Assembly: GCA_947625805.1 (NCBI GenBank)
Contig: CANQPT010000006.1
Span: forward strand, 1 to 61,808
Reading direction: 5' to 3'
Source of the DNA: an uncultured Clostridia bacterium
GTDB lineage: Bacteria > Bacillota > Clostridia > Oscillospirales > CAG-272
DNA length: 61,808 nt
Shown here in pieces: positions 1 through 61,808 of this stretch. Numbering within the stretch: the first letter of the stretch is position 1; each line of letters starts with the position of its first letter. The position numbers and the translations under genes are program-made. The notes under the pieces were generated by a model that was not told where the DNA came from, did not search any database, and saw only the letters and a list, made by a program, of their open reading frames with translations.

Positions 1-91
1 ATGCCATAATTGATAAAGATGAAACGACAACACCGATGAACAGAATGAATAAAATCAAAGGGTTTTTATTTCTTCTTCTTTTTCTTTTCAT
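1..91 (-). CDS. small membrane protein, truncated by window edge (MKRKRRRNKNPLILFILFIGVVVSSLSIMA...)
   Basis: ATG at 91 (minus) preceded by AAGGAGGTC; basic N-terminus then hydrophobic stretch; open at window edge. Confidence 0.45.
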   Translation of the reverse strand, partial: MKRKRRRNKNPLILFILFIGVVVSSLSIMA

Positions 92-101
92 ATTGACCTC
101 C

Positions 102-218
102 TTAGAATAGCCAAAATATAAACTTAACCGTTAATGCAATAGCAATAGCAGTTAGGCACAACACAAGCGCTGTTCCACAAAAATATCCAATGCAATGAGC
201 AAGATTTTTTCTGTTCAC
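102..218 (-). CDS. 38-aa predicted single-pass membrane protein (MNRKNLAHCIGYFCGTALVLCLTAIAIALTVKFIFWLF)
   Basis: GTG start at 218, AAAGGAG upstream, hydrophobic; not in ORF track because <60 aa. Confidence 0.5.
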   Translation of the reverse strand: MNRKNLAHCIGYFCGTALVLCLTAIAIALTVKFIFWLF

Positions 219-240
219 GTCATAATCTCCTTTCAAAAAA

Positions 241-271
241 GCTCCGGCCTCTTTTTACAGAAAACCGGAGC
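241..271 (-). terminator. intrinsic terminator after the 279-1241 gene
   Basis: GCTCCGG...CCGGAGC stem followed (minus) by TTTTTT. Confidence 0.7.
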
Positions 272-278
272 ATCATCG

Positions 279-1241
279 TCAACATACACCTTGTTCAATT
301 TTATTGAGAGAATCAAGAATCGGACCATCAACATTGAAATCCAGCAGAATTGTTCGTTCGTACCCATTAACAAAAGCTCTTGACCGCTCGCGATCGATTT
401 CATAAATTCCAAAGTCTACATAGTTATCGCCCTTGTGCTTTGGATTATCCGGGTCATAAATCCATCCGACGGCTTGTCCTGCTTTTGTTGGCTTGATTCC
501 AAGACGCTCATAAACTTCATTCAGGAACAAATATCCACGAGCTTTTAATCTATCGTTCGCATAATTCTGTTCCGAACGAAGAAACATCAGATTATATTCG
601 GAATCTTTTTCCCAACCGGTACATCCGTCATCAAAGAAACGGGCATAATCACTGTATTGATTCGGATCGTCCGCAACCATCACGGTTTTCTTTACGGTTT
701 TTTCTTTACCGTTTTCATCTGTGATTTTTTCTTCGATTTCTTTGGCTTTAATATTGTACTTTAATTCTCGATCAATCTCTTCTCCAAATCGTTCGATTAC
801 GCGGTTTCTATATTCTTTGAATCCGCGATCAACGGTTGCATAAGCAGCCGCAAGAGCAATATTCCGCTTTCTGAGAATATTTGTAGACGCGAGAATACTT
901 GTTAAAGAAAGAGTTCCGAGAATGACTGAAGGAGCATAAAGCTTTGCAAATCTGATTCCGGTTTGAACATACACAATTGCCAAATCCTTTTTGGCGTCAT
1001 CCTGTGTATATTGTTCGGAAAACTTTTTGCTCTCCTGAACCTTATGGATGGGTTCCAGATCTTCTTTTGCTTTATCAAGAATTGTGCTGATTTTTGTTGT
1101 TGCTTTGCAAGCCATAACAGCACTCACAACTGTTCCGGCTACACCAAAAGCAACTAAAATTTCCGGACTGTGTTTTCTAACGCCAAAAGCTAACTTATTA
1201 AATTTTCTGCTAACTTTGGTTGCGATTTCTGTTTTTTTCAT
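279..1241 (-). CDS. DUF6353-like phage/element membrane protein (paralog 1)
   Basis: 320 aa; KHSPEILVAFGVAG motif and hydrophobic segments shared with 2744-3529 and 4832-5650. Confidence 0.7.
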   Translation of the reverse strand: MKKTEIATKVSRKFNKLAFGVRKHSPEILVAFGVAGTVVSAVMACKATTKISTILDKAKEDLEPIHKVQESKKFSEQYTQDDAKKDLAIVYVQTGIRFAKLYAPSVILGTLSLTSILASTNILRKRNIALAAAYATVDRGFKEYRNRVIERFGEEIDRELKYNIKAKEIEEKITDENGKEKTVKKTVMVADDPNQYSDYARFFDDGCTGWEKDSEYNLMFLRSEQNYANDRLKARGYLFLNEVYERLGIKPTKAGQAVGWIYDPDNPKHKGDNYVDFGIYEIDRERSRAFVNGYERTILLDFNVDGPILDSLNKIEQGVC

Positions 1242-1243
1242 GA

Positions 1244-1495
1244 TTATCTATTCTCCTCTTCAAGATTTTTAACATGGTCAATGAGATGCTGGGTGTACCA
1301 TAGAATTTTTTCCAAATCTCTTATTCCGTCTTTTTTCTTCCAACGGCAAGCATATTTGATGATGTTTCCGGTATCTGTTGCTTCAATACCGGTGAGGTCA
1401 AAAGTAAACGCCTCAATAACATCAATAACTTCCAAACCAGTTTCAGATTGATAATGGTCCGGATGAGATACCATCTTATCTTTCGATTCGTACAT
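1244..1495 (-). CDS. DUF3310-like phage protein
   Basis: HPDHYQSETGLEVIDVIEAF...GNIIKYACRWKKKDGIRDLEKILWYTQHLI is typical of DUF3310. Confidence 0.8.
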   Translation of the reverse strand: MYESKDKMVSHPDHYQSETGLEVIDVIEAFTFDLTGIEATDTGNIIKYACRWKKKDGIRDLEKILWYTQHLIDHVKNLEEENR

Positions 1496-1506
1496 AACAA
1501 CCTCCT

Positions 1507-2124
1507 TTAATTAAGTGGAAGGGCTTTCGGGAGTTTAATCGTATAGCCGTCTCGTATCCGTACAACCGAAGCATTACGAATATCTGTCCAACCGTATTTG
1601 TTATCCGTATAACTTCCGTTAATTCCGCATAAATCATAAAGATCCGCCACACTTACGACATCATAAGTTGAAATCAATTCGTCCATTCTGGACAGAACTT
1701 CTTCCGCTTCTCCTCGATTATCAAATATAATATCGTCATAACTGTATCCGTTCCTTATGGACGAGCCGCTATAATCCCGTCTGTCATCTTTTTTATCGTA
1801 ATAACTGCGATATGAGATTTTTGACGCGGTCCCGCTTTTTGATGACTGACCTTTTTCGCCCCAAAGCAGCATACGAATTCCGCTGGTAAAAATATCATCA
1901 ATCGCTTTTTTGATTGCCGGAATTAAAACCTCCATCAAAATATAAGATTTTACGTTTCCGGCATCTTCTGAAATAAAAATATCAGCAAACTTTTTGATTT
2001 CGTTTTTCTTTTTGGTTTTTACTGTTCCGGTAATCGCTTTCTCCACTTTTTTCTCGGGAGCAGATAAATCCTGCATAAGTTGTTCCTCTTTGGATTTATG
2101 GGAGTTTGACTTGTATTCTTCCAT
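1507..2124 (-). CDS. phage/element hypothetical protein (start MEEYKSNSHK)
   Basis: ORF with AAAGGAG upstream of ATG at 2124. Confidence 0.6.
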   Translation of the reverse strand: MEEYKSNSHKSKEEQLMQDLSAPEKKVEKAITGTVKTKKKNEIKKFADIFISEDAGNVKSYILMEVLIPAIKKAIDDIFTSGIRMLLWGEKGQSSKSGTASKISYRSYYDKKDDRRDYSGSSIRNGYSYDDIIFDNRGEAEEVLSRMDELISTYDVVSVADLYDLCGINGSYTDNKYGWTDIRNASVVRIRDGYTIKLPKALPLN

Positions 2125-2140
2125 GCATTTAACTCTCCTT

Positions 2141-2332
2141 TCATTCGACCAACCTGATTTTCCCCGGAAGGGTAATCTTTGCATTTACCATATAATTGTT
2201 TTCTTTTTTCCACTGATAGGTCAGATTGCAGCGTGCTTTCTTTTCAGATACCGCATTTGTCTGCCCTTTCCAACGGTTATCTACGCAGTTTTCAAAAGAC
2301 ATAACCGGACCGTCATAAGTATATCTATTCAT
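2141..2332 (-). CDS. small hypothetical protein
   Basis: 63-aa ORF in the same orientation, GAAGGGAGAATTGTTATG start context. Confidence 0.5.
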   Translation of the reverse strand: MNRYTYDGPVMSFENCVDNRWKGQTNAVSEKKARCNLTYQWKKENNYMVNAKITLPGKIRLVE

Positions 2333-2358
2333 AACAATTCTCCCTTCTAAAGAAAAAT

Positions 2359-2393
2359 AAAAAGGGAAAGCACCTTGCTATAGGTACCTTCCC
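2359..2393 (-). terminator. intrinsic terminator
   Basis: AGGGAAGGTACCT...AGGTGCTTTCCCT followed by TTTTATTTTT on minus strand. Confidence 0.65.
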
Positions 2394-2424
2394 TCATGTT
2401 GGTCCACGATTTTTTCGTTTGAAA

Positions 2425-2667
2425 TTACTCCTGGTCATCAACTTCTTCGTCGATGGTCTCGGAATCGGTTTGTGCTTCTTTAAGCTCCTTTTTGGCTTTG
2501 ATTTTAGCCACAATCGGCTTTACTACATACTTATAGGCAATAATGCCAACAAATACGGATACGCCAATTCCGGCTGCAATCTTAACGCCTTTCTTGGAAC
2601 CGCAGGTTGCGATTTCTTCCGTTGCTTCCAAAACCTCTTCGTTTGTCAAGATGTTGTTTGCTTCCAT
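2425..2667 (-). CDS. small predicted membrane protein
   Basis: 80 aa; GVKIAAGIGVSVFVGIIAYKYVVKPIVAKIKAKKEL; AAAGGAG upstream. Confidence 0.6.
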   Translation of the reverse strand: MEANNILTNEEVLEATEEIATCGSKKGVKIAAGIGVSVFVGIIAYKYVVKPIVAKIKAKKELKEAQTDSETIDEEVDDQE

Positions 2668-2714
2668 TGTTGTTTTCTCCTTTCAATTTTAGAAAAATTT
2701 TTAAGTGGATTCCT

Positions 2715-2740
2715 CCATTAAATACCTTGTAAATTTTGCG
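2715..2740 (-). repeat. 26-bp interspersed motif copy 1
   Basis: minus: CGCAAAATTTACAAGGTATTTAATGG. Confidence 0.8.
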
Positions 2741-2743
2741 AAT

Positions 2744-3529
2744 TTATTTTTGGTAATCATACTGTGGAGATAAGGAATATCTGATAACAAGACAAGGTGT
2801 TCCGTCTTCCGCCAATTGTGAACTGAAATCCAAGTCAATATAACCCTTATCGATATTCCATCCAAGCTCGTCCCCAAGATCGGTTCCACTTAAGCCAATC
2901 TCGTAATAAAAATCATTTAATGAAATAAACATTTCATCTCTCATTCTGCGGTTTAACTCGTTTTCGGCTTTTTTGATCTTTTCGATATCCGATTTAAAAT
3001 ATCTTCCAGATATAGCGTCATAGCAAAGAGTATCTCCTTTCGTAGTAATAATTACTTCTCGACGTGTAACCGGGTCTTTATCAAGCTTATCCTTAGCAAT
3101 TGCGTCGCGGACGGACTGCTCTTTTTTCTCTCCGATTGTTTCAACCACTTTTTCCTGATACTCTCTAAGCGCAGATTCAGAAAGCGTATATGCGGTAGCA
3201 AGAGCGGCATTTCTTCTGAAATTCACGGAACTGGCGCCGACAAGACAAAGAATAGAAACTGAACCGACAATTGTTGACGGAATATAACATGTCCATGCCG
3301 TTTTAATCGTCTCCGGTACGGTAAGTTTTTCTTCTCCTTTTTCTTCTTTTTTCTCTTCCAATAAGAGAATTGCTTTCGGCGTAGCGCGAACCGCCATAAC
3401 AACAGTAGTAATCATTCCGGCAATTCCGATACCGGTTAAAATTTCAGGACTATGTTTTTTCATAGCGGTTTGAACACCATGAATAATGCCTTTGAATTTT
3501 GTTTTTCCCATCTCAGGATCTCCTTTCAA
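2744..3529 (-). CDS. DUF6353-like membrane protein (paralog 2; probable start MGKTKFKG)
   Basis: KKHSPEILTGIGIAGMITTVVMAVRATPKA; same layout as the two paralogs. Confidence 0.7.
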   Translation of the reverse strand: MKGDPEMGKTKFKGIIHGVQTAMKKHSPEILTGIGIAGMITTVVMAVRATPKAILLLEEKKEEKGEEKLTVPETIKTAWTCYIPSTIVGSVSILCLVGASSVNFRRNAALATAYTLSESALREYQEKVVETIGEKKEQSVRDAIAKDKLDKDPVTRREVIITTKGDTLCYDAISGRYFKSDIEKIKKAENELNRRMRDEMFISLNDFYYEIGLSGTDLGDELGWNIDKGYIDLDFSSQLAEDGTPCLVIRYSLSPQYDYQK

Positions 3530-3538
3530 AAATATAAA

Positions 3539-3558
3539 CCGCCCACAAGGGGCGGCGA
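3539..3558 (-). terminator. intrinsic terminator
   Basis: CCGCCCCTTGTGGGCGG then TTTATATTTTT on minus strand. Confidence 0.6.
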
Positions 3559-3559
3559 T

Positions 3560-4267
3560 TTAATCAACCAACCAGAAAGCCGGACGAACGCCACAAGTGC
3601 TGGGCGCGCCGGCGTAGAGCGCACCACCATAGTTGTCCACAAAAGCGAAATTGGACGAAGAGACCGATTTTTTGGTAGCATTTTTAAGCCAGTACCATCC
3701 GTATTCATCGTTATAGTCGGCAACACGATTTTTTCTTTTCTTCATCAAAGGTAGTTGCTCATCGTTATCCGGTTCTAAAACTTCTTTGTACCAGTCATCA
3801 TGACCAAACATCTGACCGTATGTAGGAATCGTCAAATCTCTTATTTTTTCCTTCATTTCTCTTGGAAACGCGGGCCATAATTTTTCTTGCAGCCACCGAT
3901 TAAGATATGAATTATCAAAGCCGCCTTTATTAGTATTGTCTTTATTCATTTTTTCACTTGCAACACAATCGTCAAAGATAAATAAAGTACGATCGCCGTC
4001 ATGCTTTTGTGCCGTTGCTGTAAATTCCCCAAAGCCTGTAAGAGAAATAGATATTTGATCGCCTATTTTGTATCGTGTATTCTCTGATTTATAAGTCGGC
4101 GTATCAATTTTAATATCCAGATCGTTCGGAACAACAATCAGGTCGCAATACACCGGCAACACGACCGTTCCGGTTACACGCTGCATGGCAATAGAAGAAT
4201 ATAAATCCTCCATTTGCTTTGGATTTAAGTTAATCATAGATCTCACAACCAACAATTCTTTGCTCAT
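3560..4267 (-). CDS. DUF6273-like protein
   Basis: FDNSYLNRWLQEKLWPAFP...YGWYWLKNATKKSVSSSNFAFVDNYGGALYAGAPSTCGVRPAFWLVD. Confidence 0.65.
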   Translation of the reverse strand: MSKELLVVRSMINLNPKQMEDLYSSIAMQRVTGTVVLPVYCDLIVVPNDLDIKIDTPTYKSENTRYKIGDQISISLTGFGEFTATAQKHDGDRTLFIFDDCVASEKMNKDNTNKGGFDNSYLNRWLQEKLWPAFPREMKEKIRDLTIPTYGQMFGHDDWYKEVLEPDNDEQLPLMKKRKNRVADYNDEYGWYWLKNATKKSVSSSNFAFVDNYGGALYAGAPSTCGVRPAFWLVD

Positions 4268-4287
4268 TTTTAGTCTCCTTTCGGTAT

Positions 4288-4575
4288 TTATAATATTTCG
4301 AGAATATTTTCGGCTGTTTCTTTTGCAACCGAAAAACGAAAACAAATATCAGAATCGTCTGTCCACGCTGAGTAAATCATCATCTTGAATATAAATTCTT
4401 CTATGATTTCATCTGCTGAGCGTAACGGGTGATCCATAATGGATTCGAGTATTTCGGTTGCAGCCCATCTTGCATAGCTTCTTTCTTCAAAATATACCGT
4501 AGGCCAAGTATATTTTGGGCCAAATAGGTTTGTTTCGATGTACTTCAGAATGGTTTGAATGGCTGCATCATTCAT
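4288..4575 (-). CDS. phage/element hypothetical protein
   Basis: 95-aa ORF in the minus-strand gene run. Confidence 0.55.
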   Translation of the reverse strand: MNDAAIQTILKYIETNLFGPKYTWPTVYFEERSYARWAATEILESIMDHPLRSADEIIEEFIFKMMIYSAWTDDSDICFRFSVAKETAENILEIL

Positions 4576-4597
4576 AATTTGCCTCGCAAAAAGGAAA

Positions 4598-4616
4598 GAG
4601 TCCCTGTTCAGGACTC
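4598..4616 (-). terminator. GAGTCC/GGACTC hairpin overlapping the stop codon of the 4608-4784 ORF
   Basis: GAGTCCTGAACAGGGACTC then TTTCCTTTTT on minus strand. Confidence 0.65.
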
Positions 4617-4784
4617 CTCCTCTTCTTCATTTTCTCCGAGTCGTTCGGCAAGCGCCTCGTCAATTTTCTCCTCGATTTCTTCTTCCATTTTCTTTTCGTT
4701 TACCCAATCGGATAAGAGCGTTGCTCCGATTCCGATAATGGTAGCCGCAAAGCCAATGAGTTTAATCACTGTTTTATTGCCCAT
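4608..4784 (-). CDS. 58-aa membrane-anchored small protein MGNKTVIKLIGFAATIIGIGATLLSDWVNEKKMEEEIEEKIDEALAERLGENEEEEES
   Basis: AAAGGAGG-N7-ATG; hydrophobic N-terminus; not in ORF track (<60 aa). Confidence 0.65.
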   Translation of the reverse strand: MGNKTVIKLIGFAATIIGIGATLLSDWVNEKKMEEEIEEKIDEALAERLGENEEEEES

Positions 4785-4802
4785 GGTGCATGACCTCCTT
4801 TC

Positions 4803-4828
4803 TCATAATACACATTGCAATTTTTGCG
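4803..4828 (-). repeat. 26-bp interspersed motif copy 2
   Basis: minus: CGCAAAAATTGCAATGTGTATTATGA. Confidence 0.8.
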
Positions 4829-4831
4829 TTT

Positions 4832-5650
4832 TTAAATATCATTCAACCATTCTGCGGTAGGCTCAAAAACCATGTCGATAATGAATATCTCCAATCCGTC
4901 ATCCAAAGTGATTTTGTGATGATTAAAGTCAATCCAATAAATATCACCGTTACAGCATGACCAACCAACCTCATTTCCGATATCCGTTTTTTCAAGACCA
5001 AGAAAATCATAAAAATCGTTTAATGAAATAACGCCATTAAACATAAAATTGCGATTTAGATGATATTCTGCTTGAATTACCTTGCTTATGCTTGTTTCAA
5101 AATATCTCCCGGAATAGCTGTCATAAAACACCCTTGTTATTTCCGGTTCCATTCCGCATTCAAAGTCGAGCGTGGACCCCATTAAACCAGGACATATTAT
5201 ATGAGTATCAGAGCACTTTTCTTTAGCAATGGAATCAATAATCGCATTATGTGCTTCTTCTCCGTACAATTCTTTTAGTTTTGATTTGTACTTTCGATAG
5301 GACTGGTCCACAAATGCGTATGCACTTATCAAAGAAGCCTGCTGTCGTTTGTTTAATATATTTGCTCCAAATATACAGAATAACGTAGCCGTTCCGGTTA
5401 TCACGCTTGGAATATAACATTTCCAGCATGATAATACGGCTTCTTTTTTTGTAAATGCATTTGAATCGCCGTCATGATTCTTTTTGCTGTCTTCTTTGAT
5501 TAGCAAAAGCGCTTTTGGCGTCGCTCTTACTGCAAGAACCGCCGTTGCAATAACTCCGGCAGCTCCGATAAAAGTTAAAATAGTCGGGGAGGATTTTTGA
5601 AGCCATCGTCGTGACTTCTTAAAGTTAGGCGTTCTTTTTGGGGATTTCAT
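4832..5650 (-). CDS. DUF6353-like membrane protein (paralog 3; start MKSPKRTPNF)
   Basis: KSSPTILTFIGAAGVIATAVLAVRATPKALLLIKE; annotated ORF extends upstream into the tRNA-like element, which is probably not coding. Confidence 0.7.
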   Translation of the reverse strand: MKSPKRTPNFKKSRRWLQKSSPTILTFIGAAGVIATAVLAVRATPKALLLIKEDSKKNHDGDSNAFTKKEAVLSCWKCYIPSVITGTATLFCIFGANILNKRQQASLISAYAFVDQSYRKYKSKLKELYGEEAHNAIIDSIAKEKCSDTHIICPGLMGSTLDFECGMEPEITRVFYDSYSGRYFETSISKVIQAEYHLNRNFMFNGVISLNDFYDFLGLEKTDIGNEVGWSCCNGDIYWIDFNHHKITLDDGLEIFIIDMVFEPTAEWLNDI

Positions 5651-5685
5651 TTTGCTCTTTCTCCTTTCGGTGATAAAAAAATAAA

Positions 5686-5761
5686 GAGAGACAGTTATGG
5701 GGGTCGAACCCATATCACAGCTTCCTTCCGATTTTGGCCGGAGCACAAGCTACTGTCTCTC
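5686..5761 (-). ncRNA. 76-nt tRNA-like RNA, apparently lacking a D-arm
   Basis: minus: GAGAGACAGT...ACTGTCTCTC 10-bp closing stem; canonical-looking T-arm TATGGG-TTCGACC-CCCATA; long arm AGCTT/AAGCT + TCCG/CGGA; followed by TTTATTTTTTT. Confidence 0.55.
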
Positions 5762-5786
5762 CATAATATAACTTGTAAATTTTGCG
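5761..5786 (-). repeat. 26-bp interspersed motif copy 3
   Basis: minus: CGCAAAATTTACAAGTTATATTATGG. Confidence 0.85.
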
Positions 5787-5795
5787 AAAAAGGAA

Positions 5796-5813
5796 GAGTC
5801 CCTGTTAGGACTC
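5796..5813 (-). terminator. GAGTCC/GGACTC hairpin overlapping the stop codon of the 5805-5987 ORF
   Basis: GAGTCCTAACAGGGACTC then TTCCTTTTT on minus strand. Confidence 0.7.
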
Positions 5814-5987
5814 CTCTCTTCTTTTAATCGTAATTTTAATTTCTTCACCTTCGATGATTGCTTCGAGTTTAAACTTTTCAGGATTGTCAATAACCTCTTT
5901 TAAAATGGATTTTTTCGTTTTCTGCTTCTTCTTAAAGCATAAATTCGAAACGTCCATTTTATCTATGATTTTACTGATGATTCCCAT
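5805..5987 (-). CDS. small basic protein
   Basis: 60 aa, AAAGGAG upstream, C-terminus RREES encoded by the terminator stem. Confidence 0.55.
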   Translation of the reverse strand: MGIISKIIDKMDVSNLCFKKKQKTKKSILKEVIDNPEKFKLEAIIEGEEIKITIKRREES

Positions 5988-6020
5988 AATCGTTATGTTC
6001 TCCTTTCAAAAATCATTTTT

Positions 6021-6046
6021 CCATAAGAGAACCTGTATTTTTTGCG
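6021..6046 (-). repeat. 26-bp interspersed motif copy 4
   Basis: minus: CGCAAAAAATACAGGTTCTCTTATGG. Confidence 0.8.
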
Positions 6047-6406
6047 TTAAATATCTTTCCTATCAAAGACCGTCTCCCAGCGCTGTTTTTGTATCGGCTT
6101 CATTTTTAACGCCCACATGATTTGTCGCACCGTAACGGTCGGATATAACCCGTCCGTACACATTCCGGCTCTTAAATCAAAATATTTTTTAAATTCTGGA
6201 TGTAAATATAAAGCATCCGTAATCCATGGATCAACCTCGCTCCACCATGTACTTTTTGTTTCCTCATCAAATCTTTGCTGAATGACAGCCAATCCTTTAT
6301 CGCCAATTTCAAATAACGTGCAGCTATTGTATACTGGGTGCTCGCAAATATAAAGTCGTCCGTACATAGATAAATAGATTTGAGGCTTTTCAAAATGGTA
6401 TCGCAT
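6047..6406 (-). CDS. phage/element hypothetical protein (start MRYHFEKPQ)
   Basis: TTAGGAGATATATTATG start; stop abuts motif copy 4. Confidence 0.6.
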   Translation of the reverse strand: MRYHFEKPQIYLSMYGRLYICEHPVYNSCTLFEIGDKGLAVIQQRFDEETKSTWWSEVDPWITDALYLHPEFKKYFDLRAGMCTDGLYPTVTVRQIMWALKMKPIQKQRWETVFDRKDI

Positions 6407-6467
6407 AATATATCTCCTAAAACAAAAAGGAAAAGCCCCCGTAAGGACTTTCCCTCTCGTTGACTTT

Positions 6468-6779
6468 TTAATCGTCAAACAGTTTACACGACGATTTGCA
6501 TTGCGGATATGGTCCTCCACATGCTCTGCATCCGGCGGGAGGAATATCCCCTTCGAATGCGTTAAGTGTTTCGGGCGTCCATTCTTCCTCTTCGTCCTGA
6601 TACACATAATCCATCTCGTCTATTTCCCATTTACATGATGGACAGACATAGATATCGCATCCTCCAGTTGGATCTTCCTTTCGCTCCATCAGAGCGCCGC
6701 ATTTGTTGCAAATTGCGTGGCCGGCATTAAGATGTCTGATTAAATCCATCCCTTCCGGCTTGATAATGTCTTTGCTCAT
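6468..6779 (-). CDS. zinc-ribbon protein
   Basis: CNKCGALMERK...CDIYVCPSCKWE and CRACGGPYPQCKSSC cysteine motifs. Confidence 0.6.
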   Translation of the reverse strand: MSKDIIKPEGMDLIRHLNAGHAICNKCGALMERKEDPTGGCDIYVCPSCKWEIDEMDYVYQDEEEEWTPETLNAFEGDIPPAGCRACGGPYPQCKSSCKLFDD

Positions 6780-6868
6780 ATACTCATTATCTCCTTTTTG
6801 AAGCCGATTTTATTATACCGGGCTTCAATTATTTAGTAAAGGGGACAAGAGCCTCTTAAATCTCCTTT

Positions 6869-6894
6869 CCGTAATAGAGATTGCAAATTTTACG
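6869..6894 (-). repeat. 26-bp interspersed motif copy 5
   Basis: minus: CGTAAAATTTGCAATCTCTATTACGG. Confidence 0.75.
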
Positions 6895-6950
6895 AGCAAA
6901 AACGAAGAGACCATGTGTTTTACACGATCTCCTCGCTTTTTCAACCCGTT

Positions 6951-7334
6951 TTAACTTCTGTTTCTGAACTTAAATCGGCTGAACAAACTTTTCATTGTTC
7001 CTGAAGTGAATGTTCCGTCTTTTTCGAACTCAAATCCCTTTCTTGCCCAATGCCAAGCAAAGCCAAGCTCCGCAATAAAGATCAATACCTCTGTTCCAAG
7101 CCGAACATTTCGGAAAATAATCTCTCTTTTTAGCTGTTCACGCTTCAGTTCGTCTTCTTTTGCATGATCAAGCGTTTCCGACAGGTCTTTCTTTTCCTCA
7201 AGTTTCAGCTTGTAAAGTTTGGTTACGTCTTCCACCGCAGAAGCCTTTTCCTTTGTTCCGCTTCCAAGTCTGGATAGGTTCTTAATTTGAGCTTCCAATT
7301 CCTCCTCAAGCATTGTCTGAAGTTCGTTTTCCAT
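6951..7334 (-). CDS. phage/element hypothetical protein
   Basis: 127 aa, AAAGGAG upstream. Confidence 0.6.
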   Translation of the reverse strand: MENELQTMLEEELEAQIKNLSRLGSGTKEKASAVEDVTKLYKLKLEEKKDLSETLDHAKEDELKREQLKREIIFRNVRLGTEVLIFIAELGFAWHWARKGFEFEKDGTFTSGTMKSLFSRFKFRNRS

Positions 7335-7372
7335 TTTACTGTTCTCCTTTCAAAAATTTTTAAATGGGTTTC

Positions 7373-7398
7373 CCATAAAAGCGTCTGTTATTTCTGCG
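7373..7398 (-). repeat. 26-bp interspersed motif copy 6 (overlaps stop of 7388-7609)
   Basis: minus: CGCAGAAATAACAGACGCTTTTATGG. Confidence 0.75.
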
Positions 7399-7609
7399 AA
7401 ATATAATTCTGGATATTTACCTTCAAAATAACATATTTTTTCTTTAAGACTTCACTTAATTTCTTCTCCATTTCCAAAAATAAATAAGGTTGATCGTCCG
7501 GATCAGACTGATCAACCCTTAAAGAACCTGTGATGTGCTTTCGAAACCCAATTGTTGTAATTATGATGCCAATAAGTATCCCAACCACAAATATAATTAC
7601 TTCAACCAT
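7388..7609 (-). CDS. small phage membrane protein (MVEVIIFVVGILIG...LRVDQSDPDDQPYLFLEM)
   Basis: N-terminal TM plus LRVDxSDPDDxPYLFLE signature seen in Bacillota phage small proteins. Confidence 0.7.
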   Translation of the reverse strand: MVEVIIFVVGILIGIIITTIGFRKHITGSLRVDQSDPDDQPYLFLEMEKKLSEVLKKKYVILKVNIQNYISQK

Positions 7610-7716
7610 AACTGACCCCTTTCAAAAACATTTTTCTGAAAATCCAACCCGGGATTTTTTCAGATATCAATATACCACATTTTTCTGTCACCTGCCTACG
7701 GAAAATATAAAAGAAA

Positions 7717-7732
7717 GAGTCCTTTCGGACTC
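7717..7732 (-). terminator. GAGTCC/GGACTC hairpin terminator
   Basis: GAGTCCGAAAGGACTC then TTTCTTTTAT on minus strand. Confidence 0.65.
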
Positions 7733-7745
7733 AATCCTTTTTGGG

Positions 7746-7982
7746 TTATAGTTTACTAAGGTATACATTACCGTCACGAATAAATACTTTGATCGGCCGC
7801 TTTGACCTTTTGACTGCAACACGCATACAGTTTGCACAGACTATGTAAGATTTGTAATCATGCTCGCTGAGATCGATTCGTACGAACTCGGCGTTTGAAT
7901 TTACAAATTCCTCAATAAAATCCTGCAAATTATGTCTGCTTGCTCGTCTTTTGGGAATGCTGTCAACCGGTGTAAGTTTCAT
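7746..7982 (-). CDS. phage/element hypothetical protein (start MKLTPVDSIPK)
   Basis: CGAAAGGAG upstream of ATG. Confidence 0.55.
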   Translation of the reverse strand: MKLTPVDSIPKRRASRHNLQDFIEEFVNSNAEFVRIDLSEHDYKSYIVCANCMRVAVKRSKRPIKVFIRDGNVYLSKL

Positions 7983-8015
7983 GATTTTTAACTCCTTTCG
8001 GGTATAAAATATTTC

Positions 8016-8041
8016 CCATAAAAGAAGTTGTAAATACCGCG
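8016..8041 (-). repeat. 26-bp interspersed motif copy 7
   Basis: minus: CGCGGTATTTACAACTTCTTTTATGG. Confidence 0.75.
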
Positions 8042-8044
8042 CCG

Positions 8045-8248
8045 TTATTTGCTCTCGTCTTCGTAAACGGTTTTCTTTCTTAAATCTCCCCAGCCGATAA
8101 ACCGATCCGTTCTGCAAATCGGACAATAGAACTTACTGATTTTATTACCCATATCAACAAGTTCGTTTGGATTGGCTTCTAATCGTGCTCCGCAATCAGG
8201 ACAATTGAATCGATATACCTTTTTAACAGCTTTATTGATGATTTTCAT
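8045..8248 (-). CDS. zinc-ribbon protein
   Basis: CPDCGARLE...FYCPICRTDRF. Confidence 0.6.
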   Translation of the reverse strand: MKIINKAVKKVYRFNCPDCGARLEANPNELVDMGNKISKFYCPICRTDRFIGWGDLRKKTVYEDESK

Positions 8249-8259
8249 ATCTGTTCACC

Positions 8260-8679
8260 TTATCCTCTCGTTTTATTCAGTAACCAGAAGAATTTTCTAT
8301 ACCGGTCATAATAAGTGTCTTTACAGCAGGGGATTTCTAATCTAAGTTTAAGGCATTCAAAAGAAATTCCTTCCGTAACCGCTCTTAACAGGTACTCTGC
8401 AAGCTCTGGATCAGCTCCTATAGCCGCCTGTTCTACGAGCTTCATTCGGTCAAGATAATATAATCTTGCCTCGGCACATTTTTCTACCGGACTGCTGATG
8501 TTTCTGGTTTTGGAAAACATAGCCAAATCCGCCGGTCTGGTTGCTAAGCTGTCCAAAGAAGCATAGGCTTTCTTCCAAATCGGATATTGAAGGCAAAAAT
8601 GCTTCAATTCATAGTACCGGTGTTTTTCTATCCAGTATTTGCTTTTATCAGACAATTCCGGTCGTATCGTCGTACTCAT
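8260..8679 (-). CDS. phage/element hypothetical, possibly an ArpU/RinA-like regulator
   Basis: start MSTTIRPELSDK with AAAGGAG; C-terminal CCKDTYYDRYRKFFWLLNK. Confidence 0.5.
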   Translation of the reverse strand: MSTTIRPELSDKSKYWIEKHRYYELKHFCLQYPIWKKAYASLDSLATRPADLAMFSKTRNISSPVEKCAEARLYYLDRMKLVEQAAIGADPELAEYLLRAVTEGISFECLKLRLEIPCCKDTYYDRYRKFFWLLNKTRG

Positions 8680-8927
8680 TACCGTTTCTCTCCTTTCCAA
8701 ATATATCCGGTTTCTTCATAGAGAAGCTTTGGCGAAATATAAAAGTTAATTCGTCCATACTTTGAGTTCATTTCCTCAATCTTCGTAACCAGCTTTCCGT
8801 TTCTGGTGGCCTTTCCAATCGGCAGCCATCCGGATATAATGCCCGCTCTTACCCAAGATGCATCTTTACCGTAAACTCTTGCCGCTACAGAGACTGGAAC
8901 CGAACCGTTTGCAAATTTTTCGTCCAT
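8679..8927 (-). CDS. excisionase-like / HTH DNA-binding small protein
   Basis: VPVSVAARVYGKDASWVRAGIISGWLPIG reads like an HTH; overlaps next gene (TAATG). Confidence 0.5.
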   Translation of the reverse strand: MDEKFANGSVPVSVAARVYGKDASWVRAGIISGWLPIGKATRNGKLVTKIEEMNSKYGRINFYISPKLLYEETGYIWKGEKR

Positions 8928-9014
8928 CTACGTTTACCTCCTTTTTGCGGCTATTCTAAATTAAAAACTGCTTTTAGTAAAAACAACCTGAGTGAAAAAT
9001 CAAAAAAAGAAAAA

Positions 9015-9034
9015 GAGTCCTTTTTTCAGGACTC
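9015..9034 (-). terminator. GAGTCC/GGACTC hairpin overlapping the stop codon of the 9026-9199 ORF
   Basis: GAGTCCTGAAAAAAGGACTC then TTTTTCTTTTTTT on minus strand. Confidence 0.7.
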
Positions 9035-9199
9035 CTCCTCTTTCTTAAACCAATCTTCGAGTTTTTGTTTCAGTTCCGATAGACTGTTTGAAAATGTGCT
9101 TCCTTCTCTCCATCCTTTTTGGTACTCGTGCTTTCCGTAAAGCTGAATACCTCCGAGAAGCAGAGAGGCAAATATCAATTCTCCAACAAATCGTTTCAC
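9026..9199 (-). CDS. 57-aa small protein (M)KRFVGELIFASLLLGGIQLYGKHEYQKGWREGSTFSNSLSELKQKLEDWFKKEEES
   Basis: GTG start coupled to upstream stop (TAAGTGA), AAAGGAGG upstream; not in ORF track. Confidence 0.6.
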   Translation of the reverse strand: MKRFVGELIFASLLLGGIQLYGKHEYQKGWREGSTFSNSLSELKQKLEDWFKKEEES

Positions 9200-9543
9200 T
9201 TAAAACAACCTCCTTTAGAATTTTGTTTCCATAAAAGAAGTTGTGATTTTTGCGCCGTCCAACGAAGCATAGTCATTTCACAAGGATAATCTTCATATCC
9301 GTATGTATTCGGCGTAATAAATCCTTCCAAAACGCCGAGTATCATTTCCATTTCATATTGCTTGTAAGGAAATATAAATTTAGGAAGTTCTCTGTGAACA
9401 TGATTGCATTTTTCACATTTCATCCGTCGGATTTTAATCCACTTGGTAGCACGACCTTTTGTTCGTACGACTCTTTTTACACTGTCGTAATATTTTAAAG
9501 GACCGCCGCAAAGAGGACACTCAGACATATTCTTTGCAATCAT
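9196..9543 (-). CDS. DUF6431-like zinc-binding protein
   Basis: CPLCGGPLKYYDSVKRVVR...MKCEKCNHVHRELPKFIFPYKQYE. Confidence 0.65.
   Translation of the reverse strand: MIAKNMSECPLCGGPLKYYDSVKRVVRTKGRATKWIKIRRMKCEKCNHVHRELPKFIFPYKQYEMEMILGVLEGFITPNTYGYEDYPCEMTMLRWTAQKSQLLLWKQNSKGGCFK
9229..9254 (-). repeat. 26-bp interspersed motif copy 8 (inside the 3' end of the DUF6431-like ORF)
   Basis: minus: CGCAAAAATCACAACTTCTTTTATGG. Confidence 0.8.
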
Positions 9544-9570
9544 GATCATCCCTTCTAAAAATAATTTCAA

Positions 9571-9593
9571 TGTAGGAGTTGACAATTCCTACA
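9571..9593. promoter_or_regulatory. inverted-repeat operator candidate between divergent genes
   Basis: TGTAGGA-GTTGACAAT-TCCTACA. Confidence 0.6.
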
Positions 9594-9607
9594 CTATTAT
9601 ATATAAT
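9579..9607 (+). promoter_or_regulatory. consensus sigma-A promoter for integrase
   Basis: TTGACA-17 bp-TATAAT. Confidence 0.8.
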
Positions 9608-9641
9608 AATAGGCGGAAATTCAATAGAAGGTGATGAACAA

Positions 9642-10880
9642 ATGCTTATTCAATGTCCGGAATGCGAGCTTCAAGTAAGCGATAAAGCTACATATTGCCC
9701 GCATTGCGGTTATCCGATGCAGCCAAATGTCAAACAAAGAAAACCTCGCAAATCCAACAAACATAGAAGATTACCAAACGGATTTGGTCAAATAAGCGAG
9801 ATTAAAAATCGAAACTTACGGAATCCGTTTCGAGCAATGGTTACGGTCGGAAAAACTCCTGATGGCAAACCGATTTGTAAGCCTTTGAAACCTGAATCAT
9901 ATTTTCCAACTTATAATGAAGCGTACGCTGCTCTCGTTGAATATAACAAAAATCCTTATGATTTGGGGCCGGCTATTACTGTAAAAGAACTTTATGAAAA
10001 ATGGTCAGAAGAGTATTTTAAAACTCTTAAATCGGATTCAAGCGCAAGAGCGGTTACATCTGCATGGGCGTATTGCTCCAGTGTATATAATATGCGTGTA
10101 ATGGATATACGAGCCAGACATATTAAAGGGTGTATGGAGGAAGGAACGGCAACAGTAAGAGGAGTAGAGCAACATCCGAGCGCATCTATGAAAAACAAAA
10201 TCAAGTCGCTTTTTAATCTGATGTTGGATTACGCTCTGGAATATGAATTGGTTGATCGTAACTATTCCCGTACGTTTAATTTGTCAGAAGATACGATCAA
10301 AGAAATCGTTACAGTTAAAAAAGGACATATTGCCTTTACCGATGATGAAATATCATTGCTTTGGCAGCATGTCCATGATAAGCGATTTGTAGATGCCATT
10401 CTTATTCAATGCTATTCCGGATGGCGTCCGCAAGAGCTTGGACTAATTGAACTCGCTAATGTTGATCTTGAAAACTGGACTTTCAAAGGCGGTATGAAAA
10501 CGGATGCGGGAACGGATAGAGTCGTTCCCATTCATTCAAAAATAAAACCCCTTGTTCTTCAAAAATATAAAGAAGCTGAAGAACTGGGGAGTAAATATCT
10601 TTTCAATTGCTGCGATCCAGATAATAAACGAAAATCGATAGCCTTTACTTACAATCGCTATCAAAAAGGATTTACAAGAATTCGAGAGGAATTGAATCTT
10701 AATCCGGAACATAGACCGCATGACGGAAGAACACATTTTGTAACTGCGGCTAAAAAGAATGGTGTGGACGAATATGCCATAAAATATATGGTCGGTCATA
10801 AAATTTCAGATATCACAGAAAAAGTTTACACAAAAAGAGAATTCGAATGGCTCCGTGAAGAAATCGAAAAAATAAAATAG
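9642..10880 (+). CDS. int: tyrosine recombinase/integrase with N-terminal zinc ribbon
   Basis: CPECELQVSDKATYCPHCG then catalytic GWRPQEL, HDGRTHFVT, GHK, VYTKREF. Confidence 0.9.
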   Translation: MLIQCPECELQVSDKATYCPHCGYPMQPNVKQRKPRKSNKHRRLPNGFGQISEIKNRNLRNPFRAMVTVGKTPDGKPICKPLKPESYFPTYNEAYAALVEYNKNPYDLGPAITVKELYEKWSEEYFKTLKSDSSARAVTSAWAYCSSVYNMRVMDIRARHIKGCMEEGTATVRGVEQHPSASMKNKIKSLFNLMLDYALEYELVDRNYSRTFNLSEDTIKEIVTVKKGHIAFTDDEISLLWQHVHDKRFVDAILIQCYSGWRPQELGLIELANVDLENWTFKGGMKTDAGTDRVVPIHSKIKPLVLQKYKEAEELGSKYLFNCCDPDNKRKSIAFTYNRYQKGFTRIREELNLNPEHRPHDGRTHFVTAAKKNGVDEYAIKYMVGHKISDITEKVYTKREFEWLREEIEKIK

Positions 10881-10963
10881 AGTGTAAAAATAGTGGTATA
10901 GGAGCGGTGCAGGAATAATGCACGATTTACATACATTTCCCCGCATTTAACCGCTCCTAACCA

Positions 10964-10989
10964 CTTCTAAAACCCTTGTATTTTCTGCG
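10964..10989 (-). repeat. 26-bp interspersed motif copy 9, downstream of integrase (possible attachment-site region)
   Basis: minus: CGCAGAAAATACAAGGGTTTTAGAAG. Confidence 0.6.
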
Positions 10990-11065
10990 TTTTTTCGATT
11001 TAGCCAAGTTAGGCAGTTTCTATTATATAAACATGATATATAATTTGCAAAGCATGTTTCATAAT

Positions 11066-11317
11066 TTATTTTGTCAGTTCTTTTTTGCAATTCTCGCAGA
11101 TCAGTTTATTCTTATATACGGAAATCCCGTTTGTGCTTCCGCAGAAAATACAGCCGGGATTGTAGCGATGGAGAATGATATTATCTCCGTCCACAAAAAT
11201 TTCCAGATAATCTCTGGGCTCGATCCCCATGGTTTTTTTGATCTCTTTCGGGATGACGATGCGTCCCAGTTCATCGATCTGCTTTACCATTCCTGTTGCT
11301 TTCATGTTTATTACCAT
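11066..11317 (-). CDS. AbrB/SpoVT-family transition-state regulator with C-terminal zinc motif
   Basis: MKATGMVKQIDELGRIVIPKEIKKTMGIEPRDYLEIFVDGD...CIFCG...CENCKKEL. Confidence 0.85.
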   Translation of the reverse strand: MVINMKATGMVKQIDELGRIVIPKEIKKTMGIEPRDYLEIFVDGDNIILHRYNPGCIFCGSTNGISVYKNKLICENCKKELTK

Positions 11318-11675
11318 ACCTTTCCGCTGCGCGGAAGGCACAAAAGGACGTGAAAAATTCCGGTGCCGTTACGCAGCATTTGAATATTGTGTTAAAATAC
11401 AGCAGAATAAAAAAACGCAGAGGGCACAGGAAAGCGATCATTGCGACCGCGGGAATGTTACGGATTGCAATCTGCAACATTCTCAAAAAAGCGAGGCGGT
11501 CTGCTTTGCTGCGCTCTTTTTTCTCTGCCGGGTGTGCTATCTGTTTTTATCGATTGTATTATTACTATATCATCTTTTTTTTGCAAAGTCAAGCCATTTT
11601 TGACAATTTCTGTTATTTTTTTGCTCCGAGCAAATGTGAACAAATTGTAAATCCTAAAAAGAGAGAAAATAATTG

Positions 11676-11704
11676 TTGACATAGCGGGAAATAAGTGGTA
11701 CAAT
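11676..11704 (+). promoter_or_regulatory. sigma-A promoter of the S10 operon
   Basis: TTGACA-17 bp-TACAAT. Confidence 0.75.
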
Positions 11705-11710
11705 AGTGAG

Positions 11711-11999
11711 GCTTAATGTGCGATGATGCGGGAGATTGCGGCGCAGACAGCCGGTAACTTCCGCGGAGTATGTCCGTAAAACGGGCGAAGGCAAGAGTTG
11801 TGTATCGTAGGCATACGGTGGCTGAATGCAGTCGGCATTGACGCACCGGATGTCACGGAGGCTGCGCCCCGGCGTATGCCCCGTTTTCCTTTGAGAGGGG
11901 TTGAAACGCCCGGGAGCGTGTACACAGCCTGCCGCCTTTATGGAAGGTCCCGTGTGTCGGCGGGACACGCACAACTTTTATATAGGAGGAAAAAGCAAA
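11711..11999 (+). promoter_or_regulatory. long structured 5' leader of rpsJ (S10 operon)
   Basis: ~290 nt between predicted TSS and rpsJ with multiple GC-rich inverted repeats (e.g. GTCCCGTGTGTCGGCGGGAC). Confidence 0.5.
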
Positions 12000-12308
12000 A
12001 TGGCAAAGCAGAATGTACGCATCAGACTCAAGAGTTATGATCACACCCTGGCGGATGCGGCGGCACAGAAGATCGTGGAAACGGCGAAGAGATACAACTG
12101 CACGGTTTCCGGTCCCGTACCGCTGCCTACCGAAAAGGAGATTGTCACTATCCTGCGTTCTGTCCACGTCAACAAGGACAGCCGCGAGCAGTTTGAACTC
12201 CGTACCCACAAGCGCTTAATCGACATTGTCAATCCTGCAAAGGATGCGGTCGAGGCAATTATGAGTCTTGAACTCCCCGCCGGCGTAGAAATCGACGTAA
12301 AGCTCTGA
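12000..12308 (+). CDS. rpsJ: 30S ribosomal protein S10
   Basis: [29 protein letters not shown]. Confidence 0.97.
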
Positions 12309-12418
12309 TCTCACACAGTTCTTTACCGCATTTTATACGCGCGAGGTTTTAAGTCAAGTTGCACCAACGGGCAGTGACCTGCGTGCAACCAATAACTGAA
12401 ACAGGAGGAAATTACAGA

Positions 12419-13051
12419 ATGAAAAAGGGAATCATCGGCAAGAAGATCGGCATGACACAGATTTTCGACGAGGTTGGAAATGTGATTCCGGTCACTGTCA
12501 TTGAGGCAGGGCCGTGCGCCGTTTGCCGGATCAAGACCAAGGAAACCGACGGCTATGAGGCCATTCAGCTTGGCTTTGAGGATCTTTCCGAAAAGCGCAC
12601 GAATAAGCCCACCGCCGGTCAGTTCAAGAAGGCGGGCGTCTCCGCCAAGAAGCATCTGAAAGAGTTCCGTCTGGAGGACGTCTCGTCCTATCAGGTGGGT
12701 GACACGGTCGGCGCCGATCTGTTCGCCGCAGGCGAGAAGGTCGACGTGACCGGTATCACCAAGGGACGCGGTTACACCGGCGCGGTCAAGAGATGGGGCA
12801 ACCACATTCTCCGTATGACCCACGGTACCGGCCCGATCCACCGTCAGGTCGGCTCTATGGGTTCGACCTCGAGCCCGTCCAGAGTTTTCAAGAACAAGAA
12901 GATGGCAGGTCAGTACGGGGACGAACAGGTGACCGTGCTCAACTTGGAAGTCGCAAAAATCGATGCGGAAAAGAACATCATCGCCATCAAGGGCGCCGTT
13001 CCGGGTGCACGCGGCGGGATTGTGTTCATCCGCAACACGGTCAAAGCATAA
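12419..13051 (+). CDS. rplC: 50S ribosomal protein L3
   Basis: [18 protein letters not shown]. Confidence 0.97.
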
Positions 13052-13066
13052 GAGGGAGGATAGACA

Positions 13067-13690
13067 ATGCCTAATTTGAAAGTAGTGGATATGGCGGGCA
13101 AGCAAGTCGGCGATATCGTATTATCTGACGAAGTATTCGGCGTCGAGGTGAATGCGGCGGTCCTCCATGCAGCAGTCAGAGCATATCTGATGAACCAAAG
13201 ACAGGGCACACAGTCCACCAAGACCCGGACCGAGGTTTCGGGCGGCGGCAGAAAGCCTTGGCGTCAAAAGGGAACCGGCAGAGCGCGTCAGGGCTCCACC
13301 CGTTCTCCGCAGTGGACGCACGGCGGTATCGCGCTCGGCCCCAAACCGAGAAGCTATCGGATCAATCTCAACAAGAAGACCCGCAGACTGGCGCTGAAAA
13401 GCGCGCTGTCCGATAAGGTTGCTACCGACAGCATGATCGTGGTCGACTCGATCGCGGCAGAGGCATACAAGACCAAGACCATGGCCGCGATGCTGCAAGC
13501 GGTCGGCGCACCCGGCAAGACTCTGGTAGTGCTTGCCGAGCAGGACGCAAAGGTGATCGCAAGTTTTGCGAACATCCCGGGCGTCAAGACCGCACAGGCA
13601 ACTCAGATCAACGTATATGACATTCTGAATGCCGACAAACTGGTGGTCGCAAAGACCGCGGCCGAAAAGATCCAGGAGGTGTTTGCATAA
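13067..13690 (+). CDS. rplD: 50S ribosomal protein L4
   Basis: RQGTQSTKTRTEVSGGGRKPWRQKGTGRARQGSTRSPQW. Confidence 0.97.
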   Translation: MPNLKVVDMAGKQVGDIVLSDEVFGVEVNAAVLHAAVRAYLMNQRQGTQSTKTRTEVSGGGRKPWRQKGTGRARQGSTRSPQWTHGGIALGPKPRSYRINLNKKTRRLALKSALSDKVATDSMIVVDSIAAEAYKTKTMAAMLQAVGAPGKTLVVLAEQDAKVIASFANIPGVKTAQATQINVYDILNADKLVVAKTAAEKIQEVFA

Positions 13691-13983
13691 TGAGAAGTTG
13701 TTATGATATTATCCTGAAGCCGATCATCACAGAGGCGAGTATGGATCTTGCAAAGAACAAAAAATACACCTTCCGGGTACTGAAGGACGCGACCAAGGCC
13801 GAGATTGCAACTGCGGTCGAGCAGGCCTTTAAGGTAGAGGTTGCTTCGGTCAACACCGTCAGCGTCAAGAGAAAGCCCAAGAGAAGAGGCATGGTGAGCG
13901 GTTATACCGCCGCTTGGAAAAAAGCGATCGTAACCCTGACAGAGGGCTCGGATACCATCGAGTTCTTCGACGGAATGATGTAA
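13690..13983 (+). CDS. rplW: 50S ribosomal protein L23
   Basis: syntenic; IILKPIITEASMDLAKNKKYTF. Confidence 0.95.
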   Translation: MRSCYDIILKPIITEASMDLAKNKKYTFRVLKDATKAEIATAVEQAFKVEVASVNTVSVKRKPKRRGMVSGYTAAWKKAIVTLTEGSDTIEFFDGMM

Positions 13984-13998
13984 TGAGGAGGAGGAACG

Positions 13999-14829
13999 AT
14001 GGCAGCTATTAAGTACAAACCTACGACTCCGGGCAGAAGAGGAATGAGCGTTCCCAGCTTTGACGAGGTGACCAAGTTCACTCCCGAAAAAAGCCTTTTG
14101 TCCGTAAAGAAGAAGTATTCCGGACGCAACAGTTACGGCAGAATCACAGTCCGTCATAAGGGCGGCGGAAACCGTCAGAAATACAGACTGGTCGACTTCA
14201 AGCGGCAGGGAGATCTCAAGGAAACCGTGATCGGGATCGAGTACGATCCCAACCGCACCGCTTACATCGCACTGGTGGCGGACGAGGCGGGCAAGAAGCG
14301 CTACGTGCTTGCCCCCGCAGGACTTACCGACGGCGACGTGATCGAGTCGGGCTCCGGCGCGGACATCAAGCCGGGCAACACCCTTCCGCTTGCAAACATT
14401 CCGGTCGGTACGGTCATCTACAACGTGGAACTTTACCCGGGCAAGGGCGCACAGTTGGTGCGCAGCGCCGGAGCACAGGCACAACTCATGGCAAAAGAAA
14501 ACGGCATGGCGCAGGTTCGCCTGCCCTCCGGTGAAGTCCGTCTGGTGCGCTTGGATTGCAATGCCAGCATCGGACAGGTCGGCAACATCGAGCATGACAC
14601 GGTCAAGATCGGTAAGGCCGGAAGAAAGCGTCACATGGGCGTCCGTCCGACCGTACGCGGCTCGGTCATGAACCCCTGCGATCACCCGCACGGCGGCGGT
14701 GAGGGCAAGAGCCCGATCGGCCGTCCCGGCCCGGTAACCCCGTGGGGTAAGCCGGCTCTGGGTCTCAAGACAAGAAACAAGAAGGCCAGAACCGACAAAT
14801 TCATCGTAAGACGCAGAAACGGCAAATAA
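13999..14829 (+). CDS. rplB: 50S ribosomal protein L2
   Basis: [17 protein letters not shown]...[28 protein letters not shown]. Confidence 0.98.
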
Positions 14830-14847
14830 TAGAAGGAGGCACATGAT

Positions 14848-15129
14848 ATGAGCAGAAGTCTGAAAAAGGGACCGTTTGTCGAAGCCAAACTTTATTCCCG
14901 CATTGCGGCAATGAACGACTCCGGCAAAAAGCAGGTCATCAAAACATGGTCGCGTGCTTCCACGATATTCCCGGAATTTGTCGGACACACGATCGCCGTC
15001 TATGACGGAAGAAAGCACGTCCCGGTCTATGTGACCGAGGATATGGTCGGCTGCAAACTCGGCGAGTTTGCTCCGACCAGAACATTCAAAGGCCATGCCG
15101 GGTCGAAGACCTCGAACAACGGCAAATAA
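14848..15129 (+). CDS. rpsS: 30S ribosomal protein S19
   Basis: [15 protein letters not shown]...[12 protein letters not shown]. Confidence 0.97.
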
Positions 15130-15143
15130 TTCAGGAGGACGAA

Positions 15144-15479
15144 ATGGAAGCAAAAGCAATTCTGAGATACGCGCGGATCTCTCCGCGTAAAGTCGGCATC
15201 GTCCTTGACCTGATCCGGGGCAAAGACGTCGGAATGGCAAGAGCCATTCTCAAGAACACCCCCAAGAGCGCATCCGAGTATCTGATCAAGTTACTCGACT
15301 CTGCCGTGGCAAACGCAGAGAACAATTTCAACATGAACAAGGACGCACTGATCGTTTCCGAGTGCTATGTATGCCCCGGACCGACCCTCAAGAGGATCAT
15401 GCCCCGCGCACGCGGATCGGCTGACCGCATTCTCAAGAGGACCAGCCACGTAACCCTTGTCGTGAAAGAAAGAGATTAA
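15144..15479 (+). CDS. rplV: 50S ribosomal protein L22
   Basis: [20 protein letters not shown]...RAGPTLKR-type C-terminus. Confidence 0.96.
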
Positions 15480-15496
15480 GGAAGGAGGACATCATA

Positions 15497-16375
15497 ATGG
15501 GTCAGAAAGTAAATCCCCACGGACTTAGAGTCGGTGTGATTAAAAACTGGGATTCCAGATGGTATGTGCCGGACGGTGAGTTCGGCGACACACTGGTGTC
15601 CGACTACAACTTGAGAAAGACACTCAAGGCACAGCTGCAGCAGGCAGGCGTGCCCAGAATCGAGATCGAACGCGACAATCAGAGAGTGAGGGTCTTTATT
15701 CACTGCGCAAAACCGGGTATGGTGATCGGCCGCGGCGGCACAGAGATTGAGAAACTGCGGCTTCAGATCGAGGAGATGGTAAAAAAGCCGGTTTCGGTCA
15801 ATGTGGTCGAGGTCAAGCAGCCCGACCTGAACGCACAGCTGGTGGCTGAAAGCATCTGCGGTCAGCTTGAAAGAAGAACTTCTTTCCGCCGTGCAATGAA
15901 GTTGAGCATCGGACGCACCATGCGCATGGGCGCCAAGGGGATCAAGGTATCCTGCAGCGGCCGTCTGGGCGGCGCCGAGATCGCTCGTACCGAGCATTAT
16001 CATGAGGGTACCATTCCGCTGCAAACCCTGAGAGCCGATATCGACTACGGCTTCTGGGAGGCAAACACGACTTACGGTAAGATCGGCGTCAAGGTTTGGA
16101 TCTATAAGGGCGAAGTCCTGCAGGACAAGGAGCATCGCTTTGGCGAGGCTAAGATTGAAACGCCCAAGTTCGACCGTAAGGATCGCCGCGATCGCCGCGA
16201 TCGCAGAAACGGCGACCGCAGAAACGGTGACCGCAGAGGCGGCGCAGGCCGTGGCGGCGACCGTCGCGGCGGCGACCGCAGACCGAACGGAGACCGCCGT
16301 CAGGGCGCGGGTGCATCCCGCAGACCGGCAGGCGAGCGTCCGGCAGCACCCAAGAAGGAAGGGGGCGACCAGTAA
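15497..16375 (+). CDS. rpsC: 30S ribosomal protein S3 with Arg/Asp/Gly-rich C-terminal extension
   Basis: [20 protein letters not shown]; tail [33 protein letters not shown]. Confidence 0.97.
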
Positions 16376-16800
16376 TGTTAATGCCTAAGAGAGTGAAGTA
16401 CCGCAGAGTGCATCGCGGAAGATTAAAGGGCAATGCGACCCGCGGTAATACAGTCACATACGGACAGTACGGCCTGGTAGCGCTGGAGCCGGCATGGATC
16501 ACCAGCAACCAGATCGAGGCGGCCCGTGTCGCCATGACCAGATACATCCGCCGCGGCGGTAAGGTCTGGATCAAGATTTTCCCGGATAAGCCGATCACCG
16601 AGAAGCCGGCCGAGACCCGAATGGGTTCCGGTAAAGGTTCGCCCGAGTATTGGGTCGCGGTGGTAAAGCCGGGCAGAGTGCTCTTTGAGATGGACGGCGT
16701 TGCGCCGGACGTTGCGAAAGAGGCTATGCGTCTGGCTTCCCACAAGCTCCCGATCAAGTGCAAGTTTGTGATCAAAGAAGAAACAAACGAGGAGGGTTAA
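16375..16800 (+). CDS. rplP: 50S ribosomal protein L16
   Basis: [19 protein letters not shown]. Confidence 0.97.
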
Positions 16801-16803
16801 GCA

Positions 16804-16992
16804 ATGAAAGCAAGTGAAATCAGAGAACTTTCCGCCGCTGAGCTGGAAAAGAAGTTGACTGATCTTAAGAAAGAACTGTTTAACCTGCGTTTCCAGCACG
16901 CGATCAACCAGCTTGATAATCCGCATAAAATCGACGATGTCAAAAAGGACATCGCCCGTGTAATGACGATTCTTCACGAGAAGAATGCGTAA
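16804..16992 (+). CDS. rpmC: 50S ribosomal protein L29
   Basis: [31 protein letters not shown]. Confidence 0.96.
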
Positions 16993-17011
16993 GTGAGAGG
17001 AGAATCCAGTC

Positions 17012-17278
17012 ATGGCTGAAGTAACAGAACGCAATCTGCGCAAAACCAGAACAGGCAAAGTGGTAAGCGCCAAGATGGATAAGACGGTCGTCGTCGCCAT
17101 CGAGGACAACGTCAAGCATCCCAAGTACGGCAAGGTTATAAAGAGAACGGTGAAAATTCACGCACACGACCAAAGCAACACCTGCGGTGTCGGTGACAAG
17201 GTAACCGTCATGGAAACAAGACCGCTGTCCAAGACCAAGAGATGGCGCCTTGTGAATATCATTGAGAAAGCGAAATAA
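17012..17278 (+). CDS. rpsQ: 30S ribosomal protein S17
   Basis: [25 protein letters not shown]. Confidence 0.96.
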
Positions 17279-17321
17279 GTAGGTACGACAAAGTTCGTGC
17301 ACGAAAAAGGAGGAACGCACA

Positions 17322-17690
17322 GTGATACAGCAACAGTCACTTATGAAGGTTGCCGATAACACAGGAGCCAAAGAACTCATGTGCATTCGCGTACTCGGCG
17401 GCTCGGGCCGCAGATATGCGAATATCGGCGACATCGTGGTATGCTCTGTCAAGAAGGCTGCGCCCGGCGGAACGGTCAAAAAGGGCGAGGTCGTAAAAGC
17501 AGTGGTAGTCAGAACGGTCAAGGGCGTGAAACGCGCCGACGGTTCATATATCAAATTCGACGAGAACGCAGCGGTCATTATCCGTGATGATAAGACGCCG
17601 CGCGGGACCCGTATCTTCGGGCCTGTGGCAAGAGAACTTCGGGATCACGACTTCCTGAAGATCATGTCCCTCGCTCCGGAAGTGCTGTAA
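17322..17690 (+). CDS. rplN: 50S ribosomal protein L14 (GTG start)
   Basis: [27 protein letters not shown]. Confidence 0.97.
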
Positions 17691-17705
17691 AGGAGGAAAC
17701 GGAAT

Positions 17706-18020
17706 ATGGCTCATCTCAAGATCAGAAAAGGCGATACCGTTGTTGTCCTTTCCGGCGACGATAAAGGCAAGAAGGGCAAGGTGCTTGCCGCTTCTCCGAA
17801 GGAACGCAAGGTCATCGTTGAGGGCATCAACATCGTAAAGAAACACGTAAAACCCCGCAGACAGGGCGACAACGGCGGAATCATCGACGTCGAGGGCGCA
17901 CTGTACGCGGACAAGGTCGCGCTTTACTGCGACAAATGCGGCAAGGCCACTCGCGTCTCTCACCGCTTTGAGGACGGCAAGAAGGTCCGCGTATGCGCCA
18001 AGTGCGGCGAAAATCTGTAA
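17706..18020 (+). CDS. rplX: 50S ribosomal protein L24
   Basis: [23 protein letters not shown]. Confidence 0.96.
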
Positions 18021-18036
18021 TGGGAGGGTGTAGGAT

Positions 18037-18576
18037 ATGTCAAGATTAAGAGAACTTTATCAGGGCGAAATCGCACCCGCTCTCATGAAGAAATTCGAGT
18101 ACAAGAGTCCCATGCAGATCCCCAAACTCGACAAGGTCGTGATCAACGTCGGCGCCGGGGACGCTAAGGACAACACCAAGGTGATCGACAACGTCATCGA
18201 GGACATCACGCTGATCGCAGGTCAGAGAGCGGTTCCGACCTATGCGAGAAAGAGCGTTGCAAACTTCAAGCTCCGTGAGGGCATGAAGATCGGCGTCAAG
18301 GTCACACTGCGCGGCGAGAGAATGTATGAGTTTGTCGACAAACTCTTCGGATTCGCTCTTCCCCGTGTGCGTGACTTTAAGGGAATCAATCCCAACGCCT
18401 TTGACGGACGCGGCAACTACTCTCTCGGTCTGAAGGAGCAGTTGATCTTCCCGGAGATCGAGTACGATAAGATCGACAAGATCCGCGGTATGGACATCGC
18501 ATTCGTCACCACGGCGAAAACCGATCAAGAAGCAAAAGAGCTGCTCACTCTGCTGGGCGCTCCGTTCGCGAAATAA
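18037..18576 (+). CDS. rplE: 50S ribosomal protein L5
   Basis: [31 protein letters not shown]. Confidence 0.97.
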
Positions 18577-18590
18577 GGAGGGACGGTATA

Positions 18591-18776
18591 ATGGCAAAAA
18601 AGGCAATGATCTTGAAGCAGCAGAAGCCGCAGAAGTATTCCACCAGAGAGTACAACCGCTGCAAAATCTGCGGGCGTCCCCACGCTTATCTGCGCAAGTT
18701 CGGCATCTGCCGTATTTGCTTCCGTGAGTTGGCCTACAAGGGTCAGATCCCGGGCGTAAAGAAGGCTTCGTGGTAA
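18591..18776 (+). CDS. rpsN: 30S ribosomal protein S14 type Z
   Basis: [39 protein letters not shown]. Confidence 0.97.
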
Positions 18777-18899
18777 GTTAGACTTCAGTTGATTACAGTC
18801 AACTCCAATCGGCCGATAGGAAACGGCAAAAGCCGTTTAACCGTCGGCTTGCAACCCCGGACGGGGTAGCAAGAGATAAACTTGCATTCAGGAGGAAGA
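18777..18899 (+). promoter_or_regulatory. structured intergenic segment between rpsN and rpsH
   Basis: three hairpins: GTTGATTACAGTCAAC; AAACGGCAAAAGCCGTTT; CTTGCAACCCCGGACGGGGTAGCAAG. Confidence 0.5.
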
Positions 18900-18903
18900 A
18901 ACG

Positions 18904-19299
18904 ATGCAGATTTCAGATGTGATTGCGGATATGCTGACAAGAATACGCAACGCAAACGATGCTAAGCACAGCACGGTGGATATCCCCGCCTCCAATATGA
19001 AAAAGGCGATCGCCCAGATCCTCGTGGACGAGGGTTATGTTTCCGGCTTCCAGGTTGTGGACGACGGCAAGCAGGGCATCATTCGTGTCACGCTCAAGTA
19101 CAACGGCAAAGAGAAGGTCTTAAAGGGCCTCAAGCGCGTTTCCAAGCCGGGCTTGCGGATTTACGCAAGTTGTGAGGAGATGCCCCGGGTCATGAACGGA
19201 CTCGGCATTGCGGTCGTATCCACTTCTAAGGGGATTATGACCGACAGACAGGCAAGAAAAGAAAATGTCGGCGGCGAAGTGCTCGCTTTCATTTGGTAA
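18904..19299 (+). CDS. rpsH: 30S ribosomal protein S8
   Basis: [18 protein letters not shown]. Confidence 0.97.
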
Positions 19300-19320
19300 A
19301 CGAAACGGGAGGAAGACAAT

Positions 19321-19860
19321 ATGTCAAGAATTGGTAGAATGCCGATCACCGTTCCCGCGGGCGTGGACGTCACCATCGCACCCGATAATACCGTTACCGT
19401 GAAGGGACCGAAGGGAACGCTGACACAGAACTTTCATGCAAATATGACCATTCGCCGGGACGGTGAAACCATTCTGGTGGAGCGTCCGGACGATCAGAAA
19501 GAGAACAGGGCTCTGCACGGGCTGACCCGCTCGCTGCTCAACAACATGGTAGTGGGCGTGACCGAGGGCTATTCCAAGACTTTGGAGATCGTCGGTGTGG
19601 GATACAGAGCGGCCAAGGAGGGCAAGAGCCTGAAACTCGGCCTCGGCTACTCGCACGGTATCACCATCGAGGAAGAGAACGGGATTACCTATGAGGTTCC
19701 CAATCAGAACACCATCATCGTACATGGCATCAGCAAAGAGGCAGTCGGCCAGGCGGCGGCGATTATTCGCTCCAAGCGTCCGCCGGAGCCGTATCTGGGC
19801 AAGGGTGTCAAGTATGCGGATGAGCATATCCGCCGCAAGGCCGGCAAGGCCGGGAAATAA
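19321..19860 (+). CDS. rplF: 50S ribosomal protein L6
   Basis: [17 protein letters not shown]...[17 protein letters not shown]. Confidence 0.97.
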
Positions 19861-19880
19861 AGAAAGGAGTGGAGTGTAAT

Positions 19881-20240
19881 ATGGTATCGAAAATGGATTC
19901 AAACAAGGCTCGTCTGAAAAGACATAGGAGAGTCCGTGCCAAAATTTCCGGTACGGCAGAGCGTCCGCGTCTGTGCGTGTTCCGTTCCAATCAGAACATC
20001 AGCGCTCAGATTATCGACGACGCGGCCGGCGTAACGCTGGTAAGCGCCTCCACCCTGGAAGCAGCCTTTGAAGGCTCCGGCTCTAACAAGCAAGCCGCCA
20101 AGAAGGTAGGAGCAACGATCGCCGAAAGAGCAATCGAGAAAGGAATCACCAATGTGGTATTCGACCGCGGCGGATATATCTACCACGGAAGAGTGCTTGA
20201 ACTTGCGGAAGGCGCCCGTGAGGGCGGCCTCAAGTTCTAA
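19881..20240 (+). CDS. rplR: 50S ribosomal protein L18
   Basis: [30 protein letters not shown]. Confidence 0.97.
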
Positions 20241-20258
20241 GGTGTAAGGAGGATAAGC

Positions 20259-20762
20259 ATGGCTAACAATTTCGATCCCGCAACCGTGGATCTCAAAGAA
20301 ACCCTGGTTGCGATCAACCGTGTATCCAAAACCGTCAAGGGTGGTCGTATTGCTCGTTTTACCGCGATTATGGTCGTCGGTGACGGTGAGGGACACGTCG
20401 GATACGGTCTGGGTAAAGCCGCTGAGGTACCGGACGCGATCCGCAAAGGCATCGAGGATGCCAAGAAGAATATGATCACGGTCGCCATGAACGGAACGAC
20501 CATTCCGCACGAGGTGACCGGAGTTTACGGAGCAGGTAAGGTTCTTTTGAAGCCGGCCGCAGAAGGTACCGGTATCATCGCAGGCGGTCCTGTCCGTGCC
20601 GTGCTGGAAAGCGCGGGAATCAAGAACATCAGAAGCAAATGTCTGCGCTCCAACAACAGAGTCAACGTGGTAAAGGCGACCTTCGAGGGTCTTAAGAGCC
20701 TGCGCACGGCTGAGGAAGTTGCCGAAATGCGCGGTAAGAGCGTTGCAGAGATCAAGGGTTAA
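20259..20762 (+). CDS. rpsE: 30S ribosomal protein S5
   Basis: [37 protein letters not shown]. Confidence 0.97.
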
Positions 20763-20775
20763 GGAGGCTTTCGGA

Positions 20776-20958
20776 ATGGAACAAGCAAAGGTAACTTTGA
20801 AAAAGAGCCTGATCGGCGCCAAACCGAATCAGAAAGCCACCGCTGCCTCGCTGGGTTTGAATAAAATCGGCGATAGCTGCACACATGCAAAAGGTCCGGT
20901 GCTCGACGGCAAGGTCAAGGTGCTTTCTCACCTTGTCACTGTTGAAGATGCGAAATAA
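20776..20958 (+). CDS. rpmD: 50S ribosomal protein L30
   Basis: KVTLKKSLIGAKPNQKATAASLGL; syntenic. Confidence 0.94.
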   Translation: MEQAKVTLKKSLIGAKPNQKATAASLGLNKIGDSCTHAKGPVLDGKVKVLSHLVTVEDAK

Positions 20959-20997
20959 CCGGATGGTGTTCAAAGATTTAGACAAGGAGGGTAGCTT

Positions 20998-21438
20998 ATG
21001 AAGCTCCATGAACTTTCCCCGGCGGCAGGCTCCGCAAAACCTGCATGGCGTAAGGGCAGAGGACCGGGCTCAGGCAACGGAAAGACCGCGGGCAAGGGCC
21101 ACAAGGGTCAGAACGCCCGTTCGGGCGGCGGCGTCCGTCCCGGATTTGAAGGCGGTCAGATTCCGCTTTACAGAAAGCTTCCGAAAAGAGGCTTCCACAA
21201 CAAGTTTTCTACGATTTATTCGATCGTCAACGTTGAAACGCTCAACCGTTTTGATGACGGAGCAGTAGTTGATCTGAACGCTCTCATAGAGAGCGGCGTG
21301 ATCCGCAAGGCAAACGACGGACTTAAGGTTCTCGGCCGCGGTGAGATCACAAAGAAATTAACCGTAAAGGCGTCGATCTTTTCAGCTGCTGCAAAGGAAA
21401 AGATTGAGGTAGCAGGTGGGAAGGCAGAGGTGATTTAA
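20998..21438 (+). CDS. rplO: 50S ribosomal protein L15
   Basis: [38 protein letters not shown]. Confidence 0.97.
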
Positions 21439-21439
21439 G

Positions 21440-22765
21440 GTGTTAAAGACTCTGCGTAATGCCTGGGCGGTACCGGAACTGCGAAAGAAGATGATTTTTA
21501 CCGTCTTTATCCTGGTTCTCTACCGGCTCGGGTGCCAGATCCCCGTTCCTTATATCGACTCAGCCAGACTCTCGGAGATTATGACCACGGTTGCGACCGA
21601 TGGCTCGATCTTGGAGTATCTGAACATTCTGTCGGGTAACGCGTTCCAGAGAGCGACTCTGTTCGCGCTGTCCATCACCCCCTATATTACGGCGTCCATC
21701 GTGATGCAGCTGCTGACCATCGCACTGCCCCCGCTCGAAAAACTGAGCAAGCAGGGCGAGGAGGGAAGAAAGAAGATCAACCAGATCACCCGTGTGGTCA
21801 CGGTCGCGCTGGGTATCATCACCGCTTACGGGTATTATACCTATCTGCGCGCATCGGTTTCCGCCGGCGGTTACGACCTTCTCGTGGACAGCAGTCTGCC
21901 CAACTGGTTTATGATGATCGTCATCATTGCCTGCTACTCGGCGGGTGCTGCGCTCATCATGTGGATGGGTGAGAAAATCAACGAATTCGGAATCGGAAAC
22001 GGTATTTCCATCATCCTGTTCGCAAACATCATCTCCCGTGCACCCAGCATGGTTACCACCATGGCCAATTGGTGCAGAGAAGGTGTGACCGGCGTGGTCA
22101 AGGTGATCGTTGCTGTGATTATCGTGCTGCTGGTTGTCGGATTCGTGGTATTCATCACCAACTCCGAGCGCCGTATCTCGGTCCAGTACGCCAAGAAGGT
22201 GGTAGGACGCAAGATGTACGGCGGCCAGTCGACCAACCTGCCGATCAAACTGAATATGTCCGGCGTTATGCCGATCATCTTCTCCAACTCGATCGTCGCC
22301 CTTCCCGGTACGATCGCCATGATGTTCGGTAAGGATGTAAACAATACGACAGGTTTCTGGCACGGATTTCTCAGCGTGTTCAGCTACAATTCCTGGCTGT
22401 ATATCGTGCTGTTCACCGTGCTGATCATCGCATTTTCCTATTTCTATATTGCGATCTCCTTTAATCCTGTTGAGGTGGCCAACAACCTCCGGAACAACGG
22501 CGGATTTGTACCCGGTATCCGTCCGGGACGCCCGACCTCCGAGTATATCACCAAGATCCTCAACAAGATCACTTTGATCGGCGCGGCGTTCCTTGCGGTT
22601 GTCGCAGTGCTCCCGCTGGTCGTGAATACAGTTTCCGGCGGTGCAGTCAGCGGTATCGCGTTCAGCGGCTCGTCACTTCTCATCGTAGTCGGTGTTGCGC
22701 TTGAAACCGTGCGCGAACTGGAAGCACAGATGACCATGCGTCATTACAAAGGCTTTTTGGAGTGA
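21440..22765 (+). CDS. secY: preprotein translocase subunit SecY (GTG start)
   Basis: 10-TM-like translocase sequence; LFALSITPYITASIVMQLL; NLRNNGGFVPGIRPGRPTSEYI. Confidence 0.97.
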   Translation: MLKTLRNAWAVPELRKKMIFTVFILVLYRLGCQIPVPYIDSARLSEIMTTVATDGSILEYLNILSGNAFQRATLFALSITPYITASIVMQLLTIALPPLEKLSKQGEEGRKKINQITRVVTVALGIITAYGYYTYLRASVSAGGYDLLVDSSLPNWFMMIVIIACYSAGAALIMWMGEKINEFGIGNGISIILFANIISRAPSMVTTMANWCREGVTGVVKVIVAVIIVLLVVGFVVFITNSERRISVQYAKKVVGRKMYGGQSTNLPIKLNMSGVMPIIFSNSIVALPGTIAMMFGKDVNNTTGFWHGFLSVFSYNSWLYIVLFTVLIIAFSYFYIAISFNPVEVANNLRNNGGFVPGIRPGRPTSEYITKILNKITLIGAAFLAVVAVLPLVVNTVSGGAVSGIAFSGSSLLIVVGVALETVRELEAQMTMRHYKGFLE

Positions 22766-22771
22766 TACCAA

Positions 22772-23413
22772 ATGAATTTGATCTTTTTGGGTGCGCCCGG
22801 CGCCGGTAAAGGCACGCTTGCGGGCGCGGTCGAAAAAGAGTACGGCATTCCTTCCGTTTCCACGGGCAATCTGCTCCGTGAAGCGATCGCGGCAGGCAAC
22901 CAATTGGGTGCCCTTGCAAAGAGTTATATCGATGCGGGTGACTTGGTGCCTGACGCTGTGGTCATTGATTTAATCAAAGCGCGGCTTTCTGAGGCAGACT
23001 GTGCGCAGGGCTTTATCTTAGACGGATTCCCGCGCACGGTCGCCCAGGCCCAAGCGCTGGACGATATGGGCGTGTCCATCGACTGCGCGGTCAGTCTGGA
23101 AATTCCGGACGATCAGATCACAGAGCGTCTGAGCGGACGTTTGGTCTGTCCCAAGTGCGGCGCAAGTTACCAAGCCGAGACCCGTCCGTCGGCGGACGGC
23201 GTACACTGCGACAATGACGGCCAAACGCTGACCCGACGGGCGGACGACGAGCCTGAGGTGGTGCGCAGTCGTTTGGAGGTTTATCATCAGACCACCGAGC
23301 CGCTGATTGCCTACTACCGGAACAAGGGTCTGCTGAAGACGATCGACGTATCGGTATGTTTTGAATACAGCATGGAGCAATTCCGTGCCATCGCAAAGGC
23401 AGGCGGACAATGA
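22772..23413 (+). CDS. adk: adenylate kinase
   Basis: LIFLGAPGAGKGT...GFILDGFPRTVAQA; zinc lid CPKCG. Confidence 0.97.
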   Translation: MNLIFLGAPGAGKGTLAGAVEKEYGIPSVSTGNLLREAIAAGNQLGALAKSYIDAGDLVPDAVVIDLIKARLSEADCAQGFILDGFPRTVAQAQALDDMGVSIDCAVSLEIPDDQITERLSGRLVCPKCGASYQAETRPSADGVHCDNDGQTLTRRADDEPEVVRSRLEVYHQTTEPLIAYYRNKGLLKTIDVSVCFEYSMEQFRAIAKAGGQ

Positions 23414-24162
23414 TCCGATTGAAAACTCCGGATCAGATCCGGGCAATGCGGGAGGCCGGCAGGATCACGGGCGAGGCGCTTTTGCTTGCAGGGCAAGCGA
23501 TCCGACCCGGCGTGACTACCAAACACCTTGACGACATAATCCGACACTATATTGAGAAGTGCGGAGCGCGTCCGTCTTTCCTTGGTCTGTACGGTTTTCC
23601 GGGGAGCGCATGTATCAGCCTCAACGATCAGGTGATCCACGGTATTCCGTCACCGGACGTGGTCATTGAAGAGGGAGATTTGGTCAAAATCGACGTGGGC
23701 GCCTTTAAGGGCGGCTTTCACGGAGATGCGGCGCGTACCTTTGCGTGCGGCACTATCACCCCCGAGGCGCAAAAACTGATCGACGTTACCAAGCAGTCTT
23801 TCTTTCGGGGCATGGAACAGGTAAGGCCCGGCGGCAGGATCGGCGACATCGGCCACGCGGTACAAAGTTACGTGGAGGGATTCGGTTACAGCGCCGTGCG
23901 CGATTACGTCGGACACGGCGTAGGAAACGACCTGCACGAGGACCCGGAGGTACCCAACTTCGGCAAACCCGGCAGAGGCATTCGCCTGACAGTCGGAATG
24001 ACGCTTGCCATCGAGCCGATGATCAATGCCGGCACTGAAAAGGTGCGGGTGCTCTCTGACAGATGGACGGTAGTCACAGCGGACGGTGCGCTGTCCGCAC
24101 ACTACGAGAACACCGTCGCGCTGACCGATGAGGGGGCGCAGGCGCTGACCCTGGTGACCTGA
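23410..24162 (+). CDS. map: type I methionine aminopeptidase
   Basis: MIRLKTPDQIRAMREAGRI...DVGAFKGGFHGDAARTF...GHGVGNDLHEDP. Confidence 0.97.
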   Translation: MIRLKTPDQIRAMREAGRITGEALLLAGQAIRPGVTTKHLDDIIRHYIEKCGARPSFLGLYGFPGSACISLNDQVIHGIPSPDVVIEEGDLVKIDVGAFKGGFHGDAARTFACGTITPEAQKLIDVTKQSFFRGMEQVRPGGRIGDIGHAVQSYVEGFGYSAVRDYVGHGVGNDLHEDPEVPNFGKPGRGIRLTVGMTLAIEPMINAGTEKVRVLSDRWTVVTADGALSAHYENTVALTDEGAQALTLVT

Positions 24163-24446
24163 TGGACACACGGTTTGTATTGAGTCTTTCCGGCCGCGAC
24201 ATGGGCAGAGTTGCCCTGACGGTCGGGCAGACCGAGGACGGACGGGTGCTCATCGCGGACGGACGCACACACAAATTGGAACGACCCAAAAAAAAGAAGT
24301 TGAAGCATTTACTACCGATAGACTGCAATGCAGATCTGCTCGACTCTCTTATACACCGCGGCGCGCTGACCGATCGGGAGTTAGCGAAGGCGTGTAAGGC
24401 AGTCGAGGATGCTCTCGACCAAAACACGATAGGCTTGAAGGAGTGA
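24162..24446 (+). CDS. KOW/L14e-like RNA-binding protein
   Basis: located between map and inf[37 protein letters not shown]. Confidence 0.75.
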
Positions 24447-24451
24447 TTATT

Positions 24452-24670
24452 CTGCCTAAAAATGATGTGATGGAGTTTGAAGGAGTAGTGCTGGAGGCTT
24501 TGCCGAATGCAACCTTCAAGGTCCGTTTGCCCAACGGACACATCGTGAACGCGACCATATCGGGCAAATTACGTATGAATTATATTTGGATATTACCGGG
24601 TGACAAGGTGACCGTTGAGGTTTCCGTCTACGATCTCACCAAGGGACGGATTACCTGGAGATCCAAGTGA
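24452..24670 (+). CDS. infA: translation initiation factor IF-1, apparent CTG start
   Basis: [55 protein letters not shown]. Confidence 0.93.
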
Positions 24671-24688
24671 GAAAGGCTGGTGCAAAGA

Positions 24689-24802
24689 ATGAAAGTCAAA
24701 CCATCCGTAAAGAAAATCTGTGAAAAGTGCAAGATCATCAAAAGAAGAGGAATCGTGATGGTCATCTGCGAAAACCCCAAGCATAAGCAAAGACAGGGTT
24801 GA
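24689..24802 (+). CDS. rpmJ: 50S ribosomal protein L36
   Basis: [37 protein letters not shown] (37 aa, not in ORF track). Confidence 0.97.
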
Positions 24803-24849
24803 GCGCACATTTCGAGATACAACTATGAACACAAGTAAGGAGAGATAAG

Positions 24850-25218
24850 ATGGCTCGTATAGCTGGTGTGGATATTCCCAACGCGAAAAGAGTGGAGATC
24901 GCTCTGACCTATATCTACGGAATAGGAAGAAAAAGCGCACAGGATATTCTGAGCGCGACCGGGATCGACCCGGATAAGCGCGCGAAGGATCTGACCGAGG
25001 AAGACATTGCGAAACTGCGTGACGAGATCGAGGAAAACTACAAGGTAGAGGGCGACCTTCGCCGTGACGTTGCGCTCGACATCAAGAACATGATCGAGAT
25101 CAACTGCTACCGCGGTATTCGTCATCGTAAGGGACTGCCCGTAAGAGGACAGAGAACCAAGACCAACGCAAGAACCCGTAAAGGTCCGGCAAAGACCATT
25201 GCGAACAAGAAGAAGTAA
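24850..25218 (+). CDS. rpsM: 30S ribosomal protein S13
   Basis: [26 protein letters not shown]. Confidence 0.97.
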
Positions 25219-25232
25219 GAGAGGGCAGAAAG

Positions 25233-25628
25233 ATGGCAAAGACAGCGAAAAGAGTTGTTAAGAGACGCCGCGAGCGCAAGAATATCGAAAAAGGCGTTGC
25301 GCATATCCGCTCTACTTTTAACAACACGATCATTACAATCACCGATACCAAAGGAAACGCGATTTCCTGGGCGAGCGCGGGTGAGATGGGCTTCAAGGGC
25401 TCGAGAAAATCCACTCCGTACGCTGCGCAGATGGCGGCCGAGCAGGCGGCAAAGCTGGCGGCGGATCAGGGTATGAAGAGCATCGAGGTGCTGGTCAAGG
25501 GCCCGGGCTCGGGACGTGAGAGCGCCATCCGCGCACTTGCTACTCAGGGCCTCGAGATCACCATGATCAAGGACGTGACCCCGATTCCGCACAACGGATG
25601 CAGACCGCCCAAGAGAAGACGTGTCTGA
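25233..25628 (+). CDS. rpsK: 30S ribosomal protein S11
   Basis: [30 protein letters not shown]. Confidence 0.97.
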
Positions 25629-25650
25629 GTTTTACAGGAGGTATTGAAGA

Positions 25651-26283
25651 ATGGCAAGATATACAGGACCTGCGTGCAAACTCTGCCGCAGAGAAAATCA
25701 GAAGCTCTTCTTAAAGGGCGAGCGTTGCCTGACCGGTAAGTGCGCGGTGACCCGCCGCGGTACCGCTCCGGGACAGCACGGCGCCGCACAGAAGAAGATG
25801 AAAGAGTACGGCATTCAGCTCCGTGAGAAGCAGAAAGCAAGAAGATATTACGGCGTCCTCGAAAAGCAGTTCAGAGGCTATTACACAATGGCCGAGAAGC
25901 AGGAGGGCGTGACCGGTGAAAATCTGCTCTGCATTCTGGAGCGCCGCTTGGACAATGTTGTTTACCGTATGGGTATGGCTTCCAGCAGAAAGGAAGCAAG
26001 ACAGTTGGTACTGCACGCTCACTTCCGTCTGAACGGCAAGAAGGCAACCATTCCGTCCATTATCCTCAAGGTCGGCGATGAGATCTCGGTCCGCGAGCAG
26101 AGCCGCGACAACGCCAAGATCAAGGAGTTGCTGGCAGATTTAGCAGACGCTAAGGGCGCAGGAACCGCATGGCTGGATGTGGACAAGGCAAACGCAACCG
26201 CAAAGGTCGTTGCCCTGCCCAAGAGAGAGGATATCGACTTTGAGGTGGACGAACAGCTCATCGTCGAGCTTTACTCGAAATAA
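25651..26283 (+). CDS. rpsD: 30S ribosomal protein S4
   Basis: [26 protein letters not shown]. Confidence 0.97.
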
Positions 26284-26356
26284 TCCGCATACCCTCCTGC
26301 CTGCGGCATAGGCCGCGAGGCACACTTGAAAACACAATCATATTAGGAGGAACAAC

Positions 26357-27307
26357 ATGATAGAAATCGAAAAGCCCAATATTTCCGTGCTCGAGATGAG
26401 CGACGACGGTACGGACGGAACATTTGTTGTAGAGCCGCTGGAGCGTGGTTTTGGTACAACGCTCGGTAACTCTCTGCGCCGTGTGCTGTTAAGTTCTCTT
26501 CCGGGCGTTGCAGTCACAAGCATCAAGATCGACGGCGTACTGCATGAGATTTCCTGCATGGACGGCGTCAAGGAAGACGTGACCGAGATCGTTCTGAACG
26601 TCAAGGGAATCGTTGCGAAACTGTATTCGGACGATCCGAAAACGGTTGTCATCGACGCAGACGGTCCGTGTGTGGTGACCGCCGGAGATATCAAGGGCGA
26701 CGCGGATATTGAAATTCTGAACCCGAGCCAGCATATCGCAACTGTGGCCGAGGGTACCCGCTTCTACATGGAGCTGACTTTCGATCACGGCAGAGGATAT
26801 GTTTCTCAGGAGAAAAATAAACAGAATAATCAACCGATTGTGGGAGTGATTTATACCGATAGTATCTACACCCCCGTATACAAGGCAAGTTATACCGTGG
26901 AGAACACCCGTGTGGGCAACGATATCGGTTATGACAAGCTGACGCTGAACGTTCTGACCAACGGAACGATCACCGCGAAAGAAGCGGTTTCACTCGGCGC
27001 CAAGATTCTCAACGAGCATCTCAACCTCTTTGTGGAGCTCAGCGATGAGGCCAAGAAGGCGGCGGTTATGATCGAGAGAGAAGAAACGATCAAGGAAAAA
27101 GTCCTTGAGATGACCATTGAGGAACTTGACATGTCCGTGCGCAGTTTCAACTGTTTGAAGCGCGCAGGCATTGACACGGTTGAGGATCTGATCAACAAGA
27201 CAGAGGAGGACATGATCAAAGTCCGTAATCTGGGTAAGAAAAGCCTCGAAGAGGTGATCGAAAAACTACATTCGCTCGGTCTTGACCTGAAGCGTGAAGA
27301 AGACTGA
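26357..27307 (+). CDS. rpoA: RNA polymerase alpha subunit
   Basis: [33 protein letters not shown]-terminal alpha-CTD. Confidence 0.98.
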
Positions 27308-27322
27308 CAGGAGGGATAGAAA

Positions 27323-27916
27323 ATGCCGGGAACAAGAAAACTTGGCAGAAAGACGGCGCACAGAAATCTGATGCTGCGCGGGATGGTGACCTATCTTTTG
27401 GAAAACGGAAAGATCGAAACCACCCTTACCAGAGCAAAGGAAGTTGCCGCTCTTACTGAGAAAATGATTACAGTGGGCAAGAAGAACACGCTTGCCGCTC
27501 GCCGTCAGGCAATGGCTTTTATAACAAAGGAAGACGTCGTGAGCAAGTTGTTCTCTGTGATTGCACCGGAGTATGCTGACAGAAACGGCGGTTACACGCA
27601 GATTTACAAACTCGGACCCCGTCGCGGCGACGCCGCTGAGATGGCTCTGATTCGTCTTGTAAAAGAGGCGGAAGAAGAAAAGAAAGAGGAGAAGCCCAAG
27701 AAGGGTACTTCCAAGAAAGCGTCTGCAAAGAAGGCGCCCGCAAAGAAAGCGGCTCCCAAGAAGGACGAGAGTCCGAAAGAAGAGAAGGCTGAAGAGGTGA
27801 AGGAGCCTGAGGTCGTGGAGACCGAGGCTGTCGAGACCGAGGCTGTCGAAACTGAGACGCCCGCTCCTGCAGCAGAGGCCGAAGCCGCTTCTGACCAACA
27901 AGCCACAGCCGAATAA
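27323..27916 (+). CDS. rplQ: 50S ribosomal protein L17 with Lys/Ala/Glu-rich C-terminal extension
   Basis: [32 protein letters not shown]. Confidence 0.96.
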
Positions 27917-27929
27917 TTGAACTTGTTTT

Positions 27930-27956
27930 AAGGGACCCTTTCAAAGGTCCCTTAAA
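27930..27956 (+). terminator. terminator of the S10-spc-alpha operon
   Basis: AAGGGACC-CTTTCAAA-GGTCCCTT. Confidence 0.7.
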
Positions 27957-28060
27957 ACTTTTGACACCCAAAACCGGGAGAGCAAAGATAAAGTTGCTTT
28001 CCCGATTTTTTGAAAATGTTCATTTGTCAAAATCAAAACGGATAGATTTCACAAATGCAC

Positions 28061-28089
28061 TTGACCGTGGCGCAAACAAAGTGTATAAT
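28061..28089 (+). promoter_or_regulatory. sigma-A promoter
   Basis: TTGACC-17 bp-TATAAT. Confidence 0.65.
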
Positions 28090-28126
28090 AATACTGTATA
28101 AGAAAAAATACCCAAGGGGTGGAACG

Positions 28127-29728
28127 ATGAAAAACAAGTTGTTGACCGTGTTGATCGTGATCGCAATGTTAATTCCCGGTATTATCGCCGTTGCCAACTA
28201 TACCTATCTGAAAAATACGCCCATCGAATACCGCAATCTTTCGCGGGTGGATATTACCGACCTTTCGGGCGAGCGCTTTGAACTTGCGCATGGGCAGGAC
28301 GATGCCACCAACCGGGCGTTGGACTTTTTTGTGAGCATGAATCGCAACGCCCGCAGTGTGGACGCTCTCCCGCAGGAACTCTCTGAGGCGTCTGCGTTTA
28401 CCTTTACCTATTACAGCTATCAGGTCAAGACCGACTATCAATACTATTTCTCGCTCTCGCCCGATAACGCCTACTATGTCAACGACAAGGGTGCGGCATA
28501 TAAGATCACGGCGGCGGACGCAACGTCATTTTTGTGCACTGCTTATGCAAGATCTCTGTACGGGGACAACACTCCCCCGGTGCTGACCCTGTCGGATGCC
28601 GCCCCGGTCATTCCCTCCGCGATCAAGTGGACCTTCCGGGACGTGGACAGTCAGTATGTCGACTACGCCTCTGCTTATGAAACCACCAAGTCGGTTTCCT
28701 CTTACGAGATGGCCTCCAACTTCGGAATGAAATTTTCGCGGGAGCCGGATTACTTCTATGTGACCATCTCTCAGAACGATACGACGCTTTATCAGGGTGA
28801 ATATGGCTCCTTGACTCTGCCTGCCGCCCTCGACTTGGATCAACCTGCGACGGTAGAGGTGTCTGCCGAATGGTATGAGTCCGTTGACCATATCTACGCA
28901 GGCAGCGCTACCTATCGCTTTTATGCCAATCTTGTTCCGCCGCCGTCTTTCAGTCTGATCTCCAGCGACGGGGATTACGCCGAACAGGGAAGTATGCTGA
29001 TCCTTACGGGCAAGAACATTAAAAACCCGTCGGATATTACCGTTACTTCATCTCCCGACATTGAATACACGCCCAAATGGTTTTCCAACAGTGAAACCGG
29101 ATCGGTTTACGCACTCATTCCCATTCCGATCGCCGATTACCAAGAGGTCGATTCCTTTACCTTTACAGTGAGTTCCGGCGGCTCTTCCAGCACACTTTCG
29201 GTGCCCTATCAGGCCAATAAATTCTCGACTCTGAGCGGTCTTGCGGAGGCTACGTTTGATTCCGAGTTTGAAGCCATCTCGGCGCAGATCGCAGATCCTT
29301 CCGACGGTGCGATCTACTTTGACGGAACTTTCGTCAATCCTGTCAGAGATACTGCCGGCCTAAAAGGCTACGGCCGTATGGTGGACGGCACATACCGTCA
29401 TAACGGCGTGGACTTTACCAATGTCAACGCCGGTGACTCGGTGAGCTGCGGGGCGGCGGGTACGGTTGCTTATATCGGCAATCTGACCACCGGTCAAAGT
29501 CTGGTCGTGATCGAGCACGGTCTCGGGCTGCGTTCCTGGTACGTCAATCTCGGCTCGGTGAGCGCCGAGTTGAGTATTGGAGCGCAGGTGGAAAAGGGTG
29601 CGAGCATCGGCACCTGCGGCGGAGGCAGTCTGCACTGCTCGTTTACCGTGTTTGACAAGCCGGTTTCTCCCTACAAGTTCTGGGCGTTCACCCCAACCGA
29701 CAATCCGGATTATTTGAAATTGAGTTAG
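28127..29728 (+). CDS. secreted/anchored M23 (LytM)-like peptidase family protein
   Basis: N-terminal signal/TM; C-terminal RHNGVDFTNVNAGDSVSCGAAGTVAYIGN...VEKGASIGTCGGG. Confidence 0.7.
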   Translation: MKNKLLTVLIVIAMLIPGIIAVANYTYLKNTPIEYRNLSRVDITDLSGERFELAHGQDDATNRALDFFVSMNRNARSVDALPQELSEASAFTFTYYSYQVKTDYQYYFSLSPDNAYYVNDKGAAYKITAADATSFLCTAYARSLYGDNTPPVLTLSDAAPVIPSAIKWTFRDVDSQYVDYASAYETTKSVSSYEMASNFGMKFSREPDYFYVTISQNDTTLYQGEYGSLTLPAALDLDQPATVEVSAEWYESVDHIYAGSATYRFYANLVPPPSFSLISSDGDYAEQGSMLILTGKNIKNPSDITVTSSPDIEYTPKWFSNSETGSVYALIPIPIADYQEVDSFTFTVSSGGSSSTLSVPYQANKFSTLSGLAEATFDSEFEAISAQIADPSDGAIYFDGTFVNPVRDTAGLKGYGRMVDGTYRHNGVDFTNVNAGDSVSCGAAGTVAYIGNLTTGQSLVVIEHGLGLRSWYVNLGSVSAELSIGAQVEKGASIGTCGGGSLHCSFTVFDKPVSPYKFWAFTPTDNPDYLKLS

Positions 29729-29816
29729 GGTCTTACTTTGCTTGGAAACAAAATACGCTCCCGCCATATAATGATAAAGGATCGGCACAAGCGGTCCCAA
29801 TCAAATTCAGGGAGAT

Positions 29817-30002
29817 ATGAAAATGTGTGACTACGAAACCGGCAACAACGGTTGCGGCTGCGGATGCGGCAATTCGGGCAACAACTATCCGTCGAACAAC
29901 GGCTGCGGATGCGGATGCAATATTCTCGGTTTGTCCGATGACACTCTGCTGATCATCGCAATCATCATCCTCTTTATTCTGCTGTTCTGCGGCAACAACT
30001 GA
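29817..30002 (+). CDS. small Gly/Cys-rich membrane-anchored protein
   Basis: NNGCGCGCGNSGNNYPSNNGCGCGC + C-terminal hydrophobic helix. Confidence 0.65.
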   Translation: MKMCDYETGNNGCGCGCGNSGNNYPSNNGCGCGCNILGLSDDTLLIIAIIILFILLFCGNN

Positions 30003-30040
30003 TCTACTGAACGGCGGACTTTCCGCCTTTCGTGACCTGA

Positions 30041-30067
30041 TCCGGCGGCCTTTGGCCGTCGGATTTT
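30041..30067 (+). terminator. intrinsic terminator
   Basis: ATCCGGCGGCC-TTT-GGCCGTCGGAT + T tract. Confidence 0.7.
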
Positions 30068-30124
30068 TCTTTTTTCTGCGCAAGAAGTCTTGTAAAAAGG
30101 ACGGTTTTGTTGTATCATTATGGT

Positions 30125-30988
30125 ATGGACGCACGGACGATCAAGGAAAATAACTCACGGCTGCTCACGCTTATGAGCGCCTACTTAAACTGCTTTGCCG
30201 ACGCTATCGACGACACAGACGTGCAAGAAATCGCACGCTCTTGTTCGGTGTCGCCCCGCTATGCCTATGCCCAACTGCTGGCGGCTTCGTGCGGCCTTGA
30301 TACTCTCGGCGCGGATGCACAGTTCTTTCGGGAGTGGATGCTCCCCATGCTCTCTACCCCCGACCCAACGAAATTCGAGCGGGACGCATATCTGCGCACC
30401 GTGCGCTTTCCCGAGGCGGCAAGCGGCGACTGGACCTTTACCTACGGACGGTATGCACCATACGAGGCATTTGTCTGCGGCGACCTGCGCACATTCCCAA
30501 ACGGCAAGGTCTTGCCCACAGTCGGCTTCTTCGAGCGGGAGTATGTCTTTCCGTCGGTACAGGAGCACGGACGGGAATGGATGTGCGTCGTTCCAAACGA
30601 GATCGTGACCATGGCCGCCCCACTTGGGCGGGCGTCCGGAAACGTGCTCACCTACGGCCTCGGCCTCGGGTATTTCGCCTTTCATGCGTCGGGCAAAGAC
30701 ACGGTAACACGGGTAGACGTCGTCGAGCGGGACGAGAAAGTGATCGAACTGTTTGAAAAATACCTGCTCCCGCAATTCCCGCATAGCGGAAAGATCCGCG
30801 TTATCTGCGCCGACGCGCTGGATTTCGCCCGGGAGAGGGCGGCGGGTTACGACTATATCTTCGCCGATATCTGGCATGACCCGTCGGACGGCGTGCCGCT
30901 CTATCGCAGGTTAAAAGAGTACGAATCCTGTGCCCCCGGCGCACGCTTTGACTACTGGTGCGAGGACACGATCATACACTATCTGTGA
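30125..30988 (+). CDS. class I SAM-dependent methyltransferase-like (spermidine-synthase-like fold)
   Basis: VLTYGLGLGYFAFHASGKDTVTRVDVVERDEKVIELFEKYLLPQF...ADALDFARE...YDYIFADIWHDPSDG. Confidence 0.7.
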   Translation: MDARTIKENNSRLLTLMSAYLNCFADAIDDTDVQEIARSCSVSPRYAYAQLLAASCGLDTLGADAQFFREWMLPMLSTPDPTKFERDAYLRTVRFPEAASGDWTFTYGRYAPYEAFVCGDLRTFPNGKVLPTVGFFEREYVFPSVQEHGREWMCVVPNEIVTMAAPLGRASGNVLTYGLGLGYFAFHASGKDTVTRVDVVERDEKVIELFEKYLLPQFPHSGKIRVICADALDFARERAAGYDYIFADIWHDPSDGVPLYRRLKEYESCAPGARFDYWCEDTIIHYL

Positions 30989-31025
30989 TAAAAACTACAA
31001 ACTTATTACTCACAAGGAGACCGCT

Positions 31026-32252
31026 ATGGCATATCAACCGCTGGCAGACCGGATGCGTCCCACCGATTTTTCGGAGATCGCGGGACAGGCGCACCTGTTC
31101 GGAAAAAACGGCGCAATCAGCCGCATGATTGAGCGCGGATATTACACCAACATGATCTTTTTCGGCCCGCCCGGTACCGGAAAAACCACCACCGCCCGCC
31201 TGATTGCACAGCGCTCAGGTATGCAGTTACACCACCTGAACGCCACCACCGCCTCGCTTTCCGACGTCAAGGAGGTCATCGCCTCAACTGCCGGCCTGTT
31301 TGCCCAAAACGGCGTGCTTTTGTATCTCGACGAGATCCAGTATTTCAACAAAAAGCAACAGCAAAGCCTGCTCGAGTACATCGAGGACGGCAGACTGACC
31401 CTGATCGCCTCCACTACGGAAAACCCGTACCTATATATTTACAACGCCATCCTATCCCGCTCGGCTGTGCTCGAGTTTTACGCCCTCGAGGCAAAAGACA
31501 TCGTTCCGGTCATCGAGCGGGCGGTCGAACGCTTAAACCAAGAGAACAAAAAAATCACCTTTACTCCCGAGGCAGTCGCCTATATCGCCGACAGCGCGGC
31601 GGGGGACGTGCGCCGTGCGCTCATGCTGACCGAAAACGCCTATTTCACCTCGGACGGCACGGTAGAGCCGGAGCACCTCAAAGCGCTTACCCCACGGGTG
31701 ATCGGCAACTTCGACAAGAGCGGCACGGTACACTACGACCTGCTGTCCGCCCTGCAAAAGTCGATTCGAGGCTCCGACCCTGACGCGGCCATCTTTTATC
31801 TTTGCAAGATCCTTGAGGGCGGCGACCTGTTAGGCGCTTGCAGACGATTACAGGTGATCGCAAGCGAGGACATCGGGCTTGCATATCCGCAGGCGGCGGC
31901 CATCGTGCGCGCCTGCGTGGAAAGCGCAAAGGATTTGGGTATGCCCGAGGCGACCATTCCGCTCTCCAACGCGACCGTCCTTCTTGCCACCGCACCCAAA
32001 TCCAACACGGCAAAGAGCGCCTATGCCGCGGCCAAGGCGGCTGTGGACGCGGGCAAAGGGCAGAGCCTGCCGCCCTATATGCGCCCATCTAACCAATACG
32101 AGGGTTACCGCTACCCCCACGACTACCCGAACGCATGGGTGGACCAGCAGTATCTTCCCGACGATCTGGCCGGAGCGGAATTTTACAAATACGGAAAAAA
32201 CAAAACCGAGCAGGCGGCCAAAGCATACTGGGAAAAGATCAAGAACAAATGA
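31026..32252 (+). CDS. rarA: replication-associated recombination protein A (RarA/MgsA AAA+ ATPase)
   Basis: MAYQPLADRMRPTDFSEIAGQAHLFG...FFGPPGTGKTTTARLIA. Confidence 0.93.
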   Translation: MAYQPLADRMRPTDFSEIAGQAHLFGKNGAISRMIERGYYTNMIFFGPPGTGKTTTARLIAQRSGMQLHHLNATTASLSDVKEVIASTAGLFAQNGVLLYLDEIQYFNKKQQQSLLEYIEDGRLTLIASTTENPYLYIYNAILSRSAVLEFYALEAKDIVPVIERAVERLNQENKKITFTPEAVAYIADSAAGDVRRALMLTENAYFTSDGTVEPEHLKALTPRVIGNFDKSGTVHYDLLSALQKSIRGSDPDAAIFYLCKILEGGDLLGACRRLQVIASEDIGLAYPQAAAIVRACVESAKDLGMPEATIPLSNATVLLATAPKSNTAKSAYAAAKAAVDAGKGQSLPPYMRPSNQYEGYRYPHDYPNAWVDQQYLPDDLAGAEFYKYGKNKTEQAAKAYWEKIKNK

Positions 32253-33985
32253 AACAAAAACATCAGATCCGGCGATTTCTGCCGTACTACAAAAAATACA
32301 TGGGCACCATGGTCTTTGACCTGGTGTGTGCCGCCTTTACAACCGTGTGTGAACTGGTACTGCCCATGATTGTGCGCACGGTCACCAACCGGGCTACCTA
32401 CGATATCGCGGCACTGACCGTGCCGTTCATTCTTCGCATGGGCGGACTTTATCTTCTCTTAAGGCTGGTCGACGCGGCGGCCTACTACTACATGGCGTCT
32501 GTGGGTCACATCATGGGTACTAAGATCGAGACGGATATGCGCGCCGACTTGTTCTCCCATTTGCAGACCCTGTCTTTCCGCTATTATGACGACGTCAAGA
32601 TCGGCACGATCATGAGCCGGATTACCAGCGATCTGTTTGACGTGACCGAGTTTGCTCATCACTGCCCGGAGGAGTTTTTCATCGCCTTTGTCAAGATTTT
32701 TATTTCATTCATTATCCTCTGCACGCTGAATATTCCGCTGACCCTGATCGTGTTTGCGGTCATTCCTTTTATGATCGCGGTGCTGATCTTCTTCAATACC
32801 CGTCTGCGGGCCGGCTTCCGGGAACAGCGGGAGAAGCTCGGCATTCTCAACTCCCAGGTCGAGGACAGCCTCTTAGGCATACGGGTGGTCAAGAGTTTTA
32901 CCGCCGAGAAGATCGAGCAAGAAAAATTCGGCGCGGGCAACCGGGAATTTCTCGGCATCAAAAGCCGGGTCTACGGCTACATGGGACAGTTCCAGTCGGC
33001 CAACCGCTTTTTTGAGGGATTTCTCTACATCATCGTGGTGGCAGCGGGTACGCTTTTTTTGATAAACGGGAAGATTAATCCGGGAGATCTGATCGCCTAC
33101 CTCTTGTATGTGACAACGCTGATCGCTTCTATTCGGAAAATCGTCGAATTCGGCGAGCAGTTCCAGCGAGGCATGAGCGGCATCGACCGCTTTTACGAGA
33201 TCATGGACGAGATCCCCGACGTGACCGACGCGCCGGACGCTCGCCCGGTGGGCGAGGTGCGCGGCGAGTTATGCTTTGAGAACGTGAGTTTTGCCTATCA
33301 CGAGGAGGGCGCGAAAGTGCTCTCCGGGCTGAATCTCACGGTCCCTGCCGGGCAGAAGGTCGCGTTGGTCGGCCCCTCCGGCGGCGGAAAGACCACCCTG
33401 TGTTCGCTCATTCCGCGCTTTTACGACATCACCGACGGGCGCATCACCTTGGACGGCGTGGATATACACACCTACACCCTGCGCTCACTGCGTGAGAAGA
33501 TCGGCGTGGTGCAACAGGACGTCTATCTTTTCTCGGGCAGTGTGCGGGAAAATATCGCCTACGGCCGCCCGGGTGCGGACGACGCCGAGATTATCGCCGC
33601 CGCAAAGAACGCAGGCGCACATGAATTTATCACAGAACTGCCCGACGGGTACGACACCTATGTGGGCGAACGGGGGGTCAAACTGTCCGGCGGGCAGAAA
33701 CAGCGCATTTCCATCGCCCGGGTCTTTTTGAAAAACCCGCCTATCCTGATTCTGGATGAAGCGACCAGTGCGCTTGACAACCAAAGCGAGCGCATCGTAC
33801 AGCGCTCTCTTGAAGAACTTTCACGCGGCAGGACCTCGCTGATCGTAGCCCACCGCCTGTCCACAATCCGCTCGGCCGACCGGATTGTCGTGCTTACCGC
33901 CGACGGTATCGCCGAGCAGGGCACACACGCCGAACTGCTTGCCAAAGACGGTATTTATGCCCGCCTGTGGAACAGTGCGCAATAA
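32249..33985 (+). CDS. ABC transporter, fused TMD-NBD (exporter type)
   Basis: GPSGGGKTTLCSLIPRFYD...LSGGQKQRISIARV; start overlaps rarA stop. Confidence 0.93.
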   Translation: MKQKHQIRRFLPYYKKYMGTMVFDLVCAAFTTVCELVLPMIVRTVTNRATYDIAALTVPFILRMGGLYLLLRLVDAAAYYYMASVGHIMGTKIETDMRADLFSHLQTLSFRYYDDVKIGTIMSRITSDLFDVTEFAHHCPEEFFIAFVKIFISFIILCTLNIPLTLIVFAVIPFMIAVLIFFNTRLRAGFREQREKLGILNSQVEDSLLGIRVVKSFTAEKIEQEKFGAGNREFLGIKSRVYGYMGQFQSANRFFEGFLYIIVVAAGTLFLINGKINPGDLIAYLLYVTTLIASIRKIVEFGEQFQRGMSGIDRFYEIMDEIPDVTDAPDARPVGEVRGELCFENVSFAYHEEGAKVLSGLNLTVPAGQKVALVGPSGGGKTTLCSLIPRFYDITDGRITLDGVDIHTYTLRSLREKIGVVQQDVYLFSGSVRENIAYGRPGADDAEIIAAAKNAGAHEFITELPDGYDTYVGERGVKLSGGQKQRISIARVFLKNPPILILDEATSALDNQSERIVQRSLEELSRGRTSLIVAHRLSTIRSADRIVVLTADGIAEQGTHAELLAKDGIYARLWNSAQ

Positions 33986-34045
33986 AAAATACGAATGCCC
34001 TTCCGCCAACTTCGGAACGCGGACGCCAAGTAGTATGCGGAGCAT

Positions 34046-34084
34046 AAAAAAGTTCGGAAAGCATTGCTTTCCGAACTTTTTTTA
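34046..34084. terminator. bidirectional terminator between convergent genes
   Basis: AAAAAGTTCGGAAAGCATTGCTTTCCGAACTTTTTTT. Confidence 0.75.
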
Positions 34085-35317
34085 TCAAAAGATCGACTTT
34101 AGTAAGGTGCTCAGTTTGGGGCGGTTGCCGTAGAGCAGGACGCCCACGCGGTAGATCTTTGCGGCCAGCACGCCGACGCCCACGACCGATGCGATCAGGA
34201 TTGCCACAGAAGCTAAGATCTCATACCACGGTACGGCGCTCATGGCGATGCGGGTAAACATTGCCATGGGCGAGGTGAAAGGTACAAACGAGCAGACCCG
34301 CATGAGCGGGGTGTCCACCGTATTTGCGGAAAGGGAAAACATCACAACCAGGAATGCGATGACAAACAGCATGGTGACCGGCATGACCGCAGTGTTGATG
34401 TCCTCGAGTTTGGAGGCTGTGGAGCCGATGGCGCCGTACAAAAACGCATAGATGAAGAATCCCAGCAGGGAGAAGATCAGCATATAGGCAAACAGTTCGG
34501 GCGGCATATCAAAGATCGAGGCGACAATCGCGTTATCTCCCCAATAGCCACGATTGATGGAATAGAAAACCAAGGCAGAACCGAATACCGCGATCAGTTG
34601 AATCAGCCCCGCAATACAGGAGGCGATTACCTTTCCGAACATCATGCCGGTTGGGTCTGTACTGGTAATCAGCACTTCCATCGCCCGGGAACTTTTCTCG
34701 CTTGCCACGTTGGTGGCCACCATTTGTCCGTAGAGCAGAATGACCATGTATAGGGCAAAGATCATAATATAGGTATAAAAATAGTTTTCAAACTGATCCT
34801 TACCCAGACTGACCGTCTGAGAATCGATGGGGCAAGACAGAATCTGTTCGGCCTGCTCGGCCGATAAGCCCAGTTCAAGCATGGTCTGCATCCGATAGGT
34901 GCTTTGCAGAACCTCGTCGGCGATGGTCGTGTTCATATCGTACATGGATAGGTTATCCACAAGATAGGTGTAAGCGGAAAGCGACCGGATCTCAAAGGCA
35001 CATTCTGCCTCTCCCTGCAGGATCTGCTCCCGCAGAGCGTCGGGGTCTGAGTCGGTAGATCGTACGTCATAGTCGGTAAATGCGGAAGAGAATGCCTCAC
35101 ACACGATCGGCGCAAGCTCCTCCTGTTCGGCGCGGATGAGCATGACCGGACGCGGACCGTCATCGACCGTATCTTCCTGATCGAAGAATTCTAAAACACG
35201 CGGGAAAAACATCACGCCGCAAATGAGCAACACAAGAAAGACGGTCACGCCTACAAAGATCTTATTCTTCAAATAATATTTTAACTCAAATTTGAGAATC
35301 GTACAAAACTGTTTCAT
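34085..35317 (-). CDS. ABC-2 type transporter permease (NatB-like)
   Basis: multi-TM; VASEKSSRAMEVLITSTDPTGMMFGKVI. Confidence 0.88.
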   Translation of the reverse strand: MKQFCTILKFELKYYLKNKIFVGVTVFLVLLICGVMFFPRVLEFFDQEDTVDDGPRPVMLIRAEQEELAPIVCEAFSSAFTDYDVRSTDSDPDALREQILQGEAECAFEIRSLSAYTYLVDNLSMYDMNTTIADEVLQSTYRMQTMLELGLSAEQAEQILSCPIDSQTVSLGKDQFENYFYTYIMIFALYMVILLYGQMVATNVASEKSSRAMEVLITSTDPTGMMFGKVIASCIAGLIQLIAVFGSALVFYSINRGYWGDNAIVASIFDMPPELFAYMLIFSLLGFFIYAFLYGAIGSTASKLEDINTAVMPVTMLFVIAFLVVMFSLSANTVDTPLMRVCSFVPFTSPMAMFTRIAMSAVPWYEILASVAILIASVVGVGVLAAKIYRVGVLLYGNRPKLSTLLKSIF

Positions 35318-36204
35318 GCTTTACCTCCCGCGTATTCAACGAAAATATCGCTCAGCGACGGCTCGAACACCTTGATCTCGTCGATATCGTACGCTCCGGT
35401 GAGCTGCTGCATGGTCGCCTGCTTGCCGACGCCTTCGGAAAGACGGATTAACAGCGAGCCGTCCTCCATGACCGTGCAGGCGTCGCCGTATTTCTCGCGG
35501 ATAGGCTCTGCCTGCTCGGTGCGCACTACCAGCCGGTTGCGGCGGGAGTCGCGCTTAATCTGCCGCAGGTTTCCCTGCAGGGCGATTTCTCCGGCGTTCA
35601 GAATGGCAATATCGTCGCAAAATTCTTCGATATAATTCATCTGATGACTGGAGAACAGCACGATCTTGCCCCGTGCGATCTCCTCTTTGACCACGTCCTT
35701 GAGCAGCATGGCATTGACCGGGTCAAGGCCGGAAAATGGCTCGTCGAGAATAATGATATGCGGGTCGTGCGCAAGGGCGGTCACCAACTGGATTTTCTGC
35801 TGATTGCCCTTGGAGAGGGTGTCGAGACGCTTGTTCCGGTATTCGGTCATGCCTAAGCGCTCAAGCCACCGATCGACCGCGTGTCCTGCGTCTTTGCGGC
35901 GCATACCCTTGAGTTCGGCGAAGTAGGTGAGTTGATCGAAAATGATCTTCTTGGGGTACAGTCCCCGTTCTTCAGGCAGATAGCCGATCTGTATCTTTTT
36001 GTGGTCGATGGGTGCGCCGTCTATGCGGATTTCTCCTTTGTCCGCCGGGAATACACCCATCAGAATGCGGATGGTGGTGGTTTTTCCGGCGCCGTTCCGG
36101 CCGAGAAGCCCGAATGCCTTTCCGCTTTCGGCACGCAGGGAAACGCCTTTCAACACAGGATGATCTCCGAAAGATTTTTCGATACCGTCGAGAGTCAGTA
36201 ACAT
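35314..36204 (-). CDS. ABC transporter ATP-binding protein (NatA-like)
   Basis: LLGRNGAGKTTTIRILMGVFPADKGEI...LSKGNQQKIQLVTALAHDP. Confidence 0.92.
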   Translation of the reverse strand: MLLTLDGIEKSFGDHPVLKGVSLRAESGKAFGLLGRNGAGKTTTIRILMGVFPADKGEIRIDGAPIDHKKIQIGYLPEERGLYPKKIIFDQLTYFAELKGMRRKDAGHAVDRWLERLGMTEYRNKRLDTLSKGNQQKIQLVTALAHDPHIIILDEPFSGLDPVNAMLLKDVVKEEIARGKIVLFSSHQMNYIEEFCDDIAILNAGEIALQGNLRQIKRDSRRNRLVVRTEQAEPIREKYGDACTVMEDGSLLIRLSEGVGKQATMQQLTGAYDIDEIKVFEPSLSDIFVEYAGGKA

Positions 36205-36412
36205 TTTTCCTCCTAACGAACAGATTTATTTCATTATATCATGCCGCGCTTGGTAAGTCAATGTAAATCGGTTTTTGCAAAACAAAAAAGCCTCAACCGA
36301 CAATTTTTATAAGGTTATTGTTCAAGTCAATCTTTTGAAGGGCATTCGGAGAGTATCCGCCTGAGTCGCCCACAGGCGGCTCAGGCGGCAAAAGCGGGAA
36401 ACACGAAAGACG

Positions 36413-36459
36413 GCGGCGGGCATTCCCCGAAAAACACGTTGTACCCTGACTACATTGCC
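36413..36459 (-). repeat. solo end of the GGCAAT...TCAGGG repeat family (copy A), abutting copA stop
   Basis: minus: GGCAATGTAGTCAGGGTACAACGTGTTTTTCGGGGAATGCCCGCCG. Confidence 0.55.
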
Positions 36460-36659
36460 TACACGACCTTGTAGCCCTCGGCCTCTACGGCCGACCTGAG
36501 CAGATCGTCCGACAGATCCGCCGTGAGGGTGACGGTCGCGGTACCGCTCTCGTGACTGACGGCCGCCTCGCTCACGCCGTCCAGCGCCTCCAGAGCCTTT
36601 TTCACTCTGGCCTCACAGTGTGCACACATCATGCCTTCAATATGCAGTGTCTTTTCCAT
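36459..36659 (-). CDS. possible independently translated CopZ-like chaperone from an internal in-frame start in copA
   Basis: AAAGGAG-N9-ATG inside the copA ORF directly in front of MEKTLHIEGMMCAHCEARVKKAL. Confidence 0.4.
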   Translation of the reverse strand: MEKTLHIEGMMCAHCEARVKKALEALDGVSEAAVSHESGTATVTLTADLSDDLLRSAVEAEGYKVV

Positions 36660-38960
36660 GGTTCTCTTCTCCTTTGTCGGTTTTTGTTTGATTTTTCTGT
36701 CGTGGGCGGTATTATGCAACCGGAAAAAGTTCAGCCGCAGGGCGTTGGTCACCACGCAGAAGCTGGACAGGCTCATGGCCGCCGCCGCGAACATGGGATT
36801 CAGTTTCCAGCCTAGCGCGGCGATCAGCGCGCCCGCCGCGATCGGTATTCCGATCACATTGTATAAAAATGCCCAAAACAGGTTCTCTTTGATATTGCGC
36901 AGGGTCGCGCGGGAGAGGCGAATGGCCGCCGGCACGTCCGTCAGGCGGCTGTGCATGAGCACCACGTCCGCCGCGTCAATGGCGACGTCGGTCCCCGCGC
37001 CAATGGCAATGCCGACGTCCGCGCGGGTGAGTGCGGGGGCATCGTTGATGCCGTCGCCCACCATGGCGACCTTGCCCTCCTGCATGAGCGAGCGGATCAC
37101 GCTCTCCTTGCCGTCGGGCAGCACGTCGGCAATCACCTGGTCCACACCCGCCTGCGCGCCGACCGCATCTGCGGTCTTGCGGTTATCTCCGGTCAGCATA
37201 ACCACACGCAGTCCCATCGCGTGTAACTGCGCGATGGCCGCGGGGCTGTCCTCGCGGACGGTGTCCGCCACAGCGATCAGACCGAGCAGTCCTCCGCCGC
37301 AGGCAAAGAAGAGCGGCGTTTTGCCGGCGTCGGCAAGCGCCTCCGCCCGTGTGCGCATGGAATCCGACAGCGCGAACTGCCCGGAAATATATTTCATACT
37401 GCCGCCCGCAATCTTTTTGCCGTCTAAAACCGCACGCAGACCGTTGCCGGGCAGCGCCTCGAAATCGGTGACTTCCGGCGCTTCCGTTCCCTGTTCTTGC
37501 GCGTAAGCGACAATCGCGCCTGCCAGCGGGTGCTCGCTTTTGCGTTCGATGGCATACGCCGTGCGCAAGAGCATATGCTCGTCCGCGCCCTCGGCCGGGA
37601 TCAGATCGGTTACGCGGGGGGTGCCGGAAGTGACCGTACCGGTCTTGTCGAGCACGACAATCTGCACTCTGCCCGCCTGCTCAAGGGAGGCGGCGGTCTT
37701 GAACAAAATGCCGTTTTTGGCGCCCACGCCGTTTCCGACCATGATGGCCACGGGGGTAGCCAGCCCCAACGCGCAGGGACAACTGATGACCAGCACGGAA
37801 ATACCGCGCGCAAGCGCAAAGCCGACCCCCGCTCCGACAAACAGCCAGATGACCGTGGTCAGCGCCGCGATGGCCATGACGGCGGGCACAAAAATGCCGG
37901 ACACACGGTCGGCGATCTTGGCGATGGGCGCTTTGGTGGCCGCCGCCTCGCTGACCATGCGAATGATCTGCGCAAGGGCGGTGTCCTCGCCTACCCGGGT
38001 GGCCTCACACTTGAGAAAGCCGGATGCGTTGAGGGTGGCGGCGTGTACCTCGTCCCCTGCGATCTTATCCACAGGCACGCTTTCGCCGGTTAAAGCCGAC
38101 TCGTTGACCGCGCTCGAACCTTCCAGCACCACGCCGTCCGCCGGGATATTCTCCCCGGGTTTCACTAAGAAAACGTCTGCCCGGCGCACTTTGGCCGCAT
38201 CCACGGTCAATTCCTTGCCGTCCCGCAACACAGTCGCGGTCTTGGGAGTTAAACGCATCAGTGAGCGCAGCGCGTCGGTGGTCTTGCCTTTGGAACGTGC
38301 CTCCAGCGTCTTGCCCACGGTGATCAGGGTGAGAATGGTGGCCGCAGACTCGAAATAAAACTCGTCCATATAGTGCATGACCGCCTGCATATCGCCTGCG
38401 GCCTGCGCGCCGGTCATGGCGAACAGGGCATACACGCTGTAGACAAACGCGGCGGACGCGCCCAGCGCGACCAGCGTGTCCATATTGGGCGCACGGTGGG
38501 CAAGCGCCTTAAATCCGCTGATAAAAAAGCGTTGGTTCATGACCATGACTGCCACGGTCAGCAATAGTTGTGCAATGCCCATGGCAAGGTGATTGCCCGC
38601 CATAAATGCAGGCAGCGGCCAGCCCCACATCATATGTCCCATGGACAGGTACATAAGCGCGATCCAAAAGACCAGCGAAGCGATCAGCCGTCGGAGCAGA
38701 CGGGGCGTTTCGGTGTCTTCCAACAGGGCCTCGTTCTTGGTTGGAGCGGTATTCCGTTGGTCCCCCATACGGGACGCGCCGTACCCTGCCGCTTTGACCG
38801 CAGCGATAATCTCACCCTCGGGGGCAGTACCCTCCACGCCCATGGTGTTGGTCAGCAGACTGACCGAGCAGGCGCTTACGCCGGGGAGAGTCGATACCGC
38901 CTTTTCCACCCGGGCGCTGCAAGCAGCACAACTCATTCCGGTCACACGATACTGTTCCAT
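36459..38960 (-). CDS. copA: copper-translocating P-type ATPase with N-terminal and C-terminal HMA domains
   Basis: MSCAACSARVEKAV; CPCALGLATPVAIMVG; VLDKTGTVTSG; MVGDGINDAPALTRADVGIAIG; C-terminal GMMCAHCEARVKKAL. Confidence 0.93.
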   Translation of the reverse strand: MEQYRVTGMSCAACSARVEKAVSTLPGVSACSVSLLTNTMGVEGTAPEGEIIAAVKAAGYGASRMGDQRNTAPTKNEALLEDTETPRLLRRLIASLVFWIALMYLSMGHMMWGWPLPAFMAGNHLAMGIAQLLLTVAVMVMNQRFFISGFKALAHRAPNMDTLVALGASAAFVYSVYALFAMTGAQAAGDMQAVMHYMDEFYFESAATILTLITVGKTLEARSKGKTTDALRSLMRLTPKTATVLRDGKELTVDAAKVRRADVFLVKPGENIPADGVVLEGSSAVNESALTGESVPVDKIAGDEVHAATLNASGFLKCEATRVGEDTALAQIIRMVSEAAATKAPIAKIADRVSGIFVPAVMAIAALTTVIWLFVGAGVGFALARGISVLVISCPCALGLATPVAIMVGNGVGAKNGILFKTAASLEQAGRVQIVVLDKTGTVTSGTPRVTDLIPAEGADEHMLLRTAYAIERKSEHPLAGAIVAYAQEQGTEAPEVTDFEALPGNGLRAVLDGKKIAGGSMKYISGQFALSDSMRTRAEALADAGKTPLFFACGGGLLGLIAVADTVREDSPAAIAQLHAMGLRVVMLTGDNRKTADAVGAQAGVDQVIADVLPDGKESVIRSLMQEGKVAMVGDGINDAPALTRADVGIAIGAGTDVAIDAADVVLMHSRLTDVPAAIRLSRATLRNIKENLFWAFLYNVIGIPIAAGALIAALGWKLNPMFAAAAMSLSSFCVVTNALRLNFFRLHNTAHDRKIKQKPTKEKRTMEKTLHIEGMMCAHCEARVKKALEALDGVSEAAVSHESGTATVTLTADLSDDLLRSAVEAEGYKVV

Positions 38961-38969
38961 GCGCGCCTC

Positions 38970-39269
38970 CTATTTCATCAATTTTTGCAGGGTTTCGATC
39001 AATTCGTCGATCGTCTCATCTTTGCCCTCGCGGATATCGCGGGCGACGCAGGTTTTGATATGGCAGGCGAGCAGTTCACGGTTGAAAGCGGCCAGCGCGG
39101 CACAGGCCGCGGCGGTCTGTACGAGAATATCCGTGCAATATGCGTCCTTCTCCACCATACCGCGCACACCGCGAATCTGTCCCTCAATGCGGTTCAGTCG
39201 GTTGATCAGCGCCTTGTATTCTTCTTCCGTGCGCTCCCGTTTTTTGCCGGAGCAACAGTATGCTTCCAT
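38970..39269 (-). CDS. csoR: CsoR-family copper-sensing repressor
   Basis: LINRLNRIEGQIRGVRGMVEKDAYCTDILVQTAAACAAL...LLACHIKTC (C-H-C). Confidence 0.92.
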   Translation of the reverse strand: MEAYCCSGKKRERTEEEYKALINRLNRIEGQIRGVRGMVEKDAYCTDILVQTAAACAALAAFNRELLACHIKTCVARDIREGKDETIDELIETLQKLMK

Positions 39270-39292
39270 CTTGATCTTACCCTTCTTTCAGT

Positions 39293-39309
39293 ATACCCCC
39301 TAGGGGTAT
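39293..39309. promoter_or_regulatory. CsoR operator candidate
   Basis: ATACCCCCTAGGGGTAT palindrome upstream of csoR-copA, just downstream of minus-strand TTGACA-17-TAGTAT. Confidence 0.75.
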
Positions 39310-39360
39310 CTTTATACTATCACATTGCAAAAATTTTGTCAAGAGTTTTGATTAAAAAAA

Positions 39361-39385
39361 CGGTGCGGCTGTAAAAGCCGCACCG
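39361..39385. terminator. hairpin terminator
   Basis: CGGTGCGGCT-GTAAA-AGCCGCACCG. Confidence 0.6.
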
Positions 39386-39510
39386 TCAAAGCGTTTTTGT
39401 CACCCGAGCTTTCGCCGTCGGTAGAAGAGAACCGAAAGATACCACGAGAGAGCATACAGGGCCGGATGACGTACTTGGAGCTGACCGACGCGGCATGGGA
39501 ATCCGTCGGC

Positions 39511-39549
39511 GCGCCGTCAGGGGCGCATTGGCACCCTGACTATATTGCC
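39511..39549 (-). repeat. solo end of the GGCAAT...TCAGGG repeat family (copy B)
   Basis: minus: GGCAATATAGTCAGGGTGCCAATGCGCCCCTGACGGCGC. Confidence 0.6.
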
Positions 39550-39553
39550 TGAA

Positions 39554-39587
39554 CACACAAAAACTCCCGATCGGGAGTTTTTGTGTG
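39554..39587. terminator. 34-bp perfect palindromic (bidirectional) terminator
   Basis: CACACAAAAACTCCCGATCGGGAGTTTTTGTGTG. Confidence 0.75.
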
Positions 39588-39590
39588 AAT

Positions 39591-41021
39591 TCAGATTATC
39601 TCGAGGTCGTCTCTGTCCCGCAGCATATATTTGCGCAGAGGAGTCAGACTTGCGATCCAGTAGAGCAATCCGCCCAGGACAGCCGTCGTACCGCTGCCCG
39701 TCAGGATCAGGAACACGCCGCTCTTGATCGCGCCGGTCAGGGGATTATAGACAAACAGAATACTCACCACAAAGGAAATGACCAGACAGCCGAGGCCGAC
39801 CAGGTTAAAGCCGTTCGTAAACTTGTATGCGTCATGCCCTTTCATGTAGTAGACGCTCTTGAGCGACAGTTTGCGCTTTTTGACGATCAGATAGTCGACC
39901 ACGGTCATGCCGATGATCGGCCCCTGGATAAACGCGGCAAGTGAGATGAAGGCCTGGAAGTTTGCGGTCACCCATCCGGTCATGGTCAGCAAGCTGACAT
40001 AGACCATCGCGATCAGCACCAGCACGCGGTAGCTGATCTTGGGAAGTCCGCTCTTGACGATCATGCAGTTGACATACGAGCCAAAGCCCTGTGTGCCGAT
40101 ATTTGCAAACGCGACCATCAGCAGGCTGAGCAGTGCGAAGACCGGACCGCCGAGGGTAGCGAGCATGACGGTCGGATCGCTCTCGTACACGCCTGTCTTG
40201 ACAAACATGGCAAGAGCCATGATGCCGCCGGCCGCTACAAAGAAAGGTGCGACGATGCCGTAGGCGAGGGTGGTACCCCAATACCCCTTGCGCTCGGTGC
40301 GGCAAAGACGGGGCATGACAATCGCTTGGGTCGACCAGGAGAAAGCAAAGGCGACGTTCGCTTCGGCGGAAACCATAAAGTTGGTCAGTTTGCCGCCCTC
40401 TGCGTTCGGCTTGACTGCAATAATATCGGTAAGCGGCACGGCGGTCACGCAAAGGATCACGACGATTACGCCCACCACAAGCAGTGCACTCACTAAGATA
40501 CGGCTGGTCCATTTGATGACCGTGGGTCCTCCCAGGGCAATCAGCGTACCGATGATGACGCATGCCACACCGAACGCCGGCTTCCAGAAAGCTCCGCTCA
40601 GCTCAACCCCGAAATACCCGAACAGGTTGATCATGGACGAGCCGAACAACTCGGCGTTGACCACGTACCAACCGAAGTTGGCAAGCGAAATGACGGTCGC
40701 AAAGATCGCAACCCCCTTGATGCCCAACACCGAACGCAGCCAGACCCAAAGATCGATACCGTACCGGACCCCGAAAAACACCGGGATACATTCGATCAGG
40801 ATCCATAGGATGTTGAAACAGAAGATATTGATCAGCATCTGCCGGAAGGACAGCATTTCCGCAATCACGGCGCCCTGGGTATAGCACCACGTGGCGATGG
40901 CAAATCCGCTGGTGGAAAGGAACAGATCCCAGAAATTATACTGTCTGTCGCGGTTGAGCATGGGCACAACGCCGGTGACGGTTTCCTGCGTGATGTAATC
41001 CGCGTGATTCAAGTTGCTCAT
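39591..41021 (-). CDS. NCS1-family (cytosine/purine/thiamine/allantoin-type) permease
   Basis: RQYNFWDLFLSTSGFAIATWCYTQGAVI; ~12 TM; operon with LicCA-like fusion. Confidence 0.75.
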   Translation of the reverse strand: MSNLNHADYITQETVTGVVPMLNRDRQYNFWDLFLSTSGFAIATWCYTQGAVIAEMLSFRQMLINIFCFNILWILIECIPVFFGVRYGIDLWVWLRSVLGIKGVAIFATVISLANFGWYVVNAELFGSSMINLFGYFGVELSGAFWKPAFGVACVIIGTLIALGGPTVIKWTSRILVSALLVVGVIVVILCVTAVPLTDIIAVKPNAEGGKLTNFMVSAEANVAFAFSWSTQAIVMPRLCRTERKGYWGTTLAYGIVAPFFVAAGGIMALAMFVKTGVYESDPTVMLATLGGPVFALLSLLMVAFANIGTQGFGSYVNCMIVKSGLPKISYRVLVLIAMVYVSLLTMTGWVTANFQAFISLAAFIQGPIIGMTVVDYLIVKKRKLSLKSVYYMKGHDAYKFTNGFNLVGLGCLVISFVVSILFVYNPLTGAIKSGVFLILTGSGTTAVLGGLLYWIASLTPLRKYMLRDRDDLEII

Positions 41022-41206
41022 GCGATCACCCCCGTCATACAGCCGATAATCAGCAGAAGGCAGACGGCGACCGCCGCGACAATGGCGATCACGTCACCTT
41101 TTCCCGCTTTCTGCGGCCATTCGTAGCTCGATTCTTCCATGATCTGAAGACGGCGTTCCGTTTCCTGGTCAATGAGAGAGCCGATGTCCACTTTTTCTTT
41201 TTCCAT
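41018..41206 (-). CDS. 62-aa single-TM protein between the permease and the LicCA-like gene
   Basis: ATGA overlaps with neighbours; KGDVIAIVAAVAVCLLLIIGCMTGVIA. Confidence 0.6.
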   Translation of the reverse strand: MEKEKVDIGSLIDQETERRLQIMEESSYEWPQKAGKGDVIAIVAAVAVCLLLIIGCMTGVIA

Positions 41207-42978
41207 TACGTTTCATCTCCTTTGTAAAGTTCTATCGCTTTTTGCAGATAGAGTTTTGCGTTTTTATACCAGAGGAACAGGTAACTGCCTACCGTGTTCC
41301 CAATGGATTCCTGATAGATCGCCCAAACATACCAATAATAAGAAGCGATCGCCACATAGGCAAGATTATGGGCAAGTTCTGCACGGGTGGGCTTTCTGCC
41401 ATAATAGATATCAAAAACCTCCAGCGCCTGTTCATAGGTGTAGTCCGAGCAACAGATAAAGGTCCCCAGGTCATTCGCCGGGTCGTCATTGCCGGAATAT
41501 TCCCAGTCGATCAGGGTCATGTTGCCCGCCTCGTCCAAGAGAAAATTCGGATCGTAGCAGTCGCAATGGCAGAGCACCCACGGCACCTGATCGGCCCTTA
41601 CGCGGGCGTACAGCCTATCCATTTCGGCATACAACTGGTCGAAGTCTGCAAAATCCTTATGAGATGCGACCGTTTTGTCAATCAGGTCGAGGGTCTTTTT
41701 CCAGATGTCAAAATCATAGTTTGAACGAATGGCGGCGTCGTGCAGTTTTTTGACCATAGAAAGCGCTTGCTTCACCTCGGTCTTGTTATGATAGTCCAGA
41801 CACCGGGCGTTTTTGATAAAGCGGGAGATCTTCCAGCCTTCACTGCCGCTGATCTCGATGATCGTATGATCGAGCCCTAACTTCTTTGCGATCTGCATGG
41901 AGAAAGCCTCGCTGTCCCGGGAGATGTATTTCTCAGTGCCGATGCCGGGATGGCGGTAGATATATGCTTCGCCCCGGCAGGAAAACTTGAATGACAAGTT
42001 GGTAAGCCCCTGTTTGATGACGGCGATATCCTGAATATCGCGCTCAGCACAGCCAAGCACTCTGCATATATTCCTGAAAATACGGGAATCGCTGTTCTCT
42101 AAATATTTGTCATCAAAATCCCGCAGTTCCCCAAGCGAATCGAACTCTAACACCTTTCCGTTCTCATAGCGGCGGATATAAATGCACAAGTCGTCAAGAT
42201 GCCGTTCCAAGAGCGACTCCCACAACTCCCGCTTGGTGTTGCCCTGCTCGTATTCGCGCGTCAGGATTTCGGAAAAGCATCGGGAAAATTCTTTCGAGAA
42301 ATAGACGTGCCCCAACATGATCCACATACCGTTCGGAGCGTGATCGATACCGACGATCCGATCTTTTTTATCTGTGACAAGGCCAAATTCATCGCAGGCG
42401 TCGGGTGCATAAACTGCGGAATAATAAGCGTCCCATACGTATTCCTCAAAGACATTCTCGGTAAAATAGTTATCCGAGGAACAGATATAGGTGTTTTTCA
42501 GACGGTCAAGCACGCACATGAGAGTAGACGGATTGTTATAGCGATAATAATCTTCGTTGACCAGAATGTCTACCCCGAACTTGTCCTGCAAATAAAAGAA
42601 CTGCTCTTTCATATAGCCGACGACCACCGTGATGTCCCGTATGCCCGCCTCCTGCAACTGGCGGATCTGCCGTTCGATCAGCACCTCGCCTTTCACCACC
42701 AACACGCCTTTCGGCTTTTCATAGGATAGCGGAGCAAAGCGCGATGACATTCCTGCCGCCATAATCACGGCATTATCCACCTTGTGGGGGGCGAGGGCGG
42801 CGTAAGCCTGCTCGGTCAGAACATTGCTTTCGGTAAGCAGCCCGTCCGAGCGCAGTTCCGCAAGCAAACCGTTGACTTTCCCTAAAGAAACCCCCAGTTC
42901 TTCTGCAAGTTTTCTTTGGGATTCGTAAGGCTTTCTGTGTAACGAATACAGTACGTCAAAGCGATTTTTTGTAAGCAT
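41206..42978 (-). CDS. fusion protein: MarR-like wHTH + NTP-transferase (LicC-like cytidylyltransferase) + choline/aminoglycoside kinase-like (LicA)
   Basis: HTH SQRKLAEELGVSLGKVNGLLAEL; AVIMAAGMSSRFAPLSYEKPKGVLVVKGEVLIERQI; kinase VLCHCDCYDPNFLLDEAGNMTLIDWEYSGNDDPANDL. Confidence 0.85.
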   Translation of the reverse strand: MLTKNRFDVLYSLHRKPYESQRKLAEELGVSLGKVNGLLAELRSDGLLTESNVLTEQAYAALAPHKVDNAVIMAAGMSSRFAPLSYEKPKGVLVVKGEVLIERQIRQLQEAGIRDITVVVGYMKEQFFYLQDKFGVDILVNEDYYRYNNPSTLMCVLDRLKNTYICSSDNYFTENVFEEYVWDAYYSAVYAPDACDEFGLVTDKKDRIVGIDHAPNGMWIMLGHVYFSKEFSRCFSEILTREYEQGNTKRELWESLLERHLDDLCIYIRRYENGKVLEFDSLGELRDFDDKYLENSDSRIFRNICRVLGCAERDIQDIAVIKQGLTNLSFKFSCRGEAYIYRHPGIGTEKYISRDSEAFSMQIAKKLGLDHTIIEISGSEGWKISRFIKNARCLDYHNKTEVKQALSMVKKLHDAAIRSNYDFDIWKKTLDLIDKTVASHKDFADFDQLYAEMDRLYARVRADQVPWVLCHCDCYDPNFLLDEAGNMTLIDWEYSGNDDPANDLGTFICCSDYTYEQALEVFDIYYGRKPTRAELAHNLAYVAIASYYWYVWAIYQESIGNTVGSYLFLWYKNAKLYLQKAIELYKGDET

Positions 42979-43147
42979 GATCCTCTCCTGTGTTCAAAAA
43001 CAATGTAATTATATCACATAATTGAACAAAAGTCAATTACTTTATCAAAAAAATCTGGAAAGCGTGATGTTACAATCACCCAAATAAAAATCCGTCATAC
43101 GCAAATAGTGACAGATTGCGCTTGGACGGACGGGTATAATCAAAGCG

Positions 43148-45244
43148 GTGAACAAAATGGAACACGAACAGAAAAGACCGCGTTTTCTTGATCCGGTATT
43201 GGAAGAGATCGCGGCAAGGCTTTTTGCGGGGCGGGAGACCGACCCGGTGCGCCGCCTTGAACTGGGCAGAGGATATCTGCACACCATCGGAGAGACAGCG
43301 GTGCAGATTTGCGGCTGCGCCCTTGCCGGGGCCGCCCTTGGGGGAGCGAAGGCCTTTGGCGGCGTTGTCGCATTCGGCTGTCCTCTGCTGTGCACGGTAG
43401 ATCGGTTTCTGCCCTTTACGGCGGGCGCACTCTGTATCGGCGCGCTATTGCGGGGAGATCTGTTGCTTCCTGCGGTTTATATGATCCTGCTGCTTTTCCG
43501 CCTGATCACGCGGATGTGGCTGCAAAACGAGGGCGAACGCCTGCGCTCACTGGGTGCCGCCGCCGCTATGGCTCTGTACGGTATGCTCTCGATCATTACC
43601 GGCAACGCGGGAGTGGCGGGTATGCTGACCGCCATCGCGGGTGCTCTGGCGGCTCCCGGCGTGACCGTATGCTTCCGCGCCCTTGTCCGCCCGGAGATGC
43701 GCTATACTGCCCTTTGGGAGAGCGGCCTGTTTGTGGCGGTCTACGCCGCCGGGTGCGCGATGAACGGTCTGCACGTTGCCTCGGTGTCGATCGCCTATTT
43801 GCTGGGGTTTCTGGTCAGCGTGCATCTGGCACGCATGGGCGGAAGCGCCCGCGGGTGCGTGGCGGGGCTTTTGTGGGGCTTGGGATGCGGTGCGGAATAC
43901 GCGCCTGCTTTTGCCATTGCCGCCCTGATCGCGGGGAAAACGGCCTCCACTCTTCTGGGCGTGGGCGGGGGTGCGATCTTTTGCATGATCTACGCTTCCT
44001 TTACCGGGGGATACTACGCGGTGCGGGATTTCCTGCCGGATATCGGGATTGCCGCAGCCATCTATGCGCCTGCGTATCGATTTGGCCTGCTCCCCCACGG
44101 AAAGCTGTCCTTCGAGCAGCCTTTTTCGGAGGATCCGGAATATACCGACGCGCAGTCCCCCGGCGCCGCCGAGCAGCGGCTGGACGCGGCGGCAAGCGCC
44201 CTGCAATCCCTATCCGCTATCTTTTACGGAATGAGCGAGCGCCTGCGGGACGCGGAGGGCTATGAGGAGCGGGAGGATATGACCCGGGTGTTCGCAGATG
44301 ATTATGCCGCCATGTCCTCGCTCATTCGCGGGGCTTTGCGCAAACAAGAGGACGACGCCCCCGATCGGGCGCTGGCTGCACGGATCCGAGGCGCCCTGGC
44401 CGCCGCCGGATTCCACTGCCGTTCCATAAGCGTGCGGGGCAGACGAAAAAAAGTTTTGTGCGCCCGCGGTGTGTCCCGCGCCTCTGCCTCCACCGATCCG
44501 GGACAACTGAGCGCACGCCTGTCCAACCTGTGCGGAGTGCGCTTTCTGCCGCCGTCCTTTACCATGGAGGGGGAGCACAATATCACCATGTATACCCGAA
44601 GCGCTCCTGTCTTTGCCGTCGGGCAGTTTCATGCCGGTGCGCGCAAGCGCGGTGAGGAGGTCAGCGGGGACTGCTTGACCGCCTTCAGGGCGCAGGATGA
44701 CCGATTTTACTGTATTCTGTGCGACGGAATGGGCAGTGGCAGGGACGCGGCGGTGGCCGCCCGCACTTGCTGTGTCTTTTTACAGAAAATGCTGGAGGGG
44801 GGCAATGATCCGTCGCTTGCTCTGGAAATGCTCAATTCTTTTCTGCGTGCCAAGGGCTATGAATGCTTTGCTACGGTAGATCTTTGCTGTATTGATCTCT
44901 ACACGGGGGAGGCGTATTTTATCAAAGGAGGCAGTGCCCCGTCCTATCTTTTGCGGGGCGATCACCTCTATAAGATCGCTTCGGCCTCGGTGCCGGTGGG
45001 CATTATCCGGGAGGTGCGCGCCGAGCGGATCTCTTTCTCGGTCAAGGAGGGGGACCGGATTCTCATGGCAAGCGACGGTGTGGAAGGCGGCGATGAATCG
45101 CTGATCGAGTCTATGGAACGAAGCAAACTGATGGGCGAGGGGCAGGCGGTGGCACAGGAACTTTTGTGGGCCGCCGAACGAAAAAGCGGTGCGCGGGATG
45201 ACGCTACCGTATGCGTGCTCACGGTGGATCGGTCGGTGGAATAA
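43148..45244 (+). CDS. spoIIE: stage II sporulation protein E-like membrane PP2C phosphatase
   Basis: multi-TM N-terminus; SGDCLTAFRAQDDRFYCILCDGMGSGRDAA. Confidence 0.88.
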   Translation: MNKMEHEQKRPRFLDPVLEEIAARLFAGRETDPVRRLELGRGYLHTIGETAVQICGCALAGAALGGAKAFGGVVAFGCPLLCTVDRFLPFTAGALCIGALLRGDLLLPAVYMILLLFRLITRMWLQNEGERLRSLGAAAAMALYGMLSIITGNAGVAGMLTAIAGALAAPGVTVCFRALVRPEMRYTALWESGLFVAVYAAGCAMNGLHVASVSIAYLLGFLVSVHLARMGGSARGCVAGLLWGLGCGAEYAPAFAIAALIAGKTASTLLGVGGGAIFCMIYASFTGGYYAVRDFLPDIGIAAAIYAPAYRFGLLPHGKLSFEQPFSEDPEYTDAQSPGAAEQRLDAAASALQSLSAIFYGMSERLRDAEGYEEREDMTRVFADDYAAMSSLIRGALRKQEDDAPDRALAARIRGALAAAGFHCRSISVRGRRKKVLCARGVSRASASTDPGQLSARLSNLCGVRFLPPSFTMEGEHNITMYTRSAPVFAVGQFHAGARKRGEEVSGDCLTAFRAQDDRFYCILCDGMGSGRDAAVAARTCCVFLQKMLEGGNDPSLALEMLNSFLRAKGYECFATVDLCCIDLYTGEAYFIKGGSAPSYLLRGDHLYKIASASVPVGIIREVRAERISFSVKEGDRILMASDGVEGGDESLIESMERSKLMGEGQAVAQELLWAAERKSGARDDATVCVLTVDRSVE

Positions 45245-45320
45245 AAATTTTTTCTCTTCGACAACTTTTCACAAAAAAGATTGCCAATAAATGGTATTAT
45301 TCCCATGAGGTGAAACAAGA

Positions 45321-46193
45321 TTGGGAAAAAACAGCGAATGTGAAGCACTGCGCGAGCAGGTAAAACGCTTAAAAAGCCGGGAACAGGCGTTGCAGGCGCG
45401 CCTCGAGTACGGAAGAATCCACACGATTGCCATCGACCGTATCTGCGCCAACCCGGCACAGCCGCGCAAAAACTTTGAGGACGCGGCGATCCTGCGGCTG
45501 GCGGACAGCCTGCGGCAGTACGGTATGCTCCAACCGCTGTCGGTGCGCCGGATCATGGACGAAGCGCAGTTAGAGGGCGGACTGTTTCAGTTGGTTGCAG
45601 GTGAGAGGCGTCTGCGAGCGGCTTCGCTGATCGGTATGACCCATGTACCCTGCATGATCATAAACGCGGATTCCAAACGCTCCGCCGAACTTGCCATCAT
45701 CGAAAATATTCAGCGGGAAAACCTCAATATGTTTGAGCAGGCGAACGCCATCGCCGCGCTCATCCGCATTTACGATATGACCCAAGAGCAGATCGCAGAG
45801 CGCCTGTCCTGCTCTCAGTCGTATATTGCAAACAAACTGCGGATCCTTCGCCTGTCCGCCCATGAGCGTGATCTGATCATGAAGCACGGTATGACCGAGC
45901 GCCATGCACGCGCCTTTTTGCGGATCTCCGACCCGGTCGAGCGCACTGCCGCCATTCGCACCGTCGCCGAGCGGTCGCTCAACGTATGTGCCACCGAGGA
46001 ATACGTGGAGCGACTGCTTTCCCGTGAAAGTTCACCGCGGGGCCGTCACAAGGGTGCAGTGCGGGATCTGCGTCTGTTTTACAACTCGATCGACCGGGCG
46101 CTGAACGTGCTGAACAGCGCGGGCATTCCGGCCCACAGTTATAAAAGCGACGGCGAAAACGAGATCACCTTGACCATTACCATTCCGAAATAA
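45321..46193 (+). CDS. ParB/Spo0J/Noc-family protein (TTG start)
   Basis: NPAQPRKNFEDAAILRLADSLRQYGMLQPLSVRR...LVAGERRLRAASLIG...IIENIQRENLNMFEQA. Confidence 0.9.
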   Translation: MGKNSECEALREQVKRLKSREQALQARLEYGRIHTIAIDRICANPAQPRKNFEDAAILRLADSLRQYGMLQPLSVRRIMDEAQLEGGLFQLVAGERRLRAASLIGMTHVPCMIINADSKRSAELAIIENIQRENLNMFEQANAIAALIRIYDMTQEQIAERLSCSQSYIANKLRILRLSAHERDLIMKHGMTERHARAFLRISDPVERTAAIRTVAERSLNVCATEEYVERLLSRESSPRGRHKGAVRDLRLFYNSIDRALNVLNSAGIPAHSYKSDGENEITLTITIPK

Positions 46194-46325
46194 AGGTTCC
46201 CCGAGGGGAAAAACAAACGCCTATCGAAAACAAAGCGGCTTTGTTGTAATTTGTAAGAAGAACCACAAAAAGCCGTGAAGAAATTATACAGGTTTGTCAG
46301 TGGTCAACTATATCCAAAACGGATC

Positions 46326-46596
46326 GGCAATACAATCAGGGTACAATGCGCCCCTGACGGCGCAATTTCCCGCTTTGCTGTGTTATCGGCCTCGGAATAC
46401 GATAGTATTCCATCGGCCTGCTGCCTTGCAAATCAAAAAATCGCGCTCGTCAGGGGTCGGAGATTTTTCAGGAGAATGCCCGCCGATGAATGCAAGGCGC
46501 GCGCTTGCAGGCATACAAACGTATGGCAAAAGCGCGTAACACAGCAGGCGCGGCGGGCATTCCCTGAAAAACGCGTTGTATCCTGATTGTATTGCC
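46326..46596. mobile_element. foldback MITE-like element (copy C of the repeat family)
   Basis: terminal inverted repeats GGCAATACAATCAGGGTACAATGCG / GGCAATACAATCAGGATACAACGCG; further internal pairing (TGCTGTGTTA). Confidence 0.65.
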
Positions 46597-46609
46597 TTAA
46601 CTTTCATGT

Positions 46610-46654
46610 ATAAAATACCGCCGGAGGCGACCAGATGGTTACTTCCGGCGGTAC
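46610..46654. terminator. hairpin terminator of sigma factor gene
   Basis: TACCGCCGGA...TTCCGGCGGTA. Confidence 0.55.
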
Positions 46655-46659
46655 TGTTT

Positions 46660-48318
46660 TTACTTTTCAACACTCATCCAACAACCTTCTGCACCGATAC
46701 CATTCTCGGGAGGTGTTAATACGCCTTTTTCGATAAGACATTCAACCACTGCGTCAAGAATCGGCATACTCGCAAGTGTATTCGCAAATCCCCATTCTCC
46801 GATAAGATAATCGGGAACAGACCTTTTGATAAGTTTTGCCAGCTTGGATGCAACAATTTCAGCATCGGCGTCGAAATATCCATTCCGCAAATCATTACTG
46901 ATCTCAAACAGTCTGTTACTGTCAGAAAACGCATTTACAAGAATCTTGGTATAAATTACATTTCCATCGCGATACAAATAGCCGTACTCAATCGCCTTTG
47001 CAACGTGCTCCTTTTCTTTTTCAGAAAGCAACGTAATATCAAGACCGTCAATGGCACGGAGTGCAAGTTGGGTCAGAGGGTCTTTAGAGACGTTTAATCC
47101 GCAGTCAAAGTGTTTTTTAATGCGTGTGATATAGATATTACGAAGAAGAATATCAGAAAATCCGCACACGTTTTGCGCGCTAACGCTATCCATACCGCCG
47201 CCGTAATACATGCCGTTATCCACATATCCATACACACTAAACGGACGATCCGGTTTTTCAACATCCGCAAAATGATTTTTCTTCAAAGCGCACTCAACAC
47301 AATACGCGAAGGCGTTAGCAATGTGGGATATCTGTTGCCAAAGGATAAGATTTATGTCAACTTTCTTGTTCAGATACGGAAAAGCAAGATATCCGGCTTT
47401 ATGTTCCTCAATAAAGTTTGATATGGTTTCGCAGATTTTCGGTAAATGCTCTGTGTAAATTGCATTTGCTTTTTCAAATACGTCCTTATCAAGCAAAATG
47501 AAATTAAGCGCATATTTGCCGTTTTCCAAGCGACGAAGAAACCCGTACATTCCATTTTCGCCTTTGCAGAGGATTTCAAGTTCTTCTTCAACGTAAATGG
47601 TTGGAACGTTAAGTTCCTCTGCGATTTCAGAAGCGCTCATTGGCTTGTTGTGGCAAAGCCACACAATATGATTCGAGAACATTCTCGTGCATACGTTACG
47701 CGGATCTCCCCATGCAGGACTACCCGTTCCCCAAATCACGTAATCAATTTTATCAAGCGCCACGGGCTTATTATAAGTTTCTTCCATTTCTTTTACCTCC
47801 ATTTTGATCTTTTGTCTTGCTGAAAAGAGCCTTTGACGAATGGTTCCCTCACTTGTTCCTTGTGCCTTGGCTATTTGAGCAGTGGAAAGACCGTCTATGT
47901 AGAACATTATCATGACTTCACGATACGCCTTTGTTAAAAAAGCAATTCTGCGGTATACGGAAGTTAATAATTCTGCGGTATCATCAGAAGTATCTTCTTG
48001 TGCAACGCCGAGCAAGATTTCTTCCGAATCGCCTTCATAGACGGCATCTGCGTGTTTCCTCCTATTATTTGAAAAATCGGCATAAACGTTACGAGCCACT
48101 TTCCAAATGAACGGATATACGTTTTCAATTTCCCCGTTACTATTGGCAGCTTTAACGAGTGCATAGATTATATCCGAGCATAGTTCCTCTGCCTCGTAGC
48201 TGTCATTTGTTCTTGCGTAACAAAAGCCAAATAGCTTATCAATCAAGTAGTCATCAAAATATTTTAGCAAGTCCTGTTTTTTCATCTGTTTTCCCAAGCG
48301 ATCGATCAATGCTTTCAC
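46660..48318 (-). CDS. ECF-like sigma-70 factor with ~370-aa C-terminal extension (HTH + possible sensor)
   Basis: YFDDYLIDKLFGFCYARTNDSYEAEELCSDIIYALVKA; YREVMIMFYIDGLSTAQIAKAQGTSEGTIRQRLFSARQKIK; later SASEIAEELNVPTIYVEEELEIL. Confidence 0.85.
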   Translation of the reverse strand: MKALIDRLGKQMKKQDLLKYFDDYLIDKLFGFCYARTNDSYEAEELCSDIIYALVKAANSNGEIENVYPFIWKVARNVYADFSNNRRKHADAVYEGDSEEILLGVAQEDTSDDTAELLTSVYRRIAFLTKAYREVMIMFYIDGLSTAQIAKAQGTSEGTIRQRLFSARQKIKMEVKEMEETYNKPVALDKIDYVIWGTGSPAWGDPRNVCTRMFSNHIVWLCHNKPMSASEIAEELNVPTIYVEEELEILCKGENGMYGFLRRLENGKYALNFILLDKDVFEKANAIYTEHLPKICETISNFIEEHKAGYLAFPYLNKKVDINLILWQQISHIANAFAYCVECALKKNHFADVEKPDRPFSVYGYVDNGMYYGGGMDSVSAQNVCGFSDILLRNIYITRIKKHFDCGLNVSKDPLTQLALRAIDGLDITLLSEKEKEHVAKAIEYGYLYRDGNVIYTKILVNAFSDSNRLFEISNDLRNGYFDADAEIVASKLAKLIKRSVPDYLIGEWGFANTLASMPILDAVVECLIEKGVLTPPENGIGAEGCWMSVEK

Positions 48319-48521
48319 TTATATAGTCCGTGCGTTTATGAAAATGTTAGGTGGTATTCATAAAAAAATTGAAAAAAGATTGAGGATTCGGCAATAATCC
48401 ATTGTAATTTTTACATTAGCAGGAAATTTATCCCAAAACATTGTAAAGAGTATGAATCCGTGATATAATACGCTTGCAGTATGATTTTGATAATGCTGTA
48501 AAATCAGGGGGGAAAAATAAA

Positions 48522-49349
48522 ATGGGGAGAAAACTCTTTTGTGATATATGTCCGGCAACTTATAAGATTTCTTTGGAAAAAGAAATTTTGATAAAAGATA
48601 TAAAAAACACATTTGGTAAAGAAAAAATAGCGAAAACATTTTCAAGTGACGAATTACCTAATATAGTCAAAAGCCACAGTTCCATTCTACTTCGGAACTT
48701 AGTTGGCGTTGACCCTGAATTGCAGAAAAATAAAGTTACAAACATCATGCTGGCTTGTAATAAAATTAACGGTATCATTGTACGTCCGGGAGAAACTTTC
48801 TCTTTTTGGTGCACAGTAGGTAAGCCGGGGAAAAAGGCTGGCTATAAAGAAGGTCTTGTAATCGGTCGAAATGGTTTGACATCGGGATATGGCGGCGGAT
48901 TGTGCCAAATGGCCAATATGATTCATTGGTTAGTTTTAAACAGCCCTTTAGAAGTAACAGAATTACATCATCATTCAGATGCATTATTTCCTGATGACAG
49001 GAGAAGAATTCCGTTTGGATCAGGAACGTCAGTTTCCTACAACAGTGTTGATTACAGATTTAAAAATAATACCAATCAAGATATTCAAATTCTTGTATGG
49101 TGTGAAAATGGCGAGTTATGCGGTGAATTAAGAAGTCAAAGAGAATTCCCTTATCGTTACAAACTGGTAGAAGAGAATCATCATTTTAAAAAAGAGGGTA
49201 ATAGATACTTTAGAATTTCACAAGTTTACAGAATTGTGATTGATAGAACCTCAAATGAAGAATTGTATAGAGAATTAATCTTAGATAATCATTCTGCTGT
49301 TTTGTATGATTATTCTTTCATACCAAAAGATCAAATAAGAGATGATTGA
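48522..49349 (+). CDS. VanW-like protein
   Basis: IIVRPGETFSFWCTVGKPGKKAGYKEGLVIGRNGLTSGYGGGLCQMANMIHWLVLNSPLEVTELHHHSDAL. Confidence 0.88.
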   Translation: MGRKLFCDICPATYKISLEKEILIKDIKNTFGKEKIAKTFSSDELPNIVKSHSSILLRNLVGVDPELQKNKVTNIMLACNKINGIIVRPGETFSFWCTVGKPGKKAGYKEGLVIGRNGLTSGYGGGLCQMANMIHWLVLNSPLEVTELHHHSDALFPDDRRRIPFGSGTSVSYNSVDYRFKNNTNQDIQILVWCENGELCGELRSQREFPYRYKLVEENHHFKKEGNRYFRISQVYRIVIDRTSNEELYRELILDNHSAVLYDYSFIPKDQIRDD

Positions 49350-50754
49350 GATGATAAATAAAATAAAGAAAATCGTGAAAGAGCATCCGGATAAAATCGC
49401 TTATAAGGTTAAGGAAAATAGTATCACCTATAATGAATTATGGAATCAAGCAAATGGTTACGCGCAACTTTTAAAAAAGCAAGGAACTTCTCCCGTAATC
49501 ATATATGGAAATAAAAACGTTGACATTGTTGTTTCTATATTGGCTTGCATCATTGCTGATAGGCCTTATGTACCTGTCGGATTATGTACGCCATTATATA
49601 GAGTACAACAGATAATAGACATTACAAATTCTTCTTTGATTTTATCTGAGAATAAACTATCATTAAACAATGCAGATTGTATTGATTTAGAGGGGCTGAA
49701 AAAATACGAGAATGTTCCAATAAAAGAAAATAAAAATGATATCGTATATATTATATTCACTTCCGGAAGTACAGGTATTCCAAAGGGCGTCGCAATTTCT
49801 AAGACAAATCTAAATAACTTTATCAACTGGATTTCTAATTTAAAGCCTTTATGTGATTATAAAGATATAAGGGTATTGAATCAAGCCAGTTTTAGCTTTG
49901 ATCTAAGTGTTGCCGATTTATATTATTCGTTATGTAATGGACATACCTTAATTGCACTTGATAACGACATACAAGAAGAATATAACGAAATATTCAGTAT
50001 AATGGCTGAAATAGATGTTGCAGTTATGACGCCAACATTTATGAAGCTGTGTTTACTCAATCATGATTTTAATTCGAAAAAATATCCTGATTTTCGGTGT
50101 GTTTATTTTTGTGGCGAACGACTGGAAGTTAAAACTGTAAAGAAACTATATGATGCGTTCCCCAATTTAAAAGTCATGAATGCTTATGGGCCGACAGAAG
50201 CAACGTCTGCAGTATCGGCAATATTAATAACAAAAGAAATGGCAAATACCCTGCAATTGCTCCCTGTCGGTGAAGCAGAAAATTTTGCAACCGATATAGA
50301 AATAATAGATGATGAAATCGTATTAAAAGGAGAAAGTGTATTTGGCGGATATCTATCCAATGACTCGGGAGGATATTATAAAGAAAACGATGTTAATTGT
50401 TTCAGAACAAACGATATCGGATACATTGAAAACGGGAAATTATATTGCAAGGGAAGGAAAGATACGCAGATCAAATATAAAGGCTATCGTATTGAACTGA
50501 GTGATATTGAGAATAACATCAATTTAATTGACGGTGTTAAAGATTGTATTGTCGTTGCAAAAGGAGACGATTCCATTGTAAAAACAATAAAAGCATTTGT
50601 GGTAGCCGATAATATTCGGGATGTTAACGATATAAAATTAGAAATTAAAAAATATATACCGGCTTATATGGTACCTAAAACGATTCAAATAATTGATAAA
50701 TTACCAATCAATCAAAATGGGAAAATAGATAGAAAGAGGTTACGTGATTTATGA
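49348..50754 (+). CDS. stand-alone amino acid adenylation enzyme, DltA-like
   Basis: FTSGSTGIPKGVAISKTNLNNFINW; FSFDLSVADLYYSL; NAYGPTEATSAV; GRKDTQIKYKGYRIELSDIE; NQNGKIDRKRL. Confidence 0.88.
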   Translation, partial: EMINKIKKIVKEHPDKIAYKVKENSITYNELWNQANGYAQLLKKQGTSPVIIYGNKNVDIVVSILACIIADRPYVPVGLCTPLYRVQQIIDITNSSLILSENKLSLNNADCIDLEGLKKYENVPIKENKNDIVYIIFTSGSTGIPKGVAISKTNLNNFINWISNLKPLCDYKDIRVLNQASFSFDLSVADLYYSLCNGHTLIALDNDIQEEYNEIFSIMAEIDVAVMTPTFMKLCLLNHDFNSKKYPDFRCVYFCGERLEVKTVKKLYDAFPNLKVMNAYGPTEATSAVSAILITKEMANTLQLLPVGEAENFATDIEIIDDEIVLKGESVFGGYLSNDSGGYYKENDVNCFRTNDIGYIENGKLYCKGRKDTQIKYKGYRIELSDIENNINLIDGVKDCIVVAKGDDSIVKTIKAFVVADNIRDVNDIKLEIKKYIPAYMVPKTIQIIDKLPINQNGKIDRKRLRDL

Positions 50755-51017
50755 TGAATACTAAGATTGATGTTCCGAAGTTACTATATGAAATATGTGA
50801 AGACGAAGGGGTCTATGAAGAAAATATTGACTTGATCGAAAGTGGATTATTGGATTCTTACGCCTTCATAGAATTATTTTCAAGATTAGAGGATTATGGC
50901 ATTAATATTCAACCAACCAGAATTGACAGATCGCAATTAAGAACCGTGAAGGGAATTGAATCTCTAATTCATGATTCTCTCCTTTCCCTTTCCTGTGAAA
51001 AAGGCACAAAGAAATAA
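50751..51017 (+). CDS. carrier protein, DltC-like
   Basis: ENIDLIESGLLDSYAFIELFSRLEDYGINIQPTRIDR; overlaps adenylation gene stop. Confidence 0.82.
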   Translation: MMNTKIDVPKLLYEICEDEGVYEENIDLIESGLLDSYAFIELFSRLEDYGINIQPTRIDRSQLRTVKGIESLIHDSLLSLSCEKGTKK

Positions 51018-51178
51018 TGCACAGTAAAAAAACAGCCGAGTTTCTTTTTGTCCCTATCCGGGATAACTCATCATCGACAAATCCACAAAGGGACGCAGGG
51101 AAGTGCGGCGGTCACAGCTTGACTTTTGGGCGGTTTTCTGCTATACTGAAGTAAGAAGATACTTCGACGAGGAACGCA

Positions 51179-51898
51179 ATGGCACTTTATGATCTTGCGG
51201 GGCTTTTGGTGGAAATGTCGCCGCGTTATCCGACCCTGCTCACACAGGCCGAGCCCTATCGCTCCGAGCGCGACGGCAAAGCACAGATCACGATCACTCC
51301 GCCGCAGGATTATGTCGCACAGATGCAGGAGAACGATCCGGGGTTAAGTGAGGATCAGTGCGAATATTTGGCCTTTGGATCGCTCTTTTACCGGCAGTTG
51401 CTGCGCTTTGGCGGCATGATGCTTCATTCCTCTGCCGTGGTAGCCGACGGTCGGGCATATCTGTTCACCGCGCCGCCCGGAACGGGAAAATCCACCCACA
51501 CTGCCCTATGGTTACAGAAGTTCGGAGAGCGGGCGTATATTCTCAATGATGATAAACCGGCGCTGCGCTTTGCAGACGGAAAGTTGTACGCCTACGGCAC
51601 GCCCTTTTCGGGCAAAACCGATCTTTCCCGCAATACCTGCGCGCCCGTGGCGGGTATCTGCATTCTCGAGCGAGGCACAGTCGATTGCATCGCGCCCATC
51701 AGCGCCGAGCAGGCTCTGCCCCTCTTGTATGAACAGACCGTGCGTATCCTGCCCCGTACGGGTGCAGAGTTGATGCTGGATATTTTAGTGCGTACAGCAC
51801 AGGCGGCGCCGCTCTTTCGCATGCAGTGCACGCCTACACCCACGGCGGTGCTGATCGCCTATCAGGCCATGTGCCCCAAGGATAAGGAGAAAAGGTAA
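51179..51898 (+). CDS. HprK-like kinase (RiPP/PqqD-associated type)
   Basis: LHSSAVVADGRAYLFTAPPGTGKSTHTALWLQKFGERAYILNDDKPALR. Confidence 0.8.
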   Translation: MALYDLAGLLVEMSPRYPTLLTQAEPYRSERDGKAQITITPPQDYVAQMQENDPGLSEDQCEYLAFGSLFYRQLLRFGGMMLHSSAVVADGRAYLFTAPPGTGKSTHTALWLQKFGERAYILNDDKPALRFADGKLYAYGTPFSGKTDLSRNTCAPVAGICILERGTVDCIAPISAEQALPLLYEQTVRILPRTGAELMLDILVRTAQAAPLFRMQCTPTPTAVLIAYQAMCPKDKEKR

Positions 51899-51899
51899 G

Positions 51900-52166
51900 A
51901 TGAAGATTAAAAACGATTTTATTCTGCGCAAGGTAGGAGATACCGGCGCGGTCGTGCCGGTCGGACAAGCATCCCGGGAATTTGACGGCATGGTGACCCT
52001 TAACGCAACCGGAGTTTTTCTCTGGGAACATCTGCAAAAGAAAACCACCCGCGAAGCCCTGATCGCCGCGCTGACCGCCGAATACGAGGTGGACCCGCAG
52101 GTCGCAAGTGCCGACGTCGACGCTTTTCTGCAAAATGCAAAAGACGCAGGACTACTTGTGGAATAA
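51900..52166 (+). CDS. PqqD-family peptide-binding chaperone
   Basis: DFILRKVGDTGAVVPVGQASREFDGMVTLNATGVFLWEHLQKKTTREALIAALTAEYEVD. Confidence 0.85.
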   Translation: MKIKNDFILRKVGDTGAVVPVGQASREFDGMVTLNATGVFLWEHLQKKTTREALIAALTAEYEVDPQVASADVDAFLQNAKDAGLLVE

Positions 52167-52194
52167 TGGTTGTAAATCCCATCAAAACCCGAAA

Positions 52195-52226
52195 AAACCG
52201 CACACGCCCGTGTGCGGCTTTTTTCA
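52195..52226. terminator. bidirectional terminator between pqqD-like and rpoC
   Basis: AAAACCGCACACGCCCGTGTGCGGCTTTTTT. Confidence 0.75.
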
Positions 52227-52237
52227 TCTATTGCGGA

Positions 52238-55200
52238 TCAATCGGCGGTTTCGGTCTTCTCCGCAGGCTCTGCGGGCGCGTTTTCTTCCGCTACAGGCGC
52301 GTTCTCTTCTGCCGCAGGCTCGGCCGGGATCGGCTCTTGCCCGGAAGGCTCGTTCTTTTCGACGCCGACCTCATGGTAGCGGGCCATACCCGTTCCCGCT
52401 GGGATCAATTTACCGATAATCACGTTCTCCTTCAGACCCAGCAGGTGGTCGACTTTACCGTGAATGGCCGCCTCGGTGAGCACCTTGGTGGTCTCCTGGA
52501 AGGATGCCGCGGATAAGAAAGATTCGGTCATCAGCGACGCCTTGGTGATACCCAACAGTGTCGGTACGCCGACGGCCGGGCAAAGTTCGATCTCGCCTGC
52601 GTCGATGCGCGCCTGAATCTGCTCGTTGGCACGCTGGAACTCGAGTTTATCGACCATAGAGCCAATCAAAAGATCGGTATCTCCGCTGTCCTCGATGCGC
52701 ACCTTGCGGGTCATCTGGCGGGCAATGACTTCGATATGCTTATCGTTGATCTCAACCGACTCCATACGGTAGACCCTCTGCACCTCGCGGAGCAGGTAGT
52801 CGTAGGTTTCGTCGAGACCGTTGATCCGGGCGATATCCTGCGGATACTTGTTGCCCTCGGTCAGCGCCTGACCCTTGACCACATAGTCGCCCTCTGCGAC
52901 CAAGATCCGTATGCCGTATGCCACGGGGTAGAACTTCTGTTCTCCGCCTTCGCCGGTCAGAACGATATTGCGCATATGCTTGATCTCGTCAAAGCTGACC
53001 GTTCCGGCGATCTCGGCAAGCACGGCAGTCTTTTTGGGTCTGCGTGCCTCGAACAACTCTTCGACACGGGGCAGACCGTTGGTGATATCCGATCCTGATG
53101 CCACGCCGCCCTGGTGGAACGTTCTCATGGTCAACTGTGTACCCGGCTCACCGATCGACTGTGCCGCGATGATACCCACAGCCTCACCCACGTTGACCTT
53201 CTTGCTGGTGGCAAGGTCGCTGCCGTAACAGTGTGCGCAGACGCCGTTCTTGGCCTCGCACTCGAGAATGGTGCGGATATAGACCCGCTCGATTCCGGCG
53301 TTCACAATGGCCGTGACCTGTGCCGCGTTCAGCATATCGCCGTCGGATGCAAGCACTTCACCGGTGGCGGGATCCACCGCGTCGCCGATGATATAACGGC
53401 CCAAAAGGCGGTCGGACAACGGCTCGATGACGTCGTTGTCGTCGGTGATCTGGCTGACCCAGATACCCTTGCGTGTGCCGCAGTCCTCCTCGCGGATAAT
53501 GACCTCCTGGGAAACGTCCACAAGACGGCGGGTCAGATAACCTGAGTCTGCGGTACGAAGCGCCGTATCGGACAGAGATTTACGTGAGCCTCTTGCCGCC
53601 ATGAAGTACTCGAGGATATTAAGCCCCTCGCGGAAGTTACTCTTGATCGGGATCTCCATGGTACGACCGGTGGCAGACATCATCAGTCCGCGCATACCGG
53701 CAAGCTGACGCATCTGGGTAATGTTACCGCGGGCTCCCGAATCGGACATCATCTTGAGCGGATTGTACCGATCAAGCCCCGACTGGAGTGCGGTGACCAC
53801 GTCCTTGGTAGCCTGAGTCCAGATATCGACCACCGCATTGTAGCGCTCTTCCTCGGTCAACTCGCCTCGCTCAAAGTGTCCGAAGATGTTCTCTACCTGC
53901 TTTTCCGCATCTGCGATGATGTCATATTTTGCCTGCGGAATTTCGACGTCGGCAACCGAGATCGAGATAGCCGCTTTGGTAGAATATTTATAGCCCATCG
54001 ACTTGATGTTGTCGAGCACCTGAGCGGTAGTTGCCGAGCCGTGCAGTTTCATGCAGCGGTCGACGATCTCGCGCAAATCCTTGCTCTTGACCGTGAACAT
54101 GACCTCAAGATCGAGCAGTTTGTCGGGATCAGAACGATCCACAAAGCCAAGATCCTGCGGAATCTGACTGTTGAAAATCAACCGTCCCAGAGTCGCGTCG
54201 ATCATGCCGCTATGCTCGACCCCGTCGATCTGTCTGGTAACGCGGATACGAATGGGGGCGTGCAGGCCCAGATCGCCGTTCTCATAAGCCATCATGGCCT
54301 CGTTGAAGTCGCGGTAAGCATGACCCTCACCCGGCTCGCCCGCCTTGTCGATGGTAAGATAGAACGATCCGAGCACCATGTCCTGGGAAGGCACTGCCAC
54401 GGCACGGCCGTCCGCCGGCTTTAAGAAATTGTTGGCCGACAGCATGAGGAAACGTGCCTCCGCCTGTGCCTCGCTGGAAAGCGGGACGTGTACCGGCATC
54501 TGGTCGCCGTCAAAGTCGGCGTTGAAAGCGGTACAAACCAACGGATGCAGTTTGATGGCGCGGCCCTCTACCAGCACAGGCTCGAATGCCTGAATGGACA
54601 GACGGTGCAGGGTGGGCGCACGGTTGAGCAGAACCGGATGGTCCTTGATGACGTTTTCGAGCGCGTCCCATACCTCGGGTGCGACCTTCTCGACCTTTTT
54701 CTTTGCGTCCTTGATGTTGGTGGCCTTTTGCGTTTCCACCAAACGCTTCATGACAAACGGCTTGAACAGTTCCAGCGCCATTTCCTTGGGAAGACCGCAC
54801 TGATAGATCTTAAGTTCAGGGCCTACCACGATTACCGAACGGCCGGAGTAGTCCACACGTTTGCCGAGAAGATTCTGACGGAAGCGTCCCTGCTTACCGC
54901 GCAGCATCTCGGAGAGCGACTTGAGCGGACGGCTGGAAGGGCCGGTGACCGGCTTGCCGCGTCTGCCGTTGTCGATCAGAGAATCGACCGCCTCCTGCAG
55001 CATACGCTTCTCATTGCGGATAATGATATCCGGAGCATGCAGTTCCATCAGCCGTTTGAGACGGTTGTTGCGGTTGATCACGCGGCGGTAGAGGTCGTTC
55101 AGGTCCGAGGTTGCAAACCGACCGCCGTCAAGTTGTGTCATCGGTCGGATATCCGGAGGGCTGACCGGGACCACGTCAAGAATCATCCACTCGGGCTTGT

Positions 55201-55858
55201 TGCCCGAAAGGCGGAACGCCTCGACGACTTCTAAGCGCTTGATAATGCGGGTCTTTTTCTGACCGGTCGCGGTTTTGAGTTCTTCCTTGAGCTGCTTCGA
55301 GAGCGCCTCCACATCGATCTCGGCAAGCAGTTCCTTGATGGCTTCTGCGCCCATGCCGACCCGGAAGTCGTTTTCATAGCGCTCGTAGTACTCCTTGTAT
55401 TCGCGGTCATCCAGTTGCTGATATTTCTCGAGCGGCGTGCTGCCCGGATCGATGACGATATACTGGGCAAAGTAGAGCACCTTTTCCAGCGCCCGGGGCG
55501 ACAGGTCAAGGAAGAGCGCCATGCGGGAGGGGATGGCCTTGAAATACCAGATATGGGAAACCGGAGCGGCAAGCTCAATATGACCCATTCTCTCACGGCG
55601 CACTTTTTTGGTCGTAACCTCAACCCCGCACTTTTCGCACACCTTGCCCTTGTAGCGCACGCGCTTATATTTACCGCACAAGCACTCCCAGTCCTTGGTA
55701 GGCCCAAAGATCCTCTCGCAGAACAGGCCGTCCCGTTCTGCCTTCAGGGTGCGGTAGTTGATGGTCTCCGGCTTAGTGACCTCGCCATAGGACCAGCTTC
55801 TGATTGTATCGGGAGAAGCCAGACCGATTTGGATGGAATCAAATGCGTTATCGTTCAT
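52238..55858 (-). CDS. rpoC: RNA polymerase beta' subunit
   Basis: [16 protein letters not shown]; zinc motif [23 protein letters not shown]. Confidence 0.99.
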
Positions 55859-55877
55859 TCCTATCTTCTCCTAACTC

Positions 55878-58800
55878 TTAAAAATCTTCTTGGTCGTACG
55901 TGCCGTCGTCCGCGAACTCATCGTCCGGGAATTCTTCTTCCACAAAGTACTCGTTGATCTCGTCCTCGCTTGCAACCGTCGGGCCGAGATCGTCCTCCGG
56001 CACATAGTTGGGAAGATTCATGTCGGCGTCGTCCAGTTCCGTCAGTTCAATGGTCTGTCCGTCTTTGTCCATAATGTGCACGTCCAGACACAGGGTCTGT
56101 AACTCTTTGACCAGCACTTTGAACGATTCCGGTACGCCCGGCTGCGGAATGTTCTGCCCCTTGACGATCGCCTCGTATGCCTTGACACGGCCGTTGACGT
56201 CGTCGCTCTTGACAGTCAGGATCTCCTGCAGGGTGTAGGCCGCGCCGTATGCCTCCAGCGCCCAGACCTCCATCTCGCCGAACCGCTGTCCGCCGAACTG
56301 GGCTTTTCCGCCCAGCGGCTGTTGGGTGATCAGCGAGTAGGGTCCGGTCGAGCGGGCGTGTACCTTGTCGTCCACCAGGTGATGGAGTTTGAGATAGTAC
56401 ATGATGCCGACCGTGACCGGGTTGTCGAACGGCTCGCCCGTGCGTCCGTCATACAGAACGGTTTTCCCGTCCGGACGCATACCGGCGCGCTCGAGCATTG
56501 CTTTCATATCGTCGTCGTTCGCTCCGTCAAAGACCGGGGTCATCACGTGCCAGCCGAGTTTCTTGGCGGCCATGCCGAGATGCACCTCCAGCACCTGTCC
56601 GATGTTCATTCGGGAAGGCACGCCCAGCGGATTGAGCACGATGTCCAGCGGTGTGCCGTCCGGTAAGAAAGGCATATCTTCCGGCGGGAGAATGCGGGAA
56701 ACGACGCCCTTGTTGCCGTGTCGGCCTGCCATCTTGTCGCCTACCGAGATCTTTCTCTTTTGTGCGATATAGACCCGCACCACCTTGTGCACGCCGGGGG
56801 ATAGTTCATCCGCGTTCTCGCGGGAGAACACCTTGACGTCCACGACGATGCCCGACATACCGTGGGGCACACGCAGCGAGGTGTCGCGCACCTCGCGGGC
56901 CTTTTCGCCGAAGATGGCGCGCAGTAAGCGCTCCTCGGCGGTCAGTTCGGTTTCGCCCTTGGGCGTGACCTTACCTACCAGAATGTCGCCCGCGCGTACT
57001 TCGGTACCTTTGCGGACGATCCCGTCGGGATCGAGATCCTTGAGGGCGTCGTCGCCCACGTTGGGAATCTCGCGGGTAATCTCCTCCGGACCGAGTTTGG
57101 TATCTCTTGCCTCGTGGGAGAATTCTTCAATATGAATGGAAGTATATACGTCGTCGCGAACCAGTCGTTCGTTGAGCAGGACCGCGTCCTCGTAGTTGTA
57201 GCCCTCCCATGTCATAAAGCCGATCAATGCGTTCTTGCCCAGCGAGATCTCGCCGCCGGCGGTTGCAGGACCGTCCGCAATGACCTGACCCACCTCGATC
57301 TTGTCACCCAGACTTACGATCGGGCGCTGATTGACGCAGGTGCCGTGGTTGGAGCGGTTGAATTTGATCAGGTGATAGGTGTCCGACCCGCCGCCGTCGC
57401 GGTCGATGGTGATCTGATCGGCGGTTACGCGGCTGACCGTGCCCGCCGCCTTGGCGCAAACCACAACGCCCGAGTCGACCGCCGCCTTGTACTCCATGCC
57501 GGTACCGACAATCGGCGCTTCGGTGACCATGAGCGGCACTGCCTGCTTCTGCATATTGGAGCCCATGAGCGCACGGGAGTTGTCGTCATTCTCAAGGAAA
57601 GGAATCATTGCGGTGGCAACCGACACCACCATCTTGGGCGATACGTCCATATAATCTGCCTGAGACGCTTCGACCTCGACGATCTCGGTGCGCATACGGG
57701 CGGTCACGCGCTTGTTGACAAAGCGGTTTTTCTCATCGAGCGGTTCGTTTGCCTGCGCGACGATATATGCGTCCTCCTGGTCGGCGGTCATGTAGACGAT
57801 CTCGTTTGTCACCACGCCCTTTTTCTTGTCGATTTTGCGGTAGGGCGCCATGATAAAGCCGTACTCGTTGATCCGGGCATAGGTGGCAAGATAGGAGATA
57901 AGACCGATGTTGGGACCTTCCGGGGTCTCGATCGGGCACATTCTGCCGTAATGGGTATAGTGTACGTCACGCACCTCGAAAGACGCGCGGTCACGGGAAA
58001 GTCCTCCGGGACCGAGTGCCGACAGACGGCGCTTGTGGGTCAGTTCTGCCAGCGGGTTGTGCTGATCCATGAACTGAGAAAGGGGAGAGGAGCCGAAGAA
58101 CTCGCGGATGGCGGTCACCACCGGGCGTATGTTGATCAAAGCCTCGGGGGTGATGGTCTCGCTGTCCTGAATGGTCATGCGCTCCTTGATGATCTTGTCC
58201 ATACGGGAGAAACCGATGCGCATCTGATTTTGCAAGAGTTCGCCCACCGAACGCAGACGGCGGTTGCCCAGATGGTCGATGTCATCCACCGTTCCCACCG
58301 CGTGGGAGAGGGAGATAAGATAGTTGATGGAAGCGAAAATGTCCTGCTTGGTGATATGCTTGGGAGCAAGTTCATGCCGACGCGCGTCACACGCCGCAAG
58401 CACGGCCGCCTTGTCGGAGCCGCACTCTTCGAATATCTCGTTTAAGACACGCAAATCGACCTTGCCGGTAATCTTGACCTCGGAAAGATCATATCCCAGC
58501 ACGCTTTCCGGATAGACCATGCCGTTGGAGAATACCCGGACTTCGGTCTCGTCCTCGGCGATGACCGTGACCTCGTTGACGCCTGCGCGCTCGATCTTTT
58601 CGGCCTTTTCGGCGTCGAGGGTTGTCCCGCTTGCGGCGATCACTTCGCCCGTGATGGCGGACACCGCGTCGGAGGCCAGCTTGAGGCCTGCAATCCGGGA
58701 GGCGATGCCCATCTTCTTGTTGAATTTATACCGTCCGACCGGCGCAAGATCATACCGCTTTGGGTCGAAGAACAGGTTGCCGATCAGGGTTAAGGCGCTT

Positions 58801-59570
58801 TCCACCAGCGGCGGCTCGCCCGGACGCAGCCTTTTGTAGATCTCTTTGAGGGACTCGTCGCGCTCAGTAGTACCGTTGGCGATTGCCTCCTCCTTCATGC
58901 CGTCCTTTTCCAGGGTAGAGGTGATCTTGATATCCTCACCGAACATCTCGCGGATCTTCTGGTCGGTATCCACGCCGAGAGCCCGCAGCAGCACGGTGAT
59001 CGGGATCTTACGGTTTTTATCAATGCGCACATAGAACACGTCGTTGACGTCAGTCTCGTACTCTAACCACGCGCCGCGATAGGGAATAACCGTGGCGGCA
59101 TAGTTGGATTTACCCGATTTGTCCACGCTGGATTCATAGTACATACCGGGACTGCGGACGATCTGAGAAACCACCACGCGCTCGGCGCCGTTGATGATAA
59201 ATGTTCCGTTCTCGGTCATGAGCGGAAAATCGCCCATGAAGATCTCCTTCTCGGAAACCTCGCCCGTCTCCTTGTTGAACAGGCGCACGACCACGCGCAG
59301 GGGTGCGGCATAGTTGACGTCACGCTCCTTGCACTCCTCCTCCGGGTATTTGGGGGTCGGGTCGATCGAATAACTGACAAACTCGATCTGCAGGTTGCCC
59401 GAATAGTCCACGATGGGGGACACGTCGCGCAGCACCTCGTTGAGTCCGTCTTCCAAAAACCACTGATAAGACTTTTTCTGAACTTCCAAAAGATCCGGCA
59501 TGTCAATGACTTCGTGGATTCTTGAAAAACTCATTCTCGTGGTGTTTCCCATCTTCTGGGGGTTGACCAT
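55878..59570 (-). CDS. rpoB: RNA polymerase beta subunit (start [18 protein letters not shown])
   Basis: [51 protein letters not shown] start. Confidence 0.98.
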
Positions 59571-59815
59571 TAACTTTCTCCTCCGTTTCCGCAATAAAAA
59601 GGGCATACCGAACACAGAGCCGCCGCGATTTAACATTTTGTTTACATTTGTCCTTTGCCATGCCAAGGCTGGTTACCGGCATTTGATCGGCAAAGATGCA
59701 CCCAAAGGTAAATCGCGCGTACCGCTGTTTACGGATATACCGCTTGTTTTTCTGTCTTTATTGGATTTCCTCCGAAAGCCCGAATCAGCACAATTCGGAT
59801 TTTTCAGTATTATAC

Positions 59816-59844
59816 ATTGTATCACAGGTTTTTCTGCCTGTCAA
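59816..59844 (-). promoter_or_regulatory. sigma-A promoter for rpoBC with ~240-nt leader
   Basis: minus: TTGACA-17 bp-TACAAT. Confidence 0.65.
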
Positions 59845-59992
59845 GGGGAAAACCGGAAATTTTTATCGATTGTTCTGCGATTTTTCAAACGGTTGAAAAT
59901 TCACAAAACGTCTTGCAACCGGCAAAATTTAAGAGTATAATGGGAGCCGTAAAACCCATAATTCAAAAATTGATTTGCGGTATATTTAGAGA

Positions 59993-60868
59993 ATGGATAT
60001 GGATTTGAAGCATTGTACCCTCTGTCCGAGGCGGTGCGGAGCCGACCGGACGGCGGGGGTCGGATATTGCGGTGCGCCGGGTGAGGTGCGTGTCGCACGT
60101 GCCGCGCTGCACAGATGGGAAGAGCCGTGCATTTCAGGAGAGCGCGGCTCGGGCGCCGTCTTTTTTGCAGGCTGTCCGCTGCACTGTGTGTTTTGCCAAA
60201 ACCACGCGATCAGCGGCGGCGCCGGCGGGCGCACGCTTACAACCGGGGAACTCTCCCGGGCCTTTCTCGATTTACAAGCGCAGGGGGCGCACAATATCAA
60301 TCTGGTCAGTCCGACCCAATACATTCCAGCCATCGCCGAGGCTCTGCGGGCGGTGCGCGGGGAATTGCACGTCTCCGTAGTTTATAATACCGGCGGTTAC
60401 GAGCGGGCCGAAAGTCTGCGCTCTCTTGCAGGTTTGGTGGACGTCTATCTTCCGGATATCAAATATTTTAACCCCGCTCTGTCAAAAGCCTATGCAAACG
60501 CGCCCGATTATTTTGACTGTGCGATGAACGCACTGCGGGAAATGTTCGCGCAGGTCGGCCGTCCGGTGATGCGAAAGGGACTGCTCATGCGCGGAATGCT
60601 GGTGCGGCATCTGGTGCTGCCCGGCTGCCGCCGGGACAGCATTGCGATCGTCCGGACGCTGTCTGAGGCCTTTTCGTCCGAGGATTTTCTTTTCTCTCTT
60701 ATGCGGCAGTACACTCCCATGCCGGGCGTACCCCGGTCTCTTGCCCGCACGATCACCACCTTTGAGTACGAGAGCGTGGCGGACGAGGTACTGCGCGCGG
60801 GCTTTAACGGATTTTTTCAAGACCCGGGGTCGGCAACCGATGCTTACATTCCCGCGTTCGATACTTGA
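59993..60868 (+). CDS. PflX-like radical SAM protein (COG1313 type)
   Basis: HCTLCPRRCGADRTAGVGYCGAP...GCPLHCVFCQN; no PFL glycyl radical partner adjacent. Confidence 0.85.
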   Translation: MDMDLKHCTLCPRRCGADRTAGVGYCGAPGEVRVARAALHRWEEPCISGERGSGAVFFAGCPLHCVFCQNHAISGGAGGRTLTTGELSRAFLDLQAQGAHNINLVSPTQYIPAIAEALRAVRGELHVSVVYNTGGYERAESLRSLAGLVDVYLPDIKYFNPALSKAYANAPDYFDCAMNALREMFAQVGRPVMRKGLLMRGMLVRHLVLPGCRRDSIAIVRTLSEAFSSEDFLFSLMRQYTPMPGVPRSLARTITTFEYESVADEVLRAGFNGFFQDPGSATDAYIPAFDT

Positions 60869-60998
60869 TTTTACAGGAAAATTGTGCTATACCTCGAGTT
60901 TGCCGCTTGCAAAGTGAAAAAGGAGCCGTTTTTCACTCCTTTTTGTTGACAGATTTTGGTTTTTACCGCTTTTATGCGGCTTATGAATTTTTGAGAAA

Positions 60999-61232
60999 AT
61001 GTACCTAGCATTTACGACCTACATGAAAATCTTTATGCCTGTTTTGATGTTTTTTAACTGTGGAGAAGAAGAAAAAACAACCGCCACGCCAACAAGACCG
61101 ACGGTATCCGGAGATATTGGTTCCATGGGAAAAGTGCAGGTAGATGTGAAAGAAGTGCCGTACAACTGCCTGCGGGGGAAAATATTAAGAGATGGCAAGC
61201 ACTTATACCAGTGGACGGCAATTGACGAATGA
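60999..61232 (+). CDS. short hypothetical ORF, possibly a fragment
   Basis: 77-aa ORF without a clear RBS. Confidence 0.25.
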   Translation: MYLAFTTYMKIFMPVLMFFNCGEEEKTTATPTRPTVSGDIGSMGKVQVDVKEVPYNCLRGKILRDGKHLYQWTAIDE

Positions 61233-61244
61233 AGGAAAAACGAA

Positions 61245-61808
61245 ATGGTACGCACAGTAAAAATCGATAAGCAAACATGGCGATTTGAAGAGGACGGCGT
61301 CCGCTTTTTTCTGCTGACGGGGAGCAACCGCGCTCTACTCATCGACAGCGGAATGCAGACCCGCAATGCTAAGGAGTTGGCGCAGACACTCACCGACCTG
61401 CCGCTGTCCCTGCTCAATACTCACGCCGACCCCGACCACATCGGCAGCAACGGCGAGTTTGACGAATTTTATATGAATCCCGCCGAATGCGTGAACTTAT
61501 ACGGCAAGCAAAAGCGGCAGGGGAAGATCCTGCCGCTTTGGGACGGGGATGGAATTGACTTGGGTGACCGTCCGCTTCGCGTGATCGCGCTTCCCGGGCA
61601 CACGCCGGGCAGTATTGCGGTGCTTGATCAAACAAATCGGTGGCTCTTCTCCGGCGACCCGGTACAGGACGGTCGGATTTTCATGTTCGGCGAGTGCCGG
61701 GAGATGCACGCCTACATCCACAGCCTGCGTCGGCTGGAAAGCATGGCGGGGCAGTTTGACGAGCTCTATCCTTCCCACGGGAGTTGTCCGGTGTTGCCTG
61801 GGTTGATC
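61245..61808 (+). CDS. MBL-fold metallohydrolase, truncated at window end
   Basis: MVRTVKIDKQTWRFEEDGVRFFLLTGSNRALLIDSG...NTHADPDHIGSNGEF...ALPGHTPGSIAVLD...FSGDPVQDG; open at 61808, so absent from ORF track. Confidence 0.85.
   Translation, partial: MVRTVKIDKQTWRFEEDGVRFFLLTGSNRALLIDSGMQTRNAKELAQTLTDLPLSLLNTHADPDHIGSNGEFDEFYMNPAECVNLYGKQKRQGKILPLWDGDGIDLGDRPLRVIALPGHTPGSIAVLDQTNRWLFSGDPVQDGRIFMFGECREMHAYIHSLRRLESMAGQFDELYPSHGSCPVLPGLI

What the first reader, a model, noticed from the sequence alone, without database searches (positions are those of the whole stretch)
2715..10989. Nine-copy, ungapped 26-bp motif dispersed at gene borders of the integrative element
Nine segments on the minus strand align without gaps: CGCAAAATTTACAAGGTATTTAATGG (2715-2740), CGCAAAAATTGCAATGTGTATTATGA (4803-4828), CGCAAAATTTACAAGTTATATTATGG (5761-5786), CGCAAAAAATACAGGTTCTCTTATGG (6021-6046), CGTAAAATTTGCAATCTCTATTACGG (6869-6894), CGCAGAAATAACAGACGCTTTTATGG (7373-7398), CGCGGTATTTACAACTTCTTTTATGG (8016-8041), CGCAAAAATCACAACTTCTTTTATGG (9229-9254), CGCAGAAAATACAAGGGTTTTAGAAG (10964-10989). 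All share the genes' orientation. Most sit right after a stop codon or terminator and a short distance before the next Shine-Dalgarno. The right half looks like a -10 (TATTAT-GG), but no consensus TTGACA lies 17 bp upstream; instead CGCAAAA-WTTACA is conserved. This suggests an element-specific promoter (analogous to the SAS/ESAS elements of mycobacteriophages), or a recombination/processing site.
Basis: seen in the sequence. Interest (0 to 1): 0.88.

Follow-up and report, generated by a model that had tools for sequence, protein, structure and literature searches.

The report
Promoters for a phage's own RNA polymerase
Eight copies of a 26-letter DNA signal in an integrated virus are very probably start sites for an unusual RNA polymerase that this family of bacterial viruses encodes itself, and the same signal accompanies that polymerase in viruses of two distant bacterial phyla.

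Summary
The repeat is real: eight of the nine listed copies stand far above background, all on one strand. The ninth (10964-10989) is at chance level. In the 1.87 Mb host assembly the motif occurs only in this prophage arm.

The same motif (consensus CGCRAAAWWTACAnnnnCTATTATGR) occurs in hundreds of copies in related phages, nearly always on the coding strand. It is found in Faecalibacterium, Gordonia, Rhodococcus, Arthrobacter, Streptomyces, Microbacterium and Curtobacterium phages, and in a shifted form in Lactococcus phage 1706. These phages share a ~900-aa single-chain two-barrel RNA polymerase (PHROG 4291, SGADFDGD, terminal HTHs). Motif and polymerase find each other: 25/33 contigs chosen by motif alone carry the polymerase; 20/21 contigs chosen by polymerase carry the motif. 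A copy lies about 0.9 kb upstream of the polymerase gene in 127/137 loci.

Shine-Dalgarno positions and tRNA 5' ends put the transcript start at the G of TATG, not 6-8 nt later, which argues against an ordinary sigma -10.

Best reading: the promoter class of a phage-encoded, sigma-independent RNA polymerase, possibly virion-carried. No published description was found in the library searched. Not shown: any transcription experiment. The polymerase gene is not in this fragmented assembly; the contig starts inside the prophage.

The parts
2715..2740 (-). motif copy 1 (predicted start of transcription at 2716), before the 80-aa ORF 2425-2667
   Evidence: PWM 31.9 bits, leave-one-out rank within top 8
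4803..4828 (-). motif copy 2 (predicted start 4804), Shine-Dalgarno GAGAAAGGAGG begins at the predicted start; before ORF 4608-4784
   Evidence: sequence
5761..5786 (-). motif copy 3 (predicted start 5762), directly after terminator 5816-5793 and directly before the tRNA-like gene
6021..6046 (-). motif copy 4 (predicted start 6022), immediately after the stop codon of ORF 6047-6607, before ORF 5805-5987
6869..6894 (-). motif copy 5 (predicted start 6870), after an imperfect terminator-like hairpin, before ORF 6468-6779
   Evidence: sequence
7373..7398 (-). motif copy 6 (predicted start 7374), overlaps the stop codon of ORF 7388-7609, before ORF 6951-7334
8016..8041 (-). motif copy 7 (predicted start 8017), just after the stop of ORF 8045-8248
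9229..9254 (-). motif copy 8 (predicted start 9230), inside the 3' end of ORF 9196-9585, before ORF 9026-9199
10964..10989 (-). claimed ninth copy: rejected, chance-level match
   Evidence: 13.1 bits, below a background site of 15.3
5793..5816 (-). intrinsic terminator directly upstream of motif copy 3
5687..5760 (-). tRNA-like gene lacking a normal D arm; relatives have tRNAs at the same place
   Evidence: ARAGORN none here; cloverleaf-like fold z -3.6; relatives
9579..9607 (+). integrase promoter of ordinary host type, TTGACA-17-TATAAT (12/12), overlapped by palindrome 9571-9593
9579..10880 (+). tyrosine integrase ORF (TTG-start as listed; a start further in is likely), opposite strand, lacks the motif
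2744..3529 (-). DUF6353 / phrog_2152 protein (two more at 279-1241 and 4832-5746), marker of this phage family

Best explanation
Each copy is a promoter for the phage's own single-chain two-barrel RNA polymerase (PHROG 4291). The polymerase, probably through its HTH domains, reads CGCRAAAWWTACA at about -24 to -12 and melts the TATTAT just before the start. It begins RNA at the G that follows (position 25, read TATG with G as +1), producing leaders such as GAAAGGAG. In the phages most genes or tRNAs of this region form their own small unit: terminator, promoter, ribosome site, gene. One further copy drives the VRR-Nuc/Cas4/RNA-polymerase cluster, which would make a positive feedback. The integrase keeps an ordinary host promoter, so host RNA polymerase would serve integration while the other genes stay silent until the phage polymerase appears. 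That could be by injection with the virion, since the phage 1706 homologue is recorded as a structural protein. Shown: the motif, its placement, strand bias, co-occurrence with the polymerase and the start-site constraint. Inferred: binding, initiation, HTH recognition, silence in the lysogen, virion delivery.
For: Motif real and element-only. In 80 related viral loci: 602 coding-strand hits, 5 opposite, 12 for the reversed control. Motif-only scan of 2.9 million contigs: 60 stretches, complement control 0. 25 of 33 records reached that way carry PHROG 4291; the other 8 all carry the family marker DUF6353, most of them contigs under 30 kb. Records chosen by polymerase: 20/21 carry the motif, one strand only, 2 control hits in all. 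Copy about 0.9 kb upstream of the polymerase in 127/137 loci; 352 plus hits, 0 minus. Phages of seven actinobacterial and Bacillota genera carry it. Phage 1706, with a 38%-identical polymerase, has 12 copies of a shifted form, all on one strand. Polymerase: SGADFDGD, HTH at both ends, fold nearest to QDE-1 and RDR2. Start site: the Shine-Dalgarno begins within 4 nt of G25 in 130/441 sites with a peak at exactly 2; the tRNA 5' end is within -2 to +8 nt of G25 in 24/25. Terminator just upstream in 208/498 sites against 71/1494 random positions. phiKZ polymerase, also two-barrel, uses TATG with G as +1 (PMC4666361).
Against: No experiment. The polymerase gene is not found in this assembly: the contig starts inside the prophage, so the link rests on relatives, including one with matching site spacing around the tRNA. 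Co-occurrence also holds for other core genes of the family, such as DUF6353. Three of 25 long DUF6353-selected contigs (55-74 kb) gave no polymerase hit. Actinophage copies carry a perfect TATAAT, so host sigma might also act there. Structural operons carry no clear copy of their own, so how late genes are read is open.
Confidence: 0.85

Rival explanations
1. Host RNA polymerase with its main sigma uses TATTAT/TATAAT as -10, helped by a phage activator bound to CGCRAAAWWTACA in place of a -35.
For: Actinophage copies read TATAAT exactly; there is no TTGACA at the right distance.
Against: A start 6-7 nt after the -10 would delete the Shine-Dalgarno in about 30% of sites and cut most linked tRNAs. 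The integrase of the same element shows what a host promoter looks like here. The motif is kept across hosts of very different G+C content and phylum.
Confidence: 0.08
2. An RNA-level element: a cleavage or stability site between genes, or a translation signal like SAS.
For: Lies between genes, close to Shine-Dalgarno sites.
Against: Often directly after an intrinsic terminator, where the upstream transcript ends; no stable structure in the motif itself (mean MFE about -2.9 kcal/mol with 10 nt more); variable distance to the ribosome site; precedes tRNAs as well.
Confidence: 0.04
3. Binding site of another conserved phage protein (repressor, replication, packaging or recombination).
For: Other core genes such as DUF6353 co-occur with the motif as well as the polymerase does.
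Against: Asymmetric motif, fixed orientation towards the gene, fixed relation to Shine-Dalgarno sites and tRNA ends, many copies at successive genes, none at the element's end once copy 9 is dropped.
Confidence: 0.03

Closest known systems
phiKZ non-virion RNA polymerase and its late promoters (PMC4666361)
   Same: Two-barrel phage polymerase; promoter core TATG with the G as +1; no host sigma needed
   Different: phiKZ uses several subunits and a short, weak motif; here a single chain of about 900 aa and a 26-bp motif with an upstream CGCRAAAWWTACA block
P23-45 virion RNA polymerase and its AT-rich promoter motif (PMC10770324)
   Same: Two-barrel phage polymerase linked to a conserved motif that is present only in phages with that polymerase
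   Different: Fused to the tape measure protein in Thermus phages; there the enzyme is part of the tail tape, here a free-standing 900-aa gene
YonO of phage SPbeta (PMC5467207)
   Same: Single-chain two-barrel phage RNA polymerase
   Different: Different PHROG (8308); profile comparison finds no overall similarity, only a weak catalytic-region match; promoter sequence was left undetermined in that paper; the SPBc2 stretch examined (60-95 kb) shows only one marginal motif-like site
SAS/ESAS and similar intergenic repeats of actinophages (PMC7302621)
   Same: Asymmetric repeats upstream of many small genes
   Different: Different sequence and position; function unknown; the passages read in that survey report no such motif for Cluster EL (phage Count), where 13 copies are found here

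Membership tests
Sigma-70/sigma-A promoter | TTGACA-like -35 about 17 bp upstream of the -10 | tested here: not met
   No conserved hexamer there in 523 sites, only T-richness; one weak overlap at 8034-8006 among chance-level matches
Sigma-70/sigma-A promoter | Start about 6-7 nt after the -10 | tested here: not met
   Indirect: Shine-Dalgarno and tRNA 5' ends lie too close in many sites
Promoter of a two-barrel phage RNA polymerase | Co-occurrence with the polymerase gene | tested here: met
Promoter of a two-barrel phage RNA polymerase | Start at or next to a TATG-like core | tested here: inconclusive
   Sequence constraints agree; no 5' ends mapped
Promoter of a two-barrel phage RNA polymerase | Specific initiation by the enzyme in vitro | not testable with these tools
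   none
Two-barrel RNA polymerase (PHROG 4291 protein) | DxDGD metal-binding motif | tested here: met
   SGADFDGD invariant in the 19-sequence alignment
Two-barrel RNA polymerase (PHROG 4291 protein) | Double-psi beta-barrel polymerase fold | tested here: met
   Moderate model (pLDDT 73.7, pTM 0.52); all PDB hits with E<=0.001 are QDE-1 or RDR2 polymerases, but global TM is only 0.2-0.3
T7-type single-subunit RNA polymerase system | PF00940 polymerase in the phage | tested here: inconclusive
   No match in 25 records, but the control did not ring either
SAS/ESAS | Conserved 13-bp sequence at the ribosome-binding site | tested here: not met
   Motif lies upstream at a variable distance from the ribosome site

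The most novel reading that the evidence does not exclude
This is the first promoter class assigned to a widespread family of self-contained single-chain two-barrel RNA polymerases. It is read without sigma or host factors, conserved across phages of Bacillota and Actinomycetota, and used by a polymerase carried in the virion, so that the infection programme does not depend on the host's transcription machinery.
Probability: 0.5. Interest if true: 0.9.

Novelty: new variant of a known kind. Interest (0 to 1): 0.8.

Why it matters
Promoters of single-chain two-barrel polymerases are largely unknown; the YonO paper left its promoter open. Here one enzyme family comes with hundreds of predicted promoters and easily grown model phages (Gordonia, Arthrobacter, Lactococcus). 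That makes sigma-free promoter recognition by a minimal relative of cellular RNA polymerases directly testable. It also offers an explanation for the 'relatively mutable host preferences' noted for this actinophage group (PMC7302621), and a ready annotation rule: the gene usually called 'HTH protein', 'hypothetical' or 'RNA-dependent RNA polymerase' is probably a transcriptase with predictable target sites.

Tried and rejected
Ninth copy 10964-10989: rejected. Exact consensus from the window in viral contigs: 0 hits, replaced by the refined consensus. T7-type polymerase: no hit, control silent. Rfam: no family at the motifs. Polymerase in the own assembly: none. PDB search by sequence: only HTH and chance matches. 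YonO by profile comparison: no overall match. Hairpin start as proof of the transcription start at the polymerase cluster: not used, because folding with upstream bases shifts the outer pairs. Literature on 1706, Pepy6, Oengus and actinophage motifs: nothing on this motif found, but subscription papers on phages 1706 and Pepy6 could not be read.
Full report
OBSERVATION. The window is the start of contig C6 of a 1.87-Mb, 74-contig assembly. Bases 1 to about 10.9 kb are one arm of a prophage: small phage genes on the minus strand (PHROG families 2152, 21980, 10740, 17256, 15866, 11237; three DUF6353 proteins) and a tyrosine integrase on the plus strand, next to the host S10 ribosomal operon. The contig begins inside the prophage. 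Eight of the nine reported copies are real by leave-one-out scoring, by column-permuted matrices and by a scan of the whole assembly with up to two mismatches, which finds only these eight. The ninth scores below background.

RELATIVES. A DUF6353 query found 80 related viral loci. With the eight-site matrix they hold 602 hits on the coding strand, 5 on the other and 12 for the reversed matrix. 473 distinct sites give a consensus CGC(G/A)AAAWWTACAnnnnCTATTATG(A/G), with C1, G2, C3, C12, A13, T21, A23, T24 and G25 at 96% or more. Faecalibacterium phage FP_oengus has 15 sites and Gordonia phage Crocheter 8. Rhodococcus ReqiPepy6 has 16, Arthrobacter Mudcat 7, Streptomyces Rima 13 and RosaAsantewaa 6, Microbacterium Count 13, Curtobacterium AddiRose 4 and the oral contig89 6, all on one strand with no control hits. 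Lactococcus phage 1706 has 12 copies of CACAWGTTTTACAWnnnCTATAGTAG, all on one strand. Its polymerase is only 38% identical to Crocheter's, so the motif appears to have shifted with the enzyme.

THE POLYMERASE. FP_oengus carries a 'putative RNA polymerase', and Crocheter gp90 is its homologue. Both match PHROG 4291 over full length, have SGADFDGD and N- and C-terminal HTH domains, the latter resembling sigma region 4 in the FP_oengus protein. The predicted structure (pLDDT 73.7, pTM 0.52) finds only QDE-1 and RDR2 two-barrel polymerases among PDB hits with E<=0.001, with low global TM. YonO belongs to another PHROG and is not matched overall. The 1706 homologue gp75 is recorded as a structural protein, which suggests, but does not prove, packaging in the virion.

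CO-OCCURRENCE, TESTED FROM THREE SIDES. Contigs picked by DUF6353: 22 of 25 hold the polymerase. Contigs picked by the motif alone out of 2.9 million: 60 stretches against 0 for the complement control; 25 of 33 records hold the polymerase, and the remaining eight, five of them under 30 kb, all carry DUF6353. Contigs picked by the polymerase: 20 of 21 hold the motif on one strand, with 2 control hits in total. In the phage collection the polymerase (250 records) and DUF6353 (248) occur in the same host genera. In 127 of 137 polymerase loci a motif copy lies 0.83-1.4 kb upstream of the polymerase start, mostly near 0.88 kb; annotated relatives have VRR-Nuc and Cas4 genes in this interval.

WHERE TRANSCRIPTION STARTS. 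Among 441 sites with a recognisable Shine-Dalgarno and start codon, the Shine-Dalgarno begins at G25 plus 0-4 in 130, with a sharp peak of 81 at +2 and none at +6 or +7. Of 37 distinct tRNA genes 25 have the motif upstream, and 24 of these begin within -2 to +8 nt of G25, most at +2 or +3. A sigma-type start at position 31 would destroy these ribosome sites and tRNA acceptor stems; a start at G25 keeps them. Position 25 is G in 96% of sites, and positions 26-28 are mostly purines. phiKZ polymerase starts at the G of TATG (PMC4666361), so the same rule is known for another two-barrel phage enzyme. Terminator-like hairpins with a T tract lie within 70 nt upstream in 208 of 498 sites, against 71 of 1494 random positions and 21 of 498 just downstream. 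The typical unit is therefore terminator, motif, ribosome site, gene.

CONTRAST WITHIN THE ELEMENT. The integrase has a perfect TTGACA-17-TATAAT promoter (12 of 12), overlapped by a palindrome. An ordinary host promoter and the phage motif thus coexist in one arm, on opposite strands.

MODEL. The phage polymerase recognises the motif and starts at G25. In the lysogen these genes would be silent for lack of polymerase, while host RNA polymerase reads the integrase. On infection or induction the polymerase, injected or newly made, would read the small-gene region and its own cluster. Structural operons of Crocheter, Mudcat and RosaAsantewaa show no clear copy, so late genes are either read through from the polymerase cluster or use host promoters; this is open. 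Binding, initiation, HTH recognition, silence in the lysogen and virion delivery are inferences.

LIMITS. No expression data exist here. The polymerase gene was not found in this assembly, and the complete relatives supply the link; relative G003 has the matching spacing of sites around the tRNA and carries the polymerase. Three long contigs with DUF6353 gave no polymerase hit. Co-occurrence alone cannot separate the polymerase from other core genes; the promoter anatomy is what favours the polymerase.

NOVELTY. Promoter-polymerase pairs of two-barrel phage enzymes are a known kind (phiKZ, P23-45). This motif and its link to PHROG 4291 were not found in the papers searched, and the YonO paper states that its promoter remained to be determined. 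It is rated a new variant of a known kind with high interest.

Noticed in passing
L207:9077-9129, L294:9046-9098 and about 100 further polymerase loci: The transcript predicted from the motif in front of the VRR-Nuc/Cas4/polymerase cluster begins with a strong hairpin (GAAGAGAGAGG..TAAAA..GCC..TTCTCTTTT with a T tract) opening within 4 nt of the start in 83% of leaders against 23% at other sites. It could be an attenuator or a 5' stabiliser.
   Followed up: partly
window 5687-5760 (-): tRNA-like gene with an 8-bp acceptor stem and a normal T arm but no proper D arm; ARAGORN rejects it, while relatives have tRNAs, often of odd anticodon loop, at the same place right after the motif.
   Followed up: partly
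window 9571-9607 (+): Integrase promoter with perfect sigma consensus inside the palindrome TGTAGGAGTTGACAATTCCTACA, a likely operator.
   Followed up: no
window 279-1241, 2744-3529, 4832-5746 (-): Three DUF6353 paralogues in one arm; the family has 3-4 copies per phage in many relatives and occurs in the same phage genera as the polymerase, function unknown.
   Followed up: partly
G012, G016, G018, G023; L293, L335, L331, L338: Some polymerase genes match the family profile in two pieces within one open frame (insertion), and a few polymerase loci sit in assemblies labelled Bacteroidota, Burkholderiaceae or Absconditabacteria, which may be binning errors or wider host range.
   Followed up: no
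window 11715-11788 (+): S10-Clostridia ribosomal protein leader (RF03136), which places the prophage just upstream of the S10 operon.
   Followed up: no
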